A model generated the notes under the pieces. The model was given only the letters and a program-made list of their open reading frames with translations. It had not been told where the DNA came from and searched no databases. Of a stretch of DNA of 64,000 bases, positions 1 to 64,000 are shown in pieces. Every line of letters starts with the position of its first letter. The first letter of the stretch is position 1. The DNA is from Tubiluchus corallicola (Eukaryota > Priapulida > Priapulimorpha > Priapulimorphida > Tubiluchidae): contig JAQGDQ010000149.1 of assembly GCA_030141605.1 (NCBI GenBank), positions 124,001 to 188,000 on the forward strand. The letters run 5' to 3'. A program made the translations under genes and the position numbers.

Positions 1-213
1 AAGATTATGGTGGTGTAAATAATCCTGTTTAGTAAGAGGACCTACCCAAAAAATCAGGTGTTCTGTTGGGCCAGTTCACACTTTAAGGTAATAAACACAT
101 AACAAAATTAAACATGTTCCTTGAATTTTTGTGAAAAAACAAGGACAAGGCTGGAGACGTTTACTTTAAAATGATTTTGCTTTGGTATAAAATAAAAATA
201 TCACAGCATATAC

Positions 214-3200
214 CTCCCACATAGGCTTGATACCATCCTTAAATAAGTGAATGTCACAGTGCCCACTGAGATCTGATGGCCTTGTCATGTGACTGTAATA
301 TGCCCAAAACTGTTCTACCTGTAATTAGTATAATACAGTCAAACAGCTGATTTGCTTTACTTGGATATGGTAAATTTTAATTTGCCGTTAATTCGTGCCA
401 GATCTCTGCCATGAAGGGACTTGTCTGCTTGCATAATCAGTTACGTATTTCAATTAACTCAATTTGTTCAATAAACAAGCACTCGAGTACATTTGAGCAA
501 AACAAAAAATAATCACTTACACAAAACAAATATAATCGTAATTGTAGAAACTTTTAAATATTCCTGAATACAAATCTGGCTGCCGGAAACTTAATTAAAA
601 ATAACATTTTTAAAGAAATTTATGGACATGTACCAAAAAAACCTAAAGATTTTAGATTTTAGAACCTGGCTTATATTTTCAAAAACTTGTACATAAGCTA
701 AAACTTTAAGCAATTAATCTATGAATGTCCCTCAGTGTGAAGTTTACAGATTACGTGTAGCAGAATGCGGAGGCACTGTGAAACAGTATGATTTTAACAA
801 GGCATTTAGAAGACTATTGGTAACACCAATAGTACATAGACAGTATGTGTTACACCAGGTTGTAGAAAAAACTGTTTTCAAGTAGGTCAGGTAATTGCAA
901 ATTCGTTCACTAGTTTGAGAACCTGAGAACGTAAGATGACTTTCTGTTTCACTTAGCCATACTTTCTGTTATGTCACATCTTACCGATATGAAAGTTCCA
1001 AGAGGTTTAATAGCCTGTTCAAAACTTGAAGATGATGTTTGGCGTCCTGGCGACCGCCGTGAAAACCAAAAACTATAAGCAAACTGCAGTGGATGTTCTC
1101 CAGGACCAAGTTTTGGTGGTGCCTGTGCAATTATATGGTAAAACTACATTATTTTTATAGCACTGGTAAAGAAAAAGAAACGTGCAATGCAACAATTTAT
1201 ATATATAACATGTTAACTTGCATTTCAGACACTTTGAGTGTAAAAAAACCTCACAATAAACTCGCGCATGGACCAGCTTCAGCTGGTGCTCCAAACTCCA
1301 GTAGAATTTGCCATAATTTGTTTAAAACTTCATTACATAGGGATTCTGATTTTATTTAAGTATGTTTGCTACATTTTTCTACCAGCTGTTATAGAAAACT
1401 ACTATATGTATGTTGAACACTACTTTATGTGTATACTTCAAGTGGTGAGAATGTACAAGATGCACCACCTGGCTTGTTAAATACATTACAGAAATTAACA
1501 GCTGACTTAATGATGAATGATACATCTGCTGAGTAGCTACGATGTCTACAGAAAGTAGAATCTTACCTTCCAATAAATAGCTTCATATCTCAAAATAACA
1601 AACTAATCCAATGTCTTCTTAACTGTCTCATCATCGATTTATAGACATGACTTGATAAAATCTTGAAATCAGAAATTTTAGTTGTTTTACTAAGGCACTG
1701 AAAGTTTATAAGAAAAGCTAGTTTACATAATATGCATCAGATAGTTCGAGGAAATTATTTTACCTCAGCTGTACTTTTCTGCTTTTCCTTGTCATTTTCA
1801 GATTCATCACTGTCATCATTTTTCAACCTGAAATACATTTAAGTCACAAACAAATTATAAAAGAAGAAAATATAAATTACAAGCACGTTTAAGCACTAAG
1901 AAGGCCAGTATTTCATGAGTTTTTTTTGATTCCATTGATATATTCCATCTAGTATAAAGTGCAGGTAGAGTATGAATGTGCTATATCAGCACAATTTTTA
2001 TGTATAAGTTTTAAGTCAAAGTTACACTTAATAAAGAAGTCTGTAGTTGACCTAAAACGAAAAGAAATAAATAAGGCAGATTATACAGATATAGAGCAGT
2101 CACACTGTTGCTTGTTATTCCTAGACATAGAGCTGTTGCTTGATATTCTTAGACAATCTGGATAATCTAAACTTTGTTTTAAATTTTTCTGCAAAAATTA
2201 TTGCTGTTATCATAGCTTACCACAATTGTAATTTCAAAACAAAGCAAGTAGACTTTTTACTTATAAGGACCTCACTTTTGTCTTTATGGCTGTTGCTTCT
2301 TTGTTATATAGGTTATTTGCAGATTCAGTTTTCAATTATTGACATTTCATAATTAGCTTCCATGTTAAAAGTGATAAAGTTCTTGTTTGTAATGCCTACT
2401 AATATTTGAATAGATATGGTAGTTACACCATTAAAGTTAATCGATAGGTATTAGAGCAATATCACATCACTTATCATCAATGATAACCCTCAATGAGAAG
2501 TGAGCACTTAGCCAGAATTCTTAAGAATGTGAATGCTTAGTCATACTACCTCAACAGGACAAATAGCCGGAAACAGTATAGCAAATGAACCTGGCCAGAA
2601 ACAGTTTTCCTGGTGGTCACTCACTGCCATAGTATTTATTGAATTCACAATATCTTTAAGTCTTTTAAGTAAGTGAAAATCCTGGATATTAAAAATGCTT
2701 TTGGCAAGGCAAGCATCTTCCTCTCAGAATTTCCCGAGTGATTACTGCCAGCATAAATATGTAGTAATTAACACTGGCATTGCAAAGCCTACATTTATAT
2801 GTAGGTTTTTTTGCCCATGGCTTTCTCTCTCCTTATGGCTCTGTTTATGATTTTCTCGAGTCTTTATCTGTTTTCTCTCTATTTATCTGTATTATTATCG
2901 TTTGCAAGTAGGTATGCAATTTCCCATCTTCTTTAAGTATTCCCCTCTAATAATTTTGGTATTTTACTGCTGTTTTGGCACCATGTTGTTATCATAAAAA
3001 TACTCATTAATAATTGTAAACCAAACAATAATTAATAATTATTTATAAACAGTGTTATTTTTTGAAAACTTCACAACTGATCATAACTCTGTCTTCTCAC
3101 TACCCTGTCTCGTTAGGTTATTATTCTGTTAAATGTTTTACTTTACTGTCATTGCTGTGATCATTTTTTGTACCCTGCTTTTGAAATTTTAATGAGAAAA

Positions 3201-3348
3201 ATAAAACTCGATTTGATTCGTTTCCATATTTCACTTTCAGTAATGGTAAAGAATTTTAGTTTTAATTCTATTGAATTTCAACCATTTAAAGTTGCTAAAT
3301 ATCTTAATTGGAATTCACATACGCGTCAAATTTGTTGCTATTCATCAT
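214..3348 (-). CDS. EIF4E2: eIF4E type 2 / 4EHP cap-binding protein, 5' part (gene continues off the left edge)
   Basis: Four coding exons in order on the minus strand: 3348-3323, 1827-1764, 1122-985 and 318-214, with GT-AG borders and phases 2, 0, 0, 0. They encode the first 111 residues. The start reads MMNSNKFDALKNDDSDESEN, like the acidic N-terminus of animal 4EHP. Residues 31-76 hold GPGEHPLQF and FWFSRRSPGRQTSSSSFEQ. Residues 77-111 hold VEQFWAYYSHM and HLFKDGIKPMWE, with cap-contact Trp110. This family binds the mRNA 5' cap but does not recruit eIF4G efficiently, so it represses translation. The position of the human cap-stacking Tyr78 is Phe64 here, at the same 46-residue spacing from the Trp. 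Two in-frame ATGs (3348, 3345) are possible starts. The remaining C-terminal half lies outside the window. Family identity is from recognised motifs; function is from family knowledge. Confidence 0.95.
319..984 (-). other. EIF4E2 intron 3 (no features seen)
   Basis: AT-rich intronic sequence between coding exons 3 and 4. No open frame, RNA gene or clear repeat was recognised. The 5' introns 1828-3322 and 1123-1763 are likewise featureless. Confidence 0.7.
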
Positions 3349-5110
3349 AGAACGTAAACCAACAAAACATATATAAAAAATTAAAAACAAATGTAATTAT
3401 TTTTGACGAACATATTAACTTTCTGCAGTAACTGCAAGCAAATAGGAAAGATCTTTGAATGTGCTTATTTTATGTAAGCACAACTGCGTCTGGTTTCTAT
3501 TTAAATGCAGTTTCTTTAGGATAGCTGCTGATATTTGTTATTGCACTATTTTATTGAACTTAATTACATCATTAAGTTTTTCAACTTTAGATCAGACGCC
3601 AGTCAAGTCATGTTATTAGAATTTGTTGCTTAACTTTTGTGAACTAATAATCCATTATTATTTATATGTTTTATTCCGGTAACTGACTTTCAAACTACAC
3701 GTGTGTGCACTGTGCTTCATCATTCAACCAATTATTTTCTTCATTCCATTTGAATACACAATCTATACATTAGTTACAGAAAAATATTATACGAAAACAA
3801 GATTACACACAGATATTATTATTGTGTTAGCTATATTTTATTGTAGATAGGTAAATACACTGTACACATGCCGTAATTAAATATTTTAAGTTATAATTAC
3901 ATCTGGTACCTGCATATTGTAGTTTAATGTACACTATTATTTAAACAGTACAAAAATTTTGAAGTTTGTGACATCTTCATATTTGTAAATTCTTTAAAAA
4001 GTTTAACCTTCTAGTATCTATGAAAATGCACCAAATTCAATGCTTTAATATTTTCTAAACTTCAACATTTTTCTGTATCCTTTATTCCAACTGACGTTAA
4101 ACAACATTCCATAAGAAGCATCATCTTTTAAACCACCAATTTCATAACCATAGTGGTAGACAATATGAATTTATTAAATTTTTTGTCACCATCTCATTGC
4201 AGTGATATGTACGCTTGATAAAATATTGTTAATGGTCATTCCTAGGTCAAATGCTTAGTGCATTCTTAAAACCTTATGTTTCGTAGGACACAATTGTTTT
4301 TTAGAGTAAACACTGGAAATATTACGGTTTACGAAAAAAACGTGAAAAAAATGTTAATAAAAAATCAGCTAAACTTTAACTACAATTATATCAACAGGCC
4401 CAGCAGAAGTCATTATCGGGTCTTCAATCTTCGTAATAACCTCCACTAGAGGTGTCAAAGACTGATAATGTTCAGTTCTTCTGCCTTCGGTTTACTTTAA
4501 CTTTCTTTAGCTATAATATTTCAAATGGAATTAGACTGGCGTGTGAAACATGGTAAACCATTTAAGGCATGGAATGGTCATTGGCCAGCCCAATTTAAGT
4601 CATAATTAAGTTAGCAGCCAACCAAATGAAATTAATACTGCTGGATAAAAGAATCGTCATATAACACAAAAAATTGGCAGAAATGGACAGTATTTTACAT
4701 AATTCATATAGTTCATTGTTTGCTCCCCAAGGCATAAAAACAAATAACTTCATTCGTATTAGGTGCTTCAGAGATGAAATCACATTTTCATACTGCAATT
4801 ATTAAAGAGAAAAAAATCTACAAAGGAACCCCATCCTTCTTGACCGAGAACTTAAATTCAGTAAACAATTTTAACTACACTTATTAAACAAGAGTTGAAG
4901 GTTCTCAGTATCTGAAGAAGCCTGCTAAATGAAAAGCCCAGATCATAAAAAGCAGTAAGAAGCATTTACAAAGCTAGTTGATTTCAAACACTTAATGAAA
5001 TTATTTTTAAATATATGTTGCCTTACATGAATACATATGTTTGATGACAGTATGTTACTTTGTTTTTATACATATATTTTATGCATAAACAATCTTTGCA
5101 ATCCCAGGTT
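3349..5110. other. Spacer between RRAGA 3' end and EIF4E2 start
   Basis: The two minus-strand genes are about 1.76 kb apart from stop codon to start codon. This stretch must hold the RRAGA 3' UTR and the EIF4E2 promoter and 5' UTR. It is AT-rich. I found no clear AATAAA on the minus strand within a few hundred bases of the RRAGA stop, and no recognisable gene. Confidence 0.6.
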
Positions 5111-8100
5111 TCATCTTGCTGCAATGGGTGACATGCTTCCTTCCACTCGCTCTAGCTTTTCAAAATGCTTACGAGCATTTCGGATGTTAATGAGAGTAGC
5201 AGCTGAAGCTATAAAAAATCAGCATACTAATCAGAAAAGAAATTACTAATGATTGTATAAAAACCATGTATTAAACATATGCAAAAGATAAACTAGTCCA
5301 CAAATTTTCATTTTATAACCTACATAAAAATATAATATATTTGTAAGGTAAATGATATTTTTTGATCTATAGTGCAAACACAGGACCTTTCTAGTATAAT
5401 GACAACATTTTGGCATTTAGTGATACCAGTATTAGTGATATAGTACTGTGAAAGTTAAAAGTATAAATGTTCACCAAACAGAAGAGCTCTTTTAAGGCCT
5501 GTAAGAAACAAAGAAAGCCACAACAAAATGGTGGAAATGTAAGAGTATTAACATTTAACTTGGAAATAAGATAGTGCTTTTCTGAGATTTGCCATGGTAA
5601 TAATCGTAAAACAACATGAAATACCCATAAATCTCAAAAAATTCTTTATTTTTTTTCTCCTCAGAACCTTTAGTCCTCTCGAGCCTCATCAGCTGCACAA
5701 AAAACATACAATAATAAAATTACAGATGAAACTACATATGTCAGTAAAATAAAAGGTACAAAAACATGAAGAGGTTGAGTTAAACACTAAATTAAAAGAA
5801 AAAGTAAAATTATTAATTAAGAAAACAAAATGAAATCTGACATCAATTAGATATAGCTAAGATCTTAAAAGATAACCAAAGATTTGCCTATTAACTTTAT
5901 AAACATTTAGAGTAAGAAATTACTTGCGGTGTACGGCCAGAATTAGGTGATTATAGATAACAGTTTGTGGTGTGTTAAAAGCTAGAGCTATACTACCAAG
6001 ACTCTTAATGAAAACAAGTGTCTGCGTTGCATTTAGTTGAACAAATCTTGAATCAAATTTATGTGAGAAATAATTACAAAACTCATTAATACGTAATAAA
6101 ATATGTTAAAATACAAAACCATAAAAATATAAAAAATGGCAAAAGGCAAAAAATATTATTAAAAAAAAGAAATAAAAAAATTAGGACAAGAAAAATTATA
6201 TGGATTAAAACCAATGAAATTCCGAGGTCTAATTAAATTAATTTAATTAAATTCATGATTTAATTAAAAATTTGCCAGCCCTATAATTTTTCTTTTTTTC
6301 TTTTCATAAAATTTTTTAATTTATTTTTTTAATCATATTTTTGGCTTTGCCCTTTTTTATATTTTCATGGTTTTGTAATGTAGCTTATTTTATTACATAT
6401 TAATAAGTTTTATAATTATTTCTCGCATCAATTTGATTCAACATTTGTTCAACTAATGCAAGCAATGCAGACACTTGTTTTCATTAGGAATCTTGGTAGT
6501 ATAAATTTAGCTTTTAACAGACCACAAACTGTTTAGTTACCTGCTTCTGACTGTACTCTTACGCTTACACTAAGTAGTTACTTACTCTAAATGTTTATAA
6601 AAGCCAATAGGCAAATCTTTGGTTATCTTTCAAGATCTTAGGTATATCTAATTCATATCAGGTATGTTCGTCAGTTTAATTTCATTTTGTTGTCTTAATT
6701 GGTAATTTTACTTTTTCTTTTAATTTAGTTTTTAACTCAACCTCTTCATGTTTTTTGTACCTTTTATTTTACTGACATAAGTAGTTTCATCCATATTTTT
6801 ATTATTGTATCTTTTTTGTGCAGCTGATAAGGTCAGAGAGGACGAAAGCCTCTAAAGACAAAAAAAATAAAGATTTTTTTGAGATTTATGGGCATTTCAT
6901 GTTGTTTTATGATTATTAACATTATTAAAATTCTGCATATAGTCATACAAAACCAAGTCTCAACAGGCATACTACGATAGAAAATAATTAATATTTTAAT
7001 ATTTGTTTAACAAATGTTCCTTATCCCTTTTGAGATAGACATCACTTTTTTTTAAAAATGTTAATTATTTTAGTACGAGTTAAGGATGAAGACATAGAAA
7101 ATATAAATCATACAAATGGAAAACATAGGTAAAAATTAACTTACGAATACTGGGATCCGACATAATAACCATGACATATGTATTAGATGTAAACATTTCT
7201 ATGAAAGCAGCAAACCGGGAATTTCTAACTTCCATACTTTGGAATGACTGGGCAAGTTTGCTGTAATATGGATAAAAAATATGTTATTTATAAAAGTCAA
7301 CTAACACCTTACAAATTAGTGATCTTACCTATGATATTTTGTCTTACAAGATGCAGATAACAAGTTAGTCAAGTTAAAATAATTAAATACAAAGTTAAAT
7401 GTCTTACCTGCAACTGAGTTTAAACTGTTTTATTATGTTACTAACTTTCTCAAAACGGTGCATGTCCCGATGAGGTTTACATTGACAGTGAGATATAACC
7501 TGCGATCAAATCAAACCAGTATTACTTAATGATTTTCAAAAAAAGACAAATATTTTGTTGGTTTGATAAGTAATGTAATGAACACTCACCAAAAATGTTG
7601 CCTTTTCAAAAAGAAGAACCTCGTCAGCATCAATCACATTAGCAAATTTTTGCAGATTTTCCTCGAGTTGTTGGACATTTGGTATTAAAGAATAGACAAT
7701 TGATGACCAGGCCTAAAACATTAAAATTAACAGTCAATGACTTGAACAGCTAGTCTGAACAATGACCGAGTGGTCTAAGGCACTGACAAAACTTTCAGAT
7801 TTTGGGAGTACTTGCCAAAAGTATGATGACTTTGGGTTTGATCAAGGTAAGCTTTAAAAAGTCCCTAATGTCACTTAAAAATGGAACTGAAAATTCAGAA
7901 ATACTGAATATTTGCTCAAAGCAACCCTACTACAAATCATAAAATTAATACATGCTATAAATGTTTGCAGTAATGCAGTGTTTGCAGACCTTATGCAGTA
8001 ATTTCTACGTGCACATATTACACTAACTATACTTATGCTTACGCTCGGAATGGTGTCGCAAAAATATCACTTTGCAAACAATGCTTTGACTCTCAACTCA

Positions 8101-10850
8101 CAAAAATTTAACTTGCACTTTTTCCAGTTTATAACAATGACATCAAACATTTTTAAAAGAAACTCAAATTTACTACTAATAAACTAACTACCTTTTACAC
8201 AGAAACAAACCTTGTATAATGTTTCATCCCATATGGATGTTTTAAAGCATGTACAATCCAGCGGCTTTGATAGCCTTTTTAAATCATCTTCTCTATCTGC
8301 AAATATCTGCAATACAAGTAATAAATACAAATTTAAAATGCGTATATTAGGTGGGTAAATCTAGTAAATGGTTACAATAGAAACAATCTCAAATTAATTT
8401 ACGGCGCATGAATTACTTTTCAGTTTTCAATTTAAGAAAATAAAAACAATACTGTAATTGGGCAAACTAAGTTTTCCCACACATGCTCTATGTTTTACTG
8501 CACTACACAATATTCAAACAAGCTCATTCACATTTTTAAGTTATGTCTGCTAGTAAGTAATCTAATAATAGTGCTTAAAATGCTTGCTCGCTTATTTCTT
8601 TCTTAAATTTCCCTAGCAAAACTAGCAAAGTTAATTAAATAGAACACACAGCATCTCTCTGGTCCTCTTGTACTAAGTCCATCTTGTGGATAAGACAAAA
8701 TACTTTAGCATCTGGAGAATTCTGGAGTATGGCTTCCAAACATGACTGATAATAATGCATATCTCTTTCTAGTTCTCGACTTTCTACATCAAAAACGTAG
8801 ATCAGTACTGCGACATTTCGAAATATGTTATCTCGCTGGCTAGCAAAGTAATTCTCCATAAATGCTTCTTGCCTGAAACATCACAAATACCAGATGCAAT
8901 AGTTTGTTCTGATGATAAATTCATAAAAATAAAAGAACTTGAACCCCAATCCTTAATAACTTGAAGGGCAAAAGAAATGATTCCTACCCTACTGGATAGC
9001 AAAATAAGTAATGCGTATAAAGTTGCAGTCACAAATGCAAACAATGTACATTTTAGAGTGGCAAATACTCCACCTAATTTTGGTATAAATTCCCACTATA
9101 AAGTTTTTCAGAGATCTCAAGTCCTTAAGATGTGAACCCTGAAAGAGCTGCTTCTAAAGCTTAAAGTTATAATAAGCTGTGACCAGCACTCAGCTGGGAA
9201 TGCATAAAGCACATAACTGGTAAACACACTGATGAACCGACACCTGCACAAACCTAAATAAATTAAAAGTTTTTGTTCATAATTATAAATATCTCAATGC
9301 AATGTAGATATTTTGTAACTACACAATACAAAATGATTATAAGTTTTCTGTATTCATCTATAAACTATATTTCACAGCTTCAGAGATGCTAGTAATGTTT
9401 ACCTCCATTTTCTAGTTATAAATGTAATAGCAGAAAGCAGAATATTTAAATTATTATTTACTTAAGTAACTTACTTACTACTTACCCACCACAGTCCCAA
9501 AGGTTTAGAACAAGGTTCCCAAGAAAACGAACATGGGCGTGTTCAACGTCAACTAAAACACAAAATTAAGTACACAAAAAATTAGAACTGAAACGAAAAA
9601 TACAGGTATCAAAATAAATTCATGCCCTATATGTATATAAACTCTAACATTATAATTTACTAAAAATACTTTGAGTTTAGGAAAACTTTAAAAACAATTA
9701 AAGTCCCTTTTCTTATATGTCTTTCTATCCAATCTCTCTTGTGCAATCTTTCTAAATAATGCACTTTAAAGACATGAGCAAATAATTCATATTCAGACGT
9801 CAACAAATAATATATTCAAGTTTATATCTACAATGTGAATTTATCCGTTCCACTTATGCTGTCTTGATGTAATAATGACAACATATAATGCCTATAATAG
9901 TGCTTACACTACATATAATAGAAACTAAATTAGCTAGTTTCTGAAAGTAAAACAAATATAGCAATGTCACTGCAAGCAGAGTGCAATATATACGTGTAAA
10001 GTTCTATGTTTATGCTAGACCAAAAATATGTAGTTACAAAATATATAAATAGCCTAAAAATATATATATTCTAATAAATGTGAGTCTGATGTATAATTTC
10101 GGGGTATTGGATATATATATGGGTGTATATATAACTGACAGGGCTTACAACTCTGACAACGGCATCATTTTTGGCGATCTGCATACCAGATGTAAGGTCT
10201 TGATCTAGTGTACTTAACATTGTCTTGATTTGTTTATGCACCAAGTACTTCTTCAATCTGTCTCAATAATAACTGGTCTCTCACTGATTAGAAATTAGAT
10301 GAATTACATGAGATTGTGTTTACAAACAAATTTTAAACACAAGTAAACTTGATAAGTTAAATAGTAATTTTCATTACTTGTAGCACCGAGCCTTCTAGTG
10401 TCTCTAGCAATATAATTAGCAAAGATGATTGACCGCATACTGGTTTTACCAGCACCACTCTTTCCCATCAGTAAAACCTAAATAAAAACAAATTATGGTC
10501 ATGACTAAGAAATTTTTGGATTCAGGAAGGCGTTCTCGCTCTCAATATTATGTAAAAACCGTAATAATTAAGGCAAACGTCTATAACTCTTACTATTACT
10601 AGTATTAGTATTAATATACATGTAGTAGTATAAACTACAAGTCTGGAATACTATGAGACAATAACGGATCCTTGGATTTCAAATGATAAACTATTCAACG
10701 GTATGATACAAACTCAATTGTATTGCAATAATAGTAAGCAGTGGATTTTAACAAAGTTATTATTATCAGAAAATACTTTAGAACAAACTGTTAGAAATTA
10801 CAGCAAAGCTGTCGTAAAAAGTAGCTCACTTTTTTCTTGATCTTGTACAT
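5111..10850 (-). CDS. RRAGA: Ras-related GTP-binding protein RagA/RagB, complete, nine exons, 311 aa
   Basis: Exons on the minus strand: 10850-10830, 10477-10378, 9552-9486, 8872-8650, 8306-8211, 7712-7590, 7499-7408, 7260-7145 and 5208-5111. All have GT-AG borders, phases agree throughout, and the total is 936 nt with a TGA stop. The family is about 313 aa; the two-residue difference is at the N-terminus. Visible motifs are the P-loop GKSGAGKTS (residues 12-20), WDCGGQEAF with Gln64, the guanine-binding segment HKMD, and the roadblock-type C-terminal half with [14 protein letters not shown] and [17 protein letters not shown]. As a heterodimer with RagC/D on the lysosome, this GTPase recruits mTORC1 when amino acids are available. 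The first exon encodes only MYKIKKK, equivalent to the short lead before VLLMGK in other RagA proteins. The start lies 257 bp from a divergent first exon. Invertebrates commonly have one RagA/B gene, so the A versus B label is nominal. Confidence 0.97.
5598..6920. repeat. 1.3 kb imperfect palindrome in RRAGA intron 8
   Basis: The left arm (about 5598-6202) is the reverse complement of the right arm (about 6279-6920), with an AT-rich spacer of about 75 bp. Examples: AAAACAACATGAAAT at 5609 pairs with ATTTCATGTTGTTTT near 6900; CAACCTCTTCATG near 6740 pairs with CATGAAGAGGTTG near 5766; GCAAATCTTTGGTTATC near 6610 pairs with GATAACCAAAGATTTGC near 5871. The arms have diverged by substitutions and small indels. 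It looks like a foldback element or a head-to-head duplication. No coding capacity was seen. Confidence 0.85.
7760..7846 (+). repeat. tRNA-like (Leu/Ser-type) pseudogene or SINE head in RRAGA intron 5
   Basis: ATGACCGAGTGGTCTAAGGC resembles a type II tRNA D-arm with internal A box. GGGTTTGATCAAGG, about 60 bp downstream, resembles a degenerate B box and T-arm. The anticodon stem is not convincing, so this is a decayed tRNA-derived sequence and not a working gene. Confidence 0.5.
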
Positions 10851-11107
10851 AATAATTAATTAATTTGCTTCAAATTTTACCAAACATAAAAACAAACGAC
10901 TCAACATTCACAGGTTACTGCTGTACACAGTGTGCTCTGGTTCACGTGATCATTTTCCGAAAGGTAGCACTGCGATCGATCCTTTTGCGGAAAAGGAAGT
11001 GAATAACCGGCGTTTTAGCTAAGCGGTGAGCACACGGCGAAGTGAGGTTCAGCTTTGCTAAAATTGACGTTTAGTGACTTGTGAGCAGTTAACTCGGATA
11101 AAAAGTA
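10851..11107. promoter_or_regulatory. Putative bidirectional promoter between RRAGA and the reductase upstream first exon
   Basis: Only 257 bp separate the RRAGA start codon (minus) from a divergent ATG-containing exon (plus). The spacer is visibly richer in CpG than its surroundings. It contains the palindromic E-box TCACGTGA at 10942-10949 and an ETS-like AGGAAGTG near 10994. TCACGTGA is the core of CLEAR/M-box sites for MiT/TFE and USF factors. A shared promoter is an inference from geometry and motifs. Confidence 0.6.
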
Positions 11108-11126
11108 ATGGAAGAAACCAGCAAAC
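11108..11126 (+). CDS. Alternative coding first exon (1A) of the DFR-like reductase
   Basis: ATG followed by codons for METSK-type residues (M-E-E-T-S-K) and one extra base, then a consensus donor GTAAGT. An in-frame TAA lies 9 bases upstream, so the frame opens here. The exon ends in phase 1, which is what reductase exon 2 at 21435 requires; joining gives [16 protein letters not shown], a typical start for this enzyme family. It could instead belong to another short transcript, but no other plus-strand exon was recognised before 16872. The alternative exon 1B is at 16872-16908. Transcript evidence would decide. Confidence 0.55.
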
Positions 11127-13659
11127 GTAAGTACTTGGTTATTAACTATTTGACTTTTCGTGAGTATTTCGCAAGCAAGTACGTAATCCTCTAGGCACGC
11201 TGCAATGCGGCACCTTTTACCACTGTTGTGCTTAGTTTTACTGCCGGCAAATGTACGTTGTCTGAAACTCAAAAAAAAAACTGTTACTGGCGTCAGTTTG
11301 GTGCTGTAATTTGTTATTATGCTGTACTACATGCACTATAATCTTAAATTTTGGTCTTTAAACTTTACAAACCTGACTATCTAGAATCGTCCACTATTTC
11401 TACACCACGCAAAGCCTTTGACTTTGTTCACTTTCTAGCTTTGATGAAGGCCATCTTCACTTCCTCTGTTTTTGTCAAGAGCTCTATAATATTGTTTATT
11501 ATGGTGGTCTTCAAAGGAAAGTTACATGGTACATAATAGAATAAGGTGTTTACATTTTTTTTGAATAATATAATTATAAAGTTTTATTTTGTATATATAT
11601 CTGTGTATCTGATTGGTATTAGTTACTGTGAATCACAGTATTAGCAGTAACTTTTTTAAAAAAAATAGCAAAAGTACATTACTTAACATCAATAAATGTG
11701 TTTATTACTATATTAGTTAAAAGTGAAAGCATGAAACCATTTCATAATAATTAAATGCCCTTCATGCAAATACATTTAATTCAAGTAAACAAACACAAAA
11801 CATCAGAAAGAAATAACATAAAGCTTCCTGGTGGAGGCAAAGGAGCAACTTAGGGAAAACTGAAATTATGTTTCTATTGAATGTATGGCATAAATAGATG
11901 TAAGCAATTACAATAATTATGCTATTCATCTTGTATACTCAATACTTGTGCATAGGCTTGCCTTCTATGGTGCTGTAAGCCCTGTATCTTCTTGGAGTAA
12001 TATGCACTTATTTACTTACTTAGTCCTAGTTCTGTTATGGAACTGTATGAACGTTCTAATTGTTTTCTTGTTATTGGCCTGTTCTTACATGGTTTAGTAA
12101 TATCAATTCATATTTTGTAAATATTTGCTAAAAACACTGATTCTAATACATTAATAATTCTGTTGTGCTTGTGCTTCTATAACTTCACTTCTAAGATCAG
12201 AATTAATGTATCATTATTTAAAATCTATCCATCTAACATAGATCTATTAAGGTCTATAAGATCATTTAGAATTTTCTATGATAGCATCGTAGAAAGCTTT
12301 GGCTTTATAATAGGCTGGACTAGTTTCACGTCACATCAAGTTATACCAGGTTATGTAGTTACACCTGAGCTGTCTGTTAATACTGTTATGCTGTTATAGG
12401 CTACTGTCGTGATTAGGGGTTAAGCGAGCAAACTCATAGAAACCCCATATTTTTCCACAAAGTAAATGTAATTGTCAACGAAGGATTTAAACTTTACTAA
12501 GGTTGATGGGATTATCATCATGGCAGGTAGTTTATTCCATTCGTTCATTACTCTCCCAGTAAATGAATATTTATTAATGTCGAGATGTGACCGCTCTTTA
12601 AAAAGTTTTATACAATTATAGGTTATTATAATTTAATGATACGTTACGTATGTTCTCCATCTTAGAGGCTAATGTATGAGGCCGCAATAAAAACAAATTT
12701 CTTAAGATTTTATGTGATCCTGCTATGTTTTTCTTTTTTCATATTAGTATTGCTTGTTTAGCACTGTTATTCTTAATTTTTTTGCCAAAATCTTGCAGTA
12801 AGATTCTTTCATAAAAAGACATTGTTGCCTACATGCCAAGGACGCGTTTCCGAAAACGCTTAACGCTTCTCTGTCTGTTATTGAATTTTTGCTGGGTGAC
12901 TATGACTAATAAGAGTCGAGGCAGCAGCGTTGTAGATGCGTAAAGACGTGTGAATCATGGTACAGTCATTGCACACAGAATACCTTGAATGCGCAACGCT
13001 TTTAATGAAAATCTTTAAAAACAGAGCAGTTGTCAACTGCTGGTAGCCCACATGCAGGCGTATGCAGTACAGAAGTATGCTGTTACTAGTAAAATTTAAC
13101 CAAGGTTGTAGATGTTTATTACGAATTTCATTTGCGTAGGTTAGTATATATACTATATACAGGCCTTTATGAAGAGCTAAAATAGAACGTAAGAGTTTAC
13201 TAACGCAGCCTGATTGCTACTGCTCAAACCTACCAGCGACGAAGATCCACGAAGAAGCAAGTCATTTGCTGTGTACTGTGCAGAACCTTTTGTTTTACAG
13301 AAGGCATGGTTGCAAAGAGCCGTAAATTAGCGCTGTTATCTAGCTTCTGTAGTTGTGTAATCTCCTTTGGTAAAACTAGTTGTGGCCGCTAGCACTGGCG
13401 AAATACCTTTTCGTCCATTTATAATAGGTGCTGCCGTGTTGGTTAAGTCAGAGAATAGTTCACTTATTCATTTAACAGAGCTCTTGTGTTTATAATGAGT
13501 CCTCTTTTATTGTGTTGCCTGCAGCTGCCAAGATAGCCAATGTTACAGTTAAATTTCTCTCAAATACCTTGCATTGCAACTGATTTCTCAGAACTGGTGA
13601 ATTAATGGCAAAATCTTGACTCTCACGAAGTTATTTTACGTTAACATTTCCCTTATTAA

Positions 13660-14060
13660 CTCATTAGGCTTGCAAGGATCATGATACCCACAAGGTGGGT
13701 AGCCCTGGGCGGGGGAAGGACAGCAATATTTTGACCTCTTCATCAGTCAACTTTTCGATTAGGTCACAACTCTTCTTAGGCAATCTGTTCTTGTTTTCAA
13801 TTTTTGTCACTTGTATTTAGGTACTGTGGGAAGATGTGCTCCCTTAAGGGCCCGGGATAGGAAACAAAATATGACAATTGGCTAAACAGTGTTAGGTGGC
13901 ATTTCCTCCTAGGGCTTTTCAGTTTTTTCAAATATTTTTTCACAAGTATTTAGGCATCATGGGTAGATGTGCACATGAGGTCTTAAAAAGCTGGGATAAG
14001 AGCTAAAGACAGAAGACGGGGTCATATCAATACTTCACAAGTATAAGAGCTAGAATCATG
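13660..14060 (+). repeat. Dispersed repeat family R1, copy 1
   Basis: Shares ordered blocks with 34436-34700 and 61620-61740: GGTAGCCCTGGGCGGG near 13700 (GGTAGCCCTGAGCGGG near 34466), TTCCTCCTAGGGCTTTTCAG near 13905, TTTTTTCACAAGTATTT near 13940, and a following GATGTGCAC block. Class not recognised. Confidence 0.65.
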
Positions 14061-14689
14061 AAACTTGCAAGGCGGACACATGAGGTAGGTGCTCAAAGAA
14101 TGATATAGGAAACGTGAATTCTAGATCAACGGTCATAACGAGAGGAACCAAAATGTGAAAAATAGGACTAAGAACTTTTTCACTCAATTTCTCTTACAGT
14201 ATTGGAGTAAGAGTCTATGTCTTTGCATGTATGGGTACTGGGCAGCCAAGTAAGGGTAAATGCGCTTTATGTATATATCTGTGTATAGAGGGGTTTTGAC
14301 CTTGATAATTTTTAGTTCTTCACCACCCTTTCACCAATTAGTTTAACATTAGTATACTAACAATACCACCACAATAATCCTGTTACATTGTATCACATTA
14401 TTGTTTTATGCACTGTGTTTTTTCTGTAAAAAGGTGATAAATGAAGATACTTGCTTACTTGCTAAATAAAACGGAATCAACTAGTTGACAATGTTTCTGA
14501 CGTGGTCAGAAACTGAAGATTTTGCAAACTATAGTTACAAACATTAGGCCATGAAAAGACGTCTGCCTGTTTTCTGGAAGTCATAATTTTGGGTATGGCT
14601 TTCAATATTATTGAATTTGTGTTACTTGGTTAGACTTTCACAATAAAATAGCAACTTATAACTTTTTTGACAGGTGATCGGGCACCCAT

Positions 14690-14960
14690 AGATCGAAGGT
14701 CAATCAATCTCCTGCTAACTTATACCATTCAATTCATCTCATTTAACCCTTTCATTTGATATGCTGCAAATTAGTTTCGGTAGACACTGCCCTCGACCCT
14801 TATTTTCTCGTAGTGGGGTCAGCGATCAACCAATCTTGGTGTAACTCATATCATTCAATATGTCTCATTGAGACCCTTCGTTTGAAATACAATAAGCCAC
14901 TATTCTTCAAGATTAAACAAAAATCCGTCCCGACCCATCAGTTTTTAGTTTTTGGCCCAT
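14690..14960 (+). repeat. Dispersed repeat family R2, two tandem units
   Basis: Two units share ATTCAAT-TCATTGAGACCCTTCGTTTGA-type blocks (near 14727-14765 and 14851-14890) and a GTTTTTGGCCC block. The same block is at 17340-17400 and, inverted and in two units, at 34966-35169. Confidence 0.6.
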
Positions 14961-16871
14961 AACGGCAAAACGTTTCATCCAAATAACCCGTTGTGACTGT
15001 AACTTAAAAAATGTAGAAGAAGATAGAGCCTAATTGAAAACTGATGTATATCTACTGTCATTCAGTATTCCATTGACTGAGCCCGTACCCCAGGTACCCG
15101 TCCTGCAAGTTTCGTGACTCCAGCTTGTTTACTTTTCCAGTTATTGACAAAACTTTGTTTTAACACTTTTGCTCAGAGTGACCTAACTAATTTATTGTCT
15201 GTATTGTCTCTTGCTGTCTTTTATCATTTATTGTAAGAGATTTGACTTAAAAAAACGTTATTTTTTCAAGTTATTTTTTCTAGAACGCTGTACGGTCGCT
15301 ACATTTGATAAAAGATCTTTCATGCAATCACACTTTACTGCTTTCATTTATTAGTTTATCAGTTGAATTGTAAAACGATTGCCAAACAAATAGTATTGAG
15401 TTTATAAATCACCATTCGCACTTGTTTGCAACTGCTTGTCAGGCAGCTTCTATGCAGCACATATTTGTTTATGAATTCATAGCTGGATAAATTTTATAGA
15501 TGTTCTGTCTCCACAGTAATTAATGATGAATACAAATTTGCAGATCTGTTTAGTTTATTATCAGTGAATAGGGTGCTTTAAAGTTATAATCTCTCACTGC
15601 TTGACTTGCTTTACAACTATTTTCATAATAATAAAATAATAATTAGGTAAATCTTGTGTGTAAATCTTGCTAACTTTTTTTCACATAATTTGTAAAATAG
15701 TTCAAAGACCTCTGTACTGGTCTTTACTTAAGCTTGTTGCTAATAAGAAGTGTTAATAAGTGTTAGTAAACTGGCAATCACTCATGCGAGTACGCTACCG
15801 ATTATGTTAGTTAATCAGTCTATATCTATTAGTTAGGTAGGCTGTCACAATTAAAACAGTCATTTGGTTAGTTTGTTAGCGTTTCGTCTGCCTGTCAGTC
15901 ATTGAGTTAATTGGTGAGATGGTTAGGCGAGTAAGACGACCTGCCGCAAAGTCCACATGGGTTTCGAGCCTAAAAATAAATTATTATGCCAACATTTAAT
16001 GTGTTGCTTTCTCGTCCTGTTGTCCGGAAATAGCTTTTATTGTAGACGTTTCAGATCGCTCTTCCTAAATAACTTATTCATGTATTCATCATTATGTGCT
16101 TAATTACCCAATAACGAACAGCTTTTTCTTGTACATTGCAGCAGATAGAGAAAGCGTGACCTTTAACTTTTAACATCTAATGCACAGCAATCCTAACGTG
16201 TGGTCTGCCTAACTTGGTAATGTTTCTATTTCCCATGGATCTAATAAGTGACATTTACTTTGCTTTAGTTGTGACATACAGGATAATGTCAACTTATTAC
16301 AACCACTAGCAATCTAGCTAGAAAGCATAATTTCATGAAAATGACAAGATAATCTAGTGGACATTTTTGACTGTGTCAAAAACTGTGGTAAGATTCGGCT
16401 TCTGTGATAGGAGATGCTTTTTGTGACAGCTTTTGTTTTTCAAATAAAAATGTTTTTCAAAACAGTTAGCATCATGTACGTAAGTGCTGTTATGCTTGAC
16501 ATTAAAACCTTCAGTGAAGTCAAAATTTGTCACTTATTCACTAGTGGCCCGTAACTCAATACTCGTTGAATCCGCCAATTTTGATTACTTAGAAATTGCA
16601 TTTCGTTTTAGTCAAAATGGAATGTATAATTTTTGACAGGTAACCAATTACCAATCTAATTATTAACTGAGACCCCTGTTGTTTTCTATGCAACCAAGCA
16701 CACAATGTAACCTCACAAGTATTTTTTCGCCACTTATCAGTGAGCTTCACAAAATTACAAAATAATAATTAATTTTACTATCAATAGCACTTTAAATTTT
16801 AAGGAAGACGAAAATACAAATTAATATAATTTTGTAGAAACTAGCTAAACCGGACAGAAGCATTTTGTATA

Positions 16872-19800
16872 ATGTCCAAACAGCGTGAAGCGAAAAAGGG
16901 TAAAAAAGGTGAGGCCACACGGTTTTTAAAAGGGAGTTTTTACCCTATAACTTTTAGATGGAAAGTCCAGCACTCAGACAGTTGCGCCACGTGTCTTCCG
17001 AACAATCACGGTCGGTTATCGGCTATAATAGTGAGATAGACTGTGACCTCATTTACCTTGTGCGAGAATCCAGTTTCACTGTGAAATTTCGGCTACTTAG
17101 CCTGGAATTAGTCGACCGATATTCGCGCTCATTTAGGTGTTTTCAGAAAAAACTTACATCGTTTTATAGCCCAGCTCCTTCTCTTTCTAAAGAGCTATAT
17201 AACTCCCCTAAGCATTCCCATAACAGGCTCGACGAACATTTTTCTCTACGATGTTTCGCGAATAGTTCAGCAATGAAATCGGACTTACTTATCTATAACC
17301 GGTGACTTGAAGTCCAGCGTTCACTATAGGCCCACCAGCGGGGAAATTAAGTCATTCGATTCGTCTCATCGAGACCCTTCATTTGATATATTACACGATA
17401 CTGTTACGCAACACTGGTAGCATTGGTGTCCTCGATCCCCTCGATTTTGGTTTTTGTCCCCTAGCGTAAAATTTTCCCGTACGCAAATGGCTCATTATCA
17501 GCTATGCTCAACACTCAACCCCACCTAGCCACGTACCAAAAATTGTGGCACTAGGTCAAAAACTGAAGGAGGAGATCCAACCTAGCGAAAAAGAAGCCTT
17601 GCCTACTCCTTGACCTGAGGGTGAGGGCAGTGGCGGCTCGTGTATAGGCACCGTGGAACTGCAGCACCCTCTTTCTTCACTTTGTATTATCGATAACATT
17701 CAATGTAATAAGTCTTTTTCCTTTAGTTTTTCTTTATACTTATACGGAACCAGAGCATGTGAGGGTAGTGCTGTTTGCTTTACAGCCCAACACAGTGTGC
17801 TCCAGCAATGCGGTGTTTGGCTGTTGTGTGCTGTGGCCATGCGCACATGTCTGAGCCCAGGTAGAGAACGTACTGTCGCTCACACAGTTTGTTGTCAGTT
17901 GTCACGTGCTTACCGTGATTGAACGAAGCTTAAACTGCGACATTTTAGGCTATTAGTAAGCAATAAAATTTTTGTTTAGGATTTTATCAAGTTTGCGTAT
18001 AAACTTTCATGTGTCTGTTTGTTTGTTTAAAATTACAATTACAAATTACAACATTAAAATTACATATGTTTGTTTCTTTTACACATATTAAAACAATGGC
18101 TAAAAATTTTCTCAAGCAGTACCCCCAGCTACGAGACACCACTGGGTGATTGGTTACACAGAAACATAAATGCCCCTACTTGGGGCACGTGCCCTGTGAG
18201 CTTTGTAAACCTAGCCCTGTGCATGTGCGAGTTGTTAAAAAAACGAAAAGACGCAAATAAATAAATAAAAAATAAAAATAGGAGGTAAATCAAGAAGATT
18301 CCGCTGTAATTAAATTAAAATCTTAATCATTCATTTATCAGGGTACAGACGTGTTGAGTGTGTACAACTGACTTACAATGTGTGTGGATTAGAAGAATTG
18401 GCTTTTCGATCTAAGAAAACCTTGGGTTTTAACCTTGGTACTTAAACACAGGTTCTGCTAATGATATCAGAAATGTTAACTATTTCTTTTCCTGTTTCTG
18501 TTAAAATATACTTCTGGAAAGCACAGTATTGGTTACAAGTGTTGCACTTTTCATTCACCGTAGATGGATTTTGTAAGTGAAATCAATAACATTTACAATT
18601 CTTCGCCAAGACTTTGCAAGCCTTATGGCATTGTTGTTATGGCAACAGTTAAGAAGACCTTTAGATTTGAGGAAGATCTCGGTTCTCGTCACCTTACACA
18701 AACGCTGTTGAAATAAGAATAAGTCTAAAACCAAGGCACGTTGCCAGTGAGAGTAAATGGCGGTAATGACGGTCTACTGTGAAAATCGCTTCTTGGGTTA
18801 TTCAATATGCTTTACAACCTTGGCCATCGTTCATTAAGGGTAGATGTGTATGTATACATTATACCGCGGGGGTAATGATAATCATCTTTATAATGTTATG
18901 TAAGTAAAAACTAAGTATAGTTTGTTGTACTGAAACAGCGATACAGGCTCCTTGACCTTACGTTCACTCTTGACGATAAAACCGGCTTTAAATTAAAATG
19001 ATTGATATCATTATGTGCGTGAAACATGGCGTCTACATCTTAGAGGATGGTTCTTGATACCTCATAAAGGTTCCAATCCCGCCATACCAACCAACATAAT
19101 AAATAGGCTTTGCCTTTGTTTGCTGAATATTAGCTTGCAGTATGTCGAACTGTATGTTTACATACATACATACATGTATATGAAAGTATAGTGTTCTTAG
19201 CTATTCTAAGTTTTTCATAATGACAACCTGAATGATAGTTGCCATTTCTTTGAGCAGTGTTATTTCAGTTAAGTTGCCATTTCGTTGAACATTGTCAATG
19301 GAAACCGACTTGGTTGCAAAATCGCTTTTCTGTAAAACCATGTAGAATTTCAACTTTCTATCTCTAGTCCTTACGACAGGCAGACAACGATATTGATTTC
19401 TGTAGCTTTTACTGCAAGTTAATCTTTATGTTGGATTTCAAAGGGCATTAAATGTTTTCTATCATATTAAATATACTGTCAAGATAATTAAAATTCATCA
19501 GCTTCATCGAAACTTCTGGCTGTCTGTTTGTTTAATCAAAGTAGAATATTAAGTTTATGATAGTTCTAAATTCTATTTATCGTCAAGAAAGCTGATGTCT
19601 AACAATATCTACTGCTGCAGGTATAATAGAAATCATTCCAACAATTTTAATCTTTGCCTTAACTAAAGTACATAGACTTGATAATATAATTAATATCACG
19701 AAACACATATAGCTTTGACATAATATTAATTCCCGCGAGCGTGGCAGTTGGTTCACATGACTGCGAAAAATAATCTTAAGCTGTGCCATTGCTTGCACAA

Positions 19801-22800
19801 ATAGCTTATTCCAAATCTTAATAAGCTTGTGCTTGTGTCAGTCTCTAGCACTTAAACCGGATATTATTTCCTATATAAATCTCTACGGTATGTATACATG
19901 CTGATAATGTCAATAAACAGAAGTAGATTAGTACTGTTGGTCTGTTGCTACTTGCTATTTATATAGATACAGATATTGCTTGCGCAGTTGGGAAAATAAA
20001 GATCACTTGACATGTTTCCAAGGTGTGTATTTTTCAGTAGTATGTGAAATGTAGGTAAAATTGAAAAAAGACCAGTTTCATTAGGCTAGCAATCAAGAAT
20101 TCTCGTTTCAAGGCCACAATTGTGACACCTAAATGGTGTGCTTTCACTTGATGCCTAAGATTACCAGTAGAGATTAATATAGAAAGTGCAAGCCTATGGA
20201 GAAATCAAGGGAAAAAAACTTGTTCTGTCATTGCCAAATCCAATTCTAATACCTGGAAACTTTTTATCAGCTTTTTCACGTTAGAACAATTGCACTTTAC
20301 CACTGAAGAATGGGCAAGAAACTTAGTCGCTTTTTTTGGTATTGTTTAAATTGCCAAAATTGAAAATGATGATCAATGTTTTTAATGCCAACTAAGTAAA
20401 TGACTACTATAGAATATTTTTTCTTTTGAGTCAATCAGGAGTAATTTGTGTTCAAGCGAAGGTCATAATGTGGAAATGAAATAGTAAACTGAGACTAAAA
20501 AATGACAGACAGTTGTACCTTAATCATTGGTAAGACGTTGTTCTCAAAAATTTTTTTGCTGTTGTTGAAAACTGGCTAAATAAATTTTTTATAAGCGTGA
20601 TCTGAAGCGTATAACGCAACAACGTGTACTATGAAGTCAGTCTGAAATTACGATATCGAACCAGACGTCTGGCTCCACACATTCAGCTTTAGTTGCTTTA
20701 CGCGACATGCAAGGCGTGTGGATTTTAATGGTTTACATTTGACATATGAACTCCACTATTTTGTAGGATAATTATATTGATAATATCAAATTTTCTACTT
20801 TACAGTAATTCACTGATTTTAGTGTAATGTAATTCTTTTAATGACATATTATTAGAATTTGGCTGAAGAGGGCCAGACATACAGTTTTGGAGCACTTTTT
20901 AAGATATGTCATAAAAACAAATTACTTCAAAAAAGGTTTGCTAGGCGTGTGGCGCATGTATGTCTGACTGTCTGGCACTGTATCGTAAAGCTGAAAATTA
21001 TGTAAGATAGCATAGCTGTTTCGCTAGGTTTTTGTAATTCAACATTCTTTTATTGATTTTTTTACGTACCTTAAACTACTTGTGTTTCGTTTCTTTTTTA
21101 TTATGTTCCTTCGTTGTTTATTGTGTATTGGCTATGATGTACTGCATTTTATTACTCAGTATATTTAGAGGCACAGAAGAAAACAAATCTGCTATGCATG
21201 AGATACCATCTCTGATTTTTTTATAATTACTGTCTCATGTGTTTAAATGAGTGTTGATGGTTTTGATTTAATATCAATATTTCTACAATTGAAAGTCAAG
21301 TTTTTATTGAACGAATCATCTTTTTGCGTGAAATTTAGTGCTAATAGAATTGAATTGGTACTTGAATCTCGTTTTCTGATCAGTATTTTCTCAGCTCAGT
21401 TACAGTATTTGCCTTTAGAATTTATTTTTTATAGTTGTGCTTGTAACTGGAGCAAGTGGCTTCATTGCATCTCATGTAGTAAAGCAGCTTCAGGAGGAAG
21501 GGTATCAAGTGCGAGGCACAGTGCGAGACCTGAATAATGAAGAAAGGGTAAGCAAACTTTAGCCCCTCCTCCTTTTTGGAATGTAAAACAAGAACGCAAG
21601 AGTATGGCCTGATCTTTAACAGTAATTTTTATTTACTGTCTGTCGTATAATAGATACGCAAGGATGTTTAATTGTTTATACCATAAATATAAAATATTTT
21701 TCCATCACCTTTGTTCTCCACTCTTATCAACTTGACAGCTTCTGACTAATCATTTTTCGTAACTCAAAATCTGTAAAAACAGTGATAAAAGTTACTACGA
21801 GGGAGTCTAAAATTTGTTGAGACAAAAATAATTAAGTATAAGAATAATATGAAAATAAGTCTTAACAATCAGCACCTTTCTTACAGATAACATGTGCAAA
21901 TAACGTTGGACACTTTTTTCCAAAAAGCACAAAATTCTAACAGCAAAAGATTGTTGCACTGTAACGCATTTCCGGTTGTTATTACATATTTTGAGAATTA
22001 GTCAACATATGGCCGATGCTAATTTTGATGATTAAAAAATGCAAAAAATGTTGCTGTTGTTTCATAATTGCTGCACTAGTACTACTTCACTTCACGTGTT
22101 TCAGATTTTTATTTCATTGGTGTCATTTATAAGTAAAATGTTTCAGGTAAAGAATTTGAAAGAGTTGTGCCCAGATGCTAAATATAATCTAGAATTGGTA
22201 GAAGCGGATCTACTAAATGCAGACGTGTGGGAACAGTATGTACATTGTTATTTTCTGTCTTAAAATTTGAAACTGTGTTGAAATAACTTGCTTTGATACG
22301 TAATAGTAACATATTAATGAAGATATTTTTAAGCATGTTTATCTTTAACCCATTTTTGATACTGTTCCCAATTCTGGGAACATTACTTTTAATTGCAATA
22401 ACTTTTTATTATATCAATATTTATTTATACAGCCTTATACGTGTAACGAAATACAGCAAATTACTTGTCTAGTATATAGCGATACGTTTCCACTGCAAAA
22501 GTTGTTAAATTATGTTAAAGGATGTTAATGAATGCCATAGGTTACGATTTCATTGAAACGAAATACAATTCTTAGGTAAGCAAAAGCATGGCGAATTCCT
22601 TGAAAACAATATTGAGACCTTCCGACCCCGTGGGGTAGCGGGTCCCAAAGTGACAAGTATCATTTGCATCGAAACGAAATGTATTTTTTCTAGGCAGTCA
22701 AGCATGGCATATACAGCAATAGAGAAATGATGATCTTGAGACAGAGATCAAGTCGGCACAGATTTTATAAAGTCAGCATTTGCAGTTTTGGTCATATTGC

Positions 22801-25800
22801 AGAATCTCAAGTTTATGACTTTATCATAAACAGCAGTTTAGTTAGTATAATTAGTTTCCCAACAGGCATCTAACGATGAGGAATAACCTTCTAAATGCAA
22901 CGGAGTAATAAATGCAGAGCAAAATGCTCACATATGGCTATCATAAAAAACTAAACTAAATACAAAAGACATTGTATAGGCTTACCATTCGTTTCAAATT
23001 ATTGTTAAGATCAGTAAAACATCATCCATTGCTACTCAACGAAGGCTGTAAGAATTGAGTACTCGAATGATTACAGTGGAGTTCACACTCAAGTGGTCTT
23101 GTGCATAGGTTAGTCGTAAAGGGCTTTTGACCTCCTACATTCGATAATTGCTCTGTATGGTTTCATTTATCGTACTGAGTCTGGCTGTTTACCTTGCAAC
23201 GAGAGAATGTATTCGCATCCGAACGTGGCTAAGACACCTCTGCTATTTTATCTTAGAAAGATATCCTTGATATTGAACCTGCTCCAGTCATTCCATAAAC
23301 GTCAGCATTGTGTAGGCTTCCCACAATTGTGCCTTGGATTTTGGCTTGTGGCGGATCACTACAACATCTTTATGACCCGGGCGACTGATAGGACCGTGGA
23401 AATGATAATGTTGGTGTTCGAGAAAAGAAGTGGTACTCTCGTGTGTTAGATGTTAGTTGCCACAAGGCAATTCTTGGCAAAGAATTGGCAAAAATGGACT
23501 ACTTGTCTTTTTGGTGACATGTCATTGCCACATATCTGATGAAAGAAGTTCCAGAAAATGCCAGAAATGTATTATAACTTGCACATTAATTGTGTCACGG
23601 TTTTGCATTCATATGTTTATTTGATACCCTAGAAGAATAAAGTAAATGAAATACCAACTAAAAAAAGTTTTAATGTGAAACCTCTAGTTTCTTTGCACTG
23701 TAAGAAGTAAAGTCATATACATACCAAGCCACCATATATATACCAATTTGCGTTTACTTAACCATTTGAAACGAGTGGAAAAACAATTCGTTTGTGACCT
23801 GACGTTCGTAAAGAAATAGGCGGGTATCACAGAGATTTCGCTGTCCTATCCAAAAAACTCGTTAATACCATTAGCAAGTATGAAATTGAAAAGACAGTGC
23901 ACTACCGTCAAACCATGCACCTATCATTGTATCCATTGTGCCAGATAACTTGTGTATGACTCAATTAGCAGACAAAGCTTTGCAGTTAGGCACTTATAGC
24001 AACTTCAGTGCATCTAGCCAGGCATTGATTAAACCAATAAAGTCCTGCAACATAAAGTTTGGAAAGTTCAGTGAGCTAATACATAATGTGCCAGTGCCCG
24101 CTGATTCCTTCATTATGAATGTTGTAAGATGTCTGATTTTCTGGAAGAAACACTCTATGACTGTGTGACTCTGCTAGACAAGCGGTTGAAAAGAAACCTT
24201 GTATACCGTCAACCACTGGAGACAGATGGAAAAATCCGTAGTCGGGCCGAAAGTCAACCACCTGTCTCTGACTTTAAACTGTATTTTGAACAGCTTCTTA
24301 ACAACAGTAAAGCAGACAATAACCTAGAGCCACTGGTAGATGATCACAATATGTACATGCCTGTGTTGGATAATCCCTTTAATCATTATGAACTAGTGAA
24401 TGTTATCGATAAGCAGAATGCGAGCAAAGTGGCTGGTCCTGATGCAATACAGACGTACTGGTTTAAATACTTACCCCCTGATTGGATTTCAGTCTTCTTG
24501 CATATTTTGAATAGTGTTCTTACAAGGTCCATTCCCAGAAATATGACGACCTTCTATAAACTCTCATATTATATAAGAAGGGCAATGCTGCAGATTGCAA
24601 AAACTTCAGAGGAATTATAATAGTCCATTCAATGTGTAAACTATACGATAGCCTTATAAGCGAAAGATTAAAACTGTGGATCACACCTGATGCAGAACAA
24701 GCCGGAACTCAATGTGGGAGAGGCTGTTCTGAACAGATACTAGCATTAAGACTTCCTATAGATGCTGCTGCCGTATCCAAGAAAAAAATTTTCATCTTAT
24801 TCGTTAACTTTGAAAAAGCCTATGACAAGGTAGACCGAGCGATAATGATTAGACTGTTAAAGAAGGATGGGTATGGAACGACCATGCTAAAAGCCATTGC
24901 TAGAATGTACAATACCACCAGTAATATTATTGGAAATTAATCCTTCTGTTATAGATGTGGCACAAAGCAGGGGTCCTCCAGCTCCTATCTTCTGTTTTTC
25001 GTCTACATAAATCCGCTCATTCGAGCTGTGAAAGCAACTGGCAATGCTGACTAGTTAAGAAGCTTTCATGGATTCCTATATATGGATGATACGGCTATAT
25101 TGGCTTCAGACCCAGCAGAAATGCATGAAAAAGATGGATGCGCTAATTGATTTCTGTTGTGATTATGGAATGTCGATAAATTCACTAAAAATCAAGTTTA
25201 TAGTAGTAAATGGTAATGAAAGAAATGGTCATACATCACACGCCACTACACTTATTTGATACTATATATGCAGACCAAAAAAGGTCCTTTTCATCAAGCA
25301 CATGGAAGATATACAGCCTCATTTCTTCAAATATCATGCGTTTATTAGGAAGAACTATGGCTTTCCTTACTGGGTCAAGAAAAAGCTCTAGATTATGCAC
25401 TTCTGGAAGGTGCCTTCTATAGCACGAAATTCAGATGCAGATCTTACAATTCCACGCACCATATATCTTAAATTGATCAAATCGCTACTGTCAGCGCGCA
25501 CCAGTACTTGTAACGATTTAGTTCTGATCGAATCTGGGTACCCTTGTTTTAAGACGTGGTAAAAGCTTGTCAAATAAAACTGTGGTGAATGCTGAAAAAC
25601 ACTCGCCTGTGATGAACGCGTTAAACATAGCATCTTCATGTAATGAAAAACTGGCCAGGTATTTAAGCCATTTATTGAACGGCGATATCCAAGAGTTCAT
25701 TACCACAAAAATCGAAAGTTATTGAGATCTGTAGCGGAGAGCAACTCATCGAAGCATGTTAACTTATAAAATTTTTAATCCCTCCTTGGATTCCCCTGCA

Positions 25801-28800
25801 ATTCCCATAAGCATTTTCGAGCTGCAGCGTATTGCATTTACCCGCTCGAGACTACAGGGGTATAAATTAAAGATTAAAACTTGTAGATGGTAGCGTCAAC
25901 CTCGTGGACGGAGACTGTGCCCTTGTGGTTCTGTGCAGACATATTGTAACAGTGTCCTCTCACTGAACAAAGTAGAAACAGTTTTGTTAATGTAGATTTC
26001 ACGTCACTCCATTCTGTAATTTCAAGCAAAGAAGCTTTTGAAATCTGTTATAAATTATTAGAGTCATTTGATACATTATAACGTTCTTTCCAAACTAACT
26101 CTTAGTTTAGATCATTAGTGCTTTTTTGCATCCTTGTAAATATTATTAATGTATTACGTATGTTTTGTATCTTGTTCAGTAGATCATTATGTACTTGCGT
26201 TTACTGCAAACTTGCTATGTATTCTGGACTAATATATAGAGTTGCCCCACTTTAACGTTATTGTCTCGATATGTTAATATTGCAAAGTATTAGTCAATAA
26301 ATTACTACTGCTACTATAAAAAGATAAATGTAATAATAATTAATAACTAAGAAATAACGGGAAATACAATGATTTTTTTATTAAGTTGCCTCTGATATTT
26401 TCACTCAGAAAATATGTGCCCATCTTGATTCTTTGCAAAATGATTAAAATCATATTCCAACAGTTAACCAAAGCAGACAAGTAGTTTTGAAACCCTGTAC
26501 CTTCTTAAAGTTTTTTGCATAGCTAAAGTAAAAAAATTGTTGTGTGGAATGATTGCAATTCTAGCAAAAATAGGTTAAAGATACAAAAGCATTGTACAAG
26601 TATGTGTTACTCATGTCAACACGTGGCACAAGGTGCAGTCATTAAAAAAATACACGAAATATGAAAAAACACTCCTACATTTCTACACAGAAATAGCACA
26701 CCAGTATACATGCTAATGGCTATTAATTAAGTTACTTTTTAAGCAAGTTCTTAAGGTAATGACATTTTATGCAAGTATCTTTAGCTAAAAACACAATATA
26801 TTTTTAGCCCAGTATTTTATTTCTTGATCAAGTAGCATAATTTTATTATAGCTGCATTTTAATGGGAACGAGAAAAGGCATGTGCACAAAAATTATGAAC
26901 TAAATGCTTCTGTTAATGTAAATAATTATCAGTTAACTCGCACCGTGGATGGACATATGTGATATGTGTCGCAAATACCAGAGAATGGTCCTATAACAAG
27001 TTAATAATGCACAGCTAGTAGACATACTTGTGTGCTGTAGGTGAGGGTGATTTCATGTGCATTTTTGCACAGTATTTTTCATTTTTGTTTAGTGCCTTGC
27101 GTTTGTTATTTACAAATACATTACTTTTTTACCCTACTGATAAGGGAAAGCTTTCTGACTCTAGGGAACTGATTTTGATGCTTTTGTGGTCAAAGAACGA
27201 ACACATCTTGATACTTGAATATATTTTTTTGCTAATGACTTGGAAGATTAAGCGGGAAGTGTCAAAAATTTAATAATAATTTCAATTGCATAATATCAGT
27301 TATTTCATGTTTAAGCTTTTATGCACACATTACTGTGTGTTTAAACGCAGACAGTTGTGCCCGATACATTTCCACAGATACGTTTTTAATAATTCAATAC
27401 AGATAAAGCCATAAAAATTTCAGTGACTTTATGAGCTTGAGTAGAAATGTCTGTATTGACTGGAGTCAGGGACCTCAGCAGAAGATTTTACTGCTGAAGT
27501 ATTCTTGGAACTTTGTGTGATTACCTTTAGCTTACACTGTTGTCATTTTGCTCAGTTTTACAACAGAGAACCCTCTAAATTGACACGTTTAAAAACAAAC
27601 TAAGAACTGGTGAACTTTATGTTTTTATGTTAGTTGGGAACTTTATTATTTTTTCTTTGTGCATGTGGTGGTAACTTTTGATTTTATAGGCACTAATATG
27701 GACATCTAAAATATTGAAACAAATATTACAACAGATGAATAGATCAAACTGACCCGCCCGCGAGATTTATAATAATTATGAAAATTGCTTGATGCCTTTG
27801 CATATATTTTATAAATACGCCCAGTCGTACATTCAAAACAAATGTTTGTAAAATAATTTAACACATTAGCCTAGGTTTTGCTACTATGAGGTAGCTGTAA
27901 CTCTGATATTGCTAAAGGTTAACTGTATCTTGATCGTTTTTTACTGTATTGTCCAAAGGTTGTAAAACGGATGTGTTTGAACTAACTAAATGTTAACTGG
28001 CACAATCATCTATATGTTAGGCTGTACTGTGTTCTTAATATTAATAAATTGAAAAGTGTCACTTGAGATTACTCGTCTATCGGGCTTATTTATATCCTTC
28101 AAGCTAAGCCAGTAGACTTGATAAATAATACATGAAAATGCATTACTTTGAATAATAATTCAGAATATCACTGTAACGTCATTGGGAATTTGCATGCTTT
28201 TTTTTATAATCTTAAAACTAAAATAAATTGCAAAATTGATGTAGGGCAAAATGGTTATGCACAAAATATTTAAGAATTGATTAAGAACTGGTAACTTTTT
28301 ACAAAAGCTGCATTTAGATGGCTTGTTTGAATTTAGAATGATGCTTGAGTGCAAGGTTTTTCTTCTAGGGCTGTGAAAGATTGTGTGTATGTTGTCCACA
28401 TTGCCAGTCCATTTCCGGTTCAGCAGAATCTTCCGGCTGATAAAGAAGATGAAATCATAAAGCCCGCTGTCGATGGTACTCTAAATGTCCTTAAAGCATG
28501 TAAGGAAGCAAAGACAGTTAAGAGGGTCGTGTTGACCAGCAGCTCAGCCGCCATCATGTGTAAGTAGTGAAAGCAAGACCATTTAAAGATAATATATATG
28601 GCAATATATGGCCGTCTTTGGCAATGCAGACTTCCCTATTTATAAAATCACCTTTACTTTTGGATGGAACAGTGTAGTCAAGTCATTATATGGTTTGGCC
28701 AAAAAATCGTACTAAAGGTTTTTTGCTGAAAGTTTATCCACGGGTGTTAGAGTGTTTCAGAAAAAGTCGACAAAAATCTGCTCATAGAAACATGGTTGAT

Positions 28801-31800
28801 TTGCATAATTTCAATATGGCGACACTATAAAGTTTCAAGCTGACTGTACTACAACCTTTTTTTTCTAGTTCACTTTAGACCCTCTAAATATACATGTATA
28901 AGTGTTTGGTTACATGGTACGTGATACATGATACACAAACAAAATACATGAACACTGCTGTTCAATACAAGAATGGAAGAAATGAAATTTTGAAAAGAAA
29001 AACTATATTCAAAAACCAACAACTACATAAAGTTATAACAGTGTATAATATAGTTGAAATCAAAGTTGTGATTCAGACCCAGTTTTGAAACTTCACTTCT
29101 GGTGGAGCATCGAGATATGTATCATTTTTGTATCATTTAACTACCAGCTGTCATGTATCATTCTTTCTCATATTGACTTCTTTATCAGCCGTCATGTATC
29201 ATTTTTCTCATATTGGCCCTACTAATATAGGAGTATAGTTTACAGTATAGGAGTAAAAATCTTACTGTGGAAATGTCCTTTAGTTGCTGTGCTTAAGTTT
29301 GAACTAATCTGCCCTCCACAAATTGTGTGCTATTGAATCTCACTGCTCATTACTTGATACATTTAAAATTGTAAAGAAGTTAGTTTTATTCAGTTTTTGC
29401 ATTTTTTCATTTCACCTTTATCTTCTTTAGAATTTGGCGTATCATGAAGTCACTATATGTATTCATTCATTCTATTCTACACCTCTAGAGATACCTGGAT
29501 TTTAGAAACCTCTTTTTACATGTTGCAAACATAAGTATTTCCCTACATACAAAAAATGAAAAACTGATTTAAAGTTACCACACTACAATTACTGAGTTTG
29601 TAAGGGAAGTATTTGTGCAGTGTTAACCACACCACATGTGCTTATTTAGCAAAGTCCATTTAACACCAATCACCCACTATCGGGCCTCAATAAAAGCTGC
29701 TGTTCAGGCTCAAACAGTATAAATGCTGCAGAAAAATTGTTTTAAAATACCAGCATTTACCAATGTTGTTCACAGTGGTGGGCGATACCACCAATTTCAA
29801 GTAACTGTGATTACCAATTACTTTAAGGTAGTAATCGATTAATCAGTTACTGAGATTGCTCATTGCTATCCATTTCCCACCTGGGTGGGTTACAAACCTG
29901 TGCTACCAGTGCGTGCTAATGCTCAGCTGAAATCATATGCACGGTTTGTGTTTGAGAGTGTTTACATCTGTAACATACCCGTGTTAAAAGTTATTTCAAA
30001 TGCATTTTGCATCTTCATATTTCAAACTGCATTATGAACTCAGTAACGCAACTTTATTTGTTTACTATTCGATTAATTAGCAAAGTAATTGATACTAGAG
30101 ACTTACGCTCAAGTAATCGATTACTAGTAGTCGATTACACCCACCTCTAGATGTAAGTTGACAAATTGTTTGGCACACTAAATTTTCTGTGCATTTTTCA
30201 GCTGATTCTGCAAATGATCCAGAGAAGAAGTTTACAGAAGAGGACTGGGCTGATGCTGAGAAAGCTGAGACTTATACAAAAAGCAAAATACTAGCAGAAA
30301 AAGCAGCCTGGGATTATATAAAAGAACTTCCCGGTGAATTGGGCTTAATAAATACAATAATTAGTGGGATTAAGTTCTCTAAAACATGAAAATTTCGCAA
30401 AGAGCATTCTGTCTGCCTATCCATAGATCTGTCCATCCATCCGTCCTTCCATCCAGCCATCTGTCATTAATGAAACTGTTCACTCATTTTTTGAGGTGGC
30501 ATGATACACTATTATTTTTTCCACTTGTATTTTTTATATATCGTAGCACAATTTATACTTTAAATTTTTATTTGCAAATAAAAACGAGGCCTTGCGTAAA
30601 GTGGTTAAGTAATAAGTGCAGTAATTTTGTCATATTCAATTTGCAAAGATTACTTTTGATTTACAGTTTTCTAGCAACAATGTTTTAGTTTCAATAAATG
30701 GCACAATATATGTAATATTTCTTTTGACGTCAAGGAACATTTTTGGTAATTATAAGAGGAAATCAATATTCTTTGTGGGTAGTGTCCTATTTCTTGTGAG
30801 TTTGCTTACAATGTTTTCTATAATGCAGATGAAGAAAAATTTGAACTAGTGGTATTGAATCCTGCATTTGTTATGGGTCCTGTACTGAATGGCTCACAAT
30901 GTACAAGTGCATTTATCATTAAGCGCCTGTTAGAGCGTTCAATGCCTGCTGTACCAAGACTGAATTTTCCCGTTGTTGATGTACGTGATGTAGCAGCAGC
31001 CCACGTCAGAGCAGTCACTTCTTGTGAAGCTGTTGGTATGCTTCTTTTTTTTATTATAACCGCAGAGGGTGGGTGTAGTAGGGATTTAAAATATTATCTC
31101 TGTTCTTCCTCACTCGGAAGTGTTGATGATAGAACTGAAAATGTAATTCTTATTGATCGAAGATATTCTAGCTTTTTCAAAGTGAATGCTTTGTTATTAT
31201 TAAACAAAACATTTTATTTTGTTCTGATCAGCCAGTTTTGGTCACACAGGTTTACAGTATAAATCTGTATTTATACTAACTTGTATATGTATGAATTTTC
31301 CCGTTGTTGATGTACGTGACGTAGCAGCAGCCCATGTCAGAGCAGTCACTTCTTGTGAAGCTGTTGGTATGCTTCTTTTTTTTATTATAACTGCAGAGGG
31401 TGGGTGTAGTGGGGATTTAAAATATTATCTCTGTTCTTCCTCACTCGGAAGTGTTGATGATAGAACTGAAAATGTAATTCTTATTGATCGCAGATATTCT
31501 ACGTTTTTCAAAGTGAATGCTTTGTTATTATTAAACAAAACATTTTATTTTGTTCTGATCAGCCAGTTTTGGTCACACAGGTTTACAGTATAAATCTGTA
31601 TTTATACTAACCTGTATATGTATGAATTTTCCCGTTGTTGATGTACGTGATGTAGCAGCAGCCCATGTCAGAGCAGTCACTTCTTGTGAAGCTGTTGGTA
31701 TGCTTCTTTTTTTTATTATAACTGCAGAGGGTGGGTGTAGTGGGGATTTAAAATATTATCTCTGTTCTTCCTCACTCAGAAGTGTTGATGATAGAACTGA

Positions 31801-34800
31801 AAATGTAATTCTTATTGATCGCAGATATTCTAGCTTTTTCAAAGTGAATGCTTTGTTATTATTAAACAAAACATTTTATTTTGTTCTGATCAGCCAGTTT
31901 TGGTCACACAGGTTTACAGTATAAATCTGTATTTATACTAACCTGTATATGTATGAATTTTCCCGTTGTTGATGTACGTGATGTAGCAGCAGCCCATGTC
32001 AGAGCAGTCACTTCTTGTGAAGCTGTTGGTATGCTTCTTTTTTTTATTATAACTGCAGAGGGTGGGTGTAGTGGGGATTTAAAATATTATCTCTGTTCTT
32101 CCTCACTCGGAAGTGTTGATGATAGAACTGAAAATGTAATTCTTATTGATCGCAGATATTCTACGTTTTTCAAAGTGAATGCTTTGTTATTATTAAACAA
32201 AACATTTTATTTTGTTCTGATCAGCCAGTTTTGGTCACACAGGTTTACAGTATAAATCTGTATTTATACTAACCTGTATATGTATGAATTTTCCCGTTGT
32301 TGATGTACGTGATGTAGCAGCAGCCCATGTCAGAGCAGTCACTTCTTGTGAAGCTGTTGGTATGCTTCTTTTTTTTATTATAACTGCAGAGGGTGGGTGT
32401 AGTGGGGATTTAAAATATTATCTCTGTTCTTCCTCACTCAGAAGTGTTGATGATAGAACTGAAAATGTAATTCTTATTGATCGCAGATATTCTAGCTTTT
32501 TCAAAGTGAATGCTTTGTTATTATTAAACAAAACATTTTATTTTGTTCTGATCAGCCAGTTTTGGTCACACAGGTTTACAGTATAAATCTGTATTTATAC
32601 TAACCTGTATATGTATGAATTTTCCCGTTGTTGATGTACGTGATGTAGCAGCAGCCCATGTCAGAGCAGTCACTTCTTGTGAAGCTGTTGGTATGCTTCT
32701 TTTTTTTATTATAACTGCAGAGGGTGGGTGTAGTGGGGATTTAAAATATTATCTCTGTTCTTCCTCACTCAGAAGTGTTGATGATAGAACTGAAAATGTA
32801 ATTCTTATTGATCGAAGATATTCTAGCTTTTTCAAAGTGAATGCTTTGTTATTATTAAACAAAGCATTTTATTTTGTTCTGATCAGCCTGTTTTGGTCAC
32901 ACAGGTTTACAGTATAAATCTGTATTTATACTAACCTGTATTTGTATTTGTACTTGTACCTATATTTGTACTAACTATAATTTTGTATTTTTTGGAGGGG
33001 GGTGGAATGTAGTCTATTATTAATTTCTGCAGAAATCAACTGACCCATTAAATTTTGTTAAAATTAGTGACTGATTAATGATTGATCTTGATATTGTGGC
33101 ACTCATTAATTGTTGATTGATTGATTATCAGTTTTCGGTAAATTTAGTAATTTTTATCATGCTCTTATAACTACTTGGTTAAGAAAACAAATGATCAGTT
33201 TTTAAACAACTGATTGTATTGGACTAACGTTTTGTTTGTGCTCAGAACAACATTGCTTGGGAATTTTTAGTGTAAATTGGATGACACTAATTACAACATT
33301 ACAACATTAAAAGCATATTTGCAGGTAATCGGCACATATTGTATGCTGAAAGTGTTTGGATGAAGGATATGGCAGCTGCTCTGGCAAAGGAGTTTCGACC
33401 TCAAGGCTATAATGTGCCCACTGCTAACTGTCCGTATTTTGCTATGTGGCTGTACAGCTTGTTTGATCGTAATCTCAAACAGATGCTGCCAAAAGTTGGT
33501 AAAGAAGTCAAGCTTGACAACACCAGGGTATTTAAGCATTCTGTAATTTATATTCTAGTAATTGATAACAATTTGTTTGCTGTGAACAGTAAAGTTTATT
33601 TTTGATAAAGTTGTTTGAGAATGGGATGTGTTGTTAAAGGATAAACGTTTGACCTACATCTCATTAGTTTTTTATTATACTTTTAGTGTCGGCATAAACT
33701 TGATAATTGGTCAATTGCAAATTGTTTAGTTTATTCACAGATTTGTGGTCAATGTTCTCTTTTTATTGCTTAGATGAAAGAGGTGTTTAAAATAGAAGAT
33801 CGTGAGATAAATTCTACATTTATTGACATGGCTTATTCGCTTATTGATTCTGGCATCGTAAAAAAACCAAAGCCAAAGAAGCAAAAACCAGTGAAGGAAG
33901 ATAAATCAAATGGCGAAACAAAGAAAGAGGAGAAAGAAGATGGTGGGACATTTTTTATATAGTATATAGTCAAAATGATTTTCAAAAGTACTACTTAAAG
34001 CATATAACCCTTTGCTGTTATCCAAACTAAAGTCATTGATGTGATGACGGGTAACAGGTAATTTCAAGAGAGGATCGAAGCAACACTTAAACAAAATCTT
34101 AAGACGGCTGTCTTGTAAGCTTTGGGCCAGTCTGTGGATTAGCATTGGATGCTTGTTAAATATTGTTGTGTCATTATATATCTTTAACCTTTTAGGATAC
34201 ATAATTTTAACAAATACATTAGTTTTAATGCACACAGTTGTCTAAAATTGTTTCTAATCTTTCAGCTTGAAAATAAATTTCTGTTTATTTCTTTGAGATC
34301 TTGCTTTATGTGAGAAAGGGCTTTCACCTTAAATCTAAATTGAATTACCTTAGAGAATTATAACACTAATAATTAATATTAATAAGATTTTGCTACTGTT
34401 TTTCATTGAGTTATTTATTATTAAGATTTTTCATTGAACTAGGGTCACCAAACTCACAGGATTGGTAGCCCTGAGCGGGAGATGTACAACAGTGTGGTGA
34501 CCACTTACCACTGGTCAAGGGGAAGGGTAGTGGCTATCGGTCAGTTTTCTTTACAATGCATCGCCTCCTAGAGCTTTCGGTTTTTTCCAATTTTTTTTTC
34601 ACAAGTATTTGGGCTCTGAGGAGCAGGTGTGCACCTACGGTTTTAAAACAACGAGCTTTAAATGCCCGAAGGAGGGGCCAAAATGCAAAATTTGGGTCCC
34701 CCAATTGGTAACCTTTTACATGCTGAGGGCTAGGGACATAAAACTAACAGGGTACACTCTCTGGGCAAAGTTATCTACATATACATGTGACCGGAGTTGC

Positions 34801-36266
34801 CAGGTCAAAAGTCACGGAGCGGGCGAGTCTCATTTATTTTTCTTTATGGTCCATCTGCTCCCACATTTGTTGAGCTAGGATAGCAATGTTTGGTATGTTG
34901 CAAGGTGGTGTCGTGGCCTTGCACGTCACAAAATAAGGGATGCGCGCATATAGCAAAATGTTCCGCTAGGAAGCAAAAACCGAAAAAGGGGGGTCAAGAA
35001 CAGAAGTGAACAGAGTGTTGAGCAATGGTACCTTGTAGCATACCAAATGAAAGGTCTTGATGAGACAAATTGAATGGTGTAAATTATGCCAAGACTGGTT
35101 AATGTCTGACCTCAGTAGGGGGCAAAAACCAAAAAATGGTGGTCGGGAACAGAAGTGCTGACTGTTCATGGCTGATATCTGTCATTGAATATGCTGTATC
35201 TACTTTAACCACAGATTGCTAATGTCACAATTGGTAATTCTAAATTACAAAATAGTTAATCCCTCTGGAATTTGTTGAAAATTTAGATCAATGTCAAGTA
35301 TTTTTTGTCATTTTTATGCAGATTTAATTGAATTTCAACATAGTTGCAATGATCAATGTCTAAATATTTAATTTTTTTAGTAGCAGAGAAGGTAGAAGAA
35401 GTTGCAACAGCTGCTACTGAGGAAGTAGCTGACAAGTCAGCACCAACTGCCAGTGCAGAGGACATAAAAGAGGTACTGTAATGTAGAAACTGTCTATAAG
35501 TTTATCTATGTCCATTTATACTATTTGTTTTTTTTTCATTAGACCAGATAGAGAAAAAAATATTTCATGATTAATTGGAAAACTTGTGCTTGCAATGATT
35601 AGAACTATGTAATAATTATTTATTTGGACTGTCACATTTGTGCAAGAAGGAAGTAGGGTAGATATGCTTCATAAATGATTTCATGCAGACATTTTATCTC
35701 AGCAGGAAATTAACATACACAAAAAGAGCTGAAAACCATGCATATATGATTACTTAGTAGAGCTTGTTGCGCAATGAAGAAAAAAATTTACTCATGTCAT
35801 GGAGAGTCTCTTGCATATCGTTCTTTCAGTAAAACACTACTCTTCCAATTTTTTGCTGTTTTTCATTTTCATTAGTTTTCTTTTCTCTTTAATGTGGGAA
35901 TTTGTAAAATGTAGCCTGAGTTCATGTTGATGTTACTGTTTATTTCTATTAATGAACTAGGAATGCAAAGAGGAAAAAAGTGAGGTGGTGAAATCCGAAA
36001 TTTCCGTTGAAGAGAATAAGGTGGAAACAAAAACCGAAGTGAGAACTGTCATTGAAAAAAGCGTGGTGACAGTTACGGAGCAAATAGTGGAGTTGCAATC
36101 AGATGGAAACACAGAGGACAAAGTTGAGAAAATGATAGAGGAGAAAGTTGATAGTTTGGTAGAAAAATTGACCGATGAGCAGAAGGAAGAAGGAGGTGAG
36201 CAAAAGGAAGAAGGTGAAAAGGATGGAAATGTAGAGGAAAAGAAAGAAGAAACTGGTAGTGAGTGA
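16872..36266 (+). CDS. Dihydroflavonol-4-reductase-like extended SDR with a charged C-terminal tail, ten exons, 512 aa
   Basis: Exons: 16872-16908 (exon 1B), 21435-21547, 22147-22235, 28369-28559, 30202-30333, 30829-31035, 33325-33527, 33774-33942, 35381-35472 and 35961-36266. Phases agree at every junction and total 513 codons. Residues 13-25 form the Rossmann motif [13 protein letters not shown], with Ala24 where many SDRs have a third Gly. The catalytic set is Ser137-139 (TSSSA) and Tyr168-Lys172 (YTKSK). NPAFVMGP and [17 protein letters not shown] are typical of the DFR/anthocyanidin-reductase/3-beta-HSD-like group, so an NAD(P)H-dependent carbonyl reductase is expected; the substrate is unknown. 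The enzyme domain ends near residue 350. About 160 Lys/Glu-rich residues follow, encoded by exons 8-10, an addition not usual in the family. The exon 8 donor (GTGGGA) is weak. A candidate poly(A) signal AATAAA is at 36659. Alternative exon 1A would give 506 aa. Confidence 0.92.
16958..17010 (-). repeat. Possible tRNA-derived fragment just after exon 1B
   Basis: On the minus strand GTGGCGCAACTGTCTGAGTG followed by CTGGACTTTCCATCTA resembles a tRNA D-arm and anticodon arm. No convincing B box follows, so only a SINE or tRNA fragment is suggested. Confidence 0.3.
17340..17480 (+). repeat. Dispersed repeat family R2, single unit
   Basis: Contains CATTCGATTCGTCTCATCGA followed by GACCCTTCATTTGATAT, then a TTTTGGTTTTTGTCCCC block, matching the R2 units at 14.7-14.9 kb and, inverted, at 35.0 kb. 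Confidence 0.6.
17628..18144 (+). mobile_element. hAT-like non-autonomous element (MITE), 517 bp
   Basis: The left end CAGTGGCGGCTCGTG pairs with the right end, whose reverse complement reads CAGTGGTGTCTCGTAG. The flanks are an imperfect 8-bp duplication, GGTGAGGG before and GGTGATTG after (6 of 8 match). CAGTGG ends and 8-bp duplications are typical of hAT elements. The interior has no transposase. It lies in the long first intron of the reductase, about 0.7 kb after exon 1B. Confidence 0.65.
18145..21434 (+). other. Reductase intron 1, remaining part
   Basis: AT-rich intronic sequence without a recognisable gene. A short CATA microsatellite is near 19160. Nothing else could be supported. 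Confidence 0.6.
23200..26320 (+). mobile_element. Decayed non-LTR (LINE) retrotransposon in reductase intron 3
   Basis: A reverse-transcriptase ORF broken by stops and frameshifts. Pieces in order: a linker region from about 23938 to 24440 with [19 protein letters not shown] (RT motif 1-2 region); the [13 protein letters not shown] region around 24575, one frame from the preceding piece; 24632-24940 with [19 protein letters not shown] and [13 protein letters not shown] (RT motif A region); the YMDD catalytic box at about 25085; a C-terminal zinc-knuckle-like segment [17 protein letters not shown] near 25900-25960. The 3' end probably lies near 26320 after AATAAATTACTACTGCTACT. The 5' boundary is uncertain and the clade was not assigned. 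It is in the same orientation as the host gene and is not functional. Confidence 0.85.
26321..28368 (+). other. Reductase intron 3, 3' part
   Basis: AT-rich intron without recognisable genes or elements, ending at the acceptor TTCTAG before exon 4. Confidence 0.6.
29100..29220 (+). repeat. Short tandem repeat with TGTATCATT units
   Basis: ATGTATCATTTTTGTATCAT, then two roughly 55-bp units containing CAGC-GTCATGTATCATT and TTCTCATATTG. Small local duplication in reductase intron 4. Confidence 0.55.
29773..30149 (+). mobile_element. hAT-like MITE in reductase intron 4, about 377 bp
   Basis: The left end is CAGTGGTGGGCGATACCACC. The right end, read inverted, is TAGAGGTGGGTGTAATCGAC. Both arms carry repeated TAATCGATTA-type blocks that form further internal inverted repeats. 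CAGNGGTGGG termini are common in hAT-type MITEs. The 8-bp flanks match poorly, so the exact ends are uncertain. It ends only about 50 bp before the acceptor of exon 5. Confidence 0.6.
30962..32947 (+). repeat. Six-copy 331-bp tandem array spanning the exon 6 donor
   Basis: Copies start at 30962, 31293, 31624, 31955, 32286 and 32617. Each begins with the last 74 bp of exon 6 ([17 protein letters not shown] codons plus the donor GTATGC) followed by 257 bp of intron 6. Copies are almost identical. Diagnostic differences (CTCGGAAG or CTCAGAAG; TCTACGTT or TCTAGCTT) show copies 1 and 3 alike and copies 2 and 4 alike, so a two-unit block was itself duplicated. Only copy 0 lies in the main reading frame; the others sit in the intron and duplicate donor sites without an obvious new acceptor. 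Confidence 0.97.
34436..34700 (+). repeat. Dispersed repeat family R1, copy 2 (reductase intron 8)
   Basis: GGTAGCCCTGAGCGGGAGAT, GCCTCCTAGAGCTTTCGGTT and TTTTTTTCACAAGTATTTGG match in order the blocks at 13.7-14.0 kb. Confidence 0.65.
34966..35169 (-). repeat. Dispersed repeat family R2, two inverted units (reductase intron 8)
   Basis: Two units with a spacing of about 149 bp share GCAAAAACC-AAAAA-GG and GAACAGAAGTG. The segment ATGAAAGGTCTTGATGAGAC is the reverse complement of the block found at 14.7 and 17.35 kb. Confidence 0.6.
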
Positions 36267-39200
36267 TCGATTTACAGTAAAATCGCCTATTTTGTGTCAT
36301 GCACAATTAATTTACTACTCAAAATATCTAGCCGTATGTGTCAGCATTCTGTCTTTCTGCATTCCCTATCAAGGACATTATTAATGCATAAATCAGTGAG
36401 ATGTGTTCTATGTTGTTGCAGCTACATACTCGAGTATTCTTATGTGGGAGTTTTGTACATTGGTTAAGCGAATCCTTCAATGTTTTTGTAAAGGGTTTAA
36501 GCTTTCATTAGTATCTGGTTGAAAGTGCCCTAAATTTTGAATCTGTAACTGCCATTTTTTTGTATTTTGTTAATAATCATGTGGTATGATTTTGTTTATA
36601 TATTTTTGAAAATGTTGCAAATTCTCAGTTGTACCAGACAACTCATTCTCATAATTATAATAAATATTTATATTCATACTGTTTTTACTTGAAGATACAG
36701 TCGTCATAGCCTTCTAGTATAATAATAATAACGATAACAACAAATTTGATGAATATTGATCGTATTATATAGAAATGTAATTTGCAGATTAATTGTCATT
36801 GACAGTTTAGACTTTCTTTATTAAAAAAGTTCTAAATTTCAACGACAACTTAATTTAGAATGTAATTGGTAAAGAAAAGCTGAACTATCATCATTAAATC
36901 TATCACTTGCATTTATATGTGTGTTCATATGTGGATGCCAAATCTGTTAGAGCTTTTTGGACATATTGTCTTCAGATTTGCAGTGATGTTAAAGATGTAA
37001 CTGTGGTCACTTTTGACCTGTAAGTGCAGTTTCCACACTTTCAAAATTAATTTACTGCTCAATTTCCATAAGCAACCATTGTTTAAAGCTCACAGTGGTC
37101 TTAAGGGAACAAAATTTCTCCCATTCCAAACTTTTTGTAAAAACATGAAACATAGTAAACTTATTATTTTTTTTTGAATTTTGGAGAAAATTATACAATT
37201 TTTTCTGCATCTTGTCTTTGTTTTTTAAAAAGCCTTTATTATTTAACTATAATTATTTTTCTGTATTTGTATTTTTACACTTTTTTAAATCTTATCTTTA
37301 AATTTATGGATTTGAAAGTCACAATCAGTATTATGAACTTAAAATTTATAATAATTAATGTTAGAAGTGACTGGTAGTAGAAATTTTGCTGCTATAAATT
37401 GTATCGCATATCTTGCATAGCTTTATTGGTTCACAGTTAATGTACAGCGAAGAGTGTCTCAAAACTTGCTTCCTGTCTTTGATTGTCAATTGTGTCAAGT
37501 CCGTGTTGACTACCTGCATGGCTTAAATTTTAATAGTAGTGTAAGCATGTGACTTAGATGTACCCTTGGAACACACAGCAAACTTAACCTATGTATTTTA
37601 GTGGTTTTTGCAATTTAATCTGGTAAATAAAACTATTAATGATTTCGACATGTGTTTTTTTGTGGATGTTTGAATAGTTTTTATGTTACAGTATTTACTT
37701 GGATGAAGCTGAATTAGTTTGTTTTTTAACCTTGTAGAGTCCATTCTTAACTTTGCATAAGGACCAATACATATGCCTTAAAATAAAGTAAAAGTACTGT
37801 GATATTATCCTCTTGGAAAAGCCTTGCTGCTTTTACAAGTGTATTTTGTTCAGAACACAACTTAGTGAGCCAAAAATAAGTGTTTTTGTAACAGGTGTAT
37901 GCAGATGCTTATTACATTACATTAGCTACGTTCATGATTCCTTAACAGGATAAAATATCAGGTGGTAACGTAGTCATAACTAGCACTAAAAGAAACAAAA
38001 ATAAGTTTATTACAAAAGTAATGAGATATAATGCAGCAGTCACTTGGCAGTGTCAGTGGGTAGTAGGCAGTGGACACTTATTTGGGCAGTGGCATTTGGA
38101 CAATAAACGTTGTTGGACATTGGATAGTTTGTGCAGTAGGCAAAACACTACCCACTTACTAATTGACTATCTACCTACAACACCAGTCAGATACACATCA
38201 TTTTGAATGGCACAAGGCATGGATGTTGGACTCAATAAAATTTTATAACACCGTTCTATTCCATTCTGTGCTGTAATGTTGTACTGTTCTGATATGGCCT
38301 GTTTTGTTCCATTCCGTTTATTTTATTCTGTTTTACTCTCTTCTGTTGTAAGCAAGTAAGTTTATTGTTTTGCTACATTCTATATACAATTGTCATTTTT
38401 ACAGTTATATAAATACAATTACATACAATATAACCTGCAAGTAGATAGTTAATGAAGTAAGTAGGTACGTAGACAGCTCCTATCACTGTGCTTTTGCTCA
38501 GAACATGCAAGTTTCGGATTTGCTGCTTTGCACATATTTTATTGTTATTGAATGTTATTGTTGTTATTATTTTTGCCTGGATAAAATAATAATTATTATT
38601 TTTTACTACATGCTCTTATATTATTATTATTATCACATCATCATTATTATTTTTTATAATATTATCGCATTATGAACAAGAAGAATTAAGCTGTACTAAC
38701 AACATAGTAATACATACTGATACATAACAGCACTTATAAAATTTCAGCCTAAATTAATGTTATAATTCTTAATTAAAGGACAACCATGTGTGCCAGATCC
38801 GAATGACGGTCTCTTGGCAAGACTGAAACATTGTCATTGCAGTCAGAGAATTTTGTATTCGTGTTTCCGCTTAATATAATTCATATGGGTTTTTCTCTGA
38901 GTGTGTGACCCACAATGAGTGTAGGGCTGTCTGTATGCGACAGTGTATTATGGCAAGCTTTGAAGCTTGCTGGGTGCTGATGTGTCGCGCACAATGATGC
39001 AGTCGTGCAGAAAATCTTTGTATTAAGGTGCGTCATGTTGGCGAAATTTTGTAAAGTAACAAAATGTCAGCTTCCTTAAAATGTTACGCTATTTTTACTT
39101 GCTTTGATGTATTCTCAGGAATTGATTGTAGGAGATATGGAATATTTTTAAATATCACATATTCAATGGTTGCAAGTGTCAGCTTTGCAAATTAACTATG

Positions 39201-39362
39201 TCACTTATTATAAGCTGTTATTATTAGATTTTTTTGGGTCTTCTGACGAGTTTACTGTTGATTGAATAGTGTGTAATTTTAAATTAACGTAAATTTGTTG
39301 AATTGTACCAGTAGAAACTAGTCCCAGACAAGAGGGGTGATAAAATTGTAGTCTCATTCGTT
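36267..39362 (+). other. Reductase 3' UTR, spacer and EIF1AD upstream region
   Basis: Candidate poly(A) signals AATAAA are at 36659-36664 and 37782-37787. A TTCTGTT/TTCCATT-rich simple-sequence patch is at about 38245-38345 and ATT-rich sequence at 38560-38660. No further gene was recognised; the EIF1AD promoter must lie at the right end. Confidence 0.55.
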
Positions 39363-42300
39363 ATGTCTAAGTTGACGAAAAGGAAACACGTGGTGAATGA
39401 AGTTATGAATGAATATGTGCTTCCACAGCACAATCAATCAATAGTAAAGGTAATTTTTATTTTAGTTGTCAAGTGTTATGTATTTAAGTTAATAATATCT
39501 TTCAGGCCACTGTCAACCCTTTCTATCACTAGCGAATTAATTATATGAATTTTGTTTCTCTAGATATCATTTGTATTCATGTCTTCTCTGTCTTACTGTG
39601 CTTCCTTGACCCTTGGGTGTACATAATGTTGTGTTGATTAGTCGTGTCGGATTGCTGCTCTGGATTTTTTTTCTCATAAAGATAACAAATCTTGATAACA
39701 AATCTACTAGAATGAACGTTGAGATTCGAAATTATAATAGTAATGTAATAAGGCATTGCAGTAAAATCTTAAAGCATAATCTTAAGTTTGACTTCATGTG
39801 ATCAACAAGAATAAGCCATTTACAAGGTTTAAAAGAAGAGCAGTACTAAAACTGCGAATTCAGTCGAAAGCTCCCTGTTTTACCATTTCACCTGTCATTC
39901 ATGGTGGAGCTTGAAAACGAAAATTTTAGCGATGCCGAACCCTACTTTGCGGATTATACTGATCATAATGATGAACTTTCAGCAGCAAATTTGAGGGCCA
40001 GAAGTAATTCTTGAATCATGAAAAGTAGCAACCTTGTCATACTAATGGGGGAAAGGGATATGCCCACAGAGACTTACTCTCTGCAAATAATTATATATAT
40101 ATTTACCCCCCTTCTCTCATCCCCAATCCCAACCCTGCTCGTAGAGGACAGCACTATACAATAAATAAGTGTCAGTGTGCGCACTGCTGTTACACTCCCC
40201 CTCTAAAATGCGAGCTCACAGAGCATTTTAGCAAATATATTCTAACAAGCAATTAGTTAGCATCTTCTAGAAGAAAGAGCTTGTGTATGGGGTGCTCTAA
40301 AAAGCAGCCTTCACTTTGTGTAGCACTTCTCACTAACCCGTCTTCACCTGCATGAACTTTTTCCACCTTGCCCAGTGGCCACAGATTTCTGGGTGTAGTG
40401 ACTTTCACAAGCACCACATCATCAAGTTTGAAATTTCTTTTTGGCACAGTCCACTTGTTCTGCCGCTGTAAGGATGGCAAATACTCTCTGGTCCATCTGC
40501 TCCAAAAGATATTCACTAAGTGCTGAATGTGTCGCCACTTGCGTCTGCCTCGATCAGACTCAGAAAATACTCCTTGAGGCAGTAAGGCGGCATTGTGAGC
40601 CAGAACCAGATGATTTGATGTCAATGGTTGTGCATCTTTCGGATCATCTGAAACCGGAGTTAACAGCCTACCATTAATTATTGCATTCTGTTAAACAGAA
40701 TACAGTGGATAATCCTTCATCATCAAGAGTCTGTCCATCTAAAAGGTGGACCATTATTCTTCTGATTGACCTTATCTTCCTTTCCCAACAATCTCCCACG
40801 TTGGTGGATTATATTCCCACTCTATATTACGTTGCTGTAGCTGATTAGCGACGTTCTGATGGTTTCAGCCTAGCATGGCTCTTTGAAGCTCCCTGTCTGC
40901 TCCAACTGTTCGTCCCATGGTCCATTCTGGTAACATTTGATTTTCCCCTCTTGTTAATAAATCAGAAGAGGGCATTAACAAAGCTATCAGTGGTCCTGTC
41001 AAAAAGAACTTCTAAATGAATGGGTTGTACCCCCATGCATGTAAATAAACATCTATATCTCTTAGTAGACATGTGCTTTCTCTTTACCCACAAGGGGCCA
41101 AAACGGTCGACCCCATTGAGGAGAACAGTGAATCTCTTGAGACCCTATCACTGGGTAAGTCTGCCATCTTTTGGCCCAGCGTGAGTGCTGAGCAAAACTC
41201 TGCACCTGTGGCAGTCCCTTATAACCTTTCTTGTGCCAGTTCTCAGTCTAATAATCCAGAACTTGCCTCTGGCTACAGACATAGTGTAATTGCATACAGC
41301 ACGGCAGTGGTAGTGTCGGGCAACTAAGCAAGAAAGAACATAGTCTTTTGGCAGTAATACTGGGTGCTTAGCTTGCTTAGCTAACGGAGCTTTGTTTAGT
41401 CTGCCTCCAACTATGTCTTTATCTGATTTCTGAGGGTCCAATTGATACAAATGACGAGTACATTCTGTCCGTGAGCTCTTCTTTGAAATGTATATGCTGT
41501 ACATTGGGAGTAAGGTTCATCCCAGCATAAGTTTCTTCCTTCTAACTGGTTGTTGCTGCAAGGTCATCTGCGCCTCATTCTTTTCAATATTGAATGGTTG
41601 CTCGCTGAACGGTGAAGCTACATTTACTACATTTGTTATGTTGCATGGTTGTGTGACTGGCTGCTCATAGTGAAGCTGGTTACTAGGACTGCCCGCAAAA
41701 GTGTTGCTTGTAGAAGAATAATTCTTCAAGGGTTAAACAGTTTTTCCTGCCGATTATTGTCTCTTCAGGTAATGATTTATTGTCCAAAATTACACGACTG
41801 TAATTTTGGACACGGCCACACGACCATGTTTCTCTGGTATCTGGCCTCCTCATCATCCATCATCGTGTCTCTCGTAACACTGATATAACAAAATAGATTT
41901 GTTCGCAAATAATGATAGAATATTGAAGTGGACGACAGCCAAGGGGGAAGAGCCGATAATAAACTGTTATGTACAGAAACGCCTTCACTATTTTATTTAT
42001 GTTCCAAAGGCATTTATTCTAAAGAGAATAATAAAGAGAACATTAACAAGTAAGAAAAATAAAGAGAATCATAAATGGAAGCTTAATAAGCAAGAAGAAG
42101 GTAACCTGTTGGTCAAACTACTTTCATAAATTCACAGATCGAATTCATAAACTTTAACTAAATTATTTAAATACATGTAGCTTACATCGTTGGCTCTTCA
42201 TCAAGATGTAGAAGATCATCAAAGTACAAATTTTTGTAATAACTAAAACGCTGTTGTTAACTAACACAATAATGAGAGAAAAAACATTGGTGTGAACAAG

Positions 42301-44690
42301 AACGTGTCCATCATTGGTCTGCTCCCTTCTATTTTCTTCAGTTGCATACCTGCTCGTAGAGGGCAGCACCTTCCAATAAATGAGCGTCATTATGCGCATT
42401 GCTGTTACAAATGTATCATATGCGGATTTTGTTAGGAAAATTGTAAAAAAAATTGACTGAGGCAACTTACAATGCTGTTCGTTTATCATTAAATGCTGTC
42501 TATATTAAAAGCAATGTAAGCAGTGCATGTGCAAATGGCACAAAAGGCAAGCTGAAGTGAGGTACTTAAGTGATTCAGCATATAAGATAAATGGAACAGA
42601 TGAACTCTTGAATGTCTCGGAAATAGGCAGATCATGCGTCTTCACATAACATACCGTGCATTACAAAAACAAAAAGAATATAATAAATAGTATACACTAC
42701 TACATACGGAAATTATTAATTTGAAAAATGGCAAATGACCCAGTTTGTAAAAAGAGATATTACAGCGGGTACTGATGACTTTGCAGAATCTTTTCAGTGT
42801 AGGTCGAATGCATGTAAAGCAGTTTTGGATGATGAATTTTCACATGACGGGGCTCTTAATGCAGCTAAGCTGCTGAAAGAAAACGTAAGTTCTAGTGATG
42901 GTTGGTGTGTAGAGATGATTAAACAGCTAAATGTTTTACAAACGATAATGACTATGTTACTAGTTTGCCTTGGTGTAAATGTAAATCTGCCATTAATGCG
43001 TTATGCAAAAAAGGTGATGCAAATAACGCTAGGAATTACAATGGCATCCTGGTAATGAGATTGCTGGCTAAATTGTACAATATTATTTTGTGAGAATGTT
43101 TTATGCTATGGTTTAAGCCTTGTGGACAATCTCAAGTAGGTTGTAGCTGTGCGGAACATATTTTAATGTTGAGAATCCCGACTGCACTGGCAAAAAGATC
43201 TAATGTTACTTTATTGTATTTCTCGATTTTAGTGCAGCATTTGATCGGACAATGAGGCAGACATTATAAATTACAAAACGAGCCAAATTTGACATAGGTA
43301 CAACGTACTTTCCAGAGTGCTTTGTTGTGCACACTTGTACAGAACAGAAAATATTGTTTTTATGACAAAATAGCTTTAGATCCTTTTGTTTCTACAGCAG
43401 TTCTGGGCTCTATAAGTTGCCGTAGATACTGTGCATTTTTACACTCTTTACTATAGTTTCAGAAGTGGGTATTCAACAAGTTGCCCCGATGTCTCCATAT
43501 AGCTTATATATATGGGTTCATTTATTTCATGATATGTTAATATTTGTTGGCAGGTATTAGCCGGAAGAGGAAATAACCTACATGAAGTTGTAAATTCCAA
43601 TGGAGAGCAATTTCTGATTAGTATGCCAAAGAAGTTCCGTAAAAATGTATGGATAAAAAGAGGTATTTCTTCTAATGATTCAGGTTTAATGAGACTATGC
43701 CATGTTTTCATGATACCACATAATTTTTAAATAAAGACCTTGAAATTGTGGTTTGTCATATACCAATTTACCTATTGCAGCTCGAGCAATAATAATTCTG
43801 CAATAATAGTAATAAACTAGTAATTGTAATAATCTGTATGTTACAGTTTTTTGATAATATATTTTACTGAAGTGGGAAATATTGTGCTAATAAATTACAC
43901 AAACTCACACACGTACTGATTTCAAGAAAAAGATGTCATTATTCCTCATTTACTTATAGGGGATTTTGTTATTGTTGAACCAATTATGGAAGGTGATAAA
44001 GTGAAAGCAGAAATAGTCTACATTTTATATAAAGACCAGATAAAATACATCAAGGAAGAAGGCTGTTGGTGAGTGTGTTTGCTGTCAGGGCTGATATTTT
44101 TGTATTAAAAAGTGATGATTAAATTTTTCTCAATGAAGAACAGAACAGTTTTGAATTGTTTTCAATGTTATTCATTAGTTTTTATGTTAACCTTTTTGCT
44201 TGTAAGTCTAACTAAAATCATATTGTTAAAAGCATCGTTGATGTTGGTATTTTGGTAGAGACCTATTTTTTCAGGACTGTCTTACTGTTTCTTATTTGCG
44301 ATGATAAATATTCACGACTTAGTAGATTATTCTTACTGCTCCCGCATCATGAAGACAGATAACAATATTAATATGGGAGCATTTGTAAAATTTACATTTG
44401 CAAAGTTAGATTGCACTTATTGGTGTCTTAAATTTGATGTCTGTTTCATTCTGCAAAGTAAATTATTTTCCAGGCCCTCTGAGTTTGATGAAAGCAAATC
44501 TATGCAACCTGTTGAAGACAAAATGGCAAATGACTCATCAGATGATTGTGATAGTGGTTTATTTGTAAATACGAATCATCCAGACATAGTTTATTCTGAC
44601 TCCGAGGAAGACAGCAGTTGTTCTAGTGAAGAAGCCGAATGCAGTGACAATGAATTAGAAAATAAAAATAATGATATTGCTCCAGTGTGA
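39363..44690 (+). CDS. EIF1AD: EIF1AD (eIF1A-domain protein), complete, four exons, 173 aa
   Basis: Exons 39363-39449, 43554-43662, 43960-44068 and 44474-44690, with GT-AG borders, agreeing phases, 522 nt and a TGA stop. The N-terminus [20 protein letters not shown] matches the family's TKRKHV-KEV start. Exons 2-3 encode the S1-like OB fold, with [38 protein letters not shown] and [12 protein letters not shown]. The last exon encodes an acidic Ser/Asp/Glu-rich tail containing [19 protein letters not shown], like the DSDLFVNTN segment of vertebrate EIF1AD (about 165 aa). The protein is a nuclear relative of eIF1A; its role is poorly defined in the family. A poly(A) signal AATAAA is at 44803-44808. 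The 4.1 kb first intron carries two retroelement remnants. Confidence 0.96.
40130..40194 (-). repeat. LTR-like end next to the BEL/Pao polypurine tract (3' LTR start)
   Basis: Read on the minus strand it starts TGTAACAGCAGTGCGCACAC and continues to CTCTACGAGCAGG. It matches about 62 bp at 42348-42409 with roughly nine differences. The inner boundary of the LTR could not be set. Confidence 0.6.
40195..41826 (-). mobile_element. BEL/Pao LTR retrotransposon remnant, internal part
   Basis: Two degraded coding pieces on the minus strand. 41504-41148 resembles the region before and including the integrase zinc-binding domain ([38 protein letters not shown]). 40624-40253 resembles the C-terminal integrase-adjacent domain of BEL/Pao ([51 protein letters not shown]). 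A polypurine tract lies at 40195-40205 directly against an LTR-like end. The gag-protease-reverse transcriptase portion is missing. Not functional. It lies in EIF1AD intron 1, antisense to the gene. Confidence 0.85.
42348..42409 (-). repeat. LTR-like end upstream of the BEL/Pao remnant (5' LTR start)
   Basis: Read on the minus strand it starts TGTAACAGCAATGCGCATAA and ends CTCTACGAGCAGG, homologous to 40130-40194. It marks the probable outer edge of the insertion. Homology beyond this block is not evident by eye. Confidence 0.6.
42735..43260 (+). mobile_element. Second non-LTR retrotransposon fragment (EIF1AD intron 1)
   Basis: Around 43010-43250, in shifting frames, [19 protein letters not shown] and [20 protein letters not shown] are seen. 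These match the RT region seen in the intron 3 element (CKNFRG, then [13 protein letters not shown]). Stops and frameshifts interrupt it. The upstream 106-codon open stretch from 42735 is probably part of the same element but is not recognised. Confidence 0.65.
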
Positions 44691-45999
44691 AGATTTGCTG
44701 TGTTTACAAAAGAAATTTCAGATTTTTCTGTTTTTATGGGTAAATTGCTTTTTTCGTTTGTTTTTATCTGAATGTATTGGTAGTGTTTTTTGAACATTAA
44801 GTAATAAAATTAATGACAATTATGCTTTACTTCCAAGATTTGTAATAACAGACATCTGATGTTAAATGTATCATCTGCTGTTGAACTTTATGTGAATTTT
44901 GTGTACAGTTTTCAAAGCACCATGTTTATTGATGTGGCAAGTTTCTTACATAATCAATATTTCACTACTTTTTGTTTTGGGCATTTAGCCATTGGCCGTC
45001 ACCACTTACTTAGTATCTCTTTTTAAGTGCTGTTATATTACTTCATGCAAAGCGACAAGTATCTTTGTCTATCAGATAGCATTACATTTAAGCTTATGGA
45101 AATTACATGTTGATTTTCAAGCACTAAGTGGTCTTGAATAATGGTCATTGTACTAAATCACTAATCCTCTCAAATCATACAAATTAAACTATTGGACTGA
45201 TATGAAATCGTAGTTTTTTATGTGAGTGATCCAGGTAAAACAAATTTAATGTTATGAGTATGGCAAATAATGAATGACATAGCCCCCACTTATTATTTGC
45301 TTCCTATTTTCGACAATAGGTGGAGCCTAACGCTTGGTCATGCACAGAGTATTAGTCACTCGTGCTATGTAATGGTGTCGGCCAGTCAGGAATTTCAATG
45401 ACTTACAAATGCAGTTTCCTAATTGTTCTTTTAATCAATTTGATCATTAACTATTATGCAATTAATCATGAATTTGCCAGTGAATGTAATGAGCATGAAG
45501 CTGACTCGATTTGTTAAAATGTTATTTTGTTTCTAATTTCTGCAAACTTTTGCAGAAATTTAATTCCCCTGTCGGATGTGAAAAAACAGCTGAGTAAACA
45601 TGGGCACTTACATCATATGGTACATTTATATTTGACATAGTAGGTTGTTATCAAATATGTGGGAATAACAGCAGCCAAAATATTACAAAAAGGACATTAA
45701 TAACTATAGCAATATAATTACTGAAGCTTCCATGCAATTACAAGGCTGGGTAGCAAATTTAAAGATTTTCTATTTTTAAAGAATTTGTTTACCTTGTTGC
45801 AACATTATAGTGTCAATTATAGTGTACCAGTTAACAATCCGAAATGGAGTACACTTTACTGTAGATGAACTATAACTCTGGCTGTAGTTTATTCTTTAAG
45901 TTGTATATTTAATATCTTGATAAAGTCGCACATTCTGTCCCACATTTGGTTAATATTAGTAATGTGCTACATTACTAGTGGTAATATGCTACATTAAAA
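44691..45999 (+). other. EIF1AD 3' UTR and following spacer
   Basis: Beyond the AATAAA at 44803 this is AT-rich sequence in which no gene or element could be recognised. Confidence 0.6.
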
Positions 46000-46053
46000 C
46001 GATTTAGCAGACTATATGTATATGTATAAGTTTATATATAGTCTGCTAAATCG
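46000..46053. repeat. Perfect 18-bp inverted repeat (hairpin) with 18-nt loop
   Basis: CGATTTAGCAGACTATAT at 46000-46017 is exactly complementary to 46036-46053. An (AT)-rich microsatellite follows at 46060-46110. Confidence 0.85.
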
Positions 46054-46059
46054 CATAAA

Positions 46060-46112
46060 TCATATATATATGTATGTATATATATATGATATATGTATAT
46101 ATATATACAAAA
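46060..46112. repeat. AT/GTAT microsatellite
   Basis: Alternating TATATATATG and TATGTATATATATA sequence directly after the hairpin. Confidence 0.8.
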
Positions 46113-46799
46113 ATTAATAACAAAATTACGACATGAAATCTTTAAGCAGAAATCAAGTTGCTCCCCCATACAAAATGGCGTGTAAATATTGGTAAATGAA
46201 GTTTTAACGCAAAAAGCGGCGAGTATATGATACAATCTGTTAACGTTTTGTTTTAAGTAAATACGGGCGTGATTATCAGGGAAACGATTTTCTGTTAAGG
46301 GAATTTCACAAGTTAAGAGGCGGGTGGGAAAATTAGTTTATAAACGTTCCTGAGATCGGTACTGTTTCAGTTATTTATAGTTTGTTTGATAATTTGACAA
46401 TGTGTTATAAACGATATTATGTTACTTCCGATGATAATTATATTAGTTTTGCAATTGGCAAAAAAGTGCTAGCTTACCTAATCGTGAATAAATGTAAATA
46501 TTACGCAGTTTACCTAGGTTTAACTAATCAGGGAATAAATTATTTATATGCGATTTTCGTGCTTAGTGCAAGGGAGAACGTTTTGGTGTTGTTATTGCAA
46601 ATTTACTTTTTATTGCGGGAGCCAAGTTTTAAAATAATTAGCTAATTATTCTTATTTTGCTACAAAGTGCAAAATTTATGTTAGACACGTGCTGCAATCT
46701 AGCACTCTTGTATGCCAGAAAGCGCTTTTGGATCTCATAAAATCTGTTGAATCGTGCGTTATTTTCCTGGAAGATAAGGAAAAAGCGAAAAATTCGAGA

Positions 46800-46880
46800 G
46801 TAAGTTTGGATTCAAACCAAGGGACCTGGATTGCACGTCCAGTGCCATTATTGTCAGAACACATATTCCCTTCTGCTTCG
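46800..46880 (-). repeat. tRNA-like element
   Basis: On the minus strand CTGGACGTGCAATCCAG forms a five-pair anticodon-like stem with a seven-base loop. It is followed by GGTCCCTTGGTTTGAATCCA, a B box in a T-arm. The base before the anticodon is G, not T, so it is not a working tRNA gene. Confidence 0.5.
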
Positions 46881-47849
46881 GTAGGCCCCAATTCAGTCTT
46901 GATATTGCTCACTCACCATTCCAGTATTGGTTGAATAAAAAAATTAATCTAATCAGTTAGCAATTACTCTAGCATGAGCATAAACTAACCCTTGCAAACG
47001 TTGGTTGACTTGGTAACCAGAAGGATTAGCATGTCCTTTCAGCCAAATTACTTTCAAAATTTCCGCAATTGTGGGTAAGCTACCACCAATAATAATATTG
47101 CAATAACAATTGTAAAAAATACTAAAGAATATTTTCGAGCTAATTGTAGTTTTAATTAACTGATTTACATTATTCATTCTGCGTATTGCATTTAGGGCTA
47201 CCCGGAAAAGGGCGTAATGGCGGACTTTAAAACGGTGTATGAAATTTACCTGGACTAATTTAAGTGTTTGTTTCGAACCTATATGTGATTAGCCAGTTTT
47301 AGAAAACAAGTGCCACAACATTATTTGCGTTTGCTTCTCTATTTGACATGTCTTTGTGAAACAGATTTTTAAAATTTTGTTCAAATATAAGTCATACCTG
47401 CAAGGCCTTTATTTTAGTCAATATTTAATTTTCATAGTATATATTGAAAGTTGTCACAATTATTTGTATGTTTATAGTGAATTCCGTTTATGTTGAGTCG
47501 GATGTTAACAGTAGGCCTATTCAGTATTACGTACATGAATTAATTTGTTCATTATTTCACAATAATATCACATTGTCAAGGTACATTTCATTTCACCGAA
47601 TTGTGGGTAAACCGGTAAGCTAACGGGATTAGCCTACCACTCAGTTGAATAGCATAATTTTTAAGACTTATGTGGGTCAGTTGCCATTGGCCAGAAATAT
47701 TTTTATTTTCAAGGACAGCAAGTGCATCAAAAATACAGACTGGTTTTAGCATATGCCACAGGCATTTAAGAGTGGATTTTTAAGAGTACGCAACGCCCAA
47801 GCAGAATAGAGTTAATCACTTTTTTCTCGAAAAAGTTGACAGGAAATGG

Positions 47850-48320
47850 TTACAGGAGTTTGGCTACAGGCTGTTTCTGTCCGTTTCCTGACTGCATATG
47901 CATTCCTGACCATTCAACATATGAGCAAATTTGGTCCTCGATTTTTTTTACCGATAGCATCGACAGAAAATTTAAACGTTCGACAAATTGACAACATAGA
48001 TAACAGAAACAAACCACAGTAATTTGACACAGTGGTTTAGACGTGCAAACTTTTTTGGTGACTATTTTGGACATAATAGCGATTACACGCGAATATTTCG
48101 GGACACCTTGTAATTCAATATCTGCTGAGTAAAGTTTATTGTGAAGTTTGCCAGTAGATGTCACAAGTTTAGTCCGTAGAAACAATGCAGGCAAAAATTG
48201 CATCGCGTGACATAAGACGCTACAAGTGTTTAAAAAATTCTGGTTGCGTATAATAAATAACTGGTAAATTATAAGTTTTTTGGGGAGGGTTGAGATAGAC
48301 CCTTGATTTTCTTCAGCCAA
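47850..48320 (-). other. Unrecognised 156-codon open frame
   Basis: The longest open frame in the right third that is not repeat-derived. It is rich in Cys, Leu, Ile and Lys, and no domain was recognised. No promoter, splice partners or homologous copy in the window support it. It could be chance or a decayed element. Confidence 0.2.
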
Positions 48321-48879
48321 TCAAATGTTGCTTGACAAGGGTTATCGTTTCAAAGATCAGCTCTTCACAGTTGTGTCACAAGGACCATCGTGTAGCCACG
48401 CAGCTATCACTACAGAATATGTAATACTGTATTTTTACTATGATCTACACTTTGATGAGCCCAGTTGTAATTGCATGTGTACGGTACCCGTTTGCGAGAC
48501 GGGAACGACAGGTTAGTCCGATCTCCGAGCCGAATTTTTTTTAATTATAAGTTTAGATGTGGGATATAATGCCAGTGAAATTCGTCGCTCTGTTTTTGCA
48601 TGGAAGACAAGATGTTCTCAAGACAAATTTGAAATTCAAGCTGAGTAGCTACTTCAGAAAGAAAACATAACAAAAAATACATCAATTTTTAAAAATGATA
48701 CTTTACAGTAACAAATTTAAGAGAACAAGCGCAATGAGTAAAAGTCATTTCAGCTGTCAAGTTTAAAGTTTGCAATGCGAAGCATTGGGTACGTCACTTG
48801 CCGTACACGCGCATACACACGCACCTTTTGCTTGCGTGTATTTGTAAAATATACAAACTTTAGTAACATACTACGTTTC

Positions 48880-49320
48880 ACAGAACGTCCTTCCGTAGGG
48901 TTCTTTATGCCATTTAACAATTTTTAAGGTCCCCTGCTTTTAGTCAGTAAGGGGACCTATTGCCGTCATGTGGCGCTTGTTGAGCGTCGGACGTTGTCCA
49001 CAATTGACTTAATTTTTTATAATTAGCCAAAACTTTTTGTCTCAGGTCGTTGACTTTTGGTGTGCAGCAAAATTGGCATAAGATGCATGTCATGTGTCAA
49101 AATGAAGGACCTTGGATTGAAAGGTCGCAACCCAGAGGATCATGAATGTTCACGTTATGTAGGGTTTTTGCACATTTTGCTAAAAATCTATGTGCTGTAA
49201 ACAAAATGTTTTTTTTAGCAATTTTGGACAGTAGCATATATGACCTTTCAAAAATCCAGCGGTTGCTATGGTGTAAAAATGACAATTTCTTCTAAAATAG
49301 GTAAAGCACATATTCTTTGA
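48880..49320 (+). repeat. Probable dispersed element with a GGTCCCC hairpin
   Basis: AGGTCCCCT (48927-48935) and AGGGGACCT (48950-48958) form a perfect 9-bp hairpin. They lead into sequence with features of a dispersed non-coding element. No second copy is in the window. Confidence 0.35.
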
Positions 49321-50544
49321 CAATTTTGAGGCCAAACAGATGCAACGTACAGAAGACATTGTAATGCTAGAGTTTTCGAAAAAATTTTCCCAACCCGGCC
49401 AATGATAAAGTAAATGATTAATTTTGCTGCCAAAATGTACAGAACTCTGACAGAAAATTGATTTCGAACTGGTGTATGACTACTACTCTAGACTAGAGAC
49501 GACTGAGAGGTACAATCAGAACCAAGCTTGGGAAAAGGGTGAGAATGAGGATAGGTATTGGAGATTACCTCTATCCTTGCGAATTGGCAGACTTCCTCAG
49601 AGTTGAAGAGAAGAATAAAAAGTTGATTAGCTTTCTGTCTAATGTGTTCCGCGCTGCACATTCACTGTAGCAAGCCATCATTAATGAAGATGCAATCCTG
49701 AGCAAGCCACCACTGCCAGATACAACAGTGTTATGCAACCACGAAGAAATCGACAACTGCATGAAGCACACGAATGTGCACACCTTGAGGAAAATAATAA
49801 AATGTGGGCGTCCCTCGGTGTAGGAAAGTGTTTCTGATTCAGAACAACTCACGAGATGGCCTTAGCTCTGGATCCAGAGAAAGCACATGGTCTACCAATG
49901 GTTCACGTCGTAATGGACTGTGAGTCAGTAAAGAAGGCCTTCGATTTGTTTATTGTATTTGTAATTCATTGTAGTCGACAAGTGACATATAAAACAGTAC
50001 ATTCCATCTTACCTAAAATGTAAGGCATATAAGTTACAAGCAGATGAGTTATTATAACACATAAATCATGTCGCATATAAAAATCTAGTGCACATGTATA
50101 CTCACTGTCGCCAGAAAATTTTGAGCTTCTGCATAGCATTATTGCAGCCAAACTCTTAACGTGTCTAAGCTTTTTTTGCACTTTGCTTCTTCATAATTCT
50201 TTTTTTCAACTGTATCTTAGCTTTCTTTTTATTTATTTACTTTTTTATTTTTTGATTATAGAAATATTTTTGTTTACTTTAATATTCTGCTTTTTTACTA
50301 TGCTGTGCATTGTTACATTGTGATATTATTTTTCACTTGCTTTTTTTATTTCTCCATTTTTTAAAGTGTTTAAGCTTTTTTGCTTAAGTTCTTCGTGTGA
50401 TTGTAATCTGAGCTTTCTTTTTTGTGTTTCTACTTATTTTCGATATACATTTAGCCACACAATTCTTGTATGATTATTGCGTATGTTTGTAGATTTCATG
50501 TTTTTGTACTGACATGCACTTATTAATTAGTAGTAATGATATTA
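49321..50544 (+). other. Spacer with a possible decayed coding remnant
   Basis: 49500-49950 is less AT-rich than its surroundings and holds a short open run near 49855-49940 (MALALDPEKAHGLPMVHVV). I could not assign it to a family. The rest is AT-rich. Confidence 0.3.
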
Positions 50545-50862
50545 TTATCATTAGAACAAATTTTGCATCGAACTGACGGAGCCGGATTTTCGATCCGCCA
50601 TTTTGATTTGAAAACATTATTTTCGAAAACAGCCTAAGATTTCACCAATTTATAATGGATCGTCGTGAAACTTTACAGGAATATAGTAAAACGAATTTCG
50701 CATCGACGGAGACGTATTTTTCGATTTGCCATCTTGAGCTGGATCCATTTCTAAAAACCTAAAAACTAAACTTGCGAACGAATATATTAGAGCAAATTTC
50801 GTACTAGAGCCAAATTCTACAGTCTCAATTTCAGTGAGTCCCTCGACCAATAGTTCGAATCG
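50545..50862 (-). repeat. Diverged ~140-bp unit array, inverted copy
   Basis: Read on the minus strand it contains TTGGTCGAGGGACTCACTGA, AATATATTCGTTCGCAAG, GATGGCAAATCGAAAA and TATATTCCTGTAAAGTTTC. All occur in the same order in the plus-strand array at 53725-54275. Confidence 0.8.
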
Positions 50863-51624
50863 AACTTGTTACTACACGGGTATGTTTACTTCCAGTGCCA
50901 ATTCTTTGACTGTGTTTTTAAATACAGGTCTTCACAAATGATATAATTATCTCCCCTTTTTTCTGCAGACTGCATTAAGAAAATCAGACTCTCAATCAAT
51001 CAGTCTTGAAAATGAGAAAATCAATCAAAAATTGCTCTATGTGCCGTCTATTTTGGACCCATTCCCGTGGAATGTTCAACAAAAAAGACGGCACGTACTG
51101 CAGTTTTGATCCTGGGTCTCTTCTTGGAATGGGCCCAATAAATGAGCTGACCATCCTTCTTTTCGTTCTTTGAGGTTTCAGACGAATTTAAGCCAACCAT
51201 CGACCCGAAAATGCCTTTGCCGATGACCTACTGAGCAGTTTAGTCGCAGAGGACTGTTGTAGCTAGTTTGCGAGCGTGATGAGATATAATTATAGGATGT
51301 AATAGCACTTTTACTCTTGCACCCCTTGAAGCCTTGGGCTTGGAAGCAAGGGCCGTTTTGTCGAACTGTCACTGTCAAATTTTCGATTTGTCAGTTGATG
51401 ACAAACTAATTATGATGGCCGTCTCGCTGTTATAGGTAATTGAACAAAAAAAAAACCTTGAAAATGTTAATGATCAATTCATTTGTAGTTGTTATTCATG
51501 TTGTTTACGTTTTGGCCACCCTTGAACGTACAATAAAAAACTACTTTTCTGAATAAGAAAAAATTTCGCGTAGGCACCACGAAATTGAGGCCAATCATTT
51601 AAAAATATGAACTGCTACGTCATT

Positions 51625-51850
51625 TCTCGCACTTTCCTTGTTTCTGACTCTCCTCATTTCTCTTTTTCTCTCCCTCCCTCTCTCGTTTTCTTGTTGTCAC
51701 TCTTTCTTTTTCTTTCTGTTATTTTTCTTTCTTTCTTATATATCCATGTTCCTCTTCACCCTTTCTCTTTCTGTTTTTACATTGTATTCTGTCCTATTAC
51801 ATTATATTTTAACCTCTTCTAATGCCTCTTCTATTGTATTCGTTTGAATA
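51625..51850 (+). repeat. Pyrimidine-rich tract
   Basis: About 220 bp almost wholly of C and T, with TTTCTCTCCCTCCC-type runs. Simple sequence. Confidence 0.85.
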
Positions 51851-53025
51851 TTCTCGATCTGTGTATCTGTCTGTGTCGCCGCTCTTTCGGTCTGGAGAAT
51901 GGCTAGTGAGAGTCAGGCCAACTATGCCCCTCTGCTGAGGCTTCTAGTTTAATTATATTTCAGTGACAGAGATTTTTTACAGTAAACAAGTATAGATTCA
52001 AGTATATTTGTAATTTAATGAATTTCTTTCAGCAAATTTCTAGAAATGTATAGTAACAAATTCTAAAACCTTTTCATCTAGTATGTCCTCCACTGTGACG
52101 TCTGCCACGAAATCGTGCCATGCTGATCATGTGCAAACATCAGGAGATGTTGAGTTGGCGGTAAATTAGAGATTTTGGTGTAATACCTATTGGTATGAAC
52201 ACCCCCGTTATGCCTAGAAGCTGTAGGTTACGCGTCATCTCCGTAATCGACCAATGCCATTTTCAACGTTCGTACAGCCGCAGGGAATCTAACAGACTAC
52301 AGGATGGCACGCCGAATTTTCACAAATTTGTTGCTACGTAAGACGTTTTCTACTGACCCTGCGAACATGTTGATTCTTTGTAACTCGACTGCAATAATAT
52401 TTGGCTAGCATTCAGTGACTTGTTAGCTTGGCGGATAATGAGAACAGCCGAGGATGCTGCTCTTCCGAATTTCCATCGCTTAGCAATGTCAAGTGTCCAT
52501 GCAGCAGTACAAAGGTGTATAGTATGATTTCCTTCACCTTGACATAGTTATCTTATTTGTCCCAACTAAAGGTGGCGCTAGAAAGCCGTAAGACGTCAGC
52601 TTTTTCTGCCTTTGAGCAAATGTGAGCCAAACTTACACAAAGTACTGTTAGAAATAAGAAAAAAGTGGAGCCGCATAAAATTATTGCTATTGCCTGGCAT
52701 TATTAGAAAATTAGCTTCTAGTTGTCCTACTTCTTTACATAACTCTAGACACTGCATTTAAAAGAGTAATATGCCTGCAGCTGCTTTAACTTTGCCGCCG
52801 CGTCGTGTACATGACTATTAAAAGTTATCTAATGCTTAAAGAAATTTGATGTTGAAAAAAAATTTGTGCTACCCGCCCACTCCGTTAACGCAACTTTTAC
52901 ACGCGAGGGTAACAATTAAATTGTTCGGGCATCGGTAGTACTCTCCTTCACTGATCTGGTTTCCATAATTTAGAGAAAAGCGTAATTAATCGCGGCTGAG
53001 TGGCATTGAGTGACATCTAAAAATT

Positions 53026-53600
53026 AAAGGAAGACAGGATGATTTTTCATATACTACTCCATTTTCAAATCTGACAAAAAGTATACATTTTAACACAATT
53101 AATACTGCAAAAGCCTTTCTGATAATTAAATTATAGATTAAAAGCTTAATTAAAAAGATGACATCACAAACTAACAAAATTTTCAACAGCAGAAATATTC
53201 CATGAGCGTGTTACACGTGTTTGCGAAAGCGAAAATTAAAGTTACTGTAAGTTATTCAGTGTGTTGTACTGAAGCTAGGCAAGTTTTAAGATAAAAATTC
53301 AAATTTCAAATTTACCACTATACTCAAGCATGAGCTGTCGAACGTGTGTAGTTCGTTACAGACTAACACATCTGAACTGAGAGGCGCAACACCTGTTTTT
53401 TGTGCAATGCGTTTCCGAAATGCACGCGCTAGTGTCCGTCTAACTAGCGAATGGCGAAACGCTTGTAACGGCGAAGAACTAGCGGTGCGAATGTGGAATT
53501 ATGTTTGTGTGGTAATAATTCTTTCACGCAAGGCATTTTTGAAAAATATTTCTTTTGAATATTTTAAAGAGTAGACAGCTTTGACCTACAGTTTAAGATT
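53026..53600 (+). repeat. Duplicated repeat R3, uninterrupted copy
   Basis: Begins AAAGGAAGACAGGATGATTT and ends TTTGACCTACAGTTTAAGAT. It aligns along its length with 56868-56994 plus 57886-58319, including TGTGCAATGCGTTTCCGAAA and ACTAGCGAATGGC. A similar 76-codon frame occurs in both copies but does not resemble a known protein. Confidence 0.88.
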
Positions 53601-53724
53601 TGCTTTAGCCATTCTCTTAGAAAGACGATGCTTGATTAAGCTGATCATAAGATAGCATAATGAACAACTCGTCTTTTCGATAAGAAGATTGTGGCTTATC
53701 TACCGAAGATTTTAGCTAATTCGG

Positions 53725-54275
53725 CATGAACTATTTGGTCGAGGGATTCTCTGAACTCAAGATGAAGGATCAAAAATTTGGTTCCATCAATAAATGTGAA
53801 TTTGTTCTAGCATATTCGTTCACGGGTTAGGTTAAGTTTAGGTTTTTAGGTTTTTTTTAGAAAATGACGTCAATGCCGACTCTATGAATTCACGATGGCA
53901 AATCGAAAACCTGACTCTGTCACTCGGTGCATATAATTTATTCCAGTATATTCCTATAAAACTTCGTGACTGGCTGTACGCATCGGCGAAGCCGTGTTCT
54001 TTTTTGAAAATGCTGTTATTGCTGCCATCTTGAATTCTGCAAACTTCAGATCAAAAACCCTACTCCATCAGTCGATGTACTATTTGTTTTAGTATGTAAA
54101 ATTTCATGATTATCCGTTACGATTTGCCAGAACCTTTTTCGAAAATAATGTTATCGCCGCCGTCTTGAATTCAAAATGGCAGATCGACGGTCCGACTCCG
54201 TCGGTTGATGCAGAATACGTTGTAGGTGAAGTTTCATAACAATCAGTTGCAAATTCACAAGGTGTTAGGCTTTTT
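53725..54275 (+). repeat. Diverged ~140-bp unit tandem array
   Basis: Units restart near 53851, 53998, 54132 and 54267. Each has a TTTTTNGAAAATNNNGT block, a GCC-TCTTGAATTC or ACGATGGCAAATCGA block, a CCNNACTCCGTC-type block and an AAANTTTCATGA-type block. It ends directly in the CAA/CAG repeat. Confidence 0.75.
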
Positions 54276-54289
54276 TCAAAAGGTCCTTC

Positions 54290-54428
54290 TGCAACAACAA
54301 CCACAACAGCAGCAACAACAGCAACAGCAACAGCAGCAACAACAATAATAACGACGACGACAGCAGCAGCAGCAGCAACAACAACAATAGCAGCAAGCGC
54401 AACAAGAACAAGAACAACAACAACAACA
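54290..54428 (+). repeat. CAA/CAG trinucleotide repeat
   Basis: About 140 bp of mixed CAA and CAG triplets with a few AAT and GAC triplets. Simple sequence; open frames through it are artefacts. Confidence 0.93.
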
Positions 54429-54517
54429 TCCGAAATGAGTAACAGTTTGGATCGAGTAACTCGACCAACAATATGGTATTCGTTGGTGCCCGTAAAATTA
54501 TTAGGGTAAAACCAGGG

Positions 54518-54685
<168 letters not shown>

Positions 54686-55918
54686 CTTTTAGAGAGACGT
54701 ATTTTATTTTCAATCGTTAATAAAAGCCCTACTTTAGGTTTGAGTTATTTGTTAGAAAGCTGTAAAGATGGTTGTTGAAGACATTGTGCTTTGTCGTGTC
54801 TTATATCCACTGCATGCAAGTGTCTTGCCTCGTAGCTTACAAACATAACAAATAACGACTGCTCGGGGATCAGCACTCCAACACGTTATTTTTCGAAGTA
54901 ATTATTTGAAAAATTGACATTTAACTCTCCCGTCCTTGGATGTAAACGACAATGTAACAAAGTTTATCCTCACTACCAGCTGCCACGCCCAGTAAATTTT
55001 TCTGATATAATGTGTACAAGACAGTGCTGTGATGGGTGCAAAACAGCAACCACGGGATTATACAAGTTATTGACATATTAAACACTATAAGCCTTTCGTG
55101 AGACAGATTATGACAATTGTATAGATGTAATGAAAGTGAAATTTCAATTTATAAAAGCATAACTGGTGGGAATCAGGGCATTTCTAATAAAAACACGATC
55201 TAGTCCAGTGAGTGAAATTATTAAGCAAACAGCCCCGCCTGATACACAAATATTTTATTTTCAACAGCTAACTGACTTTTGTGGCTATAAGAACGAACTT
55301 GACTATTGTTACCGTTATAAGATCCTATATTATTGTGATAATTAAGTATTAAGTAATGATATCGCTGGGTAACTTCTTAACAAAACGAAACTTGCTGCAT
55401 ATTTAATGAGTCTTTTGAGAAAGGTCCAAGCATTATGAACCACAAAATGATTAATGTTTAGTAGTTAGTGCTGAATATACACAGTCTTCGGCAATAGATC
55501 TGTCCGTGTTCGTATTCTGAAAAGCATGCGTGGATTTTTCATTGCACCGTTCAATGTTCATTCCTATCGTGAACTCAAATGGCTTACGTCAAATAGTACC
55601 GGTGCAAAAATTAATTCGAGAATAATAAAAATATAGACCCACATAGATTATTTGCGCAAATAAGGATTAATAAGCTAACACTTATATAATGATTAATACA
55701 TATACACACGAGATTAATCCCGTTTCCACTGCTAGATTTATCAAGGCTGGCAGTACGTCATGATAATTATTTACAAAAACTGCTTGAAAATTAAGAAAAT
55801 GTAAAGAATTAACAATTAAATTAATAATGTAATTAATTATTAAAAATGATTTTATAACCGCATTTATAGTCCTATTTGGTACGTGACCCCATTAAGAGCT
55901 GGGCAGGGGTCAACTGTA

Positions 55919-55927
55919 TATGTGTGT

Positions 55928-55965
<38 letters not shown>

Positions 55966-55968
55966 TGC

Positions 55969-56005
<37 letters not shown>

Positions 56006-56016
56006 TGCGTGTGTGT
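55919..56016 (+). repeat. Compound (GT)n/(GC)n repeat
   Basis: Two GT runs each lead into GTGCGCGCGCGCACGTGCGT at 55951-55970 and 55991-56010, an exact 40-bp tandem duplication. The alternating purine-pyrimidine sequence favours Z-DNA. Confidence 0.93.
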
Positions 56017-56867
56017 ATCTTTACAAGCTGCGGTGAACTTGAACTTAATAATTTGTCTTACAGGGCTTACAAATGTGTCATGTCAGACTCACGGCTAACT
56101 CTCTAAGTTGCTTAGTTTCTGCTCTTGAAGTTTTTGGGCTTTCAAATATTAACCTGAAATAATGGTACTGCTTTCTGACGTTTTTATTTTTGTTACTATT
56201 TTCGCACCCGTTTTCAGCAAAACGCCATATAATTAAGACGCAGCATTACACACTGATACCTTACATTAGCATGTTATGTAGGCCTATTTGATAAATAAAT
56301 TAGCCTATATAATAACAGCACCTCAATGAAACAGATAGATACAATAGAAGTTATCCTTGACTATGGGTGCGGAATATTTACGGTAGCATCAATTTAGGAA
56401 GTTGCGTGGGTGGATTTGATGAATAATCCTGAGATGTCCTCATTACCCTGAATGGCAGCACTGCTGTTATAGCTCAAAGTCCAAACAATGCAATTGTGTC
56501 TTTTGAATAGGATACATCTAAAATTATTCACTGGTGTATATTGATAATAATGGTTAAAATGGCTGATAAGTTCAAAAGGCTTTTAAAAATTTTGCACCCG
56601 CAAACTTGTGTCTCTGAAAGTGAAAAATGCGTTTTCTTACACATTTTATAAAGATTTCAATGTAAGACTTAATTTGCTTTTTATTATTAAGTGTTATTGT
56701 GTTCAATATTTTGAAAACTAAGATCAAATATTGTGATACCCCGATTTCAACGCATAACTGCCGTTTTCTAGAAAAAATGAGGTGTGAAGTCAAAGGGAAA
56801 TTTAAATTCGCAAAAGAAGCGGATATATCCGTTTAGCTCTCTTGTTGTAAATATATATTATACCAGT

Positions 56868-58319
56868 AAAGGAAGACAGAATGATTTTTCCTATCCTACG
56901 CCATTTTGAAGTACGGTAAAAAATATACATCTAACACCAATAATACTGCTAAAGCGCTTTTGATAATTAAATAATAGATAAAAATCTTAATTAATGGCGG
57001 GCGAGCCCAATTATTCGTCATCATCATAATCATCATCTCCGGAGTCACGCGTCCTTTGACATGACCCTTGCTATCACTTCAGACCTCGCTGCCCTGTCAC
57101 CTGCAACTTCCCATGTCTCTGTATTTTTGATATCTAATGGTGTGCTGTTAAAATCTTTTTGGATGAAATTGATGTAAGTCAGCAGTTGTCCTCCTTGTGG
57201 TTTGTTTTCTTTCCGCAATGCTTTTTTGATGGCCAATTTTAATGGACTGTCACCTGATAGTCGTATAACGTGTCTTATCATCTTAATATGCTCCTTTTGA
57301 TTTTAAATATCCATTTCTCTGCATTGACTTTATTCTACAGATCTTGGTTTGATATTTTCTTTAGCCATTTTATTACTAGTATGCCCCTGTAGTTTTTTCT
57401 TTGAAATACATTTCAGATTTGTGATGTATTTGATTATCCACATTTCTAAGTTGTAGAGAAACACAGTATCTACAAGTGCAGCAAAGATTCTTAATTTTCT
57501 TTCTAGGCTGATTCCTTTCAAATTTTTTTGTTAATTTGAAATATGCAGCTAATGCTAAGATTTTTCTTCTTGATTATCTTCATCTGTTGCTAGAAGACTG
57601 CCTAAGTACATTTTCTCCACGCATTATCATCATCATCATCATCATCATCATCTCCATTCCTTTTTATGTGATACTCTTCTGTTTTATTTTTATTTAATAT
57701 GAGGTCAATTTCTTTTAATTTTGTTTTTATTTTGATTTGGTGTCATTTATTTCATCTTTAGTTCTTGCTATTCAGGTAATGTCATGAGTATATTGCAGGT
57801 CTACGGTTGTAGGATACTTCGTTTTATTAGCAAAACTGTGTTCTAATTCCGTTCCCAACAGCAACTATTGTAATTTCCAACTATTGATGACATCACAAAC
57901 GAACATAATTTTTAACAGCTTAAACCTTCCGTGAGCGTGGTGCACGGTTTGCGAAAGGGAAAATTGAAGTACGGTGCTACTGTAAGAGATTCAGCGTTTT
58001 TAAGATAAAAATTCAAGTTCAAATTTACCGCTGTGATCACGCATGAACTGTTGAACGCGGGCAGTACGTCAGAAACGAACATTTCTGAATTGAAAGGTAC
58101 AGTACCTGTTTTTTGTGCAACGCGTTTCCGAAACACAGGTGCTAGTGCCGTTCTAACTAGCGAATGGCAAAATGCATGTAACGGCGAAGAATTAATCACG
58201 CGAACGCAAAATTGTGTTTGTGTGATAATAATTATTTCATGTAAGTCATTTTTGAAAAAATAGTATGTTTCCTTTCAATATTTTAAAGAGTAGATTGGTT
58301 TGACCTGCAGTTTAAGATT
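56868..58319 (+). repeat. Duplicated repeat R3, copy split by an 891-bp insertion
   Basis: The left part 56868-56994 matches 53026-53155 and the right part 57886-58319 matches from 53158 onward. The break falls after CTTAATTAA and before GATGACATCACAAAC. Confidence 0.85.
56995..57885 (-). mobile_element. 3' fragment of a non-LTR retrotransposon inserted in repeat R3
   Basis: On the minus strand, degraded pieces in order: a YADD-like box as YTHDIT followed by IARTKDEINDT (near 57790-57750); KISLERKLRIF-like residues and ALVDTVFLYNLEMW (57510-57440); and a C-terminal segment with MIRHVIRLSGDSPLKLAI and KPQGGQLLTYI (57281-57150). The 3' tail near 57020 carries GATGATGATTATGATGATGA. An ATC repeat at 57626-57652 interrupts it. 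Not functional. Confidence 0.8.
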
Positions 58320-59911
58320 GGGTCCGGTTTTCCTTTAAGCTCAGGCAACAGTTCTACAAGCTTCCTGGTTTTTCTTTTCCCCTCTTCTCCGTTACAAAAT
58401 TATCAACTCATGCTCTATGTTCAGAAAATTAAAAGCTATACGTGGTAATATAAAATGCCAATGAAATTTAGGCAGCAGTTTATTTTGGAAAGCAAAATCT
58501 CACATGGCATTGCCGGACTGATGGTCAGTTAACCCTAAGCATTGGTGGTGACACGTGTCCGGGATATTCGGCGAAAAAGATGTCGGCCAATAAAACGTTT
58601 CTAATCTGCATCACGGGAATGTACAATTTCACATTCTGCATGTGTCAATTTATGAGAAAACTCAGTATCAACATTGTTACTGTAAGTGTTAGTACAAATT
58701 TTTTTAAAGCAGTTTAGCACTCTGCAAGTCGGGATCGAGCATTCAGAAATAAGGTCTACTTCAAATAGTTGATGCGGGACCGGAAAAAATCTGATTAACA
58801 AGCATAATTCTCGAAAATGAGCCAGTGGGCCGGAAGAGGCGCCTTGTTATTTTCGCTGTACAACCTTTTTCGACAACGTAGATAGCATGGGGAAGGGCAC
58901 ATAAACCCGTCTAGCAACCAATATCAGCAAATAAAATACTTAATATTAAATGGCATGGCCACAAAACGTTTATTTTATCTAGACAATGTAAAGAAGCTAA
59001 AAAGTTAATCGCAATACATGTAATGTACTTCGACATGCTGTTAGTATAACTAATTATAAATGTAGTATAAGTGGGCAGTTTCTAGGATACATAACATTCG
59101 AAATTATGAAATCATAGCCAGAAAGTCTTCTGCACCTTTAGTTAGGCAACTTCGTACGATGTGTATATACTCTGAAGCGATGTATGCAGTATCTTTTTCT
59201 GTAGTTGCGGTTATTGTTCTGATTTAATTAACGTCTATGTACCGAATATTGTATGTATACATAGCTATGATGTGTATAAAATAAACAGTTGTATATGAGA
59301 GGTGGCACTCAAGGGCACGTCCAGTACCAGTTTTTCCGGTGTCCATCCATTTACTGACCAAGGTCAGCACTTCTCCCCTTGCTCTTCGGAGTACAAGCAG
59401 CTGCACCTGGTCTCGTTTACCAGATCTTCCTCCCTTGATTTTTATTCATTCATACAGTAACAGATCTTCCTCTTCCTATGATGCACAGCTGACCAGCGCT
59501 GAGAATGTTTTTAAAAAGCTTCGGTTTTGCTTCGGGAAATTCATTTTGCAAAGTACGAATCACATTCTGTCTGCACAACGTCTAATCACGACTTTAACGT
59601 TTTGTCATATGCATGACGCTGTCAGGAAAATTACTAAAATCTTTCAGTGAGTCTTGTCTACAGCAAACGAGATCTAAACGTCTCTTTACCAGCAGATTTT
59701 AGTAAAAATTGGAACAACTTTGGTAACTAAAATCTTCAGACATTGAAAATTAATGGTGATTGGGTAACACACGAGTCAGGTGATTGATTTGGTCGGATTT
59801 CCGGTTTAGTACAGTTTCAACAAACCTTTCGAGAGATAGTTATTTCAGAAAAAATAAACAAAATACGTATGGTAACTATATTTATTAAGTCAGTTTAGAG
59901 GTGTTTCGTAT

Positions 59912-60160
59912 TTGGCGCTTTCATATGGTCAACTGTCATTTAATCGATTTCCAGTCAAGATAGAATTTGTGTCAAATTTTGTCGTTGATGTACTGAGGTA
60001 CGTGTTTGTTTCTATTGAGGAGCTCAGGAAGTGGGATGTTAAGAAATGTCAGGATAGTTCGTCGTTGCGGTCGACGGTGTTGTACCCGAATATTGCCGAT
60101 CACGCGAAGAACGTGCCCATTGAGTCCAGAACGCAAACGTCAATCGACGGATTGACGTGA
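59912..60160 (+). other. Candidate coding exon, unrecognised
   Basis: An 82-codon open frame with less AT-rich, protein-like codon use from about 60000 (for example LRKWDVKKCQDSSSLRST). It is followed by a possible donor GTGAGA near the end (60157). No family was recognised and no partner exon was found to its right. Chance or a transposon remnant is equally possible. Confidence 0.25.
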
Positions 60161-61499
60161 GAAACTTTCTATATTCAATAATCAGCTACTTCAAATCACT
60201 AAAACAACTAAAAATTAAACTTTAATTTATTATCTTTGTGTATTAAGATTTCAATTTTCTAGTATTGGTAGGTAAATCAGGAGTAGTAGAATTGAATAAG
60301 GAGATTAGTTGCTTGTCATTTATAAACGTCGGGCAGCTATTACGTTCTGCACAGGTAGGCCACAGACGCAATAGTTAGGAAACTTTAGCTTAATTGAAGT
60401 ACAAATACCTCCCTATAATAATTACCTATAATTTTATACGCGCAAAGGCCAAACCCTTAAGAGACAATAGTGGCATTTTGTGCAGTGATTGTTCAGCATG
60501 TTGATTTACCCCGTTATTATCGCCGTAATTTAGCTTTATGTGTAGTCATTTTCTAGTATGAAGGACGAAATGTGAGTAATGATGACTTTTGACTTACTGC
60601 GCACCACTTGCCCACGTTTTGCAGTGATGAAACATAAATCTGTCTTTGTAATCAACCAGCTGTGGATATTAGAAATTAATGTCATAGAATGTGATTGTAA
60701 CACGTATGCAACTTATAAAAATAATTTGTTATAAAACTGAATTTAGTTTGTTGTACCACCAGGTCACTAAATGCTTGTTTTTAAAGCGGTCCACAGTTTA
60801 GGGCATATAAATGTCTGTGCAATGTACAAAAATAATCTAAACAACATGCTTGCGCCAGCAATGGTTTCTACTTCCGAGAAAATACCATTTGTAAAAATGT
60901 GTGAAGAAATCTTGGAAATAAACATGGTTAGTTGTCAATGTGGATGTTGCTATAATTTCTGAACGGGCAAACCACCACTATAAATATTGTTAACGGGTAA
61001 GTGATTTAAACAAGAAGAAAAAGGCATGTTATGTGTACTGCAGATATTTCACGAGTTATAACAGTTACCTGGATTTTATAAAATACTGCCGGTTTTGAGA
61101 TATATGTATTTACAAAAATAGTTCCGAATCATTATTAGTATTGCTATATTGTTTTCCTTGTTAAGCTTACAAAGTGATCCTTACCCGAACACCATATTCT
61201 ACACATGCTAATGATGTCCGTTTTTGCCATACAACTTGTTACCATATTGTAAGTGTGAGCAGAAACCAAGTATGATTAACACTGTAAACAACCAACTTTT
61301 AAAACAATGACGTATTTACTCTGAAAGTAGCAGCCAATAAAATGTGTCTCGTGACTATCTATATAAGTGTTTTAAAGTGAGCTGTGTAAGCCTTTTATCC
61401 GCGAGAGCTAGCGTCGCGGATCTAGGACACTGATATTTCATAATTTCATGTGTTAGGCACTCAGTTTTTCATTTTTAAGTTAACTCATGTTAACTTGCA

Positions 61500-61740
61500 A
61501 ACGCACAGGGCTAAAGTCACGAAACTTACGGGGAGATAGCTGGGATAGGGGTATTGAAAGTGGTTTGGTGCACGGTGATCTCGATTAAAAAGTCAAGGAC
61601 ACTTAACACGAATTAGTTTTTCGATTGTCATTATACTCTTCCCAGGGCTTTGAGTTAATTTCAAAACCTTTTCCGGAAGTATTTAGGTATTGCCGGGTAG
61701 ATGTGTACTTGGCCTTTTAAAAAGCTGGTACTGTTAAGGG
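61500..61740 (+). repeat. Dispersed repeat family R1, copy 3
   Basis: CACGAAACTTACGGGGAGA, CCCAGGGCTTTGAGTTA and GAAGTATTTAGGTATTGC followed by GGTAGATGTG match the ordered blocks of the copies at 13.7 and 34.4 kb, with heavy divergence. Confidence 0.5.
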
Positions 61741-62214
61741 ACCGAGACAGGATCTAATAGTCAAAGATAGGGCAAATGGCTTTGTCCCTCAAGTCGTAAT
61801 ATTAGATAACTCCAAAACTACGTAGAATAACGAAATTTCAAATTAGTCACGAGCATGTGCGCACTGGTTAGTCATATTTGAGCGAAAATAATCTACAAGT
61901 ATTGACATCTTCAATTACGAGTTCCTCACACTCGACCAGGTATAGCCAAGTGTAAACACGGTAACGTCGTTACACGCGTGGATTTGGATGTGAATCCACT
62001 CAGTTTGTTTCAGATTGTCAATAGCTCTGTTTCTTTTGACTAAGTGAAAAAATGCATTTGTGCCTTAAATAAAAATTAAAAAAGGTAGGCAGGCAAAAAA
62101 GGATCAGAGGATTAACCTATATAGGGTCGTCAGTTAGGCTTACAAACATTTGATTCACACAAACATATTACATGGTGCAATGATAGTAGTGGCGTTTATT
62201 AACTGTGTAATGGC

Positions 62215-62375
62215 ACGTTCAGACTTCTCTCGCAACTTGTTGCGCAATTTCTCTCTGAGAGAAGTTGCCAAGCTGTTCATACGTTGCAGCCAGTTGCAAG
62301 AGACGTTGCCAAACCGTTTACACATTGCAACTTTACTCTCGGAGAGAAGTTGCGCAACATCTATACTCTCGGATT
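62215..62375 (+). repeat. GAGAGAAGTTGC inverted and direct repeat cluster
   Basis: GAGAGAAGTTGC recurs near 62259 and 62342. Complementary CTCTCGCAACTTGTTGCGCAA lies near 62227, with further GTTGC/GCAAC words between. The cluster can fold on itself. No coding sense was seen. Confidence 0.65.
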
Positions 62376-62659
62376 TGTAGCGTCTTTATAACAGTCTAGA
62401 AATGAGTCCGACTGAGACATTTTCTTTGCTCAAATATTAATGTTTGACTGATGGTACAGCTGTTTATGCTTGTTTGCGCAAATTCTACTAAAGCTGTTTA
62501 ATAATTAATGATATCCGTATCTTATACGTATAAAACATTGATCAGTATTTGATCAGTGAAGGCATAAAGCTTAGAGGCGTTACTTAAAGCAGATTGTAAT
62601 GCGTATGTAGTGATGTTAAGTTCTGAAACCAAACTTGAGACAAGAAATGTGAAATGTTG

Positions 62660-62745
62660 GTATGCAGTCTGGATTTGAACCAGGGACCTTCTGCTTACCT
62701 GCAGTCCAAAGTTCATCACTCACAGCTCAGCTTTCTAATAAACTT
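62660..62745 (-). repeat. tRNA-like element
   Basis: On the minus strand GGTCCCTGGTTCAAATCCAG is a good B box in a T-arm with CCTGG/CCAGG-type pairing. It is preceded by an anticodon-like CTGCAGGTAAGCAG and an A-box-like GAGCTGTGAGTGATGA. It is similar in the T-arm region to the element at 46.8 kb. Confidence 0.5.
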
Positions 62746-63214
62746 GACACTAAAATTATAACAACTAATTACGCATAAGTAGTTAACTGTCTGTGCACAA
62801 CATTTCGATAGGCGATTTCAGCTCAGAAATCTCGTTTAGCAAATAGCATTTTTCTAAATCAAAACATATTCAGTTTTGATTTTTTTTAATTTTAATAAAA
62901 TGATAAAAAGGCAAGAAAAAATAAAAGAAATGAAGGAACGAAAAACAGTATTTGAAAAATTTGTCCAAATTTAGACCCCTTTTTCTGATAATCACATTTC
63001 CTTCCTTTTGGTCTTACTTTGTTTTAAAAATTTTGTAATTGAAGATTTATACTCGATCATTAGGTGATATTTAAGGAATTAAAATTACTTTAATATAAGG
63101 ATTATGCCTAAACTAAAATAATAATAAGCACCAATTACTTAACAGTTGTTAGAGATCTGGCATCTTGAAGTGCTGTAAATTATTAGGATTGAATGAAGGC
63201 CTATATCTTGTTCA

Positions 63215-63285
63215 CAAGGCGCTGTGTGGTTAAGTGATCACGTCGTAAATCAAAGGTCTTGGTTCAATCCCGAATTTTTGGCATT
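63215..63285 (+). repeat. tRNA-like element (SINE head)
   Basis: TGTGTGGTTAAGTGATCACG resembles a D-arm with A box, and GTCTTGGTTCAATCCCGA a T-arm with B box at the usual spacing. The anticodon stem is poorly paired, so it is a tRNA-derived repeat and not a gene. Confidence 0.5.
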
Positions 63286-63665
63286 TCATAATTTTATAAT
63301 TGTGAACTCATTTCATTATCAGCTTGAAAATTAGCTCTTTTTGTTTGGCTTAGTGTTTATGGCACATGGTTTCTCACGGTCTCGGAGTAATTGCGATTAC
63401 CATCATCATGCTGCATACTGTCATTATATTCCAGCGAACCTTGTTCTTAATCTGCCCATAGCCCTCCCACGATTGTGTGCTCTTTTAGCTTTCAATTTCA
63501 TTTTGACATACATTTTTAGCTGCAGTGATAGCGCTTGGTAACTGCACAGGCAAGTTACGCTCTGATTACTGAAGATTACTGCTACCAGTAAGTGATGTTG
63601 TAATCACCACGGTATACAATACTTTCATTCTTGCCTGCTTTACTCTCCTTGCAACTAGTCCACTG

Positions 63666-63690
63666 ACATACATACATACATACACACCTT
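63666..63690 (+). repeat. (CATA)n microsatellite
   Basis: Five consecutive CATA units followed by CACACC. Confidence 0.85.
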
Positions 63691-64000
63691 GTGCGCAGCA
63701 GAATAATTATGAATGCATCTGTCATTCGCCTGTGGTTACTAAATTCGGCATTAAACTTCTTTAGTACTAATTAACCAGCACAATAGCCACTGTTTCACTA
63801 AATGGTCTTGACATTAACTTTAATTAGCGCTTACTAATGCTAATTAGCGGCACGTCGTGTGAAATAAGCTGCCAACAGCAGTAATTGCTATCATCATTTT
63901 CCCGCTAAAAATTTTATCACTTTAATTAATCCCATTGTTTTTTTTGCAATTTTGTGCAATGAGATACCATAGTAAATTCAAAAGTATATTTGTACTTTCT

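What the first reader, a model, noticed from the sequence alone, without database searches (positions are those of the whole stretch)
30962..32947. Tandem array that multiplies an exon's 3' end and its splice donor six times
Six near-identical 331-bp copies each carry the last 74 bp of reductase exon 6 plus the GTATGC donor and 257 bp of intron. The coding part stays intact in every copy. Because 331 is not a multiple of three, and read-through of copy 0 meets a stop at 31260, use of any downstream donor would give a truncated product. The locus could therefore work as a copy-number-dependent splice competitor or decoy, or simply be a young satellite. Each copy also holds TACTAAC, a strong branch-site word, just before the exon segment.
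Basis: partly seen in the sequence, partly recalled or inferred. Interest (0 to 1): 0.75.

Follow-up and report, generated by a model that had tools for sequence, protein, structure and literature searches.

The report
Exon end copied six times tandemly
In an animal-like genome, a 331-base piece holding the end of one exon of a reductase gene and the start of the following intron is repeated six times; it looks like a young repeat array, probably spliced out as ordinary intron, that could also serve as raw material for new exons.

Summary
Six 331-bp copies at 30962-32947, without indels, each hold the last 74 nt of exon 6 of an apparently single-copy DFR/GRE2-like reductase, its donor TTG|GTATGC and 257 nt of intron. 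The unit was found at one place only in the 343.5-Mb genome. Copies 2 and 4 are identical and copies 1 and 3 differ at one base, so a two-unit (662-bp) block was copied: growth by repeated tandem duplication or unequal exchange. Reading through from exon 6 to any of the five extra donors meets the stop at 31260. But copies can also act as cassette exons: an acceptor-like site in a copy's intron part plus the next copy's donor gives five potential 117-nt exons, in phase, stop-free, encoding the same 39 residues. A stronger acceptor exists only in copies 2, 4 and 5; from copies 2 and 4 it gives a stop-bearing 249-nt exon. TACTAAC is near chance frequency in the window. No RNA could be examined, so use of any extra site is unknown. 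Most likely splicing still joins 31035 to 33325 and the array is a young intronic minisatellite. It mirrors the published potato case of intron gain by tandem duplication.

The parts
30829..31035 (+). reductase exon 6 (207 nt, ends in phase 1); its last 74 nt (30962-31035) belong to copy 0
   Evidence: open spliced frame and alignment to DFR/GRE2-like structures
30962..31292 (+). copy 0: real exon end, donor at 31035|31036, 257 nt of intron
31293..31623 (+). copy 1 (1 difference from copy 3)
31624..31954 (+). copy 2 (identical to copy 4)
31955..32285 (+). copy 3
32286..32616 (+). copy 4
32617..32947 (+). copy 5: last copy, donor at 32690|32691, runs into single-copy intron
31260..31262 (+). 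first in-frame stop if exon 6 is read through donor 0
31250..31366 (+). first of five potential 117-nt cassette exons (acceptor CACACAG| of copy 0, donor of copy 1); the others lie at +331, +662, +993 and +1324. Open, phase 1-1, identical 39-aa product. Prediction only
31780..32028 (+). potential 249-nt exon carrying a stop, from the strong acceptor CTTCCTCACTCAG| of copy 2 to the donor of copy 3; repeated at 32442-32690. The AG is GG in copies 0, 1 and 3. Prediction only
33325..33527 (+). reductase exon 7

Best explanation
A young intronic minisatellite that happens to start inside an exon. A tandem duplication with one breakpoint in exon 6 and the other in intron 6 doubled a 331-bp piece. 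Further duplication or unequal exchange, the last event probably of a two-unit block, raised it to six (the block copying is shown by the pattern of differences; the order of events is inferred). Splicing most likely still joins donor 0 (31035) to 33325, since only donor 0 makes an exon of normal length with exon 6's own acceptor (207 nt, against 538 to 1862 nt for donors 1 to 5) and gives the conserved reductase sequence. The other five donors are then passengers that are spliced out, perhaps with low-level cassette inclusion as noise (inferred).
For: Copies 98% alike without indels; copies 2=4, copies 1 and 3 differ at 1 base; the outer copies 0 and 5 have the largest summed distances to the others, 35 and 31 against 17 to 25 (from the matrix). 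Exon and intron parts vary alike: 2 of 74 against 10 of 257 columns, Fisher p=1.0, so no extra conservation of the exon pieces is seen. One place in the genome. Exon lengths per donor. The protein matches DFR/GRE2-like structures across the junction. Other long-period arrays occur in this genome: 12 merged arrays (period 60 or more, 80% matches or more) in 232.8 kb examined, 10 of them in 52.5 kb of contigs under 200 kb and 2, this one included, in 180.3 kb of longer ones.
Against: In-unit acceptor-like sites outscore the real exon 7 acceptor (3.3 and 6.0 against -0.8) and most of 18 benchmark acceptors, and the intron part holds more such sites, and more open in-frame cassettes, than most of its shuffles, so silence of the copies cannot be assumed. 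Published work reports that SRSF1 favours the intron-proximal of competing donors (PMC5585400, passages), which would favour donor 5. In long contigs such arrays are rare. No RNA evidence either way.
Confidence: 0.62

Rival explanations
1. Exon birth: the duplicated exon ends are used as cassette exons. The acceptor in copy k's intron part pairs with the donor of copy k+1, adding 39 residues (or 45, or 12 to 14) per included copy without breaking the frame, so array length sets the range of reductase isoforms.
For: Five potential 117-nt exons, all open, phase 1-1, with an identical 39-aa product; the only 2 substitutions among them are synonymous. The acceptor at unit position 288 scores 3.3, above 17 of 18 benchmark acceptors. 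The donor is the gene's own. Shuffled intron parts give at least one open cassette in 6-14% of 3000 at acceptor cut-offs of -1 to 1, and two, as observed, in 0.2-2%.
Against: The shuffle tests were set up after the sites were seen. Of the acceptor-like sites scoring 0 or more in the intron part, those at unit 104, 201 and 274, and the strong one at 156, give a stop. Two of two synonymous has about 0.11 chance for transitions. Acceptor weights are generic, recalled human-like values. The insertion would duplicate part of a conserved enzyme domain. No RNA.
Confidence: 0.2
2. Splice decoy or competitor: identical extra donors, and in copies 2 and 4 a strong acceptor that makes a stop-bearing 249-nt exon, draw off spliceosome parts and lower productive mRNA in a copy-number-dependent way.
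For: Identical donor in six copies. The acceptor at unit 156 scores 6.0, above 18 of 18 benchmark acceptors; sites this strong number 7 in about 126 kb of both strands outside the array, 0.06 per kb. Decoy exons are reported mostly in longer retained introns, with several competing splice sites; OGT's carries a stop (PMC12017769 and PMC8706089, passages).
Against: The donor is weak to average: 4.9, with 6 of 17 other benchmark donors lower and one tied. Decoy function needs shown intron retention. The strong acceptor is present in only 3 of 6 copies, as drift would give.
Confidence: 0.12
3. The array is real but the copy number is wrong: an assembly error duplicated the 662-bp block (copies 1-2 as 3-4).
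For: Copies 2 and 4 are identical and copies 1 and 3 differ at one base.
Against: No indels, even in the run of eight T of each copy; no N in the window or in 138.4 kb of sampled sequence, which suits a long-read assembly (inferred); four clearly distinct unit types point to at least four real copies.
Confidence: 0.1

Closest known systems
Intron gain by tandem duplication across an intron-exon boundary, potato RdRp gene (PMC4974935; abstract and passages seen)
   Same: A tandem duplication crosses a splice boundary, so that a copy inherits real splice signals and can become a new exon with a new intron
   Different: There the duplication carries the 3' splice site and a cryptic donor was recruited; the authors report a new intron. 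Here five extra copies carry the 5' splice site and would have to recruit a cryptic acceptor; no transcript data
Fission-yeast genes with multiple tandem copies of a 24-bp AGGT-bearing exon segment (told in PMC4974935, passage)
   Same: Several tandem copies of an exonic piece, with an intron lying across copies
   Different: Short exonic unit; no exon-intron boundary in the unit; EST support there, none here
Rogers model: tandem duplication of an AGGT-bearing exon segment (PMC3443670; passages seen)
   Same: Duplicated exonic sequence supplies potential splice sites; latent sites may add coding sequence
   Different: The duplicated piece reaches into the intron, and the donor is TTG|GT, not AG|GT
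Decoy exons in retained introns, such as OGT (PMC12017769; passages seen)
   Same: Several competing splice sites and stop-bearing pseudo-exons within a longer intron
   Different: OGT's decoy is a regulatory element shown by experiment; here only sequence resemblance
Minisatellite / tandem array
   Same: Head-to-tail near-identical units with edge divergence and block copying
   Different: 331 bp is a long unit, and the start of the first copy is coding

Membership tests
Minisatellite-type tandem array | head-to-tail near-identical units | tested here: met
Minisatellite-type tandem array | sign of growth by copying of unit blocks | tested here: met
   copies 2=4, copies 1 and 3 differ at 1 base
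Minisatellite-type tandem array | copy number varies between individuals | not testable with these tools
   one assembly only
Tandem-duplication intron gain | duplication includes exonic sequence and a splice signal | tested here: met
   74 nt of exon 6 plus its donor in each copy
Tandem-duplication intron gain | a usable opposite splice site lies between copies | tested here: inconclusive
   acceptor-like sites at unit 270, 288 and, in 3 copies, 156; scores only
Tandem-duplication intron gain | the new intron is actually spliced | not testable with these tools
   no RNA data
Tandem exon duplication (whole-exon cassettes) | complete exon with its own acceptor is duplicated | tested here: not met
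   only 74 of 207 nt; exon 6's acceptor is outside the unit
Decoy exon | promotes intron retention | not testable with these tools
   no RNA data
Transposable element array | unit found elsewhere in the genome | tested here: not met
   6 matches, one place (that search skips very common words)

The most novel reading that the evidence does not exclude
A multi-copy, copy-number-variable cassette generator: duplication of an exon's 3' end with its donor has created five in-frame, identical 39-residue exons-in-waiting plus two copy-specific stop-bearing exons. One expandable array then tunes both the isoform length and the amount of a reductase, a natural series for watching exon birth.
Probability: 0.12. 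Interest if true: 0.75.

Novelty: new variant of a known kind. Interest (0 to 1): 0.42.

Why it matters
Intron gain by tandem duplication has been described for exon-internal duplications, also in several copies, and, in the potato case, for one crossing a 3' boundary. Here a 5' boundary is crossed, with five extra copies that share the donor and nearly all of the exon context. The copies differ naturally at one base that makes or breaks a strong acceptor. If length varies in the population, the effect of donor number and acceptor presence on splicing could be read directly from RNA of different individuals. If nothing but 31035-33325 is used, it is a clean example of exon definition overriding five identical downstream donors.

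Tried and rejected
Considered and rejected: transposon or dispersed repeat (unit found at one place); a second gene copy or pseudogene (11 matches: ten are the gene's own exons and array copies, one is a distant 28% match elsewhere; the query ran from exon 3 to exon 8); whole-exon duplication (acceptor not in the unit); TACTAAC as the intron's branch site; purifying selection on the copied exon pieces (no difference from intron).

Led nowhere: relatives in genome contigs and viral contigs (51 and 22 pattern matches, none confirmed as a relative); phage records (no near match); Rfam at gathering scores and tRNA scan of the window (none); the organism was not identified (one paper search on genome size gave 0 papers). 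Paper searches for arrays holding a splice donor (9, 6, 2, 4, 1 and 0 papers listed): apart from the potato paper no title or abstract start described such a case, and of these lists only the two papers cited (PMC4974935, PMC3443670) were opened. Six narrow word searches of open-licence papers do not show that none is in print.

Limits: splice-site scores use approximate human-like weights that I recalled. The benchmark is 18 introns: 12 of 18 myosin exon pairs tried (8 without slack; 6 could not be resolved and were dropped; where candidates competed the best-scoring one was kept) and 6 of this gene. One row (donor 33528) was off by one base and was replaced. Exon coordinates were wrong by one or two bases and were corrected; the protein sent ends in one residue (G) that the final model lacks. 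The shuffle tests were designed after the sites had been seen.

Full report
The observation. TRF reports an array at 30961-32947, period 331, 6.0 copies, 98% matches and no indels. In the register 30962 + 331n there are 12 variable columns of 331 and 0 to 8 differences between copies. The first 74 nt of each unit are the end of exon 6; the next 257 nt are intron. Exon 6 is 30829-31035. Exon 7 is 33325-33527. The spliced frame from 28369 to the stop at 36264-36266 is open. The protein belongs with dihydroflavonol-reductase/GRE2-like enzymes: Pfam 3Beta_HSD, Epimerase and NAD_binding_4, all over their cut-offs; 36 solved-structure sequences matched, the best at 2.5e-27 and 1.2e-26. Of the two alignments shown, the best crosses the exon 6/7 junction without a gap and the second with a one-residue gap, which makes 31035 the ancestral donor. 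The gene appears single-copy: besides its own exons and array copies, only one distant 28% match was found. The 5' exons upstream of 28369 were not located.

How it arose. The unit was found at one place in 343.5 Mb. Copies 2 and 4 are identical, copies 1 and 3 differ at one base, while copies 1 and 2 differ at four; so a two-unit block of 662 bp was copied. Copy 0 alone differs at columns 43, 100, 119 and 320, copy 5 alone at 248, 273 and 326. The outermost copies having the largest summed distances is what unequal exchange would give, but with seven private sites it is only consistent; the largest single distance, 8, is also that of copy 1 from copy 0 and from copy 5. The exon and intron parts vary alike (2 of 74 against 10 of 257 columns, p=1.0). 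Long-period arrays occur elsewhere in this genome, mostly in small contigs: in 232.8 kb examined (19 fetched stretches plus the window) there were 12 merged arrays of period 60 or more and 80% matches or more, 10 of them in 52.5 kb of contigs shorter than 200 kb and 2, this one included, in 180.3 kb of longer ones. Five of the 19 stretches were chosen for myosin genes and four lie beside the window on its contig, so this is not a random sample.

What the copies could do in splicing. Read-through of exon 6 to donors 1-5 gives the stop at 31260 in all five cases. Taking an acceptor in copy k and the donor in copy k+1, the site CACACAG| at unit 288 gives 117 nt and the site GATCAG| at unit 270 gives 135 nt. 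Both are open and in phase in all five positions; the other sites of the intron part that score 0 or more (units 104, 156, 201, 274) run into stops. The five 117-nt products are the same 39 residues, with two synonymous differences in the DNA. AGs inside the exon piece would give 42, 39 or 36 nt, also in frame, while one more (26 nt) shifts the frame. Unit 156 is CTTCCTCACTCAG| in copies 2, 4 and 5 but reads CGG in copies 0, 1 and 3. It is the best-scoring acceptor of the unit and, from copies 2 and 4, leads to a 249-nt exon with an early stop. By a generic score, unit 288 (3.3) exceeds 17 of 18 benchmark acceptors, unit 270 (2.7) exceeds 13 of 18, unit 156 (6.0) exceeds 18 of 18, and the real exon 7 acceptor scores -0.8. 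The exon-internal AGs for 42, 39 and 36 nt score -2.8 to -1.8. The gene's donor TTG|GTATGC scores 4.9; a stronger-looking AGG|GTGGGT lies 33 nt downstream in the unit (9.5), in frame with exon 6, but the best-matching relative has no insertion there.

How surprising this is. Dinucleotide shuffles of the intron part of copies 0 and 2 have at least one open in-frame cassette in 6-14% of 3000 at acceptor cut-offs of -1 to 1, and in 2-3% at 2.5; two open ones, as observed, in 0.2-2% at cut-offs of -1 to 1 and in 0 of 3000 at 2.5. These tests were made after the fact and with recalled weights; I count them as a hint. TACTAAC is near chance in the window, and lies inside the 117-nt cassette, not upstream of its acceptor (unit position 313).

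Most likely mechanism. Donor 0 is the only donor that gives an exon of normal size with exon 6's own acceptor: 207 nt against 538, 869, 1200, 1531 and 1862 nt. Under exon definition (established knowledge, not tested here) donor 0 should win and the array leave with the intron. Against this, in published human work SRSF1 favours the intron-proximal of two competing donors (PMC5585400, passages), there only 11 nt apart. Decoy exons in retained introns show that non-productive sites can hold back splicing (PMC12017769, PMC8706089, passages). Which of these applies cannot be decided from DNA.

Place among known things. The potato RdRp case (PMC4974935, abstract and passages) is the closest: a tandem duplication across a 3' splice boundary that made a new intron. 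This array is its mirror image at a 5' boundary and in several copies. The same paper tells of fission-yeast genes with several tandem copies of a 24-bp exon segment and an intron across them. The Rogers AGGT model (PMC3443670, passages) covers exon-internal duplications. I file the array as minisatellite-type by test; as tandem-duplication intron gain it is only a candidate, because the spliced product cannot be tested here.

Noticed in passing
window 33860-36266: The reductase continues after its enzyme domain into a long Lys/Glu-rich tail over three exons ([15 protein letters not shown]... to ...[10 protein letters not shown]). The Pfam matches end before it (which held only its first part); the last exon alone gives only a sub-threshold Mre11_DNA_bind match, 0.0078.
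   Followed up: partly
window 24560-24937 (+): Reverse-transcriptase relic, RVT_1 at 1.3e-06, just below Pfam's cut-off; the neighbouring open stretch 24105-24617 matched nothing.
   Followed up: partly
window 40256-40690 (-): DUF5641 domain at 1.5e-24, which I recall as typical of Bel/Pao-type retroelement polyproteins.
   Followed up: partly
window 31068|31069 and +331n: The unit holds a consensus-like donor AGG|GTGGGT 33 nt downstream of the real one, in frame with exon 6; its use would add 11 residues.
   Followed up: partly
L022, L023, L025, L029, L030: Five sampled stretches of contigs under 200 kb hold ten minisatellite arrays with units of 65-276 bp, 87-99% matches.
   Followed up: no
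G000:C1359:110374-111194: Two matches to nearly the same part of the myosin head model (28-88 and 27-84) lie about 640 bp apart on one strand, perhaps alternative myosin exons.
   Followed up: no
G000:C917:20400-23919 and 90660-94210: Two myosin genes with equal best match scores lie on opposite strands of one contig: a recent inverted duplication or an assembly effect.
   Followed up: no
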